From contig KL197727.1 in assembly GCA_000697665.1 (NCBI GenBank), positions 496,001 through 560,000 on the forward strand: DNA of 64,000 bases, read 5' to 3'. The stretch is from Jaapia argillacea MUCL 33604 (Eukaryota; Basidiomycota; Agaricomycetes; Jaapiales; Jaapiaceae). The position numbers and the translations under genes were made by a program. Below are positions 1 to 64,000 of this stretch, one piece after another. Position 1 is the first letter of the stretch. The number at the start of each line of letters is the position of its first letter. Below the pieces are notes generated by a model, which did no database searches, had not been told where the DNA came from, and was given only the letters and a program-made list of their open reading frames with translations.

Positions 1-504
1 GGAGGCGCCTTCAGCGGGGTCGGTGAGTTCATTCCACATACGCAGCAACATAACGACGCGACAGGGCACTCCTGCTGATCACCAGCGTCCGAGAAACACG
101 GTGCGCATGACTATCCACTGACAGTAGACGCCCACTGACACATAATGTATCCGAGCTTCCATAGATAGTTCGGAGATGGATGGGAGATAAAGAAGAAAGT
201 TAAGGTGCGCAGTACGTCATGTGCCAGGCCTCGAGCCGATAAAACCCCGGGCTTAGCCAAAGCAGCAAGGGCCAGTTCAGGGTAAGACAATCCCATGAAT
301 GGGGTAGCACTTTAGGTTTTCCCTTAGTGCCAGCGAACGGGGCGGGGTTGACGAGTGGGTCAAAGCCCAGCCACGCCAACGAAAGCCACGGTGTGCTTCG
401 GAGGCAGCGAAAATACTCGGCCTCGACGTGGAGAAAGACGATCCAGAGGTCCGGTTCTTTGAGAAGGGGTCGCGGACTTACTCAAACGCTGTGAGCGTGG
501 TGAG
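1..504. other. Window edge, no gene resolved
   Basis: Apart from possible downstream exons of the BTB gene on the minus strand, no reading frame here gives recognisable protein. Small open frames lack family motifs and convincing splice partners. Confidence 0.5.
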
Positions 505-542
505 TCAGCGGATGGACGGGATGATGAGGGGCAAGGACGTAC

Positions 543-981
543 CAGCTCTAGTGATGTTTGGGTCATCAAAGACGACCTCCACTTCGTCTGGCTGAAGGGT
601 GCCTCTGTACTTGTGCGCTGATTCGACGAAACCTGCAGTGAAGAGTGATTGAAAAAAGCCCTGCGGACACCACGTTGCATCAGCGGGCTGAACGGAGGAG
701 ATGGAGCGAAAAGCGAGAGCACTAACGGCCTGGATGAGAACTACGCGGTGAAGTTTGTAGAGGGCATGCCATGAGCCGCGAATTCTGAGGGTGACATCTG
801 CGGTGCTGCCGTGGAGGAAGGAGGTGTAGAGATGGTGCTGGATATCGGAGGGGGAAGGTTTTGGATCTGGAGAGTGCATATAGCGATGTGGGTCAGTGAA
901 GGAGGCGGAGATGATGGGCTTGTGCAGGTTCGGGAGAGAGCAGTGCGTCCGAAGATACGACGGAGATGGAGTGCCAGCCAT
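543..981 (-). pseudogene. BTB/POZ-domain protein, N-terminal part only
   Basis: The minus strand reads MAGTPSPSYLRTHC and then a BTB/POZ-like segment: LYTSFLHGSTADVTLRI, LYKLHRVVLIQA, then FFQSLFTAGFVES after an intron (about 670-720; donor gttagt, acceptor ccgcag), and finally VEVVFDDPNITRA. This is the pattern of fungal germ-cell-less-like BTB proteins, where the domain recruits partners such as cullin-3. A donor gtacgt follows NITRA. A short continuation (AAFE) can be spliced at about 480-490. The expected RLYGGGP-type continuation and the long C-terminal region are not readable in the remaining 480 bases. The gene is therefore either truncated, decayed, or continues past the window edge through introns I cannot place. 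The domain call is fairly sure; its status as an intact gene is not. Confidence 0.5.
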
Positions 982-1136
982 AATCAGTCAGAGTAATCGA
1001 CAGAGAAGAGCAAATCCAGGCTGCCAGGAGTATCTTTAGGTAACTTTAAGGTTAGGGTCCCACGGCCCGGATCACTAGACCGTTGGTCACAGGGGCCGTC
1101 ACATGTGAGGGTTGCTGGTCACGCGTCACAACAGTC

Positions 1137-2021
1137 ATGTCTGCGTACGCCCAACCACATCCAAGATTCTCCGTCCTCTCCTCCTCGTCCCTCTCCTCCG
1201 CAGATCACTCTTCTCCCACCAGTACAACCAGGTTCTCTTATCCCTCTGCCCCCTCAATCAACACCACCCTCGTAGGCTCACCAAAGCCATCAGCCGTTCG
1301 ACCCAATATCTATGACAGACCACTCAACAAGACCCGCACTGCTGAAGTCTCTTCTTCCGCCTTTGCCTTTCTCTTCTCAGAGGTAGTCCAGTATACACAG
1401 AAACGTGTGGCGGGCATCACAGATCTCGAGCGGAGGTACGTCCACGAGGTTCACATACCGGCGTCTCATTGACACCTGCGTAGATTAAACACACTCGGAT
1501 ATCGTATCGGAACACGCGTGCTGGAGCTCATGGTATGGCGCACCGAATCCACTGGAAAAGCTCCCAAGCGAGAGATTCGTTTCCTCCCTACCTTGATGTT
1601 CATCCACACTCAAGTCTGGCGAGCCGTCTTTGGAAAACCCGCAGACGCCCTTGAGAAAAGCGTTGAAAATGAAGACGAATGTCAGTTTTCCTCCCTGTAT
1701 GCGCATACACTTGCCGATAGTAGTCCTAGATATGATCATCGACAACGACCCACCCATCACTCGCAACATATCCGTTCCTCGCGACATGAGCTCCCTCAGT
1801 TGTTCTTCTTACACCGCCGGTATCGTAGAAGCCGTACTGGACGGCTTGGGTTTCGTAGGCTCCTCGTCTCTCATCTCATCTCCCACTTCTGATCGATTAT
1901 CCAGCCCGCTCGCGTGACAGCACACAACACCCCCACCCAACAATACCCAGGACGTACAGTCATTCTCATAAAGTTTGAAAAGTCTGTACTTGAACGTGAA
2001 GAAGCTATGAGTGCTAAATAG
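1137..2021 (+). CDS. TRS31: TRAPP complex subunit 5 (Trs31/TRAPPC5)
   Basis: Core subunit of the TRAPP tethering complexes, which act as Rab1/Ypt1 exchange factor and vesicle tether at the Golgi. Four exons fit exactly: 1137-1435, 1484-1680, 1730-1854 and 1905-2021, giving 245 residues. A Ser-rich leader is followed by RPNIYDRPLNKTRTAEVSSS, LFSEVVQYTQKRV, LNTLGYRIGTRVLELM, then NDPPITRNISVPRDMSSLSC and YTAGIVEAVLDGLGF. The end is FEKSVLEREEAMSAK. This is the Bet3-fold Trs31 pattern, including the cysteine-containing segment and the C-terminal strand pair. The start at 1137 is chosen because it opens the Ser-rich leader; an in-frame ATG at 1083 would add 18 unlikely residues. The intron joins preserve family motifs, so the model is secure. 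Confidence 0.93.
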
Positions 2022-2260
2022 TTTCTGCTTTACTCTTGCCCGTGTATGTACTGGCTTACAGATGATATGATCGTGGTTGGGGCTTATCTTATCTTATCTT
2101 GTATCCCCTTCGCCTGCTGTTTCTATCTTCCAAGAACCACCCATAAACGAACCGAAGGAATGCCGCCCAACTAGCATCCCGATCATAAGGGATCAGCATC
2201 GTATAAAACCTCCATACGAACATTCACTCCATTCCATCTGACACCGCAATCACCCCCACG

Positions 2261-3313
2261 ATGGTCACCATCCGCTCCATAAACATCGAGCCTCCTCTCA
2301 TCAACACCTCCTGTGCTTGGGCGTCCGACCTTTCCCAACTCCAAGAGTTGTACGATTGTCCACATACGGGAGCTGTGACCACTAGGACCGCTACGCTTGA
2401 TGGGTTCACCGAGACGGAGGAGCATACGGTATGTAACACCCTCTCACTGCATCCTTTCGTTCACCACTCCTGACCTGGGTAGGTTCGTCAACAGGTGGTA
2501 TTCACGATAGATGGAACGACGTCGTTAAACTCATATGGATACTCACCTCATCCACTCTCGTCCTATCTATCTTGGATACGGACCATACTCTCACAACCAT
2601 CCGCATCCAACAAATCCAAACCATTCATCATATCAATCACATCTTCCTCCCCACCAGAACTCACCAAAATGGTCCAATTCATCCAACAATTCCGATCTTC
2701 CCTACCCACCACCCCATACTCGCTGATAGCGATAGAACTAAACACTTCATGTCCCAACATCCCCACAAAACCTCCACCAGCATACAACCCACCCACTCTC
2801 CTCCCTCTCCTAACCGTCCTGGCGGAAGCGGTGAGCAAAGATGAGAGTTTGACTGTAGGCTTGAAATTGGCTCCGTTCTTATACCGAGCTCAGTTCGTCG
2901 ATCTGCTCGAGTGTATCTCGTCCACTTTGCCCAATTCGCCGTCGTCGAAAAGCCCATTCGCGTTCTTCACGTGCACGAACACGTTAGGCAACTCCCTCCT
3001 CTTGCCCTCCCTCGCTCCCCCCTCTCCCACTGCCCTCCCATCTTTCTCACTCCCGACACCCCTCGGAGGCCTAGCAGGCGCCTCTCTGCACCCTTTAGCA
3101 CTAGGCAACGTCTACACCTTCACCCAACTCCTCTCTTCCTACCCTCATCTTTCTCTGAAGGAGATCGTGGTTATTGGTGTTGGAGGTGTTAGGGATGAGG
3201 AAGGCGTGAGGAGGATGAGGAAGGTTGGGGCTCGTGTTGTTGGGTGTGCTAGTGCGTTTGGGATGGAGGGTGTGGCGGTTTTTGGGAGGTTGGTTGGAGG
3301 GTTGGACGATTAG
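2261..3313 (+). CDS. Dihydroorotate dehydrogenase, class 1A-like (cytosolic)
   Basis: FMN-dependent TIM-barrel enzyme. Class 1A members oxidise dihydroorotate to orotate in the cytosol with fumarate as acceptor. Two exons, 2261-2428 and 2483-3313, give about 332 residues. Family landmarks are TSLNSYGYSPHPL (equivalent of the NSMGLPN loop), IELNTSCPNIPTKPPPAY with the active-site-type Cys of the NxSCPN loop, LTVGLKLAP, LGGLAGASLHPLALGNV, and IVVIGVGGVRDEEGVRRM followed by ASAFGMEGVAVF (phosphate-binding end). No mitochondrial leader or membrane helix is seen, unlike class 2 enzymes. The segment before the NSxG loop (TLDGFTETEEH) differs from yeast Ura1, so substrate and physiological role are less sure than the fold. 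The gene lies 240 bp downstream of TRS31 on the same strand. Confidence 0.83.
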
Positions 3314-3703
3314 GGTGCCAATGTCCATTTTGTGTTTGGGGCTCAAGGAATTTGGGGGATGGGATGGTTTATTTGGTTGACTACGGATTTGTACGAGAAA
3401 ATATATGGTCGTGTATGTAGCAACTATTGACTGAGCGAAAGAGAACGAAGGCACCGAGAAAGATATACATGTGAGGGAGACTTGGAAGTACATAAACAAA
3501 AGGAGGATTTAGTTGTTAACGGTGTTGATAAAGGCTACAGTGGGTTTTCAAAGAATAAAAAGAAGATGGATGGGCGCTTTATGGGAGGGGTGAGATGGAT
3601 ATTTGTTAGCGTTTGGGAAGAAAGTTGAGAAAGAAAAAAGGATAAATGACGAATAAATCACACCGCGACCTCCCGAAGATCGAACAAAAGTGCGCACCCC
3701 GAC
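3314..3703. other. Convergent intergenic gap
   Basis: Space between the convergent dehydrogenase (+) and HMG-box (-) genes. It is A-rich (for example repeated agaaagaaaaaagg) and presumably holds both 3' ends. No coding or RNA gene is seen. Confidence 0.6.
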
Positions 3704-5196
3704 TCAATCTCCACCCAAGTTCATCGTCCCACTTCCACAATACGTCCCGGACTCTTCCCAGCCTCTATTGTCGTACGAACCACGAGTGACGTTATCGATA
3801 CCGATCCCGTCCAAAAAACTCATATCGACGAATTCGGAGTTGAGAGGGTTTTGGAACTCGTTAGCGAGGAACGGATTTGGGTTGAAGAATAATGACATTG
3901 GATCTTGTAGGTGTTGGATTTGGTCGTTGTATTGGGTTTGGCTCCGAGGCGGTGAGTTGATAGGGAAAGGAGGGAGTGAGGAGGCGGATGGTGGGTACAT
4001 AGTGTTGGGATCGAAAAGGGGGTCATGGAAGGCAGGGGGTTCGTATGTTTGAAGAGACGCTAGGAGATTAGATGACGGGCGGGGATGGGGATGTGAAGAA
4101 GAGAAGTGTTGAGCCGGAGGAAGAGGTATATCCATGTTGGGGAATGACTCGTGCAGCCGGAACTCAGTCTGAGAACGTTGGACGGATGGCGGGATTTCGA
4201 GGAGAGGCGTTATGGGTGTTACGGGGGAATCTGGGGTCATTGGGGTCATCGGATAGTGGGTCTGAGAAGGAAAGTTAGCGGGGGTTAGGACAAGATGGTG
4301 GGACGACGACGTACATATCTTTGATCTGAAATCGATGGTAAAGACCAGCACACAGCGGGGGACATGACAGCCGAAGAAGGGGGAAGGAGGGGGCTCCGAA
4401 AAGCAGGGGGGTTGGGAAAGTGGGATTCAGGTTTCTCGGGACTCCATCCTTCGACGACAGGCATTTTCTTGACAGCGGAAGGTGCGACCGGGGAAGAATG
4501 CGCACTCTGCTCCCCACCGGACTCGCTGTCGAGTTCAAGGGCATCGATTTCGTCATCAAGTTCCTTGATAGCCTCAGCCAACTCGTCGCCATGTTTTCCC
4601 TCCAGGAGAAGCTCAGCAACTCTGCGATCGCGTAACAACTCTCGGTTACCCTTCCTCCTAACATTCCTCTTCACGGGTTTCCGAGTCCGAGTCCGAGGAG
4701 CAAACTTGTAGTTTGGGTACATCTTACGATGTGCGAGTTTGACTGCCTCGGCTTTGGCTTTCCATTGTTGTCTCTCTTTCTCGGAGAGACTGTGCCAACA
4801 GTGGCCAATGATACGAGAGATGTGTCGGTGATCACGTTCGACGAGATAGGATATTTTCCCGGAACGGCATAATTCGGTACGGAAGAGCACGAAGGCGTTT
4901 TGGGGACGAGGAATATGCTTCCGGTTGGTGGGACTGGGTCTCTGTGAGGGCGAGGGAGACGGTGAGGAACCAGCAGCGTGGTGATCATAAGAGCGTGCTC
5001 GGCGGGGAAGAGGTGCAGGCGAGCATTGGGACCTAGGGGAGGACGGGCTGGCAGGGGCGGTGTATACGGAGGCACCATCAAACGTAGGCCAATCATCCGA
5101 CGAGGGAATTAGAGGTTCATCGAATGCCGGCTCGGAGACAAAGTCATAAGAGATGGCTTCAGATTCTGTCACCCCACCGCTGTCTGGAGTAAACAT
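3704..5196 (-). CDS. HMG-box transcription factor (MATA_HMG type)
   Basis: Sequence-specific DNA-binding regulator. Exons 4315-5196 and 3704-4261 flank a 53-nt intron with donor gtacgt and acceptor ctcag; about 479 residues. A Ser/Pro-rich N-terminus is followed by the HMG box at residues about 95-165: HIPRPQNAFVLFRTELC, then ISRIIGHCWHSLSEKERQQW, KAKAEAVKLAHRKMYPNYKF and a basic tail RTRTRKPVKRNVRRKGNR. The PRPxNAFxLFR opening is the signature of fungal mating-type/Ste11-like boxes. An acidic stretch (LDDEIDALELDSE) and a long Pro/Ser/Thr C-terminus with MTPMTPDSPVTPITP suggest activation regions and proline-directed phosphorylation sites. I take the start at 5196 (MFTPDSGG). The frame stays open upstream to 5739, so an earlier start or a 5' exon is possible. 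The target genes cannot be told from sequence. Confidence 0.82.
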
Positions 5197-6225
5197 GAGT
5201 ACTTGGGATCCTACAAAGCCGAGTGGCACACTTACATGGGGAGGGTACGAAGCGGTACTGCTGTTCACGGTCAGCGGGCATGAGGGCGCAAAGAGGGGGG
5301 GTGAGAGAAGGTGCAACATGACGATGGGCGCGTCCTTTAAAGAACGGATATCAGTACACCGTTTCATGGTGAGCAGAAGAAAGGCTCTGCCGGACAGCGG
5401 AAACTTTGCCCTGTCGGTTAGCACATACTCGATTAGGCAAGAAGTGAAGAAAGCGTGAAGGGGTGTGATTATAGAGTAGGGCTCTAGATAGCCCGACTTG
5501 ATCTTATCGCGAATGTGGTGGCACTGCACCCTCGCTATAATCACATCTGTCAGGCCGGCTCCTCTCCCGGTCACACATGAGGCTCGCATTTGCATTTTGG
5601 GTGCTGCTTGCGGAGATTTCCTGGCGTAGTGGGACCTTCCGACTTCCCGAGGGTTGTGCTGGGTTCCGATCCGACTTTCCAGACTTTCGCTGTTTTGCAC
5701 ATTTGAGGAGAACAGTAACCGGGAGGGGACGCCACACAAGCTTCACGTGGATAGTCTGTGAAGTGGTGACGGGATTCATAGTCTCCATCATATCAGCAGG
5801 CTGACGGCAAGGACTTTGAAACGGTAAGATGCGCCGTAAGTACCCTCGCAAGTCAGGATCTTGTAGACTAACAGTGCAGGAGCAGTCTCCCGTTTTAGAT
5901 TGTCAAATCGACGCTGGGCTCCGTTAACTTTGTCGGTTTCTTACGCAAGATTGAATATCAACCACGAGGAGCGAGAGAGTCAGATGGGTGTTGCCCAGAA
6001 TTGCAAAATTTGCCACGTGCCGCTACTTTTCTGGAAACAGGCGCATCAATCACGAGACGTCGGGCCCGACGCGTCGGCAGGTTCCAAACCGACGCTTCAA
6101 TCGTGGAATCAACGTTGCGTTTGACTCCCGCTCGGTGCCGCCTGCACCTCGACGCGCCTTATTTAAACGTGCTGCCCCGTTACAGGTCGGCAACAACTTA
6201 ACTCTCTGCCCTCACTCAATAAACC
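5197..6225. promoter_or_regulatory. Divergent promoter region, HMG-box gene / PARP
   Basis: About 1 kb between two divergently transcribed genes. It contains CACGTG at 6014-6019, an MluI-type ACGCGT at 6069-6074 inside a GC-rich, dyad-like stretch, and an AT-rich TTATTTAAA at 6159-6167, about 60 bp before the PARP start. Short open frames here show no family resemblance. Confidence 0.45.
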
Positions 6226-9200
6226 ATGCCTCCTCGCAAGAAAGCCGCAGACGGCGCAACCGCCGCCAAACCTACAAGGACCAGCACCAGGGCTAAGGCC
6301 CCTGCATCGAAGACAAAGCCTGCCTCCACTTCCAAGCCTGCCTCCACATCGAAGCCCACGTCCAAGCGGGCTCGTGCGCCTCCTTCTGATGATGAAGACG
6401 GACCATCTACCAAGAAGGCTAAGGTGGATGAAGTTCAAGAGGAGGATGAAGAGGAGGAGGACGTGCCAAAAGTTGATAGCGAGAAGCCAAAGAAGATGGT
6501 TAGTGTACCACAATATTTCATTTATCATTCTCAGATTGTTCACCCTCTCGTACTGCAGGTAACCGTAGTGAAACGTGGTGCTGCACCCGTGGACCCACAA
6601 TCCGGCAACGTTGGTCAGTTGTGAAACACCGCGCGCATATACAGTGCTGAAGACCCCATTAGATACACATCAAGTGCTGTCGACCCCCGAAGGTGTCTGG
6701 GATGCCATGCTCAATCAGACCGACATCAACAAGAATGCGAACAAGTCAGTATTATATGAGCACCGGCACAGAGCCTTGAACACGCATGTCTAATGCTCAG
6801 TTCCCCACGTCAAGGTTCTACGCCCTTCAATTGCTGCATCCCATTGGCAACTCTGGCTCCTGTACGCTATACACCCGCTGGGGTCGGATTGGCGAGAGCG
6901 GCCAGAGTCAGCGAAAGGTATGATGATCGAATGTTTATGTCACATTCCTATCTGAATTCCTCGCAAGGGTCCGTTTGATCCTGTTACAGCAGTTCGAGAA
7001 TTCAAAAAGCAGTTTAAGAGCAAGGCCTCGACGGATTGGGAGAACAGAGTCGGGATGATCCCCAAGAAGGGTATTGTAATGTCTCGTTTCTCTCATAAAA
7101 GTCGCTGACTTTCTTCATGTAGGAAAATACTATTGGATTGGTACGGCGTTCTTTTCGCCAGATAGTCGAATCACTAACTCTGACTGGCCTTGGTTAGAGA
7201 GATCATTTGAAGACGAAAAAGACGAAGACCAGGATGACACCCCTAAGGCTGAAGGCTCGAAGCAGGCCGAAGAACCGCCACCCGAATCAACCCTGGCTCT
7301 GGAGGTTCAGGTATATTACCCTCATTCTTTATCCATCCAATCGGCTTTCTGAACATGTGCGTTTTCAGGAACTTTGTAAACTCATCTTCTCCACAAAGTT
7401 GGTATCCTTTTTCGCTTGCTGATGGATATCCACCGATTGTTTTGACAGACTTGTGAACGAGACCTTGTCTTCGATGAACTACGACGCCAACAAACTCCCG
7501 CTTGGTAACATCAACATAGTGCCCTAAACCGTCAAGCCGCTGATGAATACCCTTGCAGGCAAACTCGCAAAGTCAACGATCTTGAATGGATTTGCAGCGC
7601 TAAAGGTACGCCCTTTCATATTGGCAACTCTGACTTGACCCACCTTAGCTAAATCACCTTCTTATCCCTGAAGCTTTTGGCCGAGGTGATCGAGAAACCA
7701 GATGGCGATATAGCGAAGCAATTTGGCAATTATCGTGCCGCTTGCGAGGAGCTCAGCGGAAGATACTACTCGTACGTGAATTTGTATGCAACGTTTTGTG
7801 AGTAACTGACGGTGATGTATTACAGGATTATCCCGCATGCATTCGGTCGTAACCGCCCGACAACCATCGCCGATATGATTACACTAAAGAAGGTTCGTCC
7901 ACTATGTGATTATGGCCTCCGTCTCATAATAAACCCATCTCCCTAGGAACTCGAACTTGTGGATGCCCTCGGTGACATGGTCAACATTATAATCCTCAAG
8001 ATGGCCATACATCGTTGACTGACCGCCGTCGCACAGGAAATCGCACAAAAGCTCATCAGCTCCACAATTTTAGCGGATGAGCAAGGGAACCCTCTCAACC
8101 CTCTGGACGCTCACTTCAGATCCCTTGGCCTCTCTTGTATGGACCCTGTCGAACCCAAGAGCCAAGAGTTCGCCACCTTGGAGAGATACACCTACGAAAC
8201 ACATGGTGCAACTCATAGCCATTTCAGGACCCAGGTGCAGCATGCTTTCCGTGTTGAGAGGTGAAAAACCAGCTTCATTGATCTCCTGATACCAGTCTCA
8301 CTGTTTTCTACCAGGAAATTCGAGACGGACGCTTGGAATGCCGCCGGATTCGATGATACCTCTGATGGAGAGCGGCTTTTGCTTTGGCATGGCTCTCGTT
8401 CCACGAATTTCGCTGGAATTCTGAGCCAGGGCTTACGTATTGCTCCTCCCGAAGGTGTGCCTACCATTACGCTAATCACATCATCTTTCCTGACGTATTC
8501 TGTGCAGCTCCCGTTACTGGTAAGTCCGAGTCGAACTTGCTCCCCTCCGCGCCCTTCACTGTGATCCAGGGTATATGTTCGGGAAGGGCGTTTACTTTGC
8601 CGACGTGAGTCATGCCTTCCTATTTATTTGTGTGCGACCTAAAGTTCTTTTGTAGATGATGTCCAAAGTCAGTCACTACATATCCTCGCCTTTTTCTGAC
8701 CTCACCCAAAGCTTTCGGTAGTCGGCTGGTTACTGCCATGCATAGTAAGTTCGTTCCTCTTGTCATCATTCTGCTCCTCGCGATTGAACACTATGATGCG
8801 AATAGTATGAGCAACCAAACAGGCTTGCTCCTTCTTTGCGAAGTCGTAGCGAAGCCATTTTTTGAGCAGACCAACGCGAACTATAATGCGGATGAGGACT
8901 GCAAGGCAAACAACAAAATGTACGTCTGTCACGGATGTCAGACTGGCGACTGGTTGCTCATCTTTACTGGCTGCAGGTGTACGAAAGGTATTGGCATGAC
9001 CCAGCCTGTGGCTTGGCAAGATGCAGGCGAGGCATTGGGACACGACGGCTTACGGGGCTGCCATATGCCAAAAGGACCTGGGCAACATGTACCTACTCCT
9101 GGCGCATATTTACAGTACAACGAGGTGGGCTTCTTTAGTCTCTGTCGAAAGCTTCCTCAACTGACACTATCACAGTATATCGTGTATAACGCTGCTCAGA

Positions 9201-9238
9201 TTCGCCTACGGTACTTGCTCATGGTCAAAATGGACTGA
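6226..9238 (+). CDS. Poly(ADP-ribose) polymerase, WGR-type (PARP1/2-like)
   Basis: Transfers ADP-ribose from NAD+ to proteins at DNA breaks. The exons add to 1848 nt, 615 residues: 6226-6498, 6559-6613, 6663-6744, 6815-6917, 6968-7070, 7123-7140, 7198-7310, 7369-7397, 7449-7504, 7559-7605, 7674-7771, 7826-7892, 7947-7979, 8037-8260, 8315-8454, 8508-8519, 8570-8604, 8656-8667, 8722-8744, 8806-8919, 8977-9124, 9176-9238. A basic, Lys/Ser/Pro-rich N-terminus (residues 1-85, nuclear-localisation type) replaces zinc fingers. The WGR domain ([17 protein letters not shown]) is near residue 150, the helical regulatory domain ([18 protein letters not shown]) near 260-390, then the catalytic domain. 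The H-Y-E triad is complete: His459 in [11 protein letters not shown], Tyr493 in GKGVYFADM, Glu595 in YNEYIVYN. True polymerase activity, not only mono-transfer, is therefore expected. This architecture resembles PARP2/3. Confidence 0.95.
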
Positions 9239-9487
9239 GTGCGGGTTCTGGCTCTTCCACCTTCTATGCTGTTGGGATACATAGGTCATGTTGTAAATTA
9301 CTCCTTCCAAACTTCTTCCGCGGTGATGGATATAATAGAATCGTTTAGCACATAGACATCGATAAGACACGAGCTGTCCTTCACTCCAGTGGAATGCACA
9401 AGAAGAATGAAACAACAACTATTGATAGATTGAATGAATACTCGATGCAGACATCGATGATTGGCAAAGCCACGAAGCACCAGTTAC

Positions 9488-10250
9488 TCATGACTTAGGA
9501 GAGGTGTCCTTGACCTCCTCCAGAGCTTCCTTTACAGGAAGACTACTTTGAATTTCCGCGATCATCTTGTTGGGACCTTCCTGCTTCTCTACAACAGCAA
9601 GATGCGCGAGAATGCCAGCCGCGATACCGAAACTTGCGCCCGCAGCCGTGCTTGTGAGCAAAGGTGCATATTTTGCTAATAAGAGTCCTCCAGCAAGGGC
9701 GCCAGCTGCACCACCGTAGGACGCGAATTGATCAACGTGATTCTGTTGTTTGTAAGCGACATACGGTTAGCGTAATTGACAAGACATACCTGGCTGGAGT
9801 TCTCCCGCAGACGATACGCTCGATCTTGTATACCAACATCAGCTACATTTCTCAAACGCCCCCATCCCAAGAAGAAGCCTGCACGGCAGTGAGGGTTAAG
9901 GAGGCTGAGAGGGCAGTTTCAATTGGAAATTACCAATAGGAGGCCCCCACACAAAGGTACCAACAGCAGTCGCCCTAAAACAACGGGGCGTTAAATGGAG
10001 TAACGAAGGCCTGACATCGGGCCCTTTACCTCAGGAATCGGGGGAGTGTCAGCCGCTTCCGAAAGTAGAGGATGGCTGCAAAGACGGGAGGAACTACGAG
10101 CGAATTTGCTTGCACAACTATTTGGAGATACTGTTAGCGCTCTGTACGCACGAAGGAGATTGGGATCGCCTTACGCTTGAATGTTGTGTGTGATACGACA
10201 CGCCAGTAATCCTCGTCGACGGTTGTGTCAAAGTCTGTTGAGGACGACAT
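9488..10250 (-). CDS. Small hydrophobic protein of unknown function
   Basis: I do not recognise this family. Splicing on the minus strand joins MSSSTDFDTTVDEDYWRVV (exon 10175-10250) to LVVPPVFAAILYFRKRL, then ATAVGTFVWGPPIGFFLGWG, RNVADVGIQDRAYRLRENSSQ, and a last exon YGGAAGALAGGLLLAKYAPL with SFGIAAGILAHLAVVEKQ. The end is VKDTSPKS. Every join has GT-AG borders and keeps the frame. It has three to four short Gly/Ala-rich hydrophobic segments, an acidic N-terminus and a soluble charged C-terminus. This is the look of a small organellar (for example mitochondrial inner) membrane protein, but location is inference. It is convergent with PARP, 249 bp apart. Confidence 0.7.
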
Positions 10251-10951
10251 CAATGATGAAGGCTTGCGGGATATGGGGCAGGGAAGACGCTCGTTGCTTG
10301 TAGTTCTTGTTTCAGATAAATAACGCAGGAGTAAGATGGCGACGAGTCCACTCGGCACTGAAGTAAGTAATTACTGAACGCACACGTCTGATTCGGAACG
10401 AAATTCATCACATAGTGTCACGAGAAATGTGACATGTGACAAGTGGACTTACTGTCTTACAGACCAATTACAGACGTCCATCAAGTTGGCTGACTGACAT
10501 TCTTCGCAACTCAAGACTCTGAGTTCACCACGAAGTTCGACCAAACTTGTTGTGTCTACAGACCCCTTTTCTTTAGGTGTTACAAGTCATGGGATTCACT
10601 TACCGTTCCCCTGGATAGAGAAGGCGGTGTGGGCGCGGTTGACACATGCATTGAACTTGATCATCCTCTCCGCATCTGGATATCTTACTCGGTGGCTGAT
10701 CGTTTCATCAACTAGAAGATTGAGAAACTGTGATAATCCCACCCTCGTGCCCCCTGCGTTATCGGTATTGCACCTGTACAAGGTTCGTAGATCCACCCCG
10801 TGATCTTCCTTGTCGCACTTTATAAAAGCATCTCCTCATCATCAGTAAATGTAGAGAGCACCCCTCAGTACTCCCAGGTACGACCCGCCCTTACTGATAT
10901 CCTGATGCAATACAAACACTTATCGTTCTCGTAGGCCACCTCTATTACAAC
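10251..10951 (+). promoter_or_regulatory. Promoter and 5' leader of the RdRP gene
   Basis: TATAAAAG at 10821-10828 lies about 130 bp before the RdRP start. Downstream, a well-formed intron in the leader (10878-10934; donor gtacga, acceptor tcgtag, 57 nt) ends 17 bp before the ATG. The rest holds no convincing gene. Confidence 0.5.
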
Positions 10952-13900
10952 ATGGACATCTTCCTTCGCCAAGTACCCCCGGAACTGGGTGAACCTGAGA
11001 TAAAGATTGCCTTTTCCAAGATACTCCACCGTCCTCCGTTTCAGCGCTCCGATGCGCCGCTGATCAATTTCGACATCCGTCTATTTCCCCATCGACACCG
11101 CCATGGTCAGCATCGTGGGATGGGAAATCTCACTCTGCCCACCGTCGAGGTTGGCGAGCTGCTGCTGGGGTTGTATAGCCAGATCACAATCGGGGCTCAC
11201 ACCATCGATCTGTCCCGCAGCAACCGTAGTGTCAGCGAGGGCGTTTTAAAGAGGATCACTGCTACCAGGTGGAAGGATCCCATTGACCTACAGATGGAAA
11301 GGAAACGCAAAGTGGAGGGGTCGACACCCATTCCTCTGCTTCGCTGTTCCTTCGGACGTCTGTGTCGCGATGGTGTATTCTCCGCTGAAGTTGACTTCAG
11401 AGATCAGGGTCTCACAGTTGCGATGGACATGGAAAATCGCCAACTCAGGCTGACTTTTCCGGAACCCTCAGCGTCAATTTCTACAGAGGATCCCTTGTCT
11501 CTGATTTTTGGCCTGCTCGGCCGCCGGGTGGAAGAAGTAGTCTTTGGCGCTTCTCAGATAGTGGCACTTGTGGCCTCGGAAAAAGAACGCTCCATCTACC
11601 TCGAGTCCAACACCCAGCCAATCTTCCAGGCCCAACGTTCGCACAATATTTTCTCAGAGGACTCACCCCCCGACCGCTCTTCCTGTCTCGCCGGACGTTC
11701 GACGATGGCGTACTTTTCTCGTGGTGTATACCTTTCCTTCCCACGCGCCGAACAATTTAATCAGTTCCGGCAAAGGCGTGGTATGCTGAACCTACCTCGC
11801 CTGATAGACCTCGACATTCCAATTGTGGCCCGAGGGATATACTCGGAGACTCGTCTCGAGCAGGCTCACGATGCACTGGGAAGAATGGAATTCGAGGTCG
11901 CATTCGAATCAGAGCGGGCGATGGTCATCGGTTTACTCGAGCCCTCTGAGATAGTGGCTTTACACAGCCTTCTCCCACAATTCTCACCGAAGTATGGGTC
12001 CACCTTTTCTGCCATCTTTCGCACATTCATTGCAGGTCTGGGAGTCCCAGGCTTCGGCCGAGGCCGTCGACGTCCTCAGAATGTCTCCCGGATGCCCTCA
12101 GAACCCGTGGCGTCGACGCTACTGGTCCAGCTTGAAGCGGCTGCCTTGAAGTATCAACGCCAGCTGTCTCGCCCGAGGCAACGACTGCGGTTATCGCCAG
12201 CTTCAATCCGCGCCTTCCATCTTACCATCACTCCTTCTACCCGCATCATGGAAGGTCCCCTCCCAGATCGATCTAATAGTATTTTGCATCGGTTTGGCCA
12301 TCATGACTCGTTTTTGCGGGTCTCTTTCGAAGATGAAGGGCGTGGGCCCTTGAGTAGTAGACTCGAAATGTCCATTGATGCTCTGCTCAACACCAGGGTT
12401 TATAATGTGCTGACAGGGGGACTGAGACTGGCAGGTCGGAGATACGAATTCCTTGGGTGGTCTATGAGCGGGTTACGGCTTCATTCTACCTATTTTGTCC
12501 GCCCTTTTAACTCCGAGGATGGCAATCGAATAGGAGCGAACGAGATTCGTATGCAATTGGTACGCCTTTTCTTTTCCAAAAATCAGACAATTAAACCTTG
12601 AGCGACGCAGGGAAACTTCGAACATCTTCTCTATAAGCCAGCTCGCTTGGGGGCTAGATGGGCTCAAGCATTCTCCGACTCCGACCCTACTGTAGAACTG
12701 GCGGAGGGCGAGATGAAGGAGATACCCGACAAGATTTCCGAAGGAGGATCGTTGTTCACAGATGGCAGCGGTACGATGTCGACCGCTGTGCGTGACGAAA
12801 TATCTTCAATCCTCGGCCAGACTAGGGATGTATCGGCAGTTCAGATCCGACTTGGCGGTTTGAAAGGTATTTTTGTTGAAGACCCGACGTTGCAAGGCAG
12901 GGTGGTCTGCTACCGCAGATCTCAGAAGAAATTCGAGGCACCCCTAGCGCGGATGCTGCACGTCACTTCTACGTCCTTCAAACCTATGCCTATGTATCTC
13001 AATCAACCTCTAATCCTTCTCTTGGAGCACTTAGGGGTCGATGGTCAATACTTGTTCCTGCTGCAGCAGAACGCAATAGCCGAGGTATCCACAGTCAGGA
13101 CCTGCCTCCCAGACGCTTCGAGAGCCTTTTCTCAGCATGGTCTCGGTGCCTCATTCAGGCTGCCTTCCCTGTTCCAAAACCTCCGATCGCAATTAAACCT
13201 CGATTTGAAGGTTACGGGAAGACCAGTAATTCGGCATCAGCTCGTCGACTCCTGTTTATGGTTTGGCGTCACACACATCCTTAGGGAAATCAAGTACCGT
13301 GCTCGCATCCCTGTCCCCGGTTCCTACACCCTCATAGGAGTGCCGGATGAATGGGACTGTCTAAATGAGGGAGAAATTTTCGCCACTATCTTTGACCCAC
13401 GAACGGGAGACTTGCTACCTATCGAGGGACGGGTTGTCGTCACCCGCAGCCCTCAGTTACACCCCGGCGATTTGCAGCTCGTGCAGGCAGTTCGCCGTAC
13501 ACAGTTGGAGCATTTGAGGAATGTGGTCGTATTTCCTTCGAAGTACGTTGAAAAACACCGTTTATCCACGATCACCCATTGAGAAAGCTAACCGTTTTCC
13601 CAGGGGATTTCGCAGTATGCCTTCTATGCTAGCAGGTGGTGATCTCGATGGAGATATCTTTAACCTCATACTGGATGTAGGTCGGGATCATTACTCAAAA
13701 ACTCGCCCATCTGACATTATCCCGCCCGCCCAAGCCTAAGCTCCACAGTCATTACAATGCGACTCCTGCCTCTTACGAGGGACTCCCTGACAAAGTTGTC
13801 CCCTCACCCTGCACCGTTGATGATGTTGCAAGATTTTTTGTCGACTATGTATGACCCCAGCGTATTCCTACCACAATTCTGACACCGGTTACTCACCGCC

Positions 13901-14817
13901 GCTTCCTTAGGTTAAGTCAGACTTGTTGGGTTATATCTCCATATTGCATCGAAGATGTGCCGACGTTGGTAGCCCGAGCGATGATATTTGTGTGCAGTTG
14001 GCGGAGCACGCTTCACACGCTGTTGATTACCCCAAAACTGGTGCAGCTGTCAATTTCAGAGACCTCCCCCGACCGCCTTCGCGGGAAAAACCTGACTTTC
14101 TTGCAGCCGAAGGCGTAGACCCTACCAATCATCCTGCGTACTACCCCAGTCCGAAGATTCTTGGACGACTTTTCCGTAATGTCCCCATGGAGGCCGATTC
14201 GATGGACGAGGAGGAATATCTTGAGCCAACAGCGGCTTCAGTCATCAGGACTGCGTTGCGCGGCATTGATACTACCGCCCTAGACCTTCCTCCACTTAGC
14301 CAGCCTTCAGATGACGACCTCTCTCCGATGAGGGATCTTTTTGAAGCGTACATCGACCAGTTGCGAACCATCGCACACGCTCATTCACTCTCGACTTACT
14401 ATCGTCTTTCGGAAGGGGAGCTAGTGAGCGGCATGATTCATGCCCGGTGGACTGACCGTAGGAGGAGGCAGCGGTCCGTTGCTATGATGAACATTGAGGT
14501 CCGTGTCTATATCCCTGTGCTGAGACATGAATCTCACGGCTGTTCCCCAGACTCAAGAGCTCGCTAAGGCTGTTCGGCGAGAGCTTTATGGCGACGATGG
14601 TGGAGATGTTAACGAGGTAGTCGCCCAGCACGACGATGACCGTGTCCGTCGGCGTGGAAGTTTCACCCGTGCTTACGCAGCCTGGTTGGTTAGCGAGGAA
14701 ATCTTGGAGAGTGACCCAGGCGCGTTTGGCCCACAGAGCTTCGGATTGATCGCATTGGGAGTGTTACTCGAGATGGTCAAACAATCACGTCAGATGGTAT
14801 ACGGTAGTGCGTGGTAA
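10952..14817 (+). CDS. RNA-dependent RNA polymerase (RNA silencing)
   Basis: Eukaryotic cellular RdRP of the QDE-1/RDR family, which makes double-stranded RNA from single-stranded templates for Dicer and so feeds small-RNA silencing. Six exons: 10952-12559, 12611-13542, 13604-13676, 13735-13848, 13911-14498, 14551-14817; 1193 residues. Family landmarks are YEFLGWSMSGLRLHSTYFV, LGARWAQAFSDSDPTVEL, SDGSGTMS-like FTDGSGTMS, VQIRLGGLKGIF, SQKKFEAPLARMLHV, MYLNQPLILLLEHLGV, GSYTLIGVPDEWDCLNEGEI, RSPQLHPGDLQLVQAV and the catalytic GGDLDGDIF loop (Asp860, Asp862, Asp864), whose three aspartates bind metal. The catalytic loop is split just upstream by an intron but is intact. No obvious RNA-recognition motif is seen in the divergent first 350 residues. 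Complete and probably functional. Confidence 0.93.
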
Positions 14818-14885
14818 GGCGTAGCCATGCACACGTACAACCCGCTGTATACATAAGTATTAGAACTCATAAAAAAGCGTCGATG

Positions 14886-16724
14886 TCACGATGAGCGCTC
14901 GCAGGGAACACCTTCGCAGAGAAAAACACCTTGCTCCACAATATTCCGGGCACTCGCAAGACACCCTTCCAATAGTGGGATACCAGTGTGAGCATACGAC
15001 CCACAGACCCAAATCGCTGGCATGGTGGACCCAACCTCAGGATCCAACCTCCCAGCTCCTTGTAACCACCCGAGCTGGCAATTTGCCTGCACAGAACACT
15101 GCCACCATCTCCTCTCTCGTTCCATACAAAGGCCTTGGAGGGCTTTCTTGGCTTCCCGAGTCAAGACTGCACGTTCTAGTCGAGCGACGGATAACAGAGT
15201 GCCGTCACGAGGGGGTATGATGGGATTCGTCGTTTGGTATACGGTCGGTGAATCGTGGGGATATGATGGTGGTCTCGGGAGGACATGAGTAGCCATGGCG
15301 TAGGTATAATCGACGCATAATTTGCTGCTCGAGTCCTCGAGGGATGGACGCGAATCATCTGCGGCGACAAGATTCAAGTCTCGTCGGTCCGATTGATTAT
15401 CGGGCATCAATGATTCGTCTGTATGATTTACAACGACGGTGGGCTTGTATGTAAAGGTATCAAGGCATTGAATCAGGGAAGCGATATAGCGGCGTTGGGG
15501 AGAACTATGCCGGAGGGAAGTGCAGTAGGAGGATAGTATAGCTGAGGCGTGGTTGGCTTGCGTGGCGAGGATAATGTGGGAAAATCCGGAGTGCACGACA
15601 GAAGCTCCATCAGATGTGGTGCATTGAAGTGAGATAAGTCTTGGGTTCGTGACGTTAAGACTGATTTCGGATATGGGAGACGCTGTGTAAACGTGGTGGA
15701 TCCCTCTCGAGAGAATGTTCACAATTTCGCGAACTCCGTTTGTCACGACGTAGTGATGAGTGCCGAAAGTCAGCCAAGTATAGTCTGTGCCAGGAGATGG
15801 CGAGGTGTCACATTGAGCCACTGCGAACCTAATACTCGGAGAAAGGGTGTGCGTACCTAGGAATTCTTCTACAGGATGATCGAGCACATCTTTCTCGGAA
15901 GCTGTGCAGACAGCTGAAAACAGAGGAACGAGCACGTGTCTTGTGAACTCCTCCCAAGACGCGTCCATTCCAAGCCATCGAGCAAGAAATCCGCGTGGTA
16001 CTGTCTCTCGGGACCACTCTAGGAAGCTCATCTCGGAAGTTCTCGTGTTTCGGGTGAAGGGCAACGAGAGAAAGATCAATCTGGCGTAGTTGAAGACCAA
16101 GGCTAAGGTCAACAATGCAAATACACCATATGTCACAGCTGTCTCCGTCCATCGAAACCAGAATGTGTCCCCCTTCTTGCCCAAACCATTGGACAACATC
16201 GACGGCATTCCGACCCCGGCACGGCCAGAGGCGCCGTTGTATATCATAGTGGTCGTGATGGTGCGAGGCTCGCGAATTGAGGTGGAATTGGTGCGTGGCC
16301 AGGATAACAACGAGAATGAATAAGAGAAATCTCTTTTCCGAAATTTGACTCCCAACTGCTTGTACATGGATATCAATTGCGGGTAGTATCCTGGATAAGG
16401 ATTGGTATAGCATCTGAAGATTGACTGGAACTCCACTTACCTCCTTGAAAACTTCTCATCGGTACGTCTACCCTCCACTGCGTGTCGGAATTGGGAATGG
16501 GCAACGAAACGGAATATGCATCCATCCCAAGCGTATCACTCTGGTTGGACCCGTGTTAGTTTGATCCATAGGAACTTGGGTTCCCAGTGGGTATAGCACA
16601 CCTTTTCAAACAGATGGACCTCGAATTCGACCTCATCACTGGATGGCGACTGAGAGAGGAAGTGTGCAGCGGATAAACCAGCCAAACCACTCCCGACGAC
16701 AGCGACTTTTACTTTTCTTGTCAT
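14886..16724 (-). CDS. FAD/NAD(P)-binding amine-oxidase-like protein
   Basis: Predicted flavoprotein of the COG2907 type (amine oxidase superfamily). The N-terminus VAVVGSGLAGLSAAHFL is a GxGxxG Rossmann FAD-binding motif, ending the first beta-alpha-beta unit with VHLFEK. After an intron, RVDVPMRSFQGG joins YYPQLISMYKQLGV, the family motif following the FAD site. The middle contains a hydrophobic helix (VTYGVFALLTLALVFNYARL) that is unusual for a soluble oxidase and suggests membrane association. A later block is FSHIILATQANHASAIL. The C-terminus VCGSYAHTGIPLLEGCLAS is the typical closing FAD-binding segment. Three exons (roughly 16602-16724, 16441-16540, 14886-16390) give about 575 residues. 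The substrate is unknown. It is convergent with RdRP, only 68 bp between stop codons. Confidence 0.82.
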
Positions 16725-17431
16725 GAGGGGATTTCAGGGATTGTCAAGACGTATTCCAGAACGGATGGAGATATTGGAGTTTGGGGGGTACGGCCTTGGG
16801 GTGCTGGAGACGAGAAATACCTGATTGTGAAAACTCTCACACCGAATGCGATGATGCAATCAGAACTGGGGAGGTGGCGAAATGTCTCCCGAATTTCCCT
16901 CCCGACCACGTAAGAGGACAGTCTTGGCAAACAATTGAGCTGGCTGCACGATGCGTAGGCCATGCAGAGAAGTTCAGAACGACACTGTCCGTGCTCCAGG
17001 GTGGCAATGGCATTCCGTGATGGCAAACTGGCGATCAAGACGCACAATTCGCGAAGGTGTCTATCAACGGTTATAAATCCTTTTGATATGAGCGGCTTAG
17101 CGCCCTCCTTCTGGAATGACCCCATTTATGGACGCAGATTGCCTTCACGAATCACGATATCATCGCTGAACAAAATTTCAGGCAACTTTCGCCATGGATC
17201 ACATCGCACGATACATAGAACCTCCGTGACCGTCGCCATCCTCCTTGTCAGGAGTTCCATTCACTGGGCTCATCATCATCGTCTATCGGGAGGTTGACAG
17301 TGACTTGGATGCAACATTCGACTTCTATTGCTCGTTGAGTTCGAGGGCCGTCCACCTCTACAAAAAGTGACCTAGCTGCCTTTCCCCGACGTCTGCGACC
17401 TCGCTTTCTCACCAACTGTCTCTACTGCAAT
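16725..17431. promoter_or_regulatory. Divergent intergenic region, oxidoreductase / RasGEF
   Basis: About 700 bp between two divergent starts, presumably both promoters. Small open frames exist on both strands but none shows domain motifs. No TATA box or RNA gene is convincing. Confidence 0.45.
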
Positions 17432-20400
17432 ATGCATACCGACTTTCGCTCGTTCCAAACCTACATCCGCAAACTTTCCCCTCTTGATTCTTTTTCAAAT
17501 AACAACTCTAGCTCCCCGGTTGACGGCGGATCGGATGCAGGCTACGACTCTGGACATTCAACAGCATCGGTCCCGATGCGCACTCGCTCGAGAGTGATGT
17601 CCCACATTGGGCCGTCTCCTTCCCCCGCAATGGACAAGGAACGATCGGACAGTCCGGGAAAACCAGGGGCACGGGCACGAAAATCTTCGCTACTGGGAAG
17701 GGCTCGACCGAAGTCAATACCCCGGGCCCCTCCGCGCTCGCTATCATCGTCGTTCTCCTTCATTGGCACTTCACCTGGCATGAACAAAGTAATTGGCGTC
17801 AGTGGAGAGAGCTTTGATGGGAGCCTATCCGCGATGTACCCCCCGCTAAAGATATCCCTGTTGGTCATTGGCAGTGGCGGGTGTGGAAAGTCAACTCTTA
17901 TCCGAAATGGGTTAAAGTCCTGTGGTCTTTCAGACCCAGCCTTTCTTTCAATACCATTGCGTTCTGTAGGAAGCTTTAATTGTCTGTGACATACTCCTCA
18001 CCGTCTTGGTCTTCGAGCTTATTCGGATTGCCACCCAGATGCATTCTACGCGGGGAGGATCCCATCTAATGAAAGTGGGCATAAAGGCACGGTTGCAGTC
18101 ATGGAGGTTGACATCTCAACATTTGCTGTCGACGAGGGCCCATCCTCCGGATTTTCCTGGCCATTAGACGCGCCTGCCATAGATGGTGTGATTATATGCT
18201 ATGATGCCTCTCAACGAACGCCCTTGGAACCGATCGAGCCACTGCTTCGTAAGAGTCTTCTCAGTGTTACACACCTTCTCGCTGACCCTTCCTAGGCGGA
18301 TTTCAACATTCCAAGATCCCGACAATAGTGGGTGCACTCAAGTCCGACCTCGAATGCCCGGTGGACCCTCGAGAATGTATGTTGGCTTTGCAGCCGTACG
18401 ACGCTAGATTGGTCGAATGTACGACTGCAGGTGATGCAGGCCTTGCTCGGATGACACTCTGTTTTGACTGGCTTTTGAACGCTGTTCTCTCACGTCATCG
18501 TGAGTTCAGTCCGCTCCCTTGTGATCTCAGCAATTAACCTCTCGAAACTAGCCAAGGCACCGGGGAATAGACCCGAGAGTCGGACACCTCCCAAAGTGCT
18601 TACATACCCCACACCGCGGAGGGGTTGGTCGACGGCTCCTGTGTCTCCCGTTGCGGGGGTCACCATCCACCCGGACAGCAGGCTTGAAACCCTGATTGAG
18701 AAGTCAAAAAATCCATCGTCATTTCTCTCCTCACCTCTGTCGCGCCGTGCAACATCTCCATCAGATGTTCCTCCTAGGGCATGGTCTGCGAGTGACCTAT
18801 TATCTCTACATCGAAAATCGGAGAAGTCCAAGTCCGTCTCCGGAACTGTACGGGCGTCGAGTCTGTCGCGAAATATGGCTTCCAGTGCCCCATCACCCCC
18901 TACTCTGGAAGATCATATGGAGCATGTAAATCTGGACGTGCCTCCTCCTCCTCCAGAAAAGGGAAGAGACGCGTCAGTATTCTCCCCTTTCCTTGCCAGA
19001 TCCATCGATGACCGTTTCCAGCAGGCAACCTAGTCCGTGGGCGACACTGGATCAGCTTCTTGATAAACTACTTTTCCTCGCCGTCAGCGGAGACGGTGAG
19101 CAAAGTGACTGTCCCATGACGTCAACGATTGACAAACGATTACAGACCCTGCATACATATCTCACTTCCTCTTAACATATCGGAGATTCGCAGTTCCGCG
19201 GAGTCTGTTGCTGGCTATGCAAAAGCGTATGCATCAGTTAGAGGAGCCTAGTTGGGACCCCATGCTCGCTTCTTTCGCCCAAATGCGGTACGACATACGA
19301 CTGACGTCTTGACTTGAAAACTCACCCCTCTCTTGCAGGATATGTCATCTCCTCAGCCAATGGATCAAGGAATATCCAGGCGACTTCGCAGTACGGGGGA
19401 CTGCCGGCGCTCTCTCAGCCCTTGTGAAGTCGATTGTGGGGAAAACGCATCTGCTTTACCACGCATGTGACTTGCTGCCATTCGTCGACCTCCTGTCGAC
19501 CTTGAGGGACCCAGATTCGGCGTGGACGCTGAAATTCGATGATCCCATCGATGAGAGTGATGATTCCTACAGCTACACCGACGAAGACCTGGAGCCTATG
19601 GTTTTCCCCAGCGAAACTTCCAGCACTCGTACAGGCAGTTCAGAGAACAAAAAGTCCAATCGATCGACATCTCCTAACCCAGACGACAACCATGCCAGAG
19701 TTCCCTTGATCGTCAAAGCGATGGTGATGGCTGACATTCCCCTATCCGACACATTCGACCGACAAAAATGTCAGGTTCTTTCCGAAAAGCAGATTATAAA
19801 AGAACTCCATCGAATGTCGCTGGACCTCGGCGCGTGGGAATCTAAACATATCGCGGAGGAGATCACGCGCATATCGGCGAAGTTGTTCCTGCAGATCGAG
19901 GTGGGTTACGGCCACTTTCTATGGAAAAGCTGTCTGACACCAGCATAGCCTCGACATTGGCTCAAGCATATTTATATATCGGGGCACAAAGACCCGGAGA
20001 CTGACACGGTTGCGCGGTTCAACCAAGTGTCGGAGCATCTGGCTGAATGGTCAGCTACATGATTACTATTTGGGTCGATATTCACTGACGCTGCTCAAGG
20101 GTTGTATCACTTATCTTGTGCCATGATAAACCAAGAGCAAGAGCTCGACAAATCGAAAAATTCATTGATATCTGCACGTGGCTTCGTCAATTGCATAACT
20201 ACTCCGCTCTTCGTGCCATAGTTGCAGGTATCAACGACTCCACATTCCCTGGCGACGCAACGTCAGACATACTCAAAAAGTCGAGCACTCGGCTGAAGTC
20301 ACTGCAGTCGTATGATCTACTCTTCCAACAACGTCGTTCTCATCGATCGTACCGCATGGCGCTCAAAAACACGGCAGGAGCTTGTATCCCTGCCTTGTAA

Positions 20401-20872
20401 GTCGCTGCACTCGCATTCATTCTCAGTTCACCTGTTCTGATTATCGACAACCACAGGGAAGTACACCTTTCTGACTTGATTCGGACCCACGAGGGCAATC
20501 CTGATCTTCACGCTGACGACAACACCAAAATACACTGGGGGAAGTTCACTCTTCTGGGAAAATTTGTTAGCACCATCACCCAGTGTCAAACCCAATGCCG
20601 CCAGTCCGGCAACTACAACTTTACTCAACGTCCTCAAATCCTAAATATTTTAATGAAGGAGTGCTTGATGGACGAAAAAGTCAGTGACTTCCACTTAAGG
20701 TCTTGTGCGCCACTCATCCTTGTTGTTCTAGATGCAGCGTTCTCGGATAGCCCCTGCGCCGGACGTTGGGGACTACCAATCCTCGAGTTACAATCCCAGG
20801 CGCATTTCCCAGGAGTTCGTATCCAACATCCCAGGCGATCCTTCCCTCGTACGGAAGATGTTCTTCTGGTAA
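17432..20872 (+). CDS. RasGEF (Cdc25-type) with N-terminal P-loop GTPase-like domain
   Basis: Predicted guanine-nucleotide exchange factor for Ras-like GTPases. Residues 1-135 are Ser/Arg-rich and low-complexity. Then comes LLVIGSGGCGKSTLIRNG (Walker A at residues 147-154), further strands VAVMEVDISTF, IDGVIICYDASQRTPLE and IPTIVGALKSDL, the last a weak G4-like motif. This suggests a degenerate Ras-like G domain fused upstream. After another Ser/Pro-rich linker come the REM-like region (RRFAVPRSLLLAMQKRMHQL) and the RasGEF domain: KQIIKELHRMSLDLGAWES, FNQVSEHLAEWVVSLIL, FIDICTWLRQLHNYSALRAI, ACIPALEVHLSDLIRTHEGN, INWGKF-like IHWGKFTLLGKF. The final exon ends GDPSLVRKMFFW. Exon joins are clear except around 17940-18040, where the splice after the P-loop is ambiguous. 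About 900 residues. Confidence 0.82.
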
Positions 20873-21545
20873 CACCTTCCACGATCTTTCACACTCTTTT
20901 CTTTCGAGTCTTGTGGAATAATGTATCCTTTGTTTATATTGGCCTCTATTGCTGTGTCGCTCTTTACATCCGTTCTTTCCTCTCGTCTTAATGTATTTCC
21001 TGCGCTGGTTCCCTCCGAAAGTCTGTCATTCAATCGAATCGCGCATCTCCACAGTCCGCCACAACCAACCATTTTCTAAACACCTCTTTCTCTGCTGCGG
21101 TGTCTCGCGATATGATGATTCTACGATAAGTGCTTTCTTGATCTCGTTACATTGATAAGGTGGCACTAAGTATGCCATGCATGCCCACTGAGGTCGCCAA
21201 ATTCCGAGTCATGTCTGGTCCTTGGTTTACGACTCGAAGGGCGACTTCGTCGGGCAGCGATGTCCACACAAACTGCCCTCGCCATCACCGACATCTGAAA
21301 ATCTGCTTCCACGTCAAAGATAATAGAGACAAACGTTTTCGAAGAACTTTCTTGCTCGGTGTTCTAGTGCAGTTTCAGACGAGTCCTCGATGTGCTCTGG
21401 GAGCAGGTTGTGACGGTTTGGAACCACTGATGAAGTCGATTCCCTCATCTATCTTGGAGTATAAAGGGGCCCGAGAAGCTGAAAGAATTATGCATAATTT
21501 CCATCGATTGCTACCAAGTACAGTCTGCGTGAATACCGTGTCACG
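20873..21545. other. Convergent intergenic gap
   Basis: Between the RasGEF and copper-fist 3' ends. Small open frames on both strands lack family motifs. The left part is T-rich and probably 3' UTR. I see no other feature. Confidence 0.5.
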
Positions 21546-23225
21546 TCATACCCGAGTTCCAAATCCAAAGCCCGAACCAAATGCAGACGGCACAGGAGGT
21601 GATAAAACCATGGGATCACCCCCGTCCGCACTACTTCCTCGACCACCGTGATCAAAGCAACATCCATCACAATCTCCCCCACACGCACAACCACCGTTCT
21701 CTTGAGGGCACCCACATCTCCCCCGACAACATTCTGCCAGTTTCGGGATATCAACGAGGCCAAATGCCGCTCCCCTTTGGTTCCAACCTCCATTTCCACT
21801 TTCGAGAGGGGAGCTGGAGAAGAGGTCGGGAGGGTAAACTGTGATGTCCATGGGATCCAAAGCCAGTCGCGATTTCCGAGCTGATGGCGGTGGGGGAAGC
21901 GCTGCAGCTCTGGCGAAGAACCTATCGATGGCGGATGTGGCACTTGCTGTTATTGTCTTGGTAATACTGTCGTTACCGTGATTTCCAGTACTAGAAGACG
22001 AAGAGGTATGTTTATGAGTGGGCAACTCAACGCCACCCTCATAATCAACGCAACTACCACAACCCGGGCAATCTTCCACGCCCTCCTCAGTGCTGACATG
22101 CTCAACGCCCCGATGCTCGACACATCCGGGACAGGCACAACGGAAGCCGCAGCAACAACCTGTACCGGCTATAGGGGTAATTTGTGACATTGGGGGGATA
22201 GGGAAGTTGGGCATCTGAACTGGATTTCTGGCGAGGCTTGATTGTGACGAGGAGGGGAATCGGAGAGGGGGGAGGTCCGGCCCGCGCACGGGCAATCGAG
22301 GTGGTGTATGTTTTGGACGTTTGGAGAGGAACCGCGGAGGGGTTGGTGGGCGGGAGTGGGGGACGCTTGTCTTAGCTCTTGATGCATTACGTTCGGGAGC
22401 ACAACAATTATTCATTGGTCCAGATTCAGGGGATGAGGACTGGACGGTGATGGACGGTGACGAGATAAATATAGAAGCAACTCGCGCAAGAGTGTCGAGA
22501 CCAGAGCTTGGGCGGAGCCTCGGCGAAACGGCGGGAGCTGGGGGTTGCGCCACAGCCGACCGCGACGACGAAGAGCCCGCCGAAGAACGGGGACAATTGC
22601 ACGTCCAGACGTCCCCGCAAGTACATGGATTTAGAAGCGAGTCTACTAAAGGTACATGTAAGATGATTTGCCATGGAGTGGCGGATACAACTTACCCTGC
22701 TTGGATGTTGGTGCGACTGAGCTGGGTGGTGGGAAGACACTCCTCAAGCCATGGGGTAAAGCTGGAGCGATAGGCTTGAACCGAGCTACATCAACAACAA
22801 GCAGCATGATATCAGAACCATACCACTGCCAGAACAAGAAAAACCACTGACATTTCGTCTTCGTCTTGGCGGCAAGAGTCGAAGCGTCCTCCTCGTCAGC
22901 AACCTGCTCTGAACAAGCACACTTGGTATGCTTTCTCCTCGACTGTCTCAGCTGCCTACATTTCTCACATTGAGAGACCGGTCGACCCTTTTTCTTGACT
23001 TCAAAGAGGGGCCGGTCGGCGTGGTGGCAGCTGGAGGAGCGGTGTCCTTTGATGCAGGCTTCGCTGTTTCGGTGGGCGGGATCAGGTGGGTCTCCGAGAG
23101 GGAAAAGAAGTGAGAGGGGGGAACTCACCAGGCGTACTTTTTGTCGTTGACAAAAACCTGAAAGATACCAGACGGCGCTGCTTCAGATAATTGAACATTA
23201 CTGCTTGCAAAATGGCGCTCACCAT
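21546..23225 (-). CDS. Copper-fist transcription factor (Cuf1/Mac1/Ace1-like)
   Basis: Copper- or iron-responsive DNA-binding regulator. The start ATG (23223-23225) is followed at once by an intron, then VFVNDKKYAC (23129-23157) and, from 23063, EACIKGHRSSSC. The copper fist is complete: CxxCxxxHRSSSCxH, then the KKKGRPVSQC and KCRQLRQSRRKHTKCAC blocks, giving Zn ligands plus the RGHR-type (here KGHR) and GRP minor-groove contacts. Further exons give RFKPIAPALP and NPCTCGDVWTCNCP. Downstream lie cysteine arrays CCCGFRCACPGC and CCRGRCGCPQENGGCACGG, the copper-binding repeats by which Cuf1/Mac1 proteins sense Cu(I). About 500 residues; a low-complexity Ser/Pro tail carries GFGFGTRV at the end. 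Whether it activates or represses cannot be told. Confidence 0.92.
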
Positions 23226-26054
23226 TGATCCTGGAGGTTGTGGACTAAGACCTGATTCGATTGGTCGGAAATGCGGTCCAAGACGGTTGGAAATTCAATG
23301 GTGTCGCTTTACGAGATGTGAGACCATGCAGCCCAGACGGTATGGTTACGCTACCAGATTATCCGTGCCAGCTCACAATTGGCCGACAGTGACAAGTTTA
23401 GCCTGCGTACTTATATCGACGGTGACGGTCGGAGGAAAGCCTGGGGTTAGCGGGCCAAGCCTCTGGAAGGGTCTAACTTGCGCAAAGATAGCTTCGGATG
23501 ACATAATTTCGTCCACGTGTGCGCATAGCTGTCCGCATTTGGCAAGCCAATATGTCCCGGTGCGACATCAACGTTGCGGAACCTTCAGCGGATTACTGCC
23601 ATTGGGCTCTAAGATTTCGACTAGTTCGCAGCGAAGCTTGCATTTCTCATCCTTGGCCTGGGTTGTTAGGTCACTCGACTCTGAAGCTCAAGATGCCACA
23701 GATGTTGCATTGAGACACCACGACCTATGGGATTCTGGGACTCAGTGCGGCTCGGTCTCTGAATCCTGTGACCGTTCCCCTGGGAGAAGCTCTCGAAACG
23801 CGAAAATGTCTCACCGCGAAGGTGTCTCACTGTGAAGATGAGCCCCACTATGTCCATGATAACGTGGACATTCCTTCAAAAACAGACTCGGCCACCGTCT
23901 TAAGAGACCGAGAGAATGCCACGACCCAAGATCCAAGTTTCCGTTTTTCGGACTCGAGTTCGGGACTTCATCTACTTGGCTCCCTACTTAATCTGTTACC
24001 CCCCCTAATCACAGGGAGTAAAGCCTTTCCTCCCCCAACAAGAACGAGAATTTATTCATGATATTCGCGGATGCGCAACGTATTGGAAGCCCACTACACG
24101 GGATCTCACCGCGTCCCAAACATTTACCACCCGAAACCCTCTCCCCCGTCGCTCATTTTTGTCTTCCAATCAATCCCTGCAATATACGATGCAGACCGCG
24201 GTCTGGATCCAGACGCCTTCACTCACTTCGGAGAGATGTGGAGATTTTCTTTGAGAACCTCTAGCGTGGGGTTGATTAGGGTACCCACAGGGCCTCGATG
24301 ACCCCGGCTCATCTCGCGATTACTTCGTGGGTGACTACCTGGTTTCATAGTCCTGGTACATGTCCAAATGGCAGTCACGATAATGTCGTACCCGAGAAAT
24401 TTAGCGCCCTATTCTAACAACATTCGACGACTTTCCAAGTGGGTTCCTTTAGGCCATTTCTTAATTCTAGAGGTTTGGACATTTACTTTCTACCTCTACG
24501 TGAATCGTACTTGGGAGTCACTCGGACAGTCCCTCCCGACTCGGGAGGTGGCTTTCGGGGTACCCTTGATATCGAAAGGTCCTCAGTGCCATATCGTTGC
24601 TTAACCCCATCTGAACTCCAACTAACGCATTTCGAATCTGGAAGTGTTGCTGGTCCCTTTCCCAAACATTTTTCGCCCCTCCCCGTGCGTGGTTGTGCCA
24701 GTGTTGAGGTGCATATCTCAAACCTTGTTCTCGGACCTTGCAGAGTCGCAGTGAGGAACATTTACAGTAGACGGATAATCCTCGGCCTGAATAAGGACTG
24801 CTTCGACATACCTACTCGTTCGCGTGTAAAGACTGTTCGATGTTCTTCAATGAGCCCCCGATAACCACAGCAAACGCAGATGTTGGCGGGTAACTGGGAT
24901 GGTACACACGGAAGCCACGCAACAGATAAGATTGTTTTGACGATGTTCTTCAATGAGCCCATTATAACCACTGCAAACGAAGATGTTGGTGGGTGACTGG
25001 GATGGTACACACAGAAGCGAGGTAACAGATAAGATAATTGTTTTGAAGTGAGAGTCGGATCTGGAAATAGCTTCAAATCCATGGCGTTCGGGACGATGAG
25101 AAGGAAGAACTGAGATTATCATCCCGGCCTACAATCAATATGCCCTACTTGTGCAAGACTCTCGAGGTTCGCCGCCACGTCACCACATGGAGAACCGAGG
25201 TGGTAGATCGGAGAGGACTGGGAGGGTATGTGTGGGTCCATGTTTAGAAACTCGATATATTCGACAACCACTGCAAACTGGTCATGGACTGATACCTGTT
25301 GAATCAATCAAGTCTGCAGAGTTGAAGAAACGATAACCGTGGAGGTACTCTAAAATTGATCAAGTGGGTGGATGATTATCTTGAGACCTGAGGAATGTGA
25401 CAAGAATATATTGCCTCGCCAGTAGCACCCGCCCATCCGATCTTTATCGAGAATATCGGGCTTCCTGATAAACTGGCCATGACGTTCTCTCTATCGGTTC
25501 CAGTCAGATCCGACCATTCAGAAGAACGTGAAGAGGGGAAACGACACTCACCTTATGTCTTGGTTGACTTTCAACAACCAGCTCTTGTTGTCCAAGTATA
25601 CCGAGGCTCCTACGTTGCCTCGGGGAGAATCAAGACAGCGGTGCAAGCATGTATCCATTTATTCCTGGCTGTGGGCTGACTGTCGAGCAGCACGCGCCAT
25701 TTCGCCATCCGAGAGGCGTGGAGGCAAGCCCGAGTGGTTCCACGAGGTGATTCCGTTGGGGAGCACCGCACAGGTGATAGGATGATTTTGCACACAATCC
25801 ACAGCTTCTCATTGGCTGGCGATGGCTAGGACAAACAAAGGCAAATAGATTACGTACTGGTTTTGAAGGGAATCGGTCCAGCCCGGACCCTTCCCTTGAT
25901 TACTTTCTTGAACGGTGTCTGTGTAGAGCATTGCTCAGCCAAACCACCACCTCGACGCTCTCACTCTTAACCACCACTCTCATCCTCCAACTATACATCC
26001 ATCTCCAGCTCGCCCATCCTACCAGTCGAGCGGTCGCTTTTTTTTGGGCGCAAG
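23226..26054. other. Gene-poor 2.8-kb region
   Basis: Largest gap in the window. Open frames up to about 210 codons occur on both strands, but none has family motifs, splice partners or a consistent exon chain, and codon content looks random. It holds a two-copy tandem repeat (24838-25046) and a 17-bp palindrome, CCTCCCGACTCGGGAGG, at 24532-24548. It could be a decayed gene or transposon, or the upstream region of the copper-fist gene and ISA1. Confidence 0.5.
24838..25046. repeat. Two-copy tandem repeat (about 105 bp units)
   Basis: Unit 1 (24838-24940) and unit 2 (24941-25046) both begin CGATGTTCTTCAATGAGCCC and end AGATAAGAT(AA)TTGTTTTGA. They also share GATGTTGG.GGGT.ACTGGGATGGTACACAC in the middle. 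By eye identity is well above 80 percent, with small indels, and the copies abut exactly. Confidence 0.9.
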
Positions 26055-26905
26055 ATGTCAGCAAGCGTAACCAGGATGCACGCTTCCCACCTCCTCTCCA
26101 CACCCCATGCCTGCTGGTCAATATCCCGTACGATACCAACAGGGAGAAGGAGAGCAATGATGTTGATGTCCGCTTGGTCGCACGATGAACGAAAACCACA
26201 TCCTCCATTATCTCAACCCCAACCCTCATCATCATCATCTACCCCTGGTATCCCATCTTCACAAGGATTATCGGAATCACAACCGTTGGTTATACCTTCC
26301 ACGAGGACCGTTCCTCCACCAGCGGGATTGAGCTCCGACGCAGCTTCACCACAAATCGCTGCTCGTCCACCTCCAGCTCCCAAAGTTGAGAAACCAAGAC
26401 CAAAGATTAAGGCTACAAAAGCGGCTCTTACTATCGTACGTCCCCCCTCTCCCCCTTTCTTCCCTCATAGTTAACGCCCTTGCGCTTCATGTTCACAATA
26501 GACGCCCCTAGCAGTCTCCCGCCTCCGTAACCTAACTTCCGGTCCTACACCCCAACTCCTCCGAATAGGTGTACGTAACAAGGGCTGTGCAGGCCTTGCG
26601 TACCATCTGGAATATGTGGAGAAACCTGGAAAGTTTGATGAGGTTGTTGAACAGGATGGGGTCAGGGTGGTTATTGATAGTAAAGCGTTATTTTCGATTA
26701 TTGGCAGTGAGATGGATTGGAAAGAGGATGCTCTTAGGTGAGGTTTCTTTTTGGTTTTGGGGGTCTTTGGTTGTTCGGCCGCATCATCGAAGTGGTAGCT
26801 GACTATATCCGCGTTTTGTTTTGTTGTAGTGCGAAGTTTGCGTTCAAGAACCCTAATATCAAGGATGCTTGTGGGTGTGGAGAGTCGTTCACTGTAGGCT
26901 CATAG
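26055..26905 (+). CDS. ISA1: Mitochondrial iron-sulfur assembly protein Isa1 (ISCA1)
   Basis: A-type carrier needed for maturation of mitochondrial 4Fe-4S proteins. Exons 26055-26435, 26502-26737 and 26830-26905 give 230 residues. The N-terminus is rich in Arg/Ser/His with no acids for about 40 residues, fitting a mitochondrial targeting peptide, followed by a long Pro/Ser linker. The HesB-like domain begins KAALTITPLAVSRL. All three conserved cysteines are present: VRNKGCAGLAYHLEY and the C-terminal DACGCGESF pair. The start at 26055 is the first in-frame ATG; a second at 26160 would remove most of the targeting signal. Convergent with UMP1. Confidence 0.92.
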
Positions 26906-27204
26906 TCGAGCATTGTCTATACCTACTGGTTTGCGAGGAGTGGTTGGTCGCGCCAGGATGCATATCGAAGCTACCCTCACTTTGTCTTTCTCCCCCACTC
27001 GTTTTTGTTCATTTGCATACGCTGAGAGGTAATATACATCCCATCAATTGAATGCTTTGTTTGTATCGATATGTATATAATCCCTTGGAATTTATCATTT
27101 AGATGTCATGCTTTGTGATGGGTTGAGTCGCTACGTGTGGTGAAGACTCGATGGATTGCTGGATGATACAAACGACTTATGTACGAAGGCTCGTAGGAAG
27201 CGGG

Positions 27205-28054
27205 TTACATCCGGAGTTTCTTCTCCATTGCGTTGTGTACGTCTAATGTGGGTCCGCGTTCCATACCTGTGAATGAAGAGAGAGGTTGGGAATGATGGGT
27301 ATGGCGAAGGAGGGGAGGAGAGAAGGCAAAACGTACCTCCGAAGAAATCGCCAACGTCGAGTTCTTCGTCTCGGCCCATTAGGATGTCGAGGGCGAGGTT
27401 TGATTGGGATAGGGCGGGGATCTGGGGGTTCTGGGGTATGGGTTGGATCAGTTGTTTGGTGAGATGGAGAGGTGCGTGGATAATAGGGATGGGAGCGTGC
27501 GTAATGAGGATGAAAGTGATGACGGTGGATGACGGAGATGATATATAGGAGGAGGGGAATATGGTCATAAAGGGGGAGAGGAGGGGTGAGAGAAGACGTA
27601 CGGCTGCGACGATCTTACGCTCCATCAGCAAGCGGAGGGGCGCGTGCATACCGTCGACGTTGCGTTTCATGGTGAGTTTGACGTTGTCTTGTGTTTCTTC
27701 CCACTATTCGTAGCATGTCAGCATCGTACTAGGAAGGATATGCGTGGTGGAGGGTGGAGGGGTGTGGGATGAAAGGGGATGGGAGGGGATGGGAGGGGAT
27801 GGACGGAATGAATCAGTGAAATTCAACGTACATTCTCTAGACGATTCTTAACCACGCTGGGAGCTTTGATCTCCGTGGCGAGGCTCCTTGGGCCATACTG
27901 TAAGGTATCATGCAGACCAAAAGAGTTGGCAGTATCTTTGATGGTGGCTGTCTTGCCAGAGTTGGCAGCGGGTACGATACGGAATGAGGGCTCCTGTTTC
28001 CTCTCCGTTCAGATCAAATGGCGATGCTTAAGTACAGGAAGAAAGACTGACCAT
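27205..28054 (-). CDS. UMP1: Proteasome maturation factor Ump1 (POMP)
   Basis: Short-lived chaperone that helps assemble 20S core particles and is degraded as the first substrate. The start ATG (28052-28054) is directly followed by an intron (donor gtcagt). The next exon reads EPSFRIVPAANSGKTATIKD and YGPRSLATEIKAPSVVKNRL. Then come TMKRNVDGMHAPLRLLMERK, PQIPALSQSNLALDILMGRD, EELDVGDFFGG and the last exon MERGPTLDVHNAMEKKLRM. The stretch HAPLRLLMERK and the ALDIL..RD..L...DFFG block are strongly conserved in Ump1. About 150 residues, five exons, all joins clean. Divergent from VID30. Confidence 0.93.
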
Positions 28055-28796
28055 TGGTAAATCGAGGGACAGACGATGGCGCGTTCAGATTCAGAAGCGA
28101 GAACGCGTGTACATTGGATGCGTCACAAGGGAGGGTCACGAGGGACGTCACTGTGTGACCCCGGCAAAGTCCAGGTCTGGAGGATGAGCGGAGGAAAGGA
28201 AGGGCAAGTCAGGCTCGACACTGGATATCCATAAACTCTGTCAAGTTCTTTCCATTTCGATCCCACCTCCACACAACTCACCCCCTGCATTCCTCCCTGA
28301 TTGTCCCTCCTCTTATCCCTGTCCCTACCCCTCGTTCTCCAGGGTTAGTTGCTGTGCAAAGGGTGGTCTCCTGTTGACGGCTCGATCGTCCGACGGTGAA
28401 GGGGCCGGACACCCCCACACACGAGTCGCTCCCACACGCACTCTGTGCCAGACAAGGTTACACCTACTTGGCCTACAAGCTATAGTCTAGGTCTAACCGA
28501 CAGGCCAGTCAACCTTGTCGGACCCTATATCTCCGACAACAACACCCTTCATCCTACAAACTTTGTTACGACTCGACTTTCAGCGCAGTCGTAATCTATC
28601 ACGCAATTCAGCCATAACAATACTCACCCCTTCAACCACCCCCAGGCCCTTCTTTACCCACATTCCAGGTTTGCCTCACTGGACAATTTGTGTCGGCCGC
28701 AGAAGAAAGAACGCAGGAGGATCTTCGGGATTCCACGGCTAGCTACTTACCCCACAATCTCCAGCTCTTATCCCTTTACCGTTTTAACACCACACA
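28055..28796. promoter_or_regulatory. Divergent promoter region UMP1 / VID30
   Basis: About 740 bp between two divergent start codons. Several runs of CACACACG/CCACC and GTCACGAGGGACGTCAC (TGACGT-like) occur, but I cannot identify a specific factor site. A consensus Rpn4 (PACE) element is not obvious. No gene seen. Confidence 0.4.
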
Positions 28797-31700
28797 ATGT
28801 CCAACCATCCCCGACAAATCCGGTCCCTTAGCATCCCAATTCCAGGAGCCTCCTCTGCTGGTGCTCCACCATCCACTTCACCAACCACCTCCCGCCCACC
28901 GATCGAATCGGTCATCTCAATCCCATTCACTTCAACCTCACCCAGTTTCACTCGTACTCGCGTGCCAAGCAGCGCTAGTTATGGTTCACTTCGAGGTTAC
29001 GCTTCTTCTACCTCCCTCTCCAACGCCGGTGCTGGCGGTTTTAGCGCAAGTCCCAGTTCTTCAAGACATGGATTTCATGGTTCGAGATCCATAACGAACC
29101 CCTCTCCCATCAATCTATCCTCGTTTGAACCAAGACGTATACGAGCAAACGGTTCTTCAGGCGTAGTCGGTTCGTCTGCTTCGGGAGGTGTCAATTCTCG
29201 AACGGTCGACCCAGCAGCGTGTTCACCACCAGTCGCACCAAGTACATCTCCACTTCGTGCTAGGAGGCAGAGTTCTAGTATGGGTATTGGAGGAGCGGGG
29301 ATTAGGAGAGCACCTAGTTCCACGAGAGGTGTTAGTTCGAGTTATACTTATCATATCCCTGGTACTGGTCCTGGGTCTTTACCCTCTGGAACTGGAACTG
29401 GGATGGGTGGGGGACTGACGACGTTCCCGAGACCATCGTACCTCTCCAATTCATCCCTCCGAGATCTACTTCAAACGGAAGCTCCACCGACTTTACCGCC
29501 ATCTCGGTATGACTCAGCTGTGGCCAATGCGGGAGCGCCGCCTGCTTCGTATTCCTATTCATCGAGAGCGAGGGAGAGGGATAGGACGCCTGCTACGGAT
29601 AGTGATGATGAGAGTTCTTTGAATAATGCTAGTCCTCCTCCTCCTACTGCTCGGGGGAACATTTCGGAGAGTGCTGGTCGCGTTGGGGAGGGAGGGGCGT
29701 TGGTTGGTGGGACTACTCCGGTTTTGAGGTTACCGACGAGATGGAGTGATCAGGATAGGCATCCGAATTTGAGTGTGGGTGGGGATGGGAGGGATTTGAG
29801 TTATAATGGTACGTCCTTCTTTTGTCGTGGTTTCTTCTGTTGAGTGGATGTTGATTGGTTGGTGTTTTGTTTTAGGACCATCGAGTAGTGGAGAGAAGGA
29901 TGCCGCTGCTGCTAGGACAAACCACCCTATCCCTCCTGCTTGTGGGATATATTATTATGAAGTTGAGATTGTTAATAAAGGACAGAAAGGGTAAGTTTTC
30001 TTTGCTTTCTATTGTGCTGTCGTACTCACCCATCCCCCTTTGCTTGTCAGACATATCAGCATTGGGTGCGTTCCCCTTTTGATCCTAACCTTCGGTTATG
30101 TGTTATTGCGAAATCTAACATTTGGTGCATGTAGGTTGGGCGCAGGCGATGTCAGACTTTCGAGACTTCCTGGTTGGGAGAGACATTCTTGGGGGTATCA
30201 TGGTGATGATGGGTACTCGTTCGCAGCCGAGAAGACGGGCACGCCGTATGGTCCTAGGTTTGAGAGTGAGTTCTTTATTCTTTGGGTTCAGTGTCTCTCG
30301 ATTTCTCGCGTGCTAAATGGTTGATTGGTAGATGGGGATATCATTGGGTGTGGGATTGATTTTAGTCAATATAAAGTTTTCTATACCAAGAATGGGGCTT
30401 TCCTTGGTATGACACACTCTCCATCCGTCGCCTTGCTGCCGACTCATTTATACACGCGTATAGGCTTGGTCTTTGACAATGTTGGCAAGGAGCACGACCT
30501 CTACCCCTCCGTTGGTCTTCGTCATGCTGGCGAATCCGTCCGAGTGAACTTTGGACATGAACCTTTCAAGTTCGACATCGATGACCATGTACAGCAGCAG
30601 AGGAATATCATCTGGACGGGGATCATGGATACAAAGTTAGATTTAGGGTTGCTTGGAGTGACCTGTTCGGGGGGGGATGAGTCGAAAGGGGCGAGGAATG
30701 GTTTGATTGGTGGTGTAGGCGATGGTATTGAAAATGGGATGGGAGGTGTTAGTTTGGCGGAGGGTGGGTCAGGAGGAGGGACTTCGGTTGATGAATTGGA
30801 GCGAGCAAAAGTTCCGATCGCAAGACTCGTCCTTGGATATCTGGAACATCACGGCTACGCCAATACCGCTCGAGCGTTGAAGAAGCAGTTTGAGCATCAA
30901 GGTCAAAGTTTGGATCCGATGGGGGGTGGGGGTGGCGAGGGTCAAAGCACTATTGGTGGTGGTGTCATTGTTGTTCCACCACCCGTTGCACCTGTTCCTG
31001 TTCCTGTCCCGATCCCTGTTGGATCTGTGGAAGATCAGGATATGGATATGGATGATGTCCCTCGTCACCCCACTACTTTGGATTCGGCCATGATGAACCC
31101 TTGGAGCGTGCCTACTCCCCCTCCCACCAACAATACCGTTCGCTCTATGCCTACCGCTGGGCCGTCGTCCTTATCATCCATATCCAACAATCGCTCCTCC
31201 AGTTCCGAAAATGACTTTGAAAATCGTCTTAGGATCGTGAACGCCGTCATCGCGGGCGATGTCGATACCGCTCTTGACGATATTACGAAGTTCTACCCCA
31301 AAGTATTGGATGAGTCTGAAGGGATGATGAAGGTGAAATTGAGGTGTAGGAAATTTGTGGAGTTGATGTTGGAGGCTGGGGAGTGTGCCAAGAGATTAAG
31401 AGAAGTTGAGAGGGAGGAGAGGGAGAGGGAAAGTCGTAGTGTGAATGGGATGATGGATGGGATGATGAGCTCCAGTGCCATGGATATTGATGATTCCGAT
31501 ACGATTCCAACGCCCATACCCGCACCGTCTTCCACCAATCCGGTTACCAATGGTTTCTCTTCTACACCTTCCGCTGCTATACCCATCAAAGGAAAACGCA
31601 AGCAATCGTTCTCGGTATCTGCTCCTTCGCAGGCGGTCAAGGCGGCTACTGCCAGGTATTCGACGGCGCTGAATGAGGCACTTGCGTACGGACAGGCCCT

Positions 31701-32066
31701 TAGGACGAACTATAAGGATGCCAGGCCTGAGGTGGGGGCGCTGTTCAAGCGGACCTTTGGGATTGTGGCGTATGAGGACCCGGCTAGTGTTGGTGGGGAG
31801 GTGGCTGAGGTCGTGGGGCAGGAGGCGAGAGCCGTCCTTGCAAACGAGTTGAATATGGCCATCTTGAGTTCGTCGCATCCTTTAATTGTCCTTTTCTTTC
31901 CCCTTCTGACCTGTGTATTTTAGAATCGCAAGGCCGAGCAACTCGCCCAGGTTTGGAACGGGTGTACCGTCAAACTGCGGCGTGCATAGTTCAACTGGGA
32001 TTGATGGGTGTCGGTGCTGCCGCCTTTGCGGACCTTGGAAAGGAGTTCCTTGACAAGGAAGGTTGA
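28797..32066 (+). CDS. VID30: Gid1/Vid30-like protein (RanBPM family: SPRY-LisH-CTLH-CRA)
   Basis: Scaffold subunit of the GID/CTLH ubiquitin ligase that degrades gluconeogenic enzymes in yeast. A long Ser/Gly-rich N-terminus (about 300 residues) precedes the SPRY domain: [65 protein letters not shown] and [19 protein letters not shown]. The LisH motif is [20 protein letters not shown]. The CTLH is [23 protein letters not shown]-type sequence ends with [20 protein letters not shown] and [15 protein letters not shown]. Internal introns have clean borders near 29810, 29990, 30075, 30265, 30405 and 31870. The last intron changes frame and is required: without it the protein would stop before the conserved end. 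About 970 residues. Confidence 0.92.
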
Positions 32067-32244
32067 TCATGGTGGTATATCGGGCTTTGCATTCCGTTGG
32101 GTCGTATCTTTCACATTCATCTTGTCGTGTTTGCTGCAGTTTATTGAAAGGACGTGTATGAATAGGGAGTATAATATTATCTAGCTCTAGGGAGCCACAT
32201 TGCGATCTGTAGTCTGAACGAATCGGAGATCGATTTGCAATGAT

Positions 32245-33054
32245 TCACCACTCCAGCTCTTGACCCTCTCGATGCCAGAATCTCCCTGTCTCTTCTAAAG
32301 TCTTCGACATTAAAACCTTGAACAACTTCTCTGCCGCTTCCTCTGATTCTACAGCCTCCTTCAGCTTATGTGATTCTGGATCCAACCCCGTCTTGACATA
32401 TCCTGGATGCATAATCACCACTGTAACATTTTTCTCCCTCAACTCGATCGCCATGCATTTGATATGCTGTTTAATGCCGATTTTGAGGAGCGATAGGAGT
32501 ATGAGCCGCCTGAGCTGTTATCTGCGATGGAACCAACTCGAGAAGACATATTCCCAATCCTCGGTGAAGATGATTTTAGTAGGTTTGGGAGAAGACGTTG
32601 GGTGAGGAGCAATGGGCCGAATGTGTTGACGGAGAAGACTTTGGAGAGGGTGGCCAAATCTATTGTGGCCAGTGAATCATTGACCTTTGGGGGCATGATT
32701 CCTGTACAACAATATCGCCTTCAGCATCCCATCGCAATGGTGTGTCGTGTGAGATGGAACTCACCAGCGATGTTTAGCAATAGATCGAGGGGTTGTTCAC
32801 CGAACGATTCTCCAAATGAGTCGATGTCCTTTGGGGAACTGACGTCCAATTGGAATGATTTCACTTTCAGCGATTTTAACCTTTCCCCAATGGCGAGGTC
32901 TAATGTATAGACATTCCAACCCTATAGGCCGCGCCCATGAACACACCAGCTCTCCGTAGGTGAATGGTGCTGACGCGCTCACCTCCCGTTCCAATATTTC
33001 TGCGAAAGCAAGACCAATACCAGAATTTGCGCCGGTGACGACCACGGTAGGCAT
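32245..33054 (-). pseudogene. Short-chain dehydrogenase/reductase with a frameshift
   Basis: NAD(P)-dependent SDR, closest in look to C-factor/sniffer-like members. Exon 1 reads MPTVVVTGANSGIGLAFAEI (TGxxxGIG cofactor loop). Exon 2 gives GWNVYTLDL and LLLNIAG (NxAG). Exon 3 has FSVNTFGPLLLTQRLLPNL and YSYRSSKSALN (catalytic Tyr-x3-Lys with Ser upstream). At 32455-32470 the frame breaks: the exon-3 frame runs into a stop after NAWRSS. The expected continuation, CMAIELREKNVTVVIMHPGY and onward to GQELEW, is in another frame. One missing base would explain it, and no intron borders fit there. Either the gene is recently inactivated or the assembly has an error. All other landmarks are intact. 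Confidence 0.8.
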
Positions 33055-33408
33055 TCTGTTGATAGCGTTAGGGTGGAACTCACACCTCCCATAAACCTCA
33101 AACATTGGAAAGTTGAGCCGATATCCAGTATGACGTTGATGATGAGCCCACTGAATGCGCATAGTCTTTCCGAGAAGCCACACACAGCCAGCCAATGGAG
33201 ATCGGACGCAGAACAAGTTAACAAGGCTTGTGATGTGGAGTCGACAGTGCCGTTTGGAGAAGCCGGGATTCGAATCTTCACGACAGGACGTTTGTTCAAG
33301 AAATGTATGTCTCTAGCAAATACAATGAATTACATGCCCTGATATCCCACAAAATCAAACTCTGCAGGAGATCGTCAGAATTGCGGACGTGTGACGAATG
33401 AGAACAAC
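33055..33408. other. Short gap between two minus-strand genes
   Basis: Separates the SDR start from the E2 stop. Probably the SDR promoter plus the E2 3' UTR. An open frame crossing it on the minus strand has no motif support. Confidence 0.5.
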
Positions 33409-34329
33409 TCACGTGTCATCTGCGGGCGTCGTGTGTAGTGAGTGTCAAGGAGCGATAGCGAGTTAGCAACTGGACAGACTTACCATCATAATGGAAGCGC
33501 GTCTGAAAGACTATTAGACAGGTGCGTAAAGCATGTCAACACGATACTCACCTTCTTGGGGTTGTCTGGAGCGTGTAGTACATATCGATCATTATCCTGC
33601 GGTCTGTAGCAGAGATTGGTTTGGTTTATGATCAACATTGCAGCGACCTCTTGAACATACCTCTCTTTCTTCTGAAAAGCACGACGCCATAGATAGTGAA
33701 CACAAGGCGACCCACAGATGTATGAGCGGAGACCGACCTTACACGACGCCAGCATACTCTGTAGCGTGACACAGATGCCAATGACGCTCAAGACAGGAGA
33801 CCACTCATTCCCCAGGATAGAAGCGCAGATCTGTGAATTGTGGAACACGGCCGGATCAGTGAACAATAATCAGCGCACAAGCAATGTTCCTTACATGGCC
33901 ATTAGAATACACATGCTGAACACGGGAACGCGAGTTATGAGCGCGACACCGCGGCACAAAGAAGGAAACGTACAGGATGAACAGGAGAAGTGTACTTGCC
34001 ATCCACGACAAACTGCACCGCAGGAGATGAGATTGGATAGTTGGGGTCGAACCTAAACTTCAGGGCAAATACTTCTCCCTGGACACAAAGATAAGTCAGC
34101 AACTTGGGAAGATAGTCGTGGAGGTTACGCACTGGATATTGGCTCTCGCCCATTACCTCCAGAGAGAGGAGCCATTGCTCAAAGTTGTCTGCGCTGAGGA
34201 GGTTGATCCCTATTTCCCTGATGAGCGGGCGATGTCATCAAACGAAGCAAAGAGCATACCAACTGGGCACCCCTCGACATGAATCTCCGACAACTCCTTC
34301 CGCAGTCGTCGAGCCGAGATACTAGCCAT
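33409..34329 (-). CDS. Ubiquitin-conjugating enzyme E2, UBE2W-like
   Basis: E2 of the type that attaches ubiquitin to protein N-termini rather than to lysines. The N-terminus is MASISARRLRKELSEIHVEG. Then come FALKFRFDPNYPISSPAVQF, VVDGKYTSPVHP and HVYSNGHICASILGNEWSP with the catalytic Cys in HIC, followed by VLSVIGICVTLQSMLASCK, KERPQDNDRYV and NPKK. The short last exons give TRFHYDDDT. The HICxSIL..WSPxLS.....L..MLxSCK pattern and the C-terminal HxDDT are specific for UBE2W. Classical E2s instead have the HPN tripeptide ahead of the Cys, which is absent here. About 165 residues in at least eight small exons, several under 60 nt. Confidence 0.88.
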
Positions 34330-34976
34330 GAAGAAGAGAAACAAGAGCGCGTACTCAATCAGAGAAGCCGCCACAGGCTAAGCCCACAGCTTTCAGCCAC
34401 TGACAACAAACAAGAGCAAACTTGGCGGGGTGTGCTGAGAGCTCACGCCAAGCTGTATCTTGAATCGAAAATTCCGCAAGCTGATAAAGATTGGGGTTGT
34501 AGCGAGCTCGAGACACTGCTCGTTGTACTTTAGCGTAGGTTAGGCCTTCGAAAATTGTGCTGATTATAATAACTTAGTTACTTACCCTCTGCTCGAAATT
34601 GAAGTTTTGCAATTCGTCACATCGGAGATGGAATCGGGGCTTGAAACTACCTCATATAAGCTGTGTTTTGTAGGAAGCTTTTCCTCAATGTCTACGTCTC
34701 CGCTCTAGAGTCACTTGTACCCTTTGATAACAAGACGGGGACACGCAAGCGCTCGTGGAGACTAAGATTATCTTCTCACTTTGTTCGTCGTCGGCCTGTG
34801 CAGAGCTTTCGACCGCTTGCCGCATGTCAATTTGAGGGACATTCTTTTCGTTGTCGGCCTTCCCCTCCCTTGGTTCTATGGTCTCCAGCTCCTATTGAGC
34901 GACCTCTTGCTCATTGATATCTGTTTTACGAGGCTATATCGGTGCACTGTGTTGGTAATACAAATTTTTCAATAAA
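34330..34976. other. Intergenic gap with possible reverse-transcriptase relic
   Basis: About 650 bp between the E2 start and the Hem3 stop. A short plus-strand frame (34781-34975) reads CRAFDRLPHVNLRDILFVVG, loosely like the LINE reverse-transcriptase block xKAFDxVPHxxLLxxL. It has no continuation on either side. Otherwise nothing recognisable. Confidence 0.3.
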
Positions 34977-36160
34977 TTATGCTGTCGCCTCGCCTGCCCC
35001 AGCGACTTGAACCTTCTCCTTCAATGACTCTTGCACGACTTTGCTCGCTCTGTCCTTCGTGATGTCGTTCAAAATCTGCTTCGCGCCAGTGTCAATGAGA
35101 ATCCTAGCCAACTTCGTACCCAACTCCTCCGCTTGTGCTGTCGATTGTACGTCTCCCTGGATCGTATGTTGCACATGGGAATCCCCTTGGAGCGAAGTGA
35201 CACATCCCGTTATCGTCAATTTGCCCTCTCCCGTTCCACTCACTTCCAACACCGTGTCGACACCGACGGGAACACTGCATCCTCCCTCCAACACTCGAAG
35301 ACAGGCACGCTCGGCCAAACACTTGTACTGGGTTTCCCAATGCGTTAGGGCCTGACAAAGTTCCAGTGCTTTCGCATCGTTCGATCGGATTTCCACTGCA
35401 AGTGCGCCTTGACTGACTGCGTGGAAGAGAGTGGGCGGGTGAAGATCTGCAGTTAAACGGTGACCCAGTCCTAGTCGGACCATCCCTGCCTTGGCGAGTA
35501 TAAGTGCGGAGTAGGGACCATCGGGAGCATCCAGTTTGGCAAGTCGTGTGTTTCTGGGTCCAAATTAGTCGACTTGAGCCAAGTATTTGTAGGAACATAC
35601 ATACAGGTTTCCTCGCTGTCATCGTACGCCCCAACTCCGGTGAACTCGTATCACCACAAACATAATATCGGGAGACTCACCACGTCCAAAAACACCAGCT
35701 TTGGGAAGTTTCTCCTCAACTGAGCAACCCTCCTCACGCTACTAGTCCCCACAACACTTCCCTCGGGCAACTCCTCCAAACTCTTATACCCCAACCCTTC
35801 CTTCACAACCAAACTATCCACCGGGTCTTCCCTCTCCAAAATCGCACCAATCTCACAACCCTCAGGTAAAAGCGTCGGAACGTCTTTGCAACTGTGAACG
35901 AGCATGTCCACAAAATTTTCTTTGAGTACGACTTCTAGTTCTTTCGTCCAGAGTGCTTTGCCTCCTAAGAGATAGAGGGCTTGAGATTGGTTCTTGTCAC
36001 CCTCGGTAGACATGAATGAGGTTTTGAATTCGAGGTCGGGGAAGGCGGCTTGGAGGGCATCGCGGACGATGTTCGTTTGGATCTGCGCAAGTTTGGATGC
36101 TCGAGAGGCGATTGTGAAGGATCGCCTTGGAGTGGGGTTCGAGGGGTTCAATTCCGACAT
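34977..36160 (-). CDS. HEM3: Hydroxymethylbilane synthase (porphobilinogen deaminase)
   Basis: Condenses four porphobilinogen molecules to hydroxymethylbilane, third step of heme synthesis. Three exons. The first begins MSELNPSNPTPRRSFTIASR with the RxSxLA substrate loop (SRASKLAQIQTNIVRDAL). Next are GGKALWTKELE, LVHSCKDVPTLLPEG (the LxxHSxKD catalytic Asp motif) and GTSSVRRVAQLRRNFP. A 3.7-codon mini-exon gives RGNL, joined to NTRLAKLDAPDGPYSALILA. The C-terminal domain has HAVSQGALAVEIR and ACLRVLEGGCSVPVGV, whose Cys carries the dipyrromethane cofactor. Unusual: the loop before GGKALWTKELE is STEGDKNQSQALYLL. The start at 36160 matches the family; the frame is open to 36289. About 350 residues. 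Confidence 0.94.
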
Positions 36161-36504
36161 TGTTGGGTATGAAGTGGATAAATAGTGGTGGGAAGACGAA
36201 GGCTTTAGATATTTCTTCGCAGCTGGAGAGTGGACACGATCGAAATCATAATGTGGGAAATAGTTCTTTATCCGGCAAAGGCCAGACATCTACGCTGATT
36301 CTGTGTATAACGGAACGTTCACAATCAGAATTTTGCTCGTTTCACACTCATGCGCAACGATGAGAGATGTGGAGTATGGTGGGCAAGATACAATACGATG
36401 GGTGAGATGAAAATCTACATTGGCAAGTGCTAAGGAGACATGTACTGGGCCATGCTTTGAGGAACGCATTAGCGTGGGTCGTTCCTCACAAGACACAGGA
36501 TAAC
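36161..36504. other. Gap between HEM3 and NFU1
   Basis: 344 bp between two minus-strand genes; presumably HEM3 promoter and NFU1 3' UTR. No feature resolved. Confidence 0.5.
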
Positions 36505-37503
36505 TCACGACGAGTCCTTGGACGCGAGGTTTTGGTTGAGTCGAGCCTCAAGTTTCTGGAACTCATCCATCGCGATTGTTTCTTCTTGGTCCAATACCTT
36601 CATCATACGGTCAGGATATCAACATTCCAGACGGGTGACTGATAAATGTTTGGACTTACCTGCTCAACGGCCTTGACTTCGGGAATATAATGCATCAGCA
36701 TCCGTTCGATACCTGTCTTCAACGTAACAGTGCTCGAGTCACATCCCCTACAACTTCCCTTCAGTTTCACCTGGACAACACCGTCGTCGGTGAATCCGCG
36801 ATACTCGATATCACCACCGTCCTCCATGATAGCCGGCCTGACACGGGTATCCAACAACTCCTTGATCATAGCTACAGTCTCCGAGTCGGTATCCAGAATT
36901 CTCGTGTCTTGCGGGCCGGCTGCTGCCCTATCCTCCTCGGACCGGAATAGCGGTTGTCCGGACGAGAAATGTTCCATGAGGATGGAGTAGATCTCGGGTT
37001 TGACTACCGACCACGTATTTTCGGAATCTTTGGAGACGGTAACAAAGTCGGGACCGTAGAAGACGGCCTTGACGCCCTCGATTCCCATCAGACGAACAGC
37101 CAGAGGTGACACAAGTGCCGAACGAGTGTCGAGGAATTCTGCTGTTCCATCTTCCATGACGGATACACCTGGGATGAATTTGAGGGAATCGTCATTCGGG
37201 GTGGACTCCGTCTGGATGAACATGGATCGGCCTGTCAGCCGGTTAGTACAGATCGGGTGTACGCATAGGAGTCCACTAACTGAGAGGAGGTGTCTGTCGG
37301 CTTGTACTCGCGAGGCTCCTCACTGCACGCGCCGACGACGACGTTGTGAGTGTGGTTCCGCGATACCATTTTGCTGGCCGAACTGGCGTGGTCGCAATGC
37401 TTCTTGAACATTTTCTGAGGACCGAAGTTGTACGTGTCGATGTCGCAGATGCCTTTTCTATGGCTCGCAGCGAGGCGGAGAGGAGTCTGGTGGTGGAGGA
37501 CAT
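36505..37503 (-). CDS. NFU1: Mitochondrial Fe-S scaffold Nfu1
   Basis: Carrier that delivers 4Fe-4S clusters to lipoyl synthase and respiratory enzymes. Exon 1 starts MSSTTRLLSASLRAIEKASA, an Arg/Ser/Thr-rich mitochondrial presequence of about 75 residues. Exon 2 has the Nfu_N domain: RSMFIQTESTPNDDSLKFIP, GTAEFLDTRSALVSPLAVRL, GVKAVFYGPDFVTVSKD. Then the NifU-type domain: RPAIMEDGGDIEYRGF, VVQVKLKGSCRGCDSSTVTL with the cluster-binding CxxC, and GIERMLMHYIPEVKAVEQV. The last exon is LDQEETIAMDEFQKLEARLN. Three exons, about 290 residues. Its upstream flank carries the truncated duplicate of the ALG1 5' end. Confidence 0.94.
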
Positions 37504-37558
37504 GGTGAAGGATGAACGGAACAGCGATGTGATGAAATTGTCAGCAGAAAGTTAAAAT

Positions 37559-37782
37559 CCGAATATGCGTCAGCTTAGTCATCGATCACTTCGCTTCGTG
37601 TTCTCAGTCCCTTCAGCTTGAACTCGTCGCCTCCGAGTCCGACAGCGAGCACGCATGAACTTGCTCGTATATGGTCCATTATTGCAGCCGCTGGCTACAA
37701 TTGTTTTTGTCTGGTTTACATGGCGGCTACTGAAACGAGACTGGCGGAACCTCTTCCTTCTGTTACAATCCCCGTTCTCAGA
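37559..37782 (+). pseudogene. Truncated duplicate of ALG1 promoter and 5' coding end
   Basis: Matches 39881-40124 base for base with scattered substitutions and indels. Both contain ATATGCGTCAGCTTAGTCATC, GTGTTCTCAGT, GAGCACGCA, ATGAACTTGCT and GTCTGGTTTACATGGCG. The start codon is kept (37655; [20 protein letters not shown], then FTWRLLKRDWRN). Homology stops abruptly after about 42 codons, where the reading frame runs into unrelated DNA that belongs to the FunK1 gene. It cannot make Alg1. Divergence of the order of 20-25 percent by eye says the duplication is not recent. Confidence 0.9.
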
Positions 37783-39813
37783 AGCTCGTCCAACCCCAGA
37801 CGTCCAGGACTCTTCGAGGAGTGGTGGATGTCATGATCATGAAAAAACAAACCAAAAGTTCTTCCCATTTGGTATACTTCAACGGTTGCTGGTTTTTCGC
37901 GAAGGCCGCGACATATTGCTGATACGTTTTATGCATCAACGCCGTGGGTTCCTGAGGGGGGCTGTGGTCACACGTCCCGTCAGGTGGAACGCGCGGCCTG
38001 TGGTCTTGGTCTGCTCCAGACAGATCGACCGTACGCTGGCTGTTGGAGGTGGATGGGGCGGCCAATGTGTTAAGGAGGTCGTTAAGTGCTTCGGATGCCG
38101 AATCGGCTATGTTCAACAATTCGTGAAAAAGACTCCCAAATGGGGCGAAACCCTTTGATGCATGTTTTCTCGGCCCTTTGGAATAATGGTGTGTTATGGT
38201 GGTCTTGTAGGCGACAAGAGCTTCCACATTCTCATTGCATAGATTGTGGATGTACCGACTCTCCTCGTGGGAAGGTTCTAGTTCGTTGATTCTGATGCAC
38301 TCTGCAACAGCCCAGATGAGAACCCAAATGAAGGATTCCAGGGGGTCGATGGCGGTGTGTATGTTGTGGAGGGAGGTAGAACACTGCCCAGCATTCCGCT
38401 GGTTGAGCAATCGGATTGAGGTGAAGGGCAGAGTGCTCTGTGCAGACAAGATAAACCCCAAAAAGATTTTGGCAAGATATTGCAGACTCACCGAGCGGCG
38501 CAGAGCTGCTTTTCGCTTCCAGCAGGTCCAATAAATAGCTTGATCGAAGTCAATGAGCATCCCTTGGCACAAAGTCAGAGTTTTAGTTCCCTCGAAGCTG
38601 AATAAGCACGATGAGTGCAAGCGGCGTCTCATCACAGGGATCACACGCACTCCATTACCGGTCTGCTTTGTTCCTCTGGCATGATCATAACACCGCCAAT
38701 ACTGATGTCGCAATGAAGGAGCCCACCCCGGTATAAGTTCCAATGTCCTACATCAAGATGAGTTGACAAAAGGAACGATAAACAAAGAAGTCGTGTACCA
38801 AGTAATGCGTGGGAGACGGCTGTGTAGAGTTGAGCGGGTCCTACTGAGTCAACAATGTTCATGCCATTTGTTGCTGAGATGTCCTGCACATGATGCGGGG
38901 CAGACTTGAGAGTAGCCGGCGTTGAGGCCTGACTCTGGGCGTATACAGCAGTCCTGCGCCCTCTGATGAATTTCCGCTCGCAAAGAACCCTTCCCACTTC
39001 ATAAGCTCCCCAAGAGTTGGTAACGAAAGAGTCGTCGTATCGTGAGGGATCAAAACTAACCATCCACGGATCGACCACGGATGTCAACCTAACGAAGGCA
39101 TCGACGAGGCCCCTCAGGTCATTGAGGTCGGTTGCGAGGACGGAGAAGGGTTTCGAGGCATTTAGACCAGAGGGATGGTAGAATGCGAATCGGAGAGCGT
39201 TTTCGTCGTGGATATAACAGAGCACGAGCACAACATGTCTCCCCGGGATGGTTGACATGGCACATCGAGCGTAAGTTGCACCCTGAGATACAAGCTTCGA
39301 CCAGTTATTGTTGACCTTAATGGAGATTATAATCTCTCGCCAGAACACCCGCTCCCCCTCTTTGACATCGCGGAGGCAACCAAAACAGCCTGGTTTGGGA
39401 GGGTGCGCACCGTCAACCTGGTCCCCGCACGTGCGATCGTAAGTGTGGAAGCGCAGATCCGCACAGAAGCCCTTCAATCCGGCAGTCCTGCAGGCATGAA
39501 AAATCCTGTCGAGGAGCTCGACCAAGGGTCGATAGAAGTCTCGCTTAGCAGCTGGACCACCATTGCTGCTCTGCGGTAGCGGGATGGTCTCCCAAAAGTC
39601 CCGCAAACAGGTCATTACTGTGTCCAACTCAACTTCGCGAGGTGGCCACAAGTCATCAATGTTGCTCTCACTCTCGAAGAGCCCACTGGCGAGTTCGGCC
39701 GCAAGCCTGAGAATAGTTCCTGTCGCCGTCACTGTCGGCCACTGATGATCGCAATTAGTGGGTGGATGAGAGAGGAGCGGTTCCTCGCCGAATGATAGAA
39801 TTGGGATAGACAA
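37778..39813 (-). CDS. FunK1 fungal-type protein kinase (catalytic Asn missing)
   Basis: Member of the FunK1 kinase-like family that is expanded in mushroom-forming fungi. Exon 1 (38799-39813) carries the N-terminal region (HQWPTVTATGTILRLAAELA, FWREIIISIKVNNNWSKL, RFAFYHPSGLNASKPF). Exon 2 (from 38747) gives GHWNLYRGGLLHCDISIGG, the catalytic loop, with His-Cys-Asp where kinases have His-Arg-Asp. The next exon gives TLTLCQGMLIDFDQA, a DFD-type metal loop, then STLPFTSIRLLN, IDPLESFIWVLIWAVAE (FunK1 hallmark) and the C-terminal lobe. The Asn five residues after the catalytic Asp is Gly here. A splice between DQA and STLPF is likely but not placed. The stop codon lies within the ALG1 duplicate. 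Function of the family is unknown. Confidence 0.85.
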
Positions 39814-39994
39814 AGAGTCGAAGCTGGGATGGCAGAGACAGTAATTACAATCCCAAGTCCCTGTACAAGTTACTTACAGTCCGTATATGCGTCAGCTTAG
39901 TCATCCATCACATCACTCACTGGCACCCGCGACGTGTTCTCAGTTCTGCACCCTTGCTTTGCTTGAGCTCGTCGTCTCCGACAGTGAGCACGCA
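39814..39994. promoter_or_regulatory. Short bidirectional promoter FunK1 / ALG1
   Basis: Only 181 bp separate the divergent starts. The ALG1-proximal 114 bp is the part duplicated next to NFU1, so the original ALG1 promoter is conserved in both places. Confidence 0.5.
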
Positions 39995-42162
39995 ATGAAC
40001 TTGCTGGTATACGGTCCCTTGTTGCAGCTGCTGGCGACAATTGTCTTTGTCTGGTTTACATGGCGACTACTGAAACAAGATCGCCGGAAACCCTCTCTTC
40101 GTTCTGTGGCAATCCTCGTTCTGGGAGACATTGGTCGAAGCCCTAGGATGATGTACCACGCAGAGAGCTTCGCCAAGCTAGAATTCGAGACTTTCTTTAT
40201 TGGATATCGAGGTACGCTCTGTTCGAACCTCAATGTAGAGCAGGAGGCAAATGAAATGGGGATTGCATTACGCTTCCTTCCCTTGACCTTGAACTGGGAA
40301 GAACTCCCTGAAATATTGCCGCTTTCCCTCAGAACGCTTGAATCTAACTTTAATCTTGTCAGGATCCAAGCCGGTCGCATCCCTTCTCTCCCTCCCCCTC
40401 GTCCGCTTCGTCTATCTGTCTGAACCACCCTCCTCACTTTCCAAATTACCCTTCATCCTCTTGGCACCCATCAAAATTCTCCACCAAATTGCCACAATCC
40501 TCGAAGCGCTCTTCTTCCGTGTCCCTCATCCCCCGGAGTTCATCCTTGTACAGGTCAGTCTTAGTTTCGTCCATTCTTGCACACCTGTTGACTCGGTGAA
40601 GAACCCTCCTAGTATCCCTACCCTCGCCCTTGTCTGGCTTGCTGGTAGGCTGAGAGGAAGTAAGGTCATCATCGATTGGCATAATTTGGGATATAGTATC
40701 CTTGCTCTCAAGTTGGGTAACGACCATCCATTTGTCAAGATCGCGAAAAGGTGAGCAGCGAGAGTTCTGGCAGATACAAACTATGGTCGACTCCGTACCC
40801 GTCAGATTTGAAGCTTGGTTTGGTCAGACCGCCTACGCCCATTTATTCGTGACTCAAGCCATGCGAGACCACCTCGTTAGGGAATGGAAACTAATGTGAG
40901 AAATCTTCACTGCAGGACTCCAATGCGAAGCCCCTAATGCTTTACCGTCTCTTGTAGAGGTCACAAAGCAGTTCTCCACGATCGACCCCCAGCCCATTTT
41001 CGCCGAGCATCGCCTCCCGAAACACACGAAGTACGTCGGTATTCCTTCCTTCCCATCCCATCCCACGTTAAAGATTAATCTTTCCACAGCTATTCCAACG
41101 CCTCCGTCCATCCCTCTCAACTCTAACCCGTTTCTTCCCACCGTCATCTCCACCCTATTCCACTCCCTTTACTCATGTCACCACAACCACACCCTCTCCT
41201 ACCGTCACCCCTTCCCCTTCCAACTCAGATCTCAGTATGCCTTCCCTTCGCCCTGAACGTCCTGCTCTCCTTATCTCCAGCACCTCCTGGACTCCAGACG
41301 AAGATTTTAGTATCTTGATTGAAGCCCTTGGAATGTACGATAAACGGGCTAAGGAAATTGACAGGGAGTTGTTGGAAGGCAAAGGAGATGGAAAGCCTCT
41401 CCCGAAGGTTCTCATGGTCGTTACGGGTAAAGGACCCTTGAGGGAAAAGTATATGAAGGAGATACAGAGATTGCAGATTGGGAGGGATGATAGTGGTGAC
41501 GATGGCTGGAAGTGGGTTAGATGTGTTAGTCTCTGGCTGGAGGCCGAGGACTATCCAGTTCTGCTGGGTATGTTTCTTTCACCCACTCTATTTTATTATA
41601 ATTCCGTTCTGTGACTGACGGTGACTCTCGATAGGTTCAGCCGATTTGGGTATCTCACTCCACTCTAGTTCGTCGGCGCTTGACCTTCCGATGAAGATCG
41701 TTGATATGTTCGGATGTGGGTTACCTGTCTGTGCGTTGGATTTTGCTTGGTACGCCTTTCAACACTCCTAGTGAGTTCAATAATGATGACGACGTCTGGT
41801 TTCCTTTGTGTCTAGTCTCCATGAACTGGTAAAAGACGGGACGAACGGTCTCGTATTCAAAAATGCGGAACAACTTGCCGCTCAGATCGAGGTTTGCTCC
41901 CCTTCACTTGAGATTTGACCGTTTTCCGTTAAATAGAACCATTTAGGGCCTCTTGGCTTCATTCCCAAAGTCACCATCTCTATCCGCTCTCCACTCATCC
42001 CTGCTAAAATCTTCGAAACCGCCGGAAGGTGCTGCAACACAACATCTCCGTCATCATGGAGGTTTGATTGGAGAGGAAGGGGATCACTGGGAGTGGAATA
42101 CTTGGGATGAGAATTGGGGGAGGGTTGTCAAGCCGTTGATCTTGAGAGATGCGATGCGGTGA
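39995..42162 (+). CDS. ALG1: Beta-1,4-mannosyltransferase Alg1
   Basis: Adds the first mannose, from GDP-mannose, to GlcNAc2-PP-dolichol on the cytosolic face of the ER (GT33 family). It starts with a membrane anchor: [20 protein letters not shown]. Then come [20 protein letters not shown], the donor-site glycine loop region, [132 protein letters not shown] and [15 protein letters not shown]. Intron 1 (40212-40362) is 151 nt, three times the local norm. Other introns are near 40553, 40751, 40900, 41025, 41570, 41750 and 41890. About 500 residues, complete. A truncated duplicate of its 5' end lies at 37559-37782. Confidence 0.95.
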
Positions 42163-42736
42163 TCGTCCGTACATGTGGAGTGGATTCATTTGTTTGTTTG
42201 GGCCTTGTTTGCCATTAGCCTCTCCAGGTCTTGGCATTAACGCACTGAGGGAATGCCAGCGTCGAGTAGACCTCATTAAATCGGGTCATGTCCGTTGGTC
42301 GGCGTAGGATGACTCCACTTTGGAGCAGATTCTGCAGAAATTGAGCGAGTAAGCGGGTTAATGGAATGGTTGGTGTAGGTTTAGTCGAACCCCGCTTTCG
42401 TCCCATCAGATTCTCCGAGTCGAGGGCGATGCTGTGTTGGTTTTACTAGTCACTGTATTTACCGATATTCAGACGAACACACTCTCCAGTAACGCTCAAA
42501 CTCCGGAGATCGTAATTCAACAGATGGCACTACACACACAAATACACACGAGTACATTGCAGAGACAGCGGCTGAATATCATTTGGTCGTACATCCGATT
42601 CGAGAAAGCAAAACAACAGACTGGAGAGTTACCAGGCCGAGTTCCACACCAGGTCTGTAGCGCTCAATATTAGAAGCGAGACGGCAAGCGAAGGAAGGGA
42701 ACGTTACGAACCTTTTCAACTTTCTCAACTCCGTCA
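42163..42736. other. Convergent intergenic gap
   Basis: 574 bp between the ALG1 and repeat-protein 3' ends. No coding or RNA feature convinces. Confidence 0.5.
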
Positions 42737-43588
42737 TCAATTGAAGCGAGTTGAATCCGCGGTGAATCCAATGGTCCAAATGGTGATAGTTGCGGGATCG
42801 GCCTGTTCGTGATCCTTCGCAGCTGCAACCCAAGACTGGCGGTCCTGAGGGAAGCAAGCGGTGAGAAGGCTTCCAAAGCCGTTCCAATGGACGAGTGCCC
42901 CTCCTCCGGTAATATGGAAGTCGGGAACGACGAAAGTGAGCTTGGGATGATTAGCTGGGGCGGGAGACAGGTCCTGGCGAGTGAAGAAATTGACGGTCAT
43001 CGAAGCGTCGCTGAGGAACGACTTCTTCAAACCGATAGCCCATACCGTGATGGTGGATGGGTCGGGGTGTGCGTGATCCTTGGAGGCGCCGACCCAGCCT
43101 TTGCCATCGGGAGTTGGGTAACTCCCATAGAGCAAATTACCATCCCCAGTCCAATTAGCTTTCGCTCCACCTCCAACAACCACAAAACCGTCGGGGAGCG
43201 TCGCGGTCGCGGTGGGATGCTGGGCTTTTGCGCTGGTGACCGAAACGACTTTGTAGTAGTCAGCGGGGATGGGCAAACCGTCCCTCAAGGTGGCGACGAC
43301 GATGTAGGCGGAGATGCTGGCGGGGCTGGGAACGTCGTGATCTTTGGAAGCCACGGTCCAAGATGTTCCTTGGTCGTTCGGGTACATCGCGGTGAGCAGG
43401 TTGCCGGCGGGGTTAATGGAGGCGCATGGGCCAGTCCAGTCGACATACGCTCCTCCTCCCAGGATCACAGATCCCGCAGGCGCATTTACCGTAGCGGTCG
43501 GGTGTTGAGCGCACGATGAAGTGACCTTGAGGAGTTGGAAGTGCAAAGCTCCAAACTTGTAGCTGTCGACTACGGTGGGGGTCGTCAT
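42737..43588 (-). CDS. Intronless protein of three internal repeats, family unknown
   Basis: 283 residues in one exon, in contrast to its intron-rich neighbours. Three repeats of about 85-95 residues share a pattern: AQHPTATxxxPxGxVxxGGGA, then WTG..GNLL, a Y/F-P strand, then W-VxASKDHxxPxPxxIxxxxxG. Repeat 1: SVILGGGAYVDWTG and SWTVASKDHDVPSPASISAY. Repeat 2: FVVVGGGAKANWTGDGNLLY and GWVGASKDHAHPDPSTITVW. Repeat 3: FHITGGGALVHWNGFGSLLT and SWVAAAKDHEQADPATITIW. No signal peptide or membrane helix is visible, so it is probably cytosolic. The symmetry suggests a beta-propeller, beta-trefoil or lectin-like fold with three equivalent sites. That is inference from repeat number; I cannot name a family or function. 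Confidence 0.85.
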   Translation of the reverse strand: MTTPTVVDSYKFGALHFQLLKVTSSCAQHPTATVNAPAGSVILGGGAYVDWTGPCASINPAGNLLTAMYPNDQGTSWTVASKDHDVPSPASISAYIVVATLRDGLPIPADYYKVVSVTSAKAQHPTATATLPDGFVVVGGGAKANWTGDGNLLYGSYPTPDGKGWVGASKDHAHPDPSTITVWAIGLKKSFLSDASMTVNFFTRQDLSPAPANHPKLTFVVPDFHITGGGALVHWNGFGSLLTACFPQDRQSWVAAAKDHEQADPATITIWTIGFTADSTRFN

Positions 43589-45163
43589 GATGATAAAGAA
43601 ATTCTAATATGAATCATAATGTTTTCGTTAGCGTTCGAATAGCATCAGAGAGACAATAAATGTAGAAACCTTGGAAGGGCTGAGCGTTGTTCAACTGGGT
43701 GGAGGAACGATTGCGGTGATTGATACCAGTGAATCCACTCACCTTTTATACATCCTGGGGTGGGTTTAATGAGGGGAACTGTATGGTTCAGGTAGGCAAT
43801 GGGTCGAAGACCGTTCTCTTCACCTTGTCACCAGTCAGGTCACCTGCGCGAGATACAATGATTCAAGGCACCAGAGGCACCCTCGATCGTGTCTGTCCGT
43901 CTAGCTCAAATGGGCGGGCACCAATGCGATGCGTGATTCAGTAGGTTCCGATAACCCCGGACAGGATTAATAACTGCTACCGTCTCCAGAGGACGTTCGC
44001 CAAGCCTTCATCCCCTCGGCGTTGGCTTAACCCCGGGTTCTTGCCTTTCACATGAACCGAATCGGACCCGCTTTACGACCCCCCTTATTCCTCTCGAGCT
44101 GGCCAAGGCGATAATCTTCACCACGCTATGGACGAATACGTCACAATTATCGTTTTTTACCCTCATTGCATCGGCGTCACAGTATCACCGACGGTGCTGC
44201 GTTAATCCATTCACTTCTCATACGTATAACCCCTCGAACAGGTGCCAGGGCTATCATCGCCTATCACCAACTTCCTAAGGTGTCATCCATCTCGGGAACT
44301 GGTGAAAGTAACCCTAACCCAACCCGGCGGTGCAACGGCACGAACCATACAACGCAATTCGTGTGTATGTGCTTGAAGTCCTCCAACTCGCATTCTAATG
44401 CGGATGGGGCGGTTGAGTTTGTGCACAGGGAAGGGGGAAGCGATGAGGCAGCCGAAGCGTTCGTGTAGAGGTATGCGTAGAGTGGAAGAATTGGGGGGAT
44501 GGTGATGCTACGAGCACCGTCACGCTGTCCCTGCAGTTCTTCGGTCTCTCTATCTACGTCACTAATATCCGGGGAAGCTGGAGTAGTGAGGGGAGACGTG
44601 CACCTGGCTCCGTGGCTTGGCAGGAGCAGATGGTAAAAATGCGAGTAAGAGATCGCGACGATAACTTGTCGATGAGAACGGATAGCTCCATTTAGAGGGA
44701 GGTGTGAATGAGCTGCCAAGACCCGTATCATCATCTAGAACGAAAACTGAAAAGAGAAAGTTTAGAATCGAAACGTGAAAAAAGTCAGAGAAGGAAAGAT
44801 TTACTTTGACCGCCTTCCAATAAACCGTTACGGGGTATCTCCCAACTCTTCGTCCATCGCTTCAACTTCAAGGACATCCTTGCACTACTTCCCTGAACGC
44901 CGGTTTCGCCAAAACCCTCATTCATTTTCGTCTCTCTTCCCCAACACTCGCGTTAGCCATCTCCACATCTACTGTTTATTGATTCAATGAAGCATCATAA
45001 ATATCATCGAGTTACGCGTCGTTTCGATATAAAAGCACACGAACGCATTCCCCTTGACTTCCAATCCGAATCGACCCCTGGATGCCGAACGCCGATGAAT
45101 CCAAAAAGCAGTGTCACGCGCTCCACCACATCACCTCTCCACTCTCCTCAATCACACCATCCC
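43589..45163. other. 1.6-kb intergenic region
   Basis: Between the start of the three-repeat gene and the stop of SMP3. A minus-strand frame of 156 codons (44264-44734) has no motif and is probably chance. The likely promoter of the repeat gene is within the first few hundred bases. Confidence 0.5.
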
Positions 45164-47188
45164 CTACCCACCGACACCCTCTTCACATGTCCCCTCCCAC
45201 CCAAACACCCCCAACGTCAACCCATCTCTTAACCCAACTTCCCAAACTTCATCAAGATGATCAAGGTTCAAATGCGGGAATATCCCGTGTTGTAATACCA
45301 GACACGGTATATGTGGCATTGCGTATATGGGTGCGATTAGGTATATATCAGTGTTTGCGGTGAGGGTGAGGGGGGAGAGGGTTGTGAGGAGGGTAGAGGG
45401 AGAGGCGCCGGCAAGGTCTGTTATAGTGACTTTCCCAGAATCACCATCTATTCAACGCGACGCAACAGAATCAGCACGAGTTGGAAGAGAGAAGGGGGGG
45501 AAGGGAGCTAACCTAGTTGTGAGACACCCAGAAGATGTCCAGGAGGCATGTATGTTTTCCAATACACGATCCTAACATCCTTGCTCCCAATGGAACGTTC
45601 ATCGAGGAGGGTACGAAGGTGAAAGACGGAAGGTATGACGCCTCCTTGGTGGAAGATGCCGAAGAGGATGGTTAGGAGGATGTTGGATACTATCCATGTT
45701 GTCTGAGGTGGATAGTCAGTACACGAACGGGGTGAAGGAAGAAGAGAGGGAACATACCCAAAATACCTTCCCAACCCTCGCGAAGAACCTACTATTCCCC
45801 ACAAGTGCCACGAAAGGGACCAGTAGCGGGATTAGGAACCTAGGTTCTTGGTGTGGTTGGATCGATAATATCGTGACAGATGAAATAATCGTGAAGACCA
45901 GTGCTATCGCACATCAATCAGTTAACAAACCAATCCCAAAAAAACAGGACAAAAAGGGGGACTTGCTTTGGTTTACGAAACTCCAGGCACCCCCACCCCC
46001 ACCAACCTTCATCTCCCGTAAGAAAACTCGGAGCCAAACCCACGAAGCTCTGCACCCAAACATCACCAGACCCGGGCCGATTATGAGGGGGAGGTTGACT
46101 AGGATGTGGAGGTACCGTGGGTGGATCCCGTGTGCCGAGAGGTTGTCGGAGGACAAGTTATATGCAAGGAAGTTCAGGGGGGTTACGACGACATCCTTGA
46201 TCGAGAGTGATGAGCGGAAGTAGAGAGTGTCGGAGGCGATGAGGAGGAGTGTTGTTAGGATTGCGTAGAACGTTGGGAGAGAGATGAGGTGAAGCCAGGA
46301 TTTTAGGGTTCGGGTTTTGTGAGGGGATGAAGGGGAGAGAAGGGACCATCGGAAGAGTTGGAGGATGGTTGGGAGAGTGAATGCTACGAAAGTGATCCGG
46401 GTCCAAATGCCCAAGACGAATAACATCGCCAACACACACAAGTTCCACCCCCCTTCTTTATTCTCCTCACTGTCTCCATCTTCCTTGGTGTCCACGCGCC
46501 GATTTAGCTGCCCGCACTCCATGACCTTCTTAAACACAACTAACACCAGAGCGAGTAGGACAGCTTCGATGGAGTTTGAAAAGGGACGGAGTTGGAAGGT
46601 GAGGAGGGTGTGTGAGGATGCGAGGAGGACGAGGGATTTCGTGCGGTGAAGAGGGACGGGGGGTGAGAGGAGGTTGGTTAACGCGTAGTCTGTTTGGCGT
46701 GGTTCGTTCAGATTAGCGGAGGTGACGGAAAGCAGAAGAAAAGAGCGCACCAAGTAGGAGAGAGGAGAAGAAGAATGATGCGCGTTGGATTAGGAACACA
46801 TGTACTGGGTTATCCACTTCTGTAGCTATTAGTTGGCTGTTGGGATCGATGGATGAAGGGAGGGCTCATACAGGGTATAAAGTGATTCACGATGGCAAAC
46901 GGAAGCCCCGTTGTGAGGAATGGTGGAATTATTGATCGACAAGGGAATTTTGGATCCCATTCCCAAGTTCGGAGTGTATGCCAACCAAAGATTGGACCTA
47001 TAAATGGCCACTACATCTCAGTCCGCCGGGCATGAAAGGACAATGGGAGGAAACACACCTGCTGTAACTTCGGCATTTTGAAAATATTCATCGGGATGTA
47101 TGTAGCCTGTCCCCCAGAATGCTAGGAACACACGGAGAACGAGAAGGGAGCGGTAGATTTGCCGCCATTGTTTGAGGGAGAGCTGCAT
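45164..47188 (-). CDS. SMP3: GPI mannosyltransferase 4 (Smp3/PIG-Z)
   Basis: Multi-membrane ER enzyme of family GT22 that adds the fourth mannose to GPI precursors. The N-terminus is MQLSLKQWRQIYRSLLVLRV with FWGTGYIHPDEYFQNAEVTA, the GT22 HPDE loop. The next exon has TWEWDPKFPCRSIIPPFLTT. Then come FQLRPFSNSIEAVLLALVLV, LGIWTRITFVAFTLPTIL, NLSSDNLSAHGIHPRYLHIL and LVNLPLIIGPGLVMFG. After further introns: LSIQPHQEPRFLIPLLVPFV, TTWIVSNILLTILFGIFHQG, VYWKTYMPPGHLLGV, KVTITDLAGA and the conserved end CLVLQHGIFPHLNLDHLDEV. The final join (CTAG to AT) is needed to reach this end. About 600 residues, complete. SMP3 rather than PIG-B is chosen from the C-terminal PHLNLDHLD motif. Confidence 0.9.
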
Positions 47189-47564
47189 GGCAAGAGAGTT
47201 GCACGACTGAAGATCCCGAGATTAAACTGGGGGGTTTCCTGTATGCGCCGCTAATTCATGTTTTGAACGGTGGTAATCTGTAGAAATCCTAGTTATTGTT
47301 GTCGGTGAGGACGTGGTACCGAATGAGGTTCAGCTGCAGCTGGCAGTAACAAAGTTCATTTTGCTTTCGACCCCCAACCTTGCACAGTACTTTGACGCGT
47401 CTGAATCTACAAGCTTCAAGTTCTGCCGCAGGCCTCAGACCATCGAGTGACAAAATTCTAAAGCAGCGCCACGTCGACTACAGCTACAATTGCTTGGTGT
47501 CTATTGCGATACAAGACTCCAGAGTTATGGTTTCTTCGGAAGTACCAGAACGTCGACGAGCTGA
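47189..47564. other. Gap between SMP3 start and SBDS stop
   Basis: 376 bp, probably SMP3 promoter and SBDS 3' UTR. No feature resolved. Confidence 0.5.
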
Positions 47565-48615
47565 TTAACTACCCGCTGTAGCGTTGAAAGTCATCGTTTC
47601 AATCTGACCTCGGCCCTTACACTCCTTCTGTAACAGTTCGTTGATAACTCGGAATTGACCTGGATCGATCAACATGATCTGAATGGATGGGGGTGAAAAG
47701 AATAGTGAATATTGATGGGGAAGCTGGGGATTTTTGGGGCGGAGGACTCACAAGTTCCCACTTCTCCTGTCCCATCTCGTCGTCTTCAATCTTCTCGGCT
47801 CCTTCGATTATTTTCTCGCGGAGACGTTTCCCATCCTTTGTAGGCATCGTGATTCGGACTCTCATGCGAGCACGTTGGATCGGGAGAGTAGAGTTCGTTT
47901 GGAGCAACTTGATACACTCTGAGACCTATCCGTCACTTCGAGTCAGACCAGAAGATTGATGAGTAATGGAGGAGACAAGGACGAACCTGACTCTTGGCAG
48001 TCTTTCCTTGCTTGACACTAAAACCGGCCTCCGACATGGCTTTCTCAATCATACCAACGGGATAGGGTCTCTGCGTCGTGGGGTCCACACATTTCTCGCC
48101 AACAAGCGTCGCAATCTCCTTCCTCAAACTCGTCAAATCATGTTCTCGCTCCTTCTCGCCGACTTGGAGTTCGCCCTTCTTCAAGATCTCTTTGACGATA
48201 TCGTCGATGGAAGTTGTATTGAAGGCTTTCTGGAGATCGGTTGATTTGGCCACTTCTCCTTTCGAGACGTTTACGAAGACGTTGGCGATTTGGAGGACGT
48301 CATCTAGATTCGTTTCGCTGCAGGAGAGATTCGTTGAAGGAGGTGTGAAGGAGGAGCTATGCGTTTGCCTTACACTCCGTTGCGGTACTCTTGAACTTTG
48401 TTCTTGTAGCATGCGATCTGGGAGAGGGTAAATCGTCTGATCACTAACCTCGAGGGAAAAGAGTGAACCTACTTCGAATCGTTTACCGCCCTTTCTCAAT
48501 CGGACGATGGAAACGTTTGTAAGCCTGTGAAGAAAACTTGTTAGAAGCTCGTGTTCAAGGTGAAGCCATGCCAACAATTTCACTTGATCTGATTTGAGGG
48601 TTGATTTATCGGCAT
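47565..48615 (-). CDS. SDO1: Ribosome maturation protein SBDS/Sdo1
   Basis: Works with the GTPase Efl1 to release Tif6/eIF6 from pre-60S subunits, making them competent to join 40S. Exons read MPINQPSNQIK, then LTNVSIVRLRKGGKRFEV, IACYKNKVQEYRNGV, ETNLDDVLQIANVFVNVSKG, EVAKSTDLQKAFNTTSIDDI, EILKKGELQVGEKEREHDLT, CVDPTTQRPYPVGMIEKAMS and FSVKQGKTAKSQ. Then VSECIKLLQTNSTLPIQRAR, MRVRITMPTKDGKRLREKII and a short last exon MLIDPGQFRVINELL to FNATAGS. All three SBDS domains (FYSH, central helical, ferredoxin-like) are present at near-standard length. Six exons; high conservation makes the exon map secure. Confidence 0.95.
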
Positions 48616-48872
48616 CGTAGTAGTGTATGGGCGATGGTAAATGAGAGGATGATGGGGTTAGAAGAGGAGGAACTCGCGAAATATAAAGTCTAAAGCCAAA
48701 ATTATGTGCTGACTTGTGCTTGGAACGGAACCGTCGATGACTTCATGCTGCTGACAAATCAGTACGAGATCTCCTTGTGTTGTTTGGTGATTATCGCAGC
48801 AACTGCGCTGGCCTTATATCTTGCTTTTCCTCCTCGAAGCTCTGCAGATACCTGGGTTAATATACGGTCGTC

Positions 48873-50906
48873 ATGAAGGGCTTTACAAAGACTATGAAAC
48901 GGTATGCTTTTCAGACAGAAGTCGCTGTTGATTAACGGTTGAGATGGCCGATACAGGACACCGCACATGCTAACCAGCAAGGTTGGCATGTCCAAGAGTG
49001 AGCACCCCATTTCCTTACTACAATGAGCTTTACTGACCATTGTGGATTGTCTGATGTGTTTATCCTGGTCGCCCCCTTATCCATTCGGTTGTCATCCGAT
49101 ATGCACCGTAGAATCATCGGACCCCGAGTTTGAAGACTACCAACGGCACTTTGCAACGCTGGAACAAGCCACAGAGAAGCTAATCAAAGATACCAAGGCA
49201 TTTACTGAAGCTACAAACAGTCCGTTTCTTCACTTACATCATCCCCCTCTTCTCGCTCTGGGTTTCACTGACCCCTCAATAACTGACCCAACTCTTCCAC
49301 CCAGATCTCTTCAACGCCGGCGCCTCCTTCTCTGCCCACTTTACCTCCCTCTTTAATCCAATGGCCAACGAGTACGACCTCATCGGAAGGCATCCCGAAG
49401 CTGCAAACACTATCCGTAATGTCGAAGCTTACCAGGGCGCATGCGAAGAGCTCAAATTGAGTGTGGGTCCTGAGCTGGAGTTGATTGAAAGTCGCATTCT
49501 GGGCCCCACGAAGGAGTTTCAGGGGATTTTGAAGACTGTCAGGAAGACGATCACGAAGAGAGAGCATAAGGTGAGGTTTCTGGTTTTCATTGGGGGTTCT
49601 GGGAAGGTGGATTGAGCTAGATCAGCGAGTCGAAACTGACGACTTAATGTGTCTCAGCTTCTGGATTATGACCGGTTCAACAACTCGTTAACTAAACTCA
49701 GAGATAAGAAGGAAAAGTCTCTCAGTGATGAGAAGAACCTCTTCAAGGCGAGCACTTTTATTGGCGTCCTCCCAAATTATACCCACTCATTATGACCTTT
49801 ACTTCAGCTGGAACAAGACTTTGAAGTTGCTACCAACGAATACGACTACATTAATACTGCACTCAAGACAGATTTACCTCGTTTCATGGTCATGGCCACC
49901 CAGTTCATCGACCCTCTCTTCCATTCGTTCTACTATATGCAGTATGCAATGTTTCCATCGTGTCTTCAGGTGCCAGGCTGACGTCCCTCCCTCAACAGAC
50001 TTAATATATTCTATCTGATATTGGAAAAGCTTAATAGCTTCGCGGAAGGTAAATACGATGTATCAGTCACCGGAGCTCAGATTGCAGAGGAATACGAGGC
50101 GAAGAGGACGGATGCCTGGCAGCAGGTAGAAGATTTGAACATTGTTAAGAGGATTGTTTCAACCTGTATGTCCTCCTTCCTCCCTTTCTCCCAGCTCGCT
50201 CACGTCCGTTCAAACATTCGTTCCTGCTCCTCCGACAGCAAAAATGGTACAACAAAACCGCTCAGCCTCTGGATCGTCCTTAACTCCTGGCGGTTCCCTC
50301 AAACGTTCTCCTTCCTCAATATCTTCTAACACCCTCTCGTCTACCTCTCGCTCGGTCCCCCCGCCGTCTCGTTCCCCCACTTCCGCCGCTTACAAGAAAG
50401 CTCCCCCACCCCCACCTGGAGCCAAGTCGTTTTCCAAAGAAAAGGCTTCCCCCATTGGTGGGTTTGGCGGTGGCGCCGCCCCCCCACCACCGTATTCCCC
50501 GAGTGGGGTTGCTGGTGGTGGAGTTGGAGGGTTCCATTCGGTTGTTGGTGCTGCTCAGCAGGCGGCAGCCAAGCGAGCACCTCCGCCACCGCCGCCTTTG
50601 AAGCCAAAACCGAAAGCGGAGCCCCCAGTTCAGTACGTTGTTGCATTGTATGATTTTGAGGCCCAGGTAAGTGTTACTTGAAGGGTGGTATGCCTGCTTG
50701 ATGTTGATTTATTCATTAGGCCGATGGAGATCTGAGCTTCAATGCTGGTGATCGGATAGAACTCGTTGAGAGGACGACTAGTCAGGAGGATTGGTGGACA
50801 GGGAAGATCAATGGAAGGAAGGGCGTTTTCCCTGGTGCGTGCCCTTATCATTCACGATTCACTGTGCTAATGGACGGGAGTAGGTAACTACGTCCAAGAT
50901 ACCTGA
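48873..50906 (+). CDS. HOB1: BAR-SH3 protein Rvs167/Hob1 (amphiphysin family)
   Basis: Binds and curves membranes during endocytic vesicle scission and links to actin. The N-terminus is MKGFTKTMKR, spliced to TPHMLTSKVGMSKKSSDPEF, the amphipathic N-BAR helix. The BAR coiled coils follow: RHFATLEQATEKLIKDTKAF, FNPMANEYDLIGRHPEAANT, ILKTVRKTITKREHK, LLDYDRFNNSLTKLRDKKEK, LEQDFEVATNEYDYINTALK and FHSFYYMQLNIFYLILEKLN. A Pro-rich linker (APPPPP tracts) precedes the SH3 domain: YVVALYDFEAQADGDLSFNA, GDRIELVERTTSQEDWWTGK and GVFPGNYVQDT. The ALYDF, WW and PxNY ligand-binding positions are intact. The intron before the linker is best placed at 50161-50238, which restores frame. About 450 residues. 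Divergent from SDO1 with 257 bp between starts. Confidence 0.94.
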
Positions 50907-51165
50907 TTCTTCGCGTAGTATTCTACAACCGAGATGGCGTGGCTTGGTGGAGAAGGATGGAAACTACTCGTTTTGTGACCGGGCCGATCAGTGGACTTTC
51001 TATATTATGTTGTTGTATTCCGAGTAGTCGATACCTGTTTGGGGAGGAGCAAGTAGATACATAGTTCTTGTGTTATTTGGATGCAAGCGAGGACCTATGA
51101 GATACAATCGCAAGTAGCATACATTGTCCGTGAAGTCAAGATGGAGTAGCGCAAAACGAGGAATC

Positions 51166-54100
51166 CTAGGATTCGATAAACTGCAAGAGTTCCGTTAGTT
51201 ATAGGTATGCGCGAGGGAAGTAAAGTGAGAGCCCACCTTCGTCGCCAAATTCTCCGAGATGCTCGACTTGCCACCATGCTTGGCTGCTTCTGGTTTGCTG
51301 ATCAGACTGATACTCCTACCAAGTTTAGTCACCTCATTCCAGAAATCTGGATTGCCCGGGTCAGACAGACAATTGTCCTTGAGTTCTTGGAGGAAACTGG
51401 GAAGTATTAGCATCACTCCGGACGGACGTATGTAAATGCAGCTCACTCGTTCCAAGCGTCGATCTCGTCCTCCTGGTGGTCAAAACCACGATATAATTAA
51501 CGAAACGGTAGCTTGCAATAGAATCACGCACCTTCAGCGAAACATCCCTCATTTCCTTCAAGCAATCCAACAACTCCCCCGTCCTCCTCTCCGTAAACGG
51601 TTTCATAACAATCTCCCCAATCACAAAACCCAAGTCCTCAACAGCTTTCGTAACCAAATCCCCTTCCTTGATATTCTGTCGGAAATCTTCGAGTGGATAA
51701 GTGGTGCCAACGATTCTACCGGGAGCGCGGCCACGATCTGAGATTGATAACCGTTGGAGTTGTTGGGAGGAAGATGACGGTGAATCTGGGGCTGGTGTTG
51801 GGAGGAAATCGGGTCGGGTACGGGTTCGTGGGGGACCTTTCTTATCAAGTAATAAGTTTGACTCGTCTTCGTCCTCGGTTTCAGTGTCGCTATCTTGTAC
51901 GACGGGTTTCTTCTTCGAGGGGGTCAGTTGTTGGGAGGAGGTTGAAGCCAGGGGTTGATTTTTTTGAGGTGAAGGAGTTGTTCGGGGCATGTTGTCTAGG
52001 AGGAGCATGTCTTCGTCTTCGTCCCTTGCGCGAACGTGGCCATCTTTGCGTGGGCGTATTACCCTCTTGGGAACTGTCAAGCAGGTGTAATCGGTCAGGA
52101 AACGGGCTTTGGTTGTAGTGAAAGTGAACTGCTCACCTTCTTTGACCTTGAAAAGTGTCTTACACTCTTCGACCGCCCCCCTAGCTCTCTTGACCACCTT
52201 CTTCGGTGGTTCAAAGTATTTGAGCAGTTCGGGGTGGGGTGGGGGTAAGGGATTGGTTGTGAGATCTGAGACGACGGCGGAGTGGAATAGGGCTTGTTTG
52301 GTGCGGTGGATGGCAGGGTTGTAAGAGAGTCGGGGGTCGAACCACGGGCCTCGGTTTCTATCGATCAGCGATGGCAGTGTAAGACTATAGTGAAGAGGGA
52401 ATGTGAAGGCAAAAAGGAAGTAAAGTCGACATACCCCTCCTCATCTTTCTCCCCAGCATACATCAAATCCATAGCATCCACAAAATTATCCATCGCTTCT
52501 TGTTGTTCCTCAGTTGGTATGTAGGGATGCTTCGTGATGGGTTCTCCATTCTTGTTGATGAGGTTATCAAGAGAGGCAAAGGAATATTTCCGGATGTCGT
52601 CTGCGAAAGGCATCTATATAAATGCACCAATATCAGGAACTGGAGGGTGAGGGGTCTAAGAGAGCGATACGAACTTGGACCCATAATAAACAATCGACTT
52701 TGTCGAATACTACGGGATGCAAGACGCCCATCTTGGGGTCCATCCCATCCCTGCTCACCCACCTGGCTATCGCCATGACGCCCTTTTCGTACATTGCCTA
52801 AGAGTGGCGGGAGGCGGTTGATGAGTTGATTTGGACAGCGTTGAGTAAACAAAAATAGATACCTGAACGATTGAAGAGAGAGCGACTTGTTCGCTTGGTG
52901 AACTCGGATCTGCCCAGATGTAGCTGACTTCTGACATTGGGAGTTCTCGGCGGAACTGGGGTGACTAGGTTAGGTGCTTATAGAAAAAGAGGGAGAGGAG
53001 AGGAATAGAGGGCGGGTAGGATGAACGTACATTCTTGGCCAAAAAGAACCCACAAATATCAATCCCTTTCCTCGTCCTCAACCTCTCGAAACCATCAGGA
53101 CAAAGGACATAAGTCTGCCCATACTTGAACCCTCTCTGCAACTGTTCCTTTTCGACCTTTTCCAAATGTTCGGCACGTTTCTTCTCTTCTTGGCTATCGT
53201 CTTCTTCATCGGGATCCTCGACTTTGACTTTGTCGTCTGAAGCTCCTTCGTCGTCTTCGGCTTCATGTGTATCGATAACATACTCCGTCCGCATCTTCAA
53301 CTGCGCAAACACTTCCTTCTTCTCCCCTCCCCCCTCCTCTTCATCCACATCCATCCTATCCCCCTCTCCCTCCTCATTCACCCTACTCCTCAACGCAAAC
53401 CTCTTCCAACCTTTCGGCCGAGCCATTGCAGTCGCCTTGCTGGCTTTTACACAAATCACCACCGCTTCTTCGTCTCTGGTTTCTGGGTCTCCCATGCGGA
53501 GCGTTGTGCCCATTAGAGCAGATTTTGTGGTTTTGATGTCGGGGCGAGTGGTTTCGATGAGGGCGAGAGCGCAGTTGCCGACTAGACCGGTTGTGAGGGA
53601 TGAGGTGAAAGTGTGGAAGAATGTTTCGTTTGCGTGCTGGGTAGAGTGATTAGGGAAGCAGTGGTGGAGGGGGAGGAGTGAGGGGAGATAGACGTACTTT
53701 GATCTGAGATTTGTCTTCTTCGTGAAAGGGGAGTTCTTCGTCGTCAAAATCAACCCCACTAGCCCACGAAACAGAATGGGTACATCATCAGGGGAGGGAG
53801 ACGATGAATGGGGGAGAACGTACATGATAGTCAGCCGAACATCGAATGCATTCATTTTCTTCACGATAGCTTCCCAATCTTCGATCTCGATTGGGTTCTC
53901 CCCGTCAGTCACTAGGATCATCTTGCGAGTCCAGGTCTTTTTGGAGGATAGGTAGCGGTGTTGAGTTTCTACGCCTACTATCAGGGCGTCGATTGCTAGG
54001 GGGTGAAGTATGAGATGAGTGAAATGAGGCATTAAACGAGATTTTCATAATTGGTGATGGGGAGTAGATAGGGGTAGACTAGGTTGGAATGGGGTGACCT

Positions 54101-54623
54101 ACGATCACCAGTAATTTCAGAGGGCTCGAGAGCGGAGAGTTGTGCAAGGGTGTTGGCGTTTGGTTGGCCGATGGGGATGTATTCAGAAACGTGTTCGTAG
54201 CCACCATTCTTCTCGTTGATAACATTGTCCGTGTCTGCTCAGAAGCTCATAATCCGGCAAGTGTCGCTGACTGACTAGGAACTGACCTTCTGACCCGAAG
54301 ACTATGACACCACATTGGTCTGTCTTTCGTCCATTGAAGATCTGTAGGAGGGTGTTTAGTGTAAAAAATTGGGTTATAGATGGTACTATAACGCGCCATT
54401 TCTTGTATCTTGAGTTTTACAAACTGGAGAGCCCACTCGAGGTTGGTCATTTCCGTTGAGCGTGGTTCACCACCGGGACCATCAGGCAGTTGGACAGTCC
54501 TCGTCTTTCCCATCGTCGGGGAAATGTCGACGAGAAACATCGTTACAGTGTACTGCGTATCATAAATTTAATGGCATATACAGCAGGAACAAGAAAACAT
54601 ACCCCAGCTCTTTCTGCAACCAT
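51166..54623 (-). CDS. KU80: Ku80 DNA end-binding subunit (Yku80/XRCC5)
   Basis: With Ku70 it forms the ring that loads on DNA ends for non-homologous end joining and protects telomeres. Exon 1 gives MVAERAG, then YTVTMFLVDISPTMGKTRTV (von Willebrand A-like domain) and WALQFVKLKIQEM. Further vWA exons: IFNGRKTDQCGVIVFGSE, YLSSKKTWTRKMILVTDGEN, IEDWEAIVKKMNAFDVRLTI and GVDFDDEELPFHEEDKSQIK. The Ku core is GFKYGQTYVLCPDGFERLR, DICGFFLAKNFRRELPMSEV and MPFADDIRKYSFASLDNLIN. An acidic insert sits in the core (EDPDEEDDSQEEKKRAEHLE). A Pro/Ser linker leads to a helical C-terminal domain: IKEGDLVTKAVEDLGFVIGE to FWNEVTKLGRSISLISKPEA. The last mini-exon encodes FIES. More than ten introns, all GT-AG. 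Complete. Confidence 0.94.
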
Positions 54624-54862
54624 GGTGGTCGTGAAGCAAGTCGCGTTGGATTGACTTGGATTTCGGACGCGTCAATGATATACGAGCACGTGACTGCTGA
54701 GTCAGAGTGCATGTGACGTGCTTAGTCACTTCAGCGCAGTGTATTGTGACCCACAGCCTGTCACAACATAGTGACACATTCTCTCTGTCGCACGGCACGA
54801 GTTTTGTCGAGTTGCCGCACGAGGCTCGAACTTTGGACGCGGTCAATCACACAGACGCGACC
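54624..54862. promoter_or_regulatory. Bidirectional promoter KU80 / SNF2-type remodeler
   Basis: 239 bp between divergent starts. It contains three GTGAC/GTCAC motifs: GCACGTGAC near 54684, TGTGACGTGC near 54712, and TGTGACC near 54747, with GTCACAACATAGTGAC after them (an inverted pair of GTCAC half-sites). The dyad near 54760-54776 is visible by eye. Confidence 0.45.
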
Positions 54863-57800
54863 ATGGCTGGTCAAATGCAGCCCCCAAATATCGCTCAGAA
54901 TATCCATCCTCAACAGCAGCAGCAAATGCAGCAGAGACAGGCTGCCCAGATGCAGGCTATGGCTCATCAAGAGAGGCTCAAGCAATTGTGGCAGGTATGT
55001 CTTGTTTACTTGTCAGACTACATGTATCTCATTGGTAGCGCAGCGCATGAATGTCCTGAAATCGCAGGGACATACTCCTGAGAACTCGCAAGAACTTGAC
55101 AAGATCGTCAAGTTCCTTGCTGGGTTGCAACATCATCAAGGTGGGCGCTGTCCTTCTCACAGCGAACGTTCTGTGTCTTACACTGAGAAGCCCCAAGACC
55201 TCACCAGCAGCAGCCTGATCATCACACACCTGACCATCACCAACAACAACAACAGCCTATCGCCAACGGTCACCCACATCCACAATCTCACCCTCCCCAA
55301 CAACCTCAAGCCCCCATTGCCAACGGCACCCCCGCACCCCCTCCCATCTCTGCTTCCAACTCTCTCACTTCAGGTTCAACTCAACCTTACCCAAATCCCC
55401 CAACCACGCCCGTCTCATTCACGCCCGACCAAATCAATGCCCTCCGTGTCCAAATCCACGCCTTCAAACTCCTCCAACGTGGCCTCCCAGTCCCAGATTC
55501 CATCCAACAAGCCATTCGCGCACCACTCTCTACCGTCCCCGAACTTGAGAAATTGATTCATATTAAAGACACAAATGGTGGTGTTGTGGACGCCGTCGTC
55601 AAGGTTCACAAGGCCGGCGCTTCCGATGGTACGCCAGGTCCTTCAGAGGCATCACCGGTCGATGGACCAGGAGCAGGAGGGTCGAGTGCGAGTGTGAACG
55701 GTACCATCAAGACCGAGGAACGAGAGCCAACACCGGCCGGCGATGTCCCCAAAGGTCCCTTCCTAGAAGACACCGTCGACTCCGGTATCTACCCTTACAA
55801 CTCCTACGTCCACCCCTTCACCCACCTGAAACGCCCCACCACATCCACCAGCCCTAACCTCCTCGCAACCCGTCTCCAGCGTCTCCTCGTCCCATCCGTG
55901 ATGCCCTCCGGTTTAGACCCCCACCAAATCATCGCCGAACGAAATCGGTTCATCGAAGCTAGGGTGGACCAGAGGATTAGAGAGCTGGAAGGGATGAGTG
56001 CTACCATGGGTGATGGTGGGATGGATGGTGTCGTTGATGACCCACCAAATCCAACCAAGCAGGAGGAGGATAAAGGCAAGGAGAATATGGTTAGTGACCT
56101 CCAAGCCCTCGTCCATCCAAGTCCGAACGCCCACGGCAAACTACGAGCCATGATCGAGCTCAAATCTCTTCGAGTCCTGGACAAACAACGTGCTCTACGA
56201 GCCTTAGTGGCCGAGCGTCTAACGCACGGTTCCCTTCTCCCCCTCAACCGTGCCGATTTCCGTCGTACACGCAAACCTACCATCCGAGACGCCCGCATGA
56301 CCGAGCAACTCGAACGCAAACAACGAGTTGAACGGGAACGTCGTGCTAAACAAAAACACGTCGAGCAATTGGGAGTCATTTGTTCGCATGGTGCTGAAGT
56401 AATTGCTGTCAACCGGGCAGCGCAGGATAGGATCGCTAGGTTGGGTAAGGCTGTGCAGAGTTTCCATGCTCATACGGAGAAGGAGGAGCAGAAGAGGATC
56501 GAGAGGATTTCGAAGGAGAGGTTGAAGGCTTTGAAAGCGGACGATGAAGAAGCGTACATGAAACTCATCGACACCGCCAAAGACACACGTATCACCCATC
56601 TTCTCAAACAAACCGATTCGTACCTCGATTCACTTGCTCAAGCTGTCATGGCGCAACAAAACGACGACGTTCATCGTGGACAGAGTGCGTTGCCGTTTGA
56701 AGTTGAGGAGGGACCGACGAGTGAAGCGACGTTTGGAGCGGTTACACATAAGGATGATGAAGTTGATCCTAATGATACGAAGAAGTTGGATTATTATGCT
56801 GTGGCGCATAGGATTAAGGAAAAGGTTTCGAGGCAGCCTAGTATTTTGGTTGGGGGGACGCTCAAGGAGTATCAGATCAAGGGGTTGCAGTGGATGGTTA
56901 GTTTGTATAACAATCGGTTGAATGGGATTCTAGCAGATGAGATGGTGAGTACTTCCTTCCTACTTCTTTCTTGGTCCTACTTGGCTATTTGACTTGGGTT
57001 GAATGCTGATTGCGTTGGTATGTTTCATGCCTGCAGGGTCTCGGAAAGACGATCCAGACAATCTCCCTCATCACCTTCCTCATCGAATCCAAACGCGAAC
57101 CAGGACCCTACCTCGTCATCGTTCCACTATCTACCATGACCAACTGGAGTGGTGAATTCCAGAAGTGGGCTCCGAGCGTGAAGATGATTGCGTATAAAGG
57201 AAGTCCGACGCAGAGAAAGATGTTGCAGAATGATATTAGGGTGGGACATTTCCAGGTGTTGTTGACTACGTATGAGTATATCATCAAGGATCGACCGGTC
57301 TTGTCGAAGATGAAGTGGCTGCATATGATCATTGGTGAGTTGTTTGCGCCATACTATTTGTTGTGGGATTTGTATACTGATTATGGTGGTTGTGTCACGC
57401 AGATGAGGGTCATCGTATGAAGAACACCCAATCCAAACTCTCCCAAACCCTGACACAATACTACCACTCCCGCTATCGTCTCATCCTAACCGGAACGCCA
57501 CTCCAAAACAACCTCCCAGAACTGTGGTCCCTCCTCAATTTCGTCCTCCCGAAAATCTTCAACTCCGTCAAGTCATTCGACGAATGGTTTAATACTCCAT
57601 TTGCCAACTCTGGCACAGGCGACAAGATTGAGCTGAACGAAGAAGAGGCACTTTTGATTATCAGGAGGTTGCATAAGGTGTTGAGACCGTTCTTGTTGAG
57701 GAGATTGAAGAAGGATGTGGAGTCTGAGTTGCCGGATAAAGTGGAAAAGGTTATCAAGGTTAGGATGAGTGCGCTGCAGGCGCAGTTGTACAAGCAGATG

Positions 57801-60100
57801 AAGAAGTTTAAGATGATTGCGGACGGGAAGGAGACCAAGGGGTGCGTTGCTCTAGTTCTCCCCATTAGATTCTGGAATTTCAGACTGATACTGTTATGGA
57901 TAGGAAATCGGGAGGTGTGAAGGGGTTGAGTAACGAGCTGATGCAACTGAGAAAGATCTGCCAGCACCCGTTCTTGTTTGATAGCGTCGAGGACAAGATC
58001 AACCCCGCTGGCCTCATTGATGAGAAGGTTATTCGTTCTTGTGGAAAGATGGAGCTTCTATCTCGTATCCTTCCTAAATTCTTCAAGACCGGGCACAGAG
58101 TGAGTTCTCCTGATTATTCCACCCCGTACTATATTGATGCTCATGGTTTGCGATAGGTCCTCATCTTCTTCCAAATGACGAAAGTTATGGACATTATGGA
58201 GGACTTTTTGAAGATGATGGGATGGAAATATCTTCGTCTTGACGGTGGGACCAAGACTGAGGAGCGTGCCGGTCATGTCGCCCTTTTCAACGCAAAGGAC
58301 TCAGAGTACCAGGTTTTCATCCTGTCGACCAGGGCTGGTGGTCTCGGGTTGAATTTGCAGACCGCCGATACCGTTATCTTGTGAGTTGATTTCTCGTGGT
58401 GACCTAAAGTCGGATACTGATGGTTGTTCGGCTGGTTTGATAGGTACGACAGTGATTGGTGAGTTCAGCCTCTGTCTTTACGACTGATTCACCCACTAAC
58501 ATTTCTCTGACAGGAATCCTCATGCCGATCTCCAAGCTCAGGATCGTGCTCATCGTATCGGTCAGACCAAGGCCGTTCGTATCCTTCGTTTCATCACGGA
58601 GAAGAGCGTAGAAGAAGCCATGTATTCTCGTGCTCGTTACAAGCTTGACATCGATGACAAGGTCATTCAAGCTGGCCGCTTCGACAATAAGTCGACTCAG
58701 GAAGAGCAAGAAGAGTTCTTGGTGCGCATGTCCTTGATTATTCACTTACCACATTGTTAACACGCGTTTTCGTCGTGCAGCGTTCCATTCTCGAAGCCGA
58801 TCAAGAGGAGGAAAACGAGGAAGCCGGTACTCTGACGGATGATGAGATCAATGAGATCATCGCCCGCAGCGACGAAGAGATGATCTACTTCAAGGACCTG
58901 GATATTCAACGCGAAAGGGAAGCTGAAATCGCATGGCGCGCTGCTGGCCGCCGAGGGAAGCCTCCCGCCCCCTTGATCCAGCTTGAGGAATTACCGGAAT
59001 GCTATCAGAACGACGAGCCCTTTGAGGGTAAGGAGGAAGATATCGGGATGGAAGGTCGAGGTCACCGTCGACGGAATGTCGTTAATTATAACGATGGCCT
59101 TAGCGATGAGCAATGGGTCATGGTATGTCTTCACTTCAACTTATTTGAAGTCTTACTCACGTTACTTCAGGCTATGGAGGATGGCGAAGATATGCAAGAA
59201 CTCGTGGAGCGCAACAAGGACAAGAAGGACAGACGCGTTGCAAGCAAGCTGTTGCGAGAAAATGATGTTTCAGGCACCGGTACACCTGTATCAGACACTG
59301 ATTCACGCGGTCGCAAGGGCAGAAAGGGCAAGGCGAAGATGATAGAGCCTGAGTTTGAACCGCCCATCGGAAAGCGAAAGCGTGGCATGAAGTCGATGTC
59401 GGTCACTCCTTCGATCCAAGAAGATGACGATGAGGAGCGTGATACCGTGAGTTATTTTCTCCTTGGCCATCGTGACCTTTGCTGACGTGCACTGTTAGAA
59501 ACGGCGCAAGACAAAAGCACCAGACACGACCGCAGCCACCCGAGAAAAGATGAAGAAGGCCTTTGCAGAATGTTACAAGGCCGTTCTGAACTGCACGGAC
59601 GAGACTGGTCGAAAGCGGTGCGATCTGTTTAGGGAACTTCCTGATAAGAGAGTGAGTGCGCCTCTGAGCCAGGGTTCCCTTTACTAATGAATTTCGACAC
59701 ACAGGACTATCCGGATTACTACCAACTCATCACCCAACCCATCGCTCTTTCCCACCTACGGAAACGAGGCTCCGCCAACTATTACAAGGACGTTCAGCAC
59801 TTCCGTGACGATTGGAGGTTGATGTTTAACAATGCCCGGACGTACAACCAAGAAGGCTCCTGGGTATACATCGACGCCGAGGAAATGGAGAAAGTGTTTG
59901 TCGCGACATTCAACCGTGTTCTCGTCGGGTCTGGACTACCGGGTGCGCCTCCGGCTCCTAGTGGCTCAGGTAGTTACGATGATTCCGCTTTGACTCCCAT
60001 GGATGAGGACGATCGACCTCCGCCTCCTCGAAGCAAGAGCGCCAGTCGGAGGCAGGTCATCAGCGATGATGAATACCTGACACCCAGCGACGAGGAGTGA
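54863..60100 (+). CDS. STH1: SWI/SNF-RSC ATPase (Snf2/Sth1/Brahma type)
   Basis: Chromatin-remodelling motor of about 1,400 residues. After a Gln-rich start ([20 protein letters not shown]) and a His/Gln/Pro linker comes the QLQ domain ([20 protein letters not shown]). Then the HSA domain ([20 protein letters not shown] onward) that binds actin-related proteins. The Snf2 ATPase has [35 protein letters not shown] (Walker A, split by an intron), [10 protein letters not shown] (DEGH), [68 protein letters not shown] and [20 protein letters not shown] followed by GQ. SnAC-like and basic regions precede the bromodomain ([35 protein letters not shown]), with the acetyl-lysine Asn conserved. The tail is acidic, ending [17 protein letters not shown]2 versus STH1 orthology is not decided by sequence alone. 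Confidence 0.93.
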
Positions 60101-61814
60101 GTTTTGGTTGCTATTGTCTATTATTGTCTAGTTTTTTCGTAGTTGTATAGAGTTTCTTTGTATTGTAATGACCACATATACTATCCAGTCTTGTTACTGC
60201 CACTTGTGCGTTTCCACCCTTTTGATGCCATTGGCGGGTTCGCTCCAAGTGGATCGCCTGCGCCAAAGGCGCGCCTTGCATACACCACCAAACCTGTAAA
60301 CTGTCAACAGGATCCCAAGAAGTTGTTATTATTGTGGGATTGTAGGATAGATTGTTTTGTGCCCAGGATTGAGGTCGGGTTGTCGCTCTCAAAATGGTCT
60401 CAATCCATCGTGTGCAGAAGTGACCATCTGCCGACACGAAACTGTCGCATTGCCGTTGCTTCCACAACGCCACGCAGGCGTCCGGGGCACCACCTGAGCC
60501 ACATCAGAATGCTATACATTTGACATTGGCTCCCCCAGAGGTAGTTCGGACTTCAAGCTTCAAGCTCGCAAGAATATAAAGTGCTTGCGTGGCCTTGCAG
60601 TGCCACGTCGATCGAACTTGTCACCTCCCACAACGCTTGCCCACTGTCCCGTTATTCCTTTTCTCATCGACTTGCTTTCCTGCTTGACCCTGCTCTTCGT
60701 TGGCGGCCTTGAGATGTACAAAACACGAAGACAGCTACCTGACACCATACAGCTCAAACTTCAAATCACATCCCTGTCGCTCACTTCACCTACCTCCTTT
60801 CCTGGGGTTCAAGTGACCCACCAATACCCCGCAACCATTTCCGACGGGATGGTTCCTTCCTCGCCGAGCGTTGCGCAGATGTCGTCTGCTTTGGCGTTGT
60901 TCCTATCCCCATCGGCTGTCCAAGACTCGCGAGCAATCATTAGGGCAACAGATTCGGTCCTACGTTCGGGAGTCACTTCTTGTCAAGACATTGCCGGACC
61001 CCATCCTCACCATAGTCTTGTCGTCGGGATGGAGTTCATCATCGAACCTACAATTGCTCGTCTGTCACTGTGGCTCGGACTCAGGCTGTCTATTTCGCGT
61101 CGTACAGCTCTACTTTCGTACTCTAGCCAAACTCTAGCTCAAGCGGTTCTCGTTCTCGTTCTCGTTCGCCACGCAAGATGGCTCGGTGGCATACCTGTCT
61201 GCAAGTTGATTATTTGTGCCATTTGGGGATCCGTCACTTACCCTCGTTTGACGCTGTCGCGGCGGGACTGTCCATAGCGCCTTGTGGGCCCTTTTCAAAT
61301 ATCGGAGTGACGAAATGAAGGATCGGGGAGGCTTGGGGTGGGATCATGTTTGATGGAAATGTGGTGGGGTTTGAAGGCTGCATCCTCCAGGTTAAGGGCT
61401 TTCTCAGAGCTGTATTATGGAGATACCGCAATCACTGTTGAGGTCGGATGTCTGTATTACTGTTGCAATGTCAAGACTGTTTCCTCCATCTCTACCTGAA
61501 CCAACTTGAGATACATTTGAACAGTGGAACGATAATTGAATGAAACATATTCCTAAAGCTCTGTGTTACCACTGTGTGTTGTTTTGCCAAGGTTGAATTA
61601 ACCATTTACCGGACGCAGCAAGAAATGTCTCATTGAGGTCTGAGTGCCAAATGTCGCACAGACATACGAGATCAGCTGATGCTCAATTGATTTGCGCTAG
61701 GTACGTCAAAACGACCTCAATCAATGACAAGGTGACCTCGAGTGCAAGACCATCGTCGTGCCCCTGAATCGACCTCCGGAAAACATCCCCCCGGTATGGT
61801 GGTGTAGACTGGCG
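60101..61814. other. 1.7-kb region with no confirmed gene
   Basis: A TATAAA at 60575-60580 and a plus-strand open frame from ATG 60714 to a stop at 61277 (about 187 codons, MYKTRRQLPDTIQLKLQITS) could mark a small gene. The translation is Ser/Leu-rich, matches no family I know, and contains a GTTCTC repeat near 61145. I treat it as a doubtful hypothetical. The remaining DNA shows nothing. Confidence 0.35.
60714..61277 (+). CDS. Doubtful hypothetical ORF
   Basis: Single open frame of about 187 codons, 134 bp downstream of a TATAAA. It is rich in Ser and Leu, with a hydrophobic stretch late in the frame (QTLAQAVLVLVLVRHARWLG) coded by a GTTCTC repeat. No introns needed and no family motif seen. 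Could be chance. Confidence 0.2.
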   Translation: MYKTRRQLPDTIQLKLQITSLSLTSPTSFPGVQVTHQYPATISDGMVPSSPSVAQMSSALALFLSPSAVQDSRAIIRATDSVLRSGVTSCQDIAGPHPHHSLVVGMEFIIEPTIARLSLWLGLRLSISRRTALLSYSSQTLAQAVLVLVLVRHARWLGGIPVCKLIICAIWGSVTYPRLTLSRRDCP

Positions 61815-63271
61815 ATGGCCACCATCTCCAGCCGCGATGCTCAGTCTTTCCCACTCCTCAGATTCCCTTCAGAGGTTGTCCATAATGTCATTGACTTCGT
61901 TGACGATCGCCAACAAGTGCTTGCTCTCGCCTTGACTTGCCAGTTCCTTAAAACCACCCTCATTCCCGATCATCTGGACTATCGAGTGCTGAAAGTTTCC
62001 TTCTCCAACCTCGACCTCTTAGAACGGCTGATTGCTCGACCTTCTCTGGCTCGCAATGTCCGAAGTATTTCTATATGTCACGGTCCGCATTGTTCGTCCC
62101 CAATGGACGATCGCCATCAATGCAGCCATTCAGCAGATGGGGAAGCTGTGGCCGAAAGAGTTCTTTGCTCAGCCTTCGGTTTGATGGGGAATCTTACGAG
62201 GCTGGAATGGTGGTTGCTGCGGCCCCGGTACACGAAGGATTTGATATGGGAGACGATCAAAGAATCGTGCCCTCGCCTCCGCGAGCTGGTGGTCAGGGAG
62301 TTCGAACACTGTCAGCGCTCGGTCTCACTCTCCAAGGTAAGTCGACCTGGAACACGTCCCGCACTCAGGCTAAGGATCTGCCAAACCTTTAGCTGGTTGA
62401 GTTTCGAAACCTTGAGGAAGTGGAAATGGACCTGGCTTTCCGTCCAGATATGCCAAGTCCCGTGAACCATCTCCGTACATTACTCGCTCACTGCCCAACC
62501 CTCCACACACTCAAATTGACTTTCACCGCCGCCCAACCTCACATTCAAACACTCTTCAGTCTTGAGGATATATTCCTCCATGCGTCCTTACCCCGACTCC
62601 GCTCTCTTCAACTTCGTGGGGTATGTTCAGATCCATCAATTTTCAAATCATTCCTTGGGCGTCACCCAACCATCGAGAACTTGGCGACAATTAGGTGCGC
62701 TGATAGGGAATGGGGATTCGAGGAAGGAATGTTCACCATCGTCGACGAAACCACCCTCCCAAATCTCCACACACTCGTCATGATGTGTAGTGGAGCCATT
62801 CCGCTTTTAGATCCGATCCTAATGGCAGCCAATTGACCTCGTCTCCATTCAATTCGGCTCTACGAATTTTCAGTATCTTCAGCCATCCTCGCCTCCTTCC
62901 TCATTCGCCACCCAGCAATCGAATACGTCTCCTTCGATGGTAACCAATCAACCGATTCATCACCTTTGTTCACACAACTTCCGATAGGCTCCTTGCCAAA
63001 TTTGCGCGAATTCGAATGCTATCATGACGAGGCGTTGGCGATCTGCGACTCTGCTCCCCCAATCGAAACGCTCGGCGTTTTGAACGCAGAGAGGGTCCCA
63101 TTTGAATCGGAGGCTACTGTGCAAGCTCTGCAGAAGGTCGCAACGACTCTTCGGACGATTTATTTTGAGGGCTTGGAGGATTCGCCTTTTGACGTTGCTG
63201 AGATGCTGAGGAGGAAAGTGCCGGGAGTGACTTCTGAGTGGAAACGATTCCGGGCTCCAGGTACCGCCTGA
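61815..63271 (+). pseudogene. F-box/LRR protein with in-frame stop
   Basis: F-box proteins present substrates to SCF ubiquitin ligases. The F-box is near the N-terminus: FPLLRFPSEVVHNVIDFVDD and RQQVLALALTCQFLKTTLIP. Leucine-rich repeats follow: RLRELVVREFEHCQ, one intron near 62335-62393 (donor gtaagt), then LVEFRNLEEVEMDLAFR, LRTLLAHCPTLHTLKLTF, LPRLRSLQLRGVCSDP and LPNLHTLVMMCSGAIPLL. At 62834-62836 a TGA interrupts. The same frame then continues with PRLHSIRLYEFSVSSAILAS, RHPAIEYVSFDGNQ, LPNLREFECYHDEAL and ATTLRTIYFEGLEDSPF to a stop at 63271. Repeat spacing is kept across the TGA, so it is most simply a nonsense mutation or a sequencing error. If the upstream part is expressed it would still give an F-box protein with fewer repeats. 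Confidence 0.75.
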
Positions 63272-63672
63272 TCGGCCCGAGGTCTTTTGCTGCACCCTGT
63301 GGTCGAAAGAACTCTTCATCTCCGACTCCGACTCCCGCTCAATAACTCGTGTCTACGTCTTATAAACGGCCGCTTGCGGCACCTGTCTACAAGTTCTACC
63401 TGTCGTCTTCTATACGAACAAAGTTATCTTACTGAGTACACAGTTCACTCTACCCTCAGCCGTATGCAGTCAAATCCAATTCGGGCTCGATGCTGATTAA
63501 CTGACGGCATCAATATAAGGAACGCTTGAGCAAGTAGCAAGCCCCCAATCCCAGCACAATCCAATTCGAAGTTCCGACCCCGTTCTCTACCAGTAGCGTC
63601 ACAATTGTGACATCCCCACCAGCCGAGTACCAACTTGAAGTCTCAGGTTGTTTATCTGCTTCTCTGGTCATC
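63272..63672. other. Intergenic gap
   Basis: About 400 bp between the F-box gene and the final partial gene. No feature resolved. Confidence 0.5.
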
Positions 63673-64000
63673 ATGTCGGGAAAACGGGAACTAATATCCT
63701 CTCACGAAGCATGGGACGAGCGTACAGACCAGTTTGCCTTCACCGTCATCCTTTGGCGTGAAGAAGGTCACCTGTACTATCTGCGACACCAGAACAGAAT
63801 ATTTGACCTCCAATCACTTGTCGCCGAACCTATCGACCCCAGAGACTATTATCGCTCTCGAATTCTACGATCCTGGAGGCTCCCTCGCCTTTACCTCGAG
63901 ATTCCTATTACAAAAGCCCCCGTTTGTGCTGTATCAACCAGGACCTAGGGCCGACCAATTACTTGACGAGGCCGAGGTCTACAGTACGAGGTGTTGCGAA
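63673..64000 (+). CDS. Partial kinase-like gene cut by window end
   Basis: A plus-strand frame from ATG 63673 reads MSGKRELISSHEAWDERTDQ and continues to about 63840. A second frame, from about 63850, reads EFYDPGGSLAFTSRFLLQKP, then PFVLYQPGPRADQLLDEAEV to the window edge. The KPPFxLYxxGxRADxLLxEAxVY string resembles the N-lobe start of kinase-like proteins common in basidiomycetes, where the Glu of DEAEVY corresponds to the alpha-C Glu. The splice joining the two frames is not resolved and the catalytic half lies outside. Low certainty. Confidence 0.4.

Follow-up and report, generated by a model that had tools for sequence, protein, structure and literature searches.

FunK1 kinases carry a serine in the active-site loop at the position where ordinary kinases have a lysine, and the FunK1 genes of Paracoccidioides are described as a lineage-specific expansion enriched in non-syntenic regions (PMC3203195). 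In grasses, the insertion of genes through double-strand-break repair, with filler DNA and duplications at the borders, is reported in PMC3445842 and PMC3503983, citing Wicker et al. 2010, and for the Ghd7 ortholog the target duplication is given as 10 bp (PMC3503983). At Drosophila inversion breakpoints, duplications are attributed to staggered breaks (PMC5080602). Our literature search found no description of a FunK1 gene flanked by such repeats.

The window analysed here is a 64-kb stretch of fungal DNA in which a FunK1 gene lies between NFU1 and ALG1, bracketed by two diverged copies of the ALG1 promoter and about the first 42 ALG1 codons. The original prediction had claimed this arrangement and had set the copies at 37559-37782 and 39881-40124; the copies are there, with actual limits a few bases wider. 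The features of the locus are listed below.

36603..37503, minus strand: NFU1 (iron-sulphur scaffold), single, start codon at 37503 (Nfu_N E 6e-30, NifU E 4e-28)
37552..37797, plus strand: left copy of the ALG1 promoter and about 42 codons, start codon at 37655 (alignment, genome search)
37563..37581, minus strand: 19-base core identical in both promoter copies, left (genome search)
37778..39904, minus strand: FunK1 gene, stop at 37778 in the left copy, start at 39904 (right copy) or 39615 (model proposed from sequence)
37834..38006, minus strand: FunK1 3' end, matched at 80% DNA identity by a relic on contig C14 (genome search)
38798-38748 (51 nt), 38650-38598 (53 nt) and 38491-38438 (54 nt), minus strand: FunK1 introns, splice sites proposed from sequence
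39874..40143, plus strand: right copy, promoter and first codons, continuous with full ALG1, start at 39995 (alignment)
39885..39903, minus strand: 19-base core identical in both promoter copies, right (genome search)
39995..42162, plus strand: ALG1-like glycosyltransferase gene, several introns, exon limits approximate (Glyco_trans_4_4 E 4.8e-8)

Local alignment of 37552-37797 to 39874-40143 produced 276 columns, 205 of them identical and 36 of them gap columns, with a score of 272 as against a maximum of 44 among 292 random window segments of 270 bases each. By the divergence check that had been proposed for the two copies, the 240 ungapped positions contain 35 substitutions, 17 of them transitions and 18 transversions (K2P 0.163), and it is because of these that the event looks old. 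A search of the genome's own 43.7-Mb assembly, which passes over simple repeats and very common words, matched the left copy to itself and to the right copy only, with no third copy. Only the right copy continues into a full ALG1, as had been predicted; in the alignment, a 4-nt gap puts the left copy out of frame with ALG1 past about codon 31, and the left copy is therefore read as a decayed 5' fragment. The left copy begins about 48 bp before the NFU1 start codon and the right copy begins at the FunK1 5' end, the duplicated piece spans most of the short stretch from NFU1 to ALG1, and FunK1 is oriented toward the right copy in the same way as NFU1 is toward the left. Self-comparison of the window (E 1e-4) yielded just one more direct repeat, at 24838-25046, where some 103 bp are duplicated in adjacent tandem with 87% identity. 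The frame of the ALG1 stub (37622-38158, plus strand) stays open for 178 codons and runs antisense through the 3' part of FunK1, which is probably due to chance.

Within the first 28 codons the copies show nine differences, seven of them synonymous (dS 0.44, dN 0.03). Under a model of one dead copy and one constrained copy, at least seven synonymous differences out of nine have a P of 0.026-0.072, varying with the transition bias. When the first 31 codons are taken, there are 12 differences, counted as 8.5 synonymous and 3.5 nonsynonymous, for which the corresponding P is 0.06-0.16 for eight of 12 and 0.016-0.056 for nine of 12. This pattern hints that both copies were coding during part of their separate history. 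In the promoter part, a 19-base core is identical in both copies, and a genome search allowing up to two mismatches found it at these two places alone, whereas several gaps fall between the core and the start codon. An unchanged core next to such gaps fits both copies having been kept as promoters. By its place and conservation the core is a candidate promoter element, which might be needed by NFU1 on the left and by ALG1, and perhaps FunK1, on the right.

The one recognisable gene in the interval is FunK1, on the minus strand, in agreement with the original prediction. With the proposed introns it is open through about 2.1 kb, and its spliced product matches PF17667 at E 1.2e-20 with 74 bits (curated cut-off 24.1), which places it in the family; the match spans profile positions 272-386 of 387, the C-terminal part, with the N-terminal part of the profile unmatched. 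A retrocopy origin is disfavoured, since the proposed introns keep the frame open. As modelled, the FunK1 frame enters the left copy before it stops. At the other end, a scan of 39657-40000 found three minus-strand ATGs (39904, 39908 and 39913), every one inside the right copy, and none in 39657-39903; from 39904, five splice models with a further intron join the FunK1 frame, and an in-frame Met at 39615 offers an alternative start. Because all three ATGs lie in the right copy, FunK1 may start within the duplicated promoter. No foreign composition of the insert was seen in GC or GC3 against its neighbours: the insert has a GC of 0.519 as compared to 0.494-0.529 in four neighbouring stretches, and FunK1 has a GC3 of 0.59 as compared to 0.61 in an NFU1 exon and 0.51-0.53 in two ALG1 pieces.

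The catalytic loop of the FunK1 product reads HCDISIGG, and its HCDIS thus carries a serine in the active-site loop, as is characteristic of the family. We take this serine to be the family's active-site serine by setting HCDIS against the HRDLK motif of ordinary kinases. The catalytic-loop Asn seven residues past the His is a mark of kinase activity and not of family membership. This position is Gly in the window FunK1 and Asn in all nine other loops, which a motif search blind to intron-broken or more diverged loops retrieved from seven of 23 other FunK1 stretches. The search motif required His/Tyr, Asp, Ser and hydrophobic residues at some positions, with no constraint on the positions being compared; where the window gene has Cys, five of the nine loops have Arg and four have Gly. 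Since the Asn is replaced by Gly, the window FunK1, while an open gene, may be an inactive kinase or pseudokinase.

At the DNA level, the genome search gave the insert a sole match outside the window, a 172-bp relic of its 3' end at C14 449716-449887, and no further intact copy. A protein search of the genome (E 0.1) likewise retrieved the window FunK1 and the C14 relic alone, and neither DNA nor protein searches of the genome found an intact donor gene. When searched against the 23 fetched FunK1 stretches at E 0.01, the window protein matched eight, and matches longer than 100 residues share 24-30% of their amino acids. The relic belongs to the same FunK1 subfamily and is the nearest relative found. 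Two stop codons fall within the match, of which one may mark the natural end of the gene, and in the 16.9 kb examined beside it only chance-level matches to further FunK1 parts were seen. The homology begins at 37815-37834, that is, 17-36 bp beyond the end of the left copy. FunK1 and the relic differ with a K2P of 0.235 over 158 sites, which is of the same order as the divergence of the window repeat, so that one copying event could have made both; we offer this as a weak suggestion. The relic lies among clustered, repeated genes of great length. A 3.2-kb direct pair (75%) flanks it, at 5.5 kb on one side and 4.8 kb on the other, and a 1.7-kb tandem pair (91%) is also nearby. We provisionally do not read the 3.2-kb pair as a flank duplication, because the long open frames around the relic resemble members of a single family of very large proteins.

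It should be noted that the name ALG1 is itself provisional, and draws on sequence motifs and on the label given in the original prediction. The Glyco_trans_4_4 match (GT4-like, Pfam) came from a hand-stitched product, which retrieved no match in NCBIfam or among PDB sequences, and the ALG1 pieces searched singly against Pfam gave none. A wider segmental repeat extending through NFU1, which the original prediction had regarded as fatal to an insertion, was not what we found. Neither the ALG1 body (40144-42160) nor the HMBS/NFU1 stretch (35600-37551) had any match in the genome search other than itself, and a wider segmental duplication is rejected on these grounds.

The genome holds at least 66 PF17667 pieces, which were grouped into 26 places: the window, 23 further stretches, C11 and C13. 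The 23 stretches were compared to the window, with C11, C13 and the C14 relic standing outside this comparison. The original prediction had suggested looking for the same flank arrangement around other FunK1 copies; in none of the 23 stretches is the gene flanked by directly repeated non-FunK1 sequence, within sequence that in many stretches reaches only about 1.5 kb past the Pfam match and not the whole gene, so that flank repeats lying farther out, or of great age, may have escaped notice. Tandem FunK1 copies are present in four stretches (C4 1096-1105 kb, C42 126-132 kb, C7 439-444 kb and C7 908-914 kb), small local tandem repeats in two (C7 632.6-633.3 kb and C7 1054.6-1054.8 kb), and the remaining 17 have no direct repeat of at least 40 bases at E 1e-3. 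Among the stretches examined, then, the visible mode of FunK1 growth is tandem duplication, and the window case stands alone there. In the C4 array (1096315-1104876, about 73-79% DNA identity) a repeat pair at 1102354-1102696 and 1104477-1104807 (67%) lies beside a FunK1 unit, and we counted it as part of the array because its right half falls inside a tandem unit. The repeat at C7 632597-633321 is a minisatellite with a unit of about 60 bp, situated about 0.7 kb from a FunK1 fragment. Separately, a 5.8S rRNA family search of the assembly gave no match, with 39 of 1321 candidates scored, and the rDNA is either lacking from the assembly or was missed.

From the structure of the locus we infer the order of events and a mechanism. 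The reading that we favour, and which we consider likely without being strongly committed to it, is an old duplicative insertion, a one-off event of break repair from which each neighbour came away with its own copy of the promoter. Before the event, NFU1 (minus strand) and ALG1 (plus strand) would probably have had one common divergent promoter of about 150-170 bp. A widely offset break in this shared promoter would have been mended with a DNA piece holding one FunK1 gene; alternatively, a repair fork could have switched template, copied FunK1 and returned upstream of its point of departure. Filling-in or re-copying would then have doubled the promoter and the first 42 or so ALG1 codons, one copy per side. 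The left promoter copy would have stayed with NFU1, together with the dead ALG1 5' stub, and the right copy with ALG1, and FunK1 may use the NFU1-side activity of the right copy and perhaps its start codon too.

The locus is fitted most simply by such a bounded insertion, with its long flanking duplication, because the repeat stops about 48 bp short of the NFU1 start, because NFU1 and HMBS are single, and also because FunK1-related sequence starts so close to the left copy; this part of the predicted insertion stood, while a recurring single-gene mobile unit found no support in the 23 stretches. As in insertion by break repair, direct copies of the target bound foreign DNA and the neighbours are single. 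Against it speak the synonymous excess, which hints at divergence while both copies coded, the flanking duplication of about 250 bp, which seems long for a simple staggered break, and the lack of an intact donor gene in the genome searches. The foremost rival, which we hold to be unlikely, is that FunK1 already stood between NFU1 and ALG1 and that the NFU1 side later received a 246-bp copy from the ALG1 5' region by short dispersed duplication. This would yield the same final structure, and the left copy is indeed merely a fragment into which the FunK1 frame runs; however, the copied piece would have to be a promoter in the right orientation by chance, and the upstream region belonging to NFU1 itself would have measured no more than about 65-85 bp, up to the 3' end of FunK1, which is why we rank this course below an insertion.

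The synonymous excess would be explained by another possibility, to which we assign a small likelihood, namely that the copies come from two diverged haplotypes or species, one haplotype with FunK1, and were recombined or else falsely joined in assembly. Seven of nine (28 codons) and 8.5 of 12 (31 codons) synonymous differences are as would be seen between two working alleles, but the left copy has a frame-breaking gap, the window is without any N, and no second ALG1 body or NFU1 was found in the assembly, their singleness also speaking against a second allele left there. Rather doubtful, in our estimation, is a bolder proposal by which FunK1 spread through capturing a duplicated housekeeping divergent promoter, and with it a start codon, the insertion being harmless as each neighbour would have a promoter copy; the copies would maybe stem from diverged haplotypes, and the insert could possibly have been introgressed, its own ALG1 5' end arriving with it. 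A comparable case is that of certain homing genes, which bring along a substitute for the end of the gene they interrupt. That the ALG1 5' region was tandemly duplicated first and FunK1 inserted later exactly at the join seems improbable: tandem duplication does occur among the FunK1 genes of this genome (four of 23 stretches), yet two events would be required, with the insertion striking the join. Most improbable of all is a FunK1 mobile unit that consists of one gene and generates long target duplications. The bounds at the window locus are sharp, and the family is described as expanded and enriched in non-syntenic regions elsewhere (PMC3203195), but the boundaries or the flank duplication of a mobile unit should recur at other places, and 0 of 23 other stretches have such flanks within the sequence examined; instead of a second intact insert the genome search found one 172-bp relic only, and among the three inverted-repeat pairs listed for 34000-44000, none pairs the insert ends.

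An insertion during break repair would make the window locus a clear single case of a dispersed FunK1 gene settling between its neighbours in a compact fungal genome while leaving them unbroken, with the promoter they shared seemingly doubled in the process. Should the empty site be seen in relatives, this would be one documented route of FunK1 dispersal besides tandem duplication. As a PF17667 member, the window gene resembles the FunK1 family in its lineage-specific copies; whereas some other FunK1 copies in this genome form tandem arrays, it is isolated, diverged and without the catalytic-loop Asn. The locus is like the Drosophila inversions as described, in that offset breaks and their repair leave a stretch duplicated on both sides, although the Drosophila copies are inverted and flank an inversion while those in the window are direct and flank an inserted gene. 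It is likewise similar to the reported break-repair insertions of grasses, in which repair puts a gene at a new site with a duplication at the border. Unlike the 10 bp given for the Ghd7 ortholog, the duplication in the window measures about 250 bp and covers a promoter, and no intact donor was found. Nevertheless, judging from these parallels, the window case is probably a member of the known break-repair kind of insertion, with a duplicated stretch that is long and probably functional.
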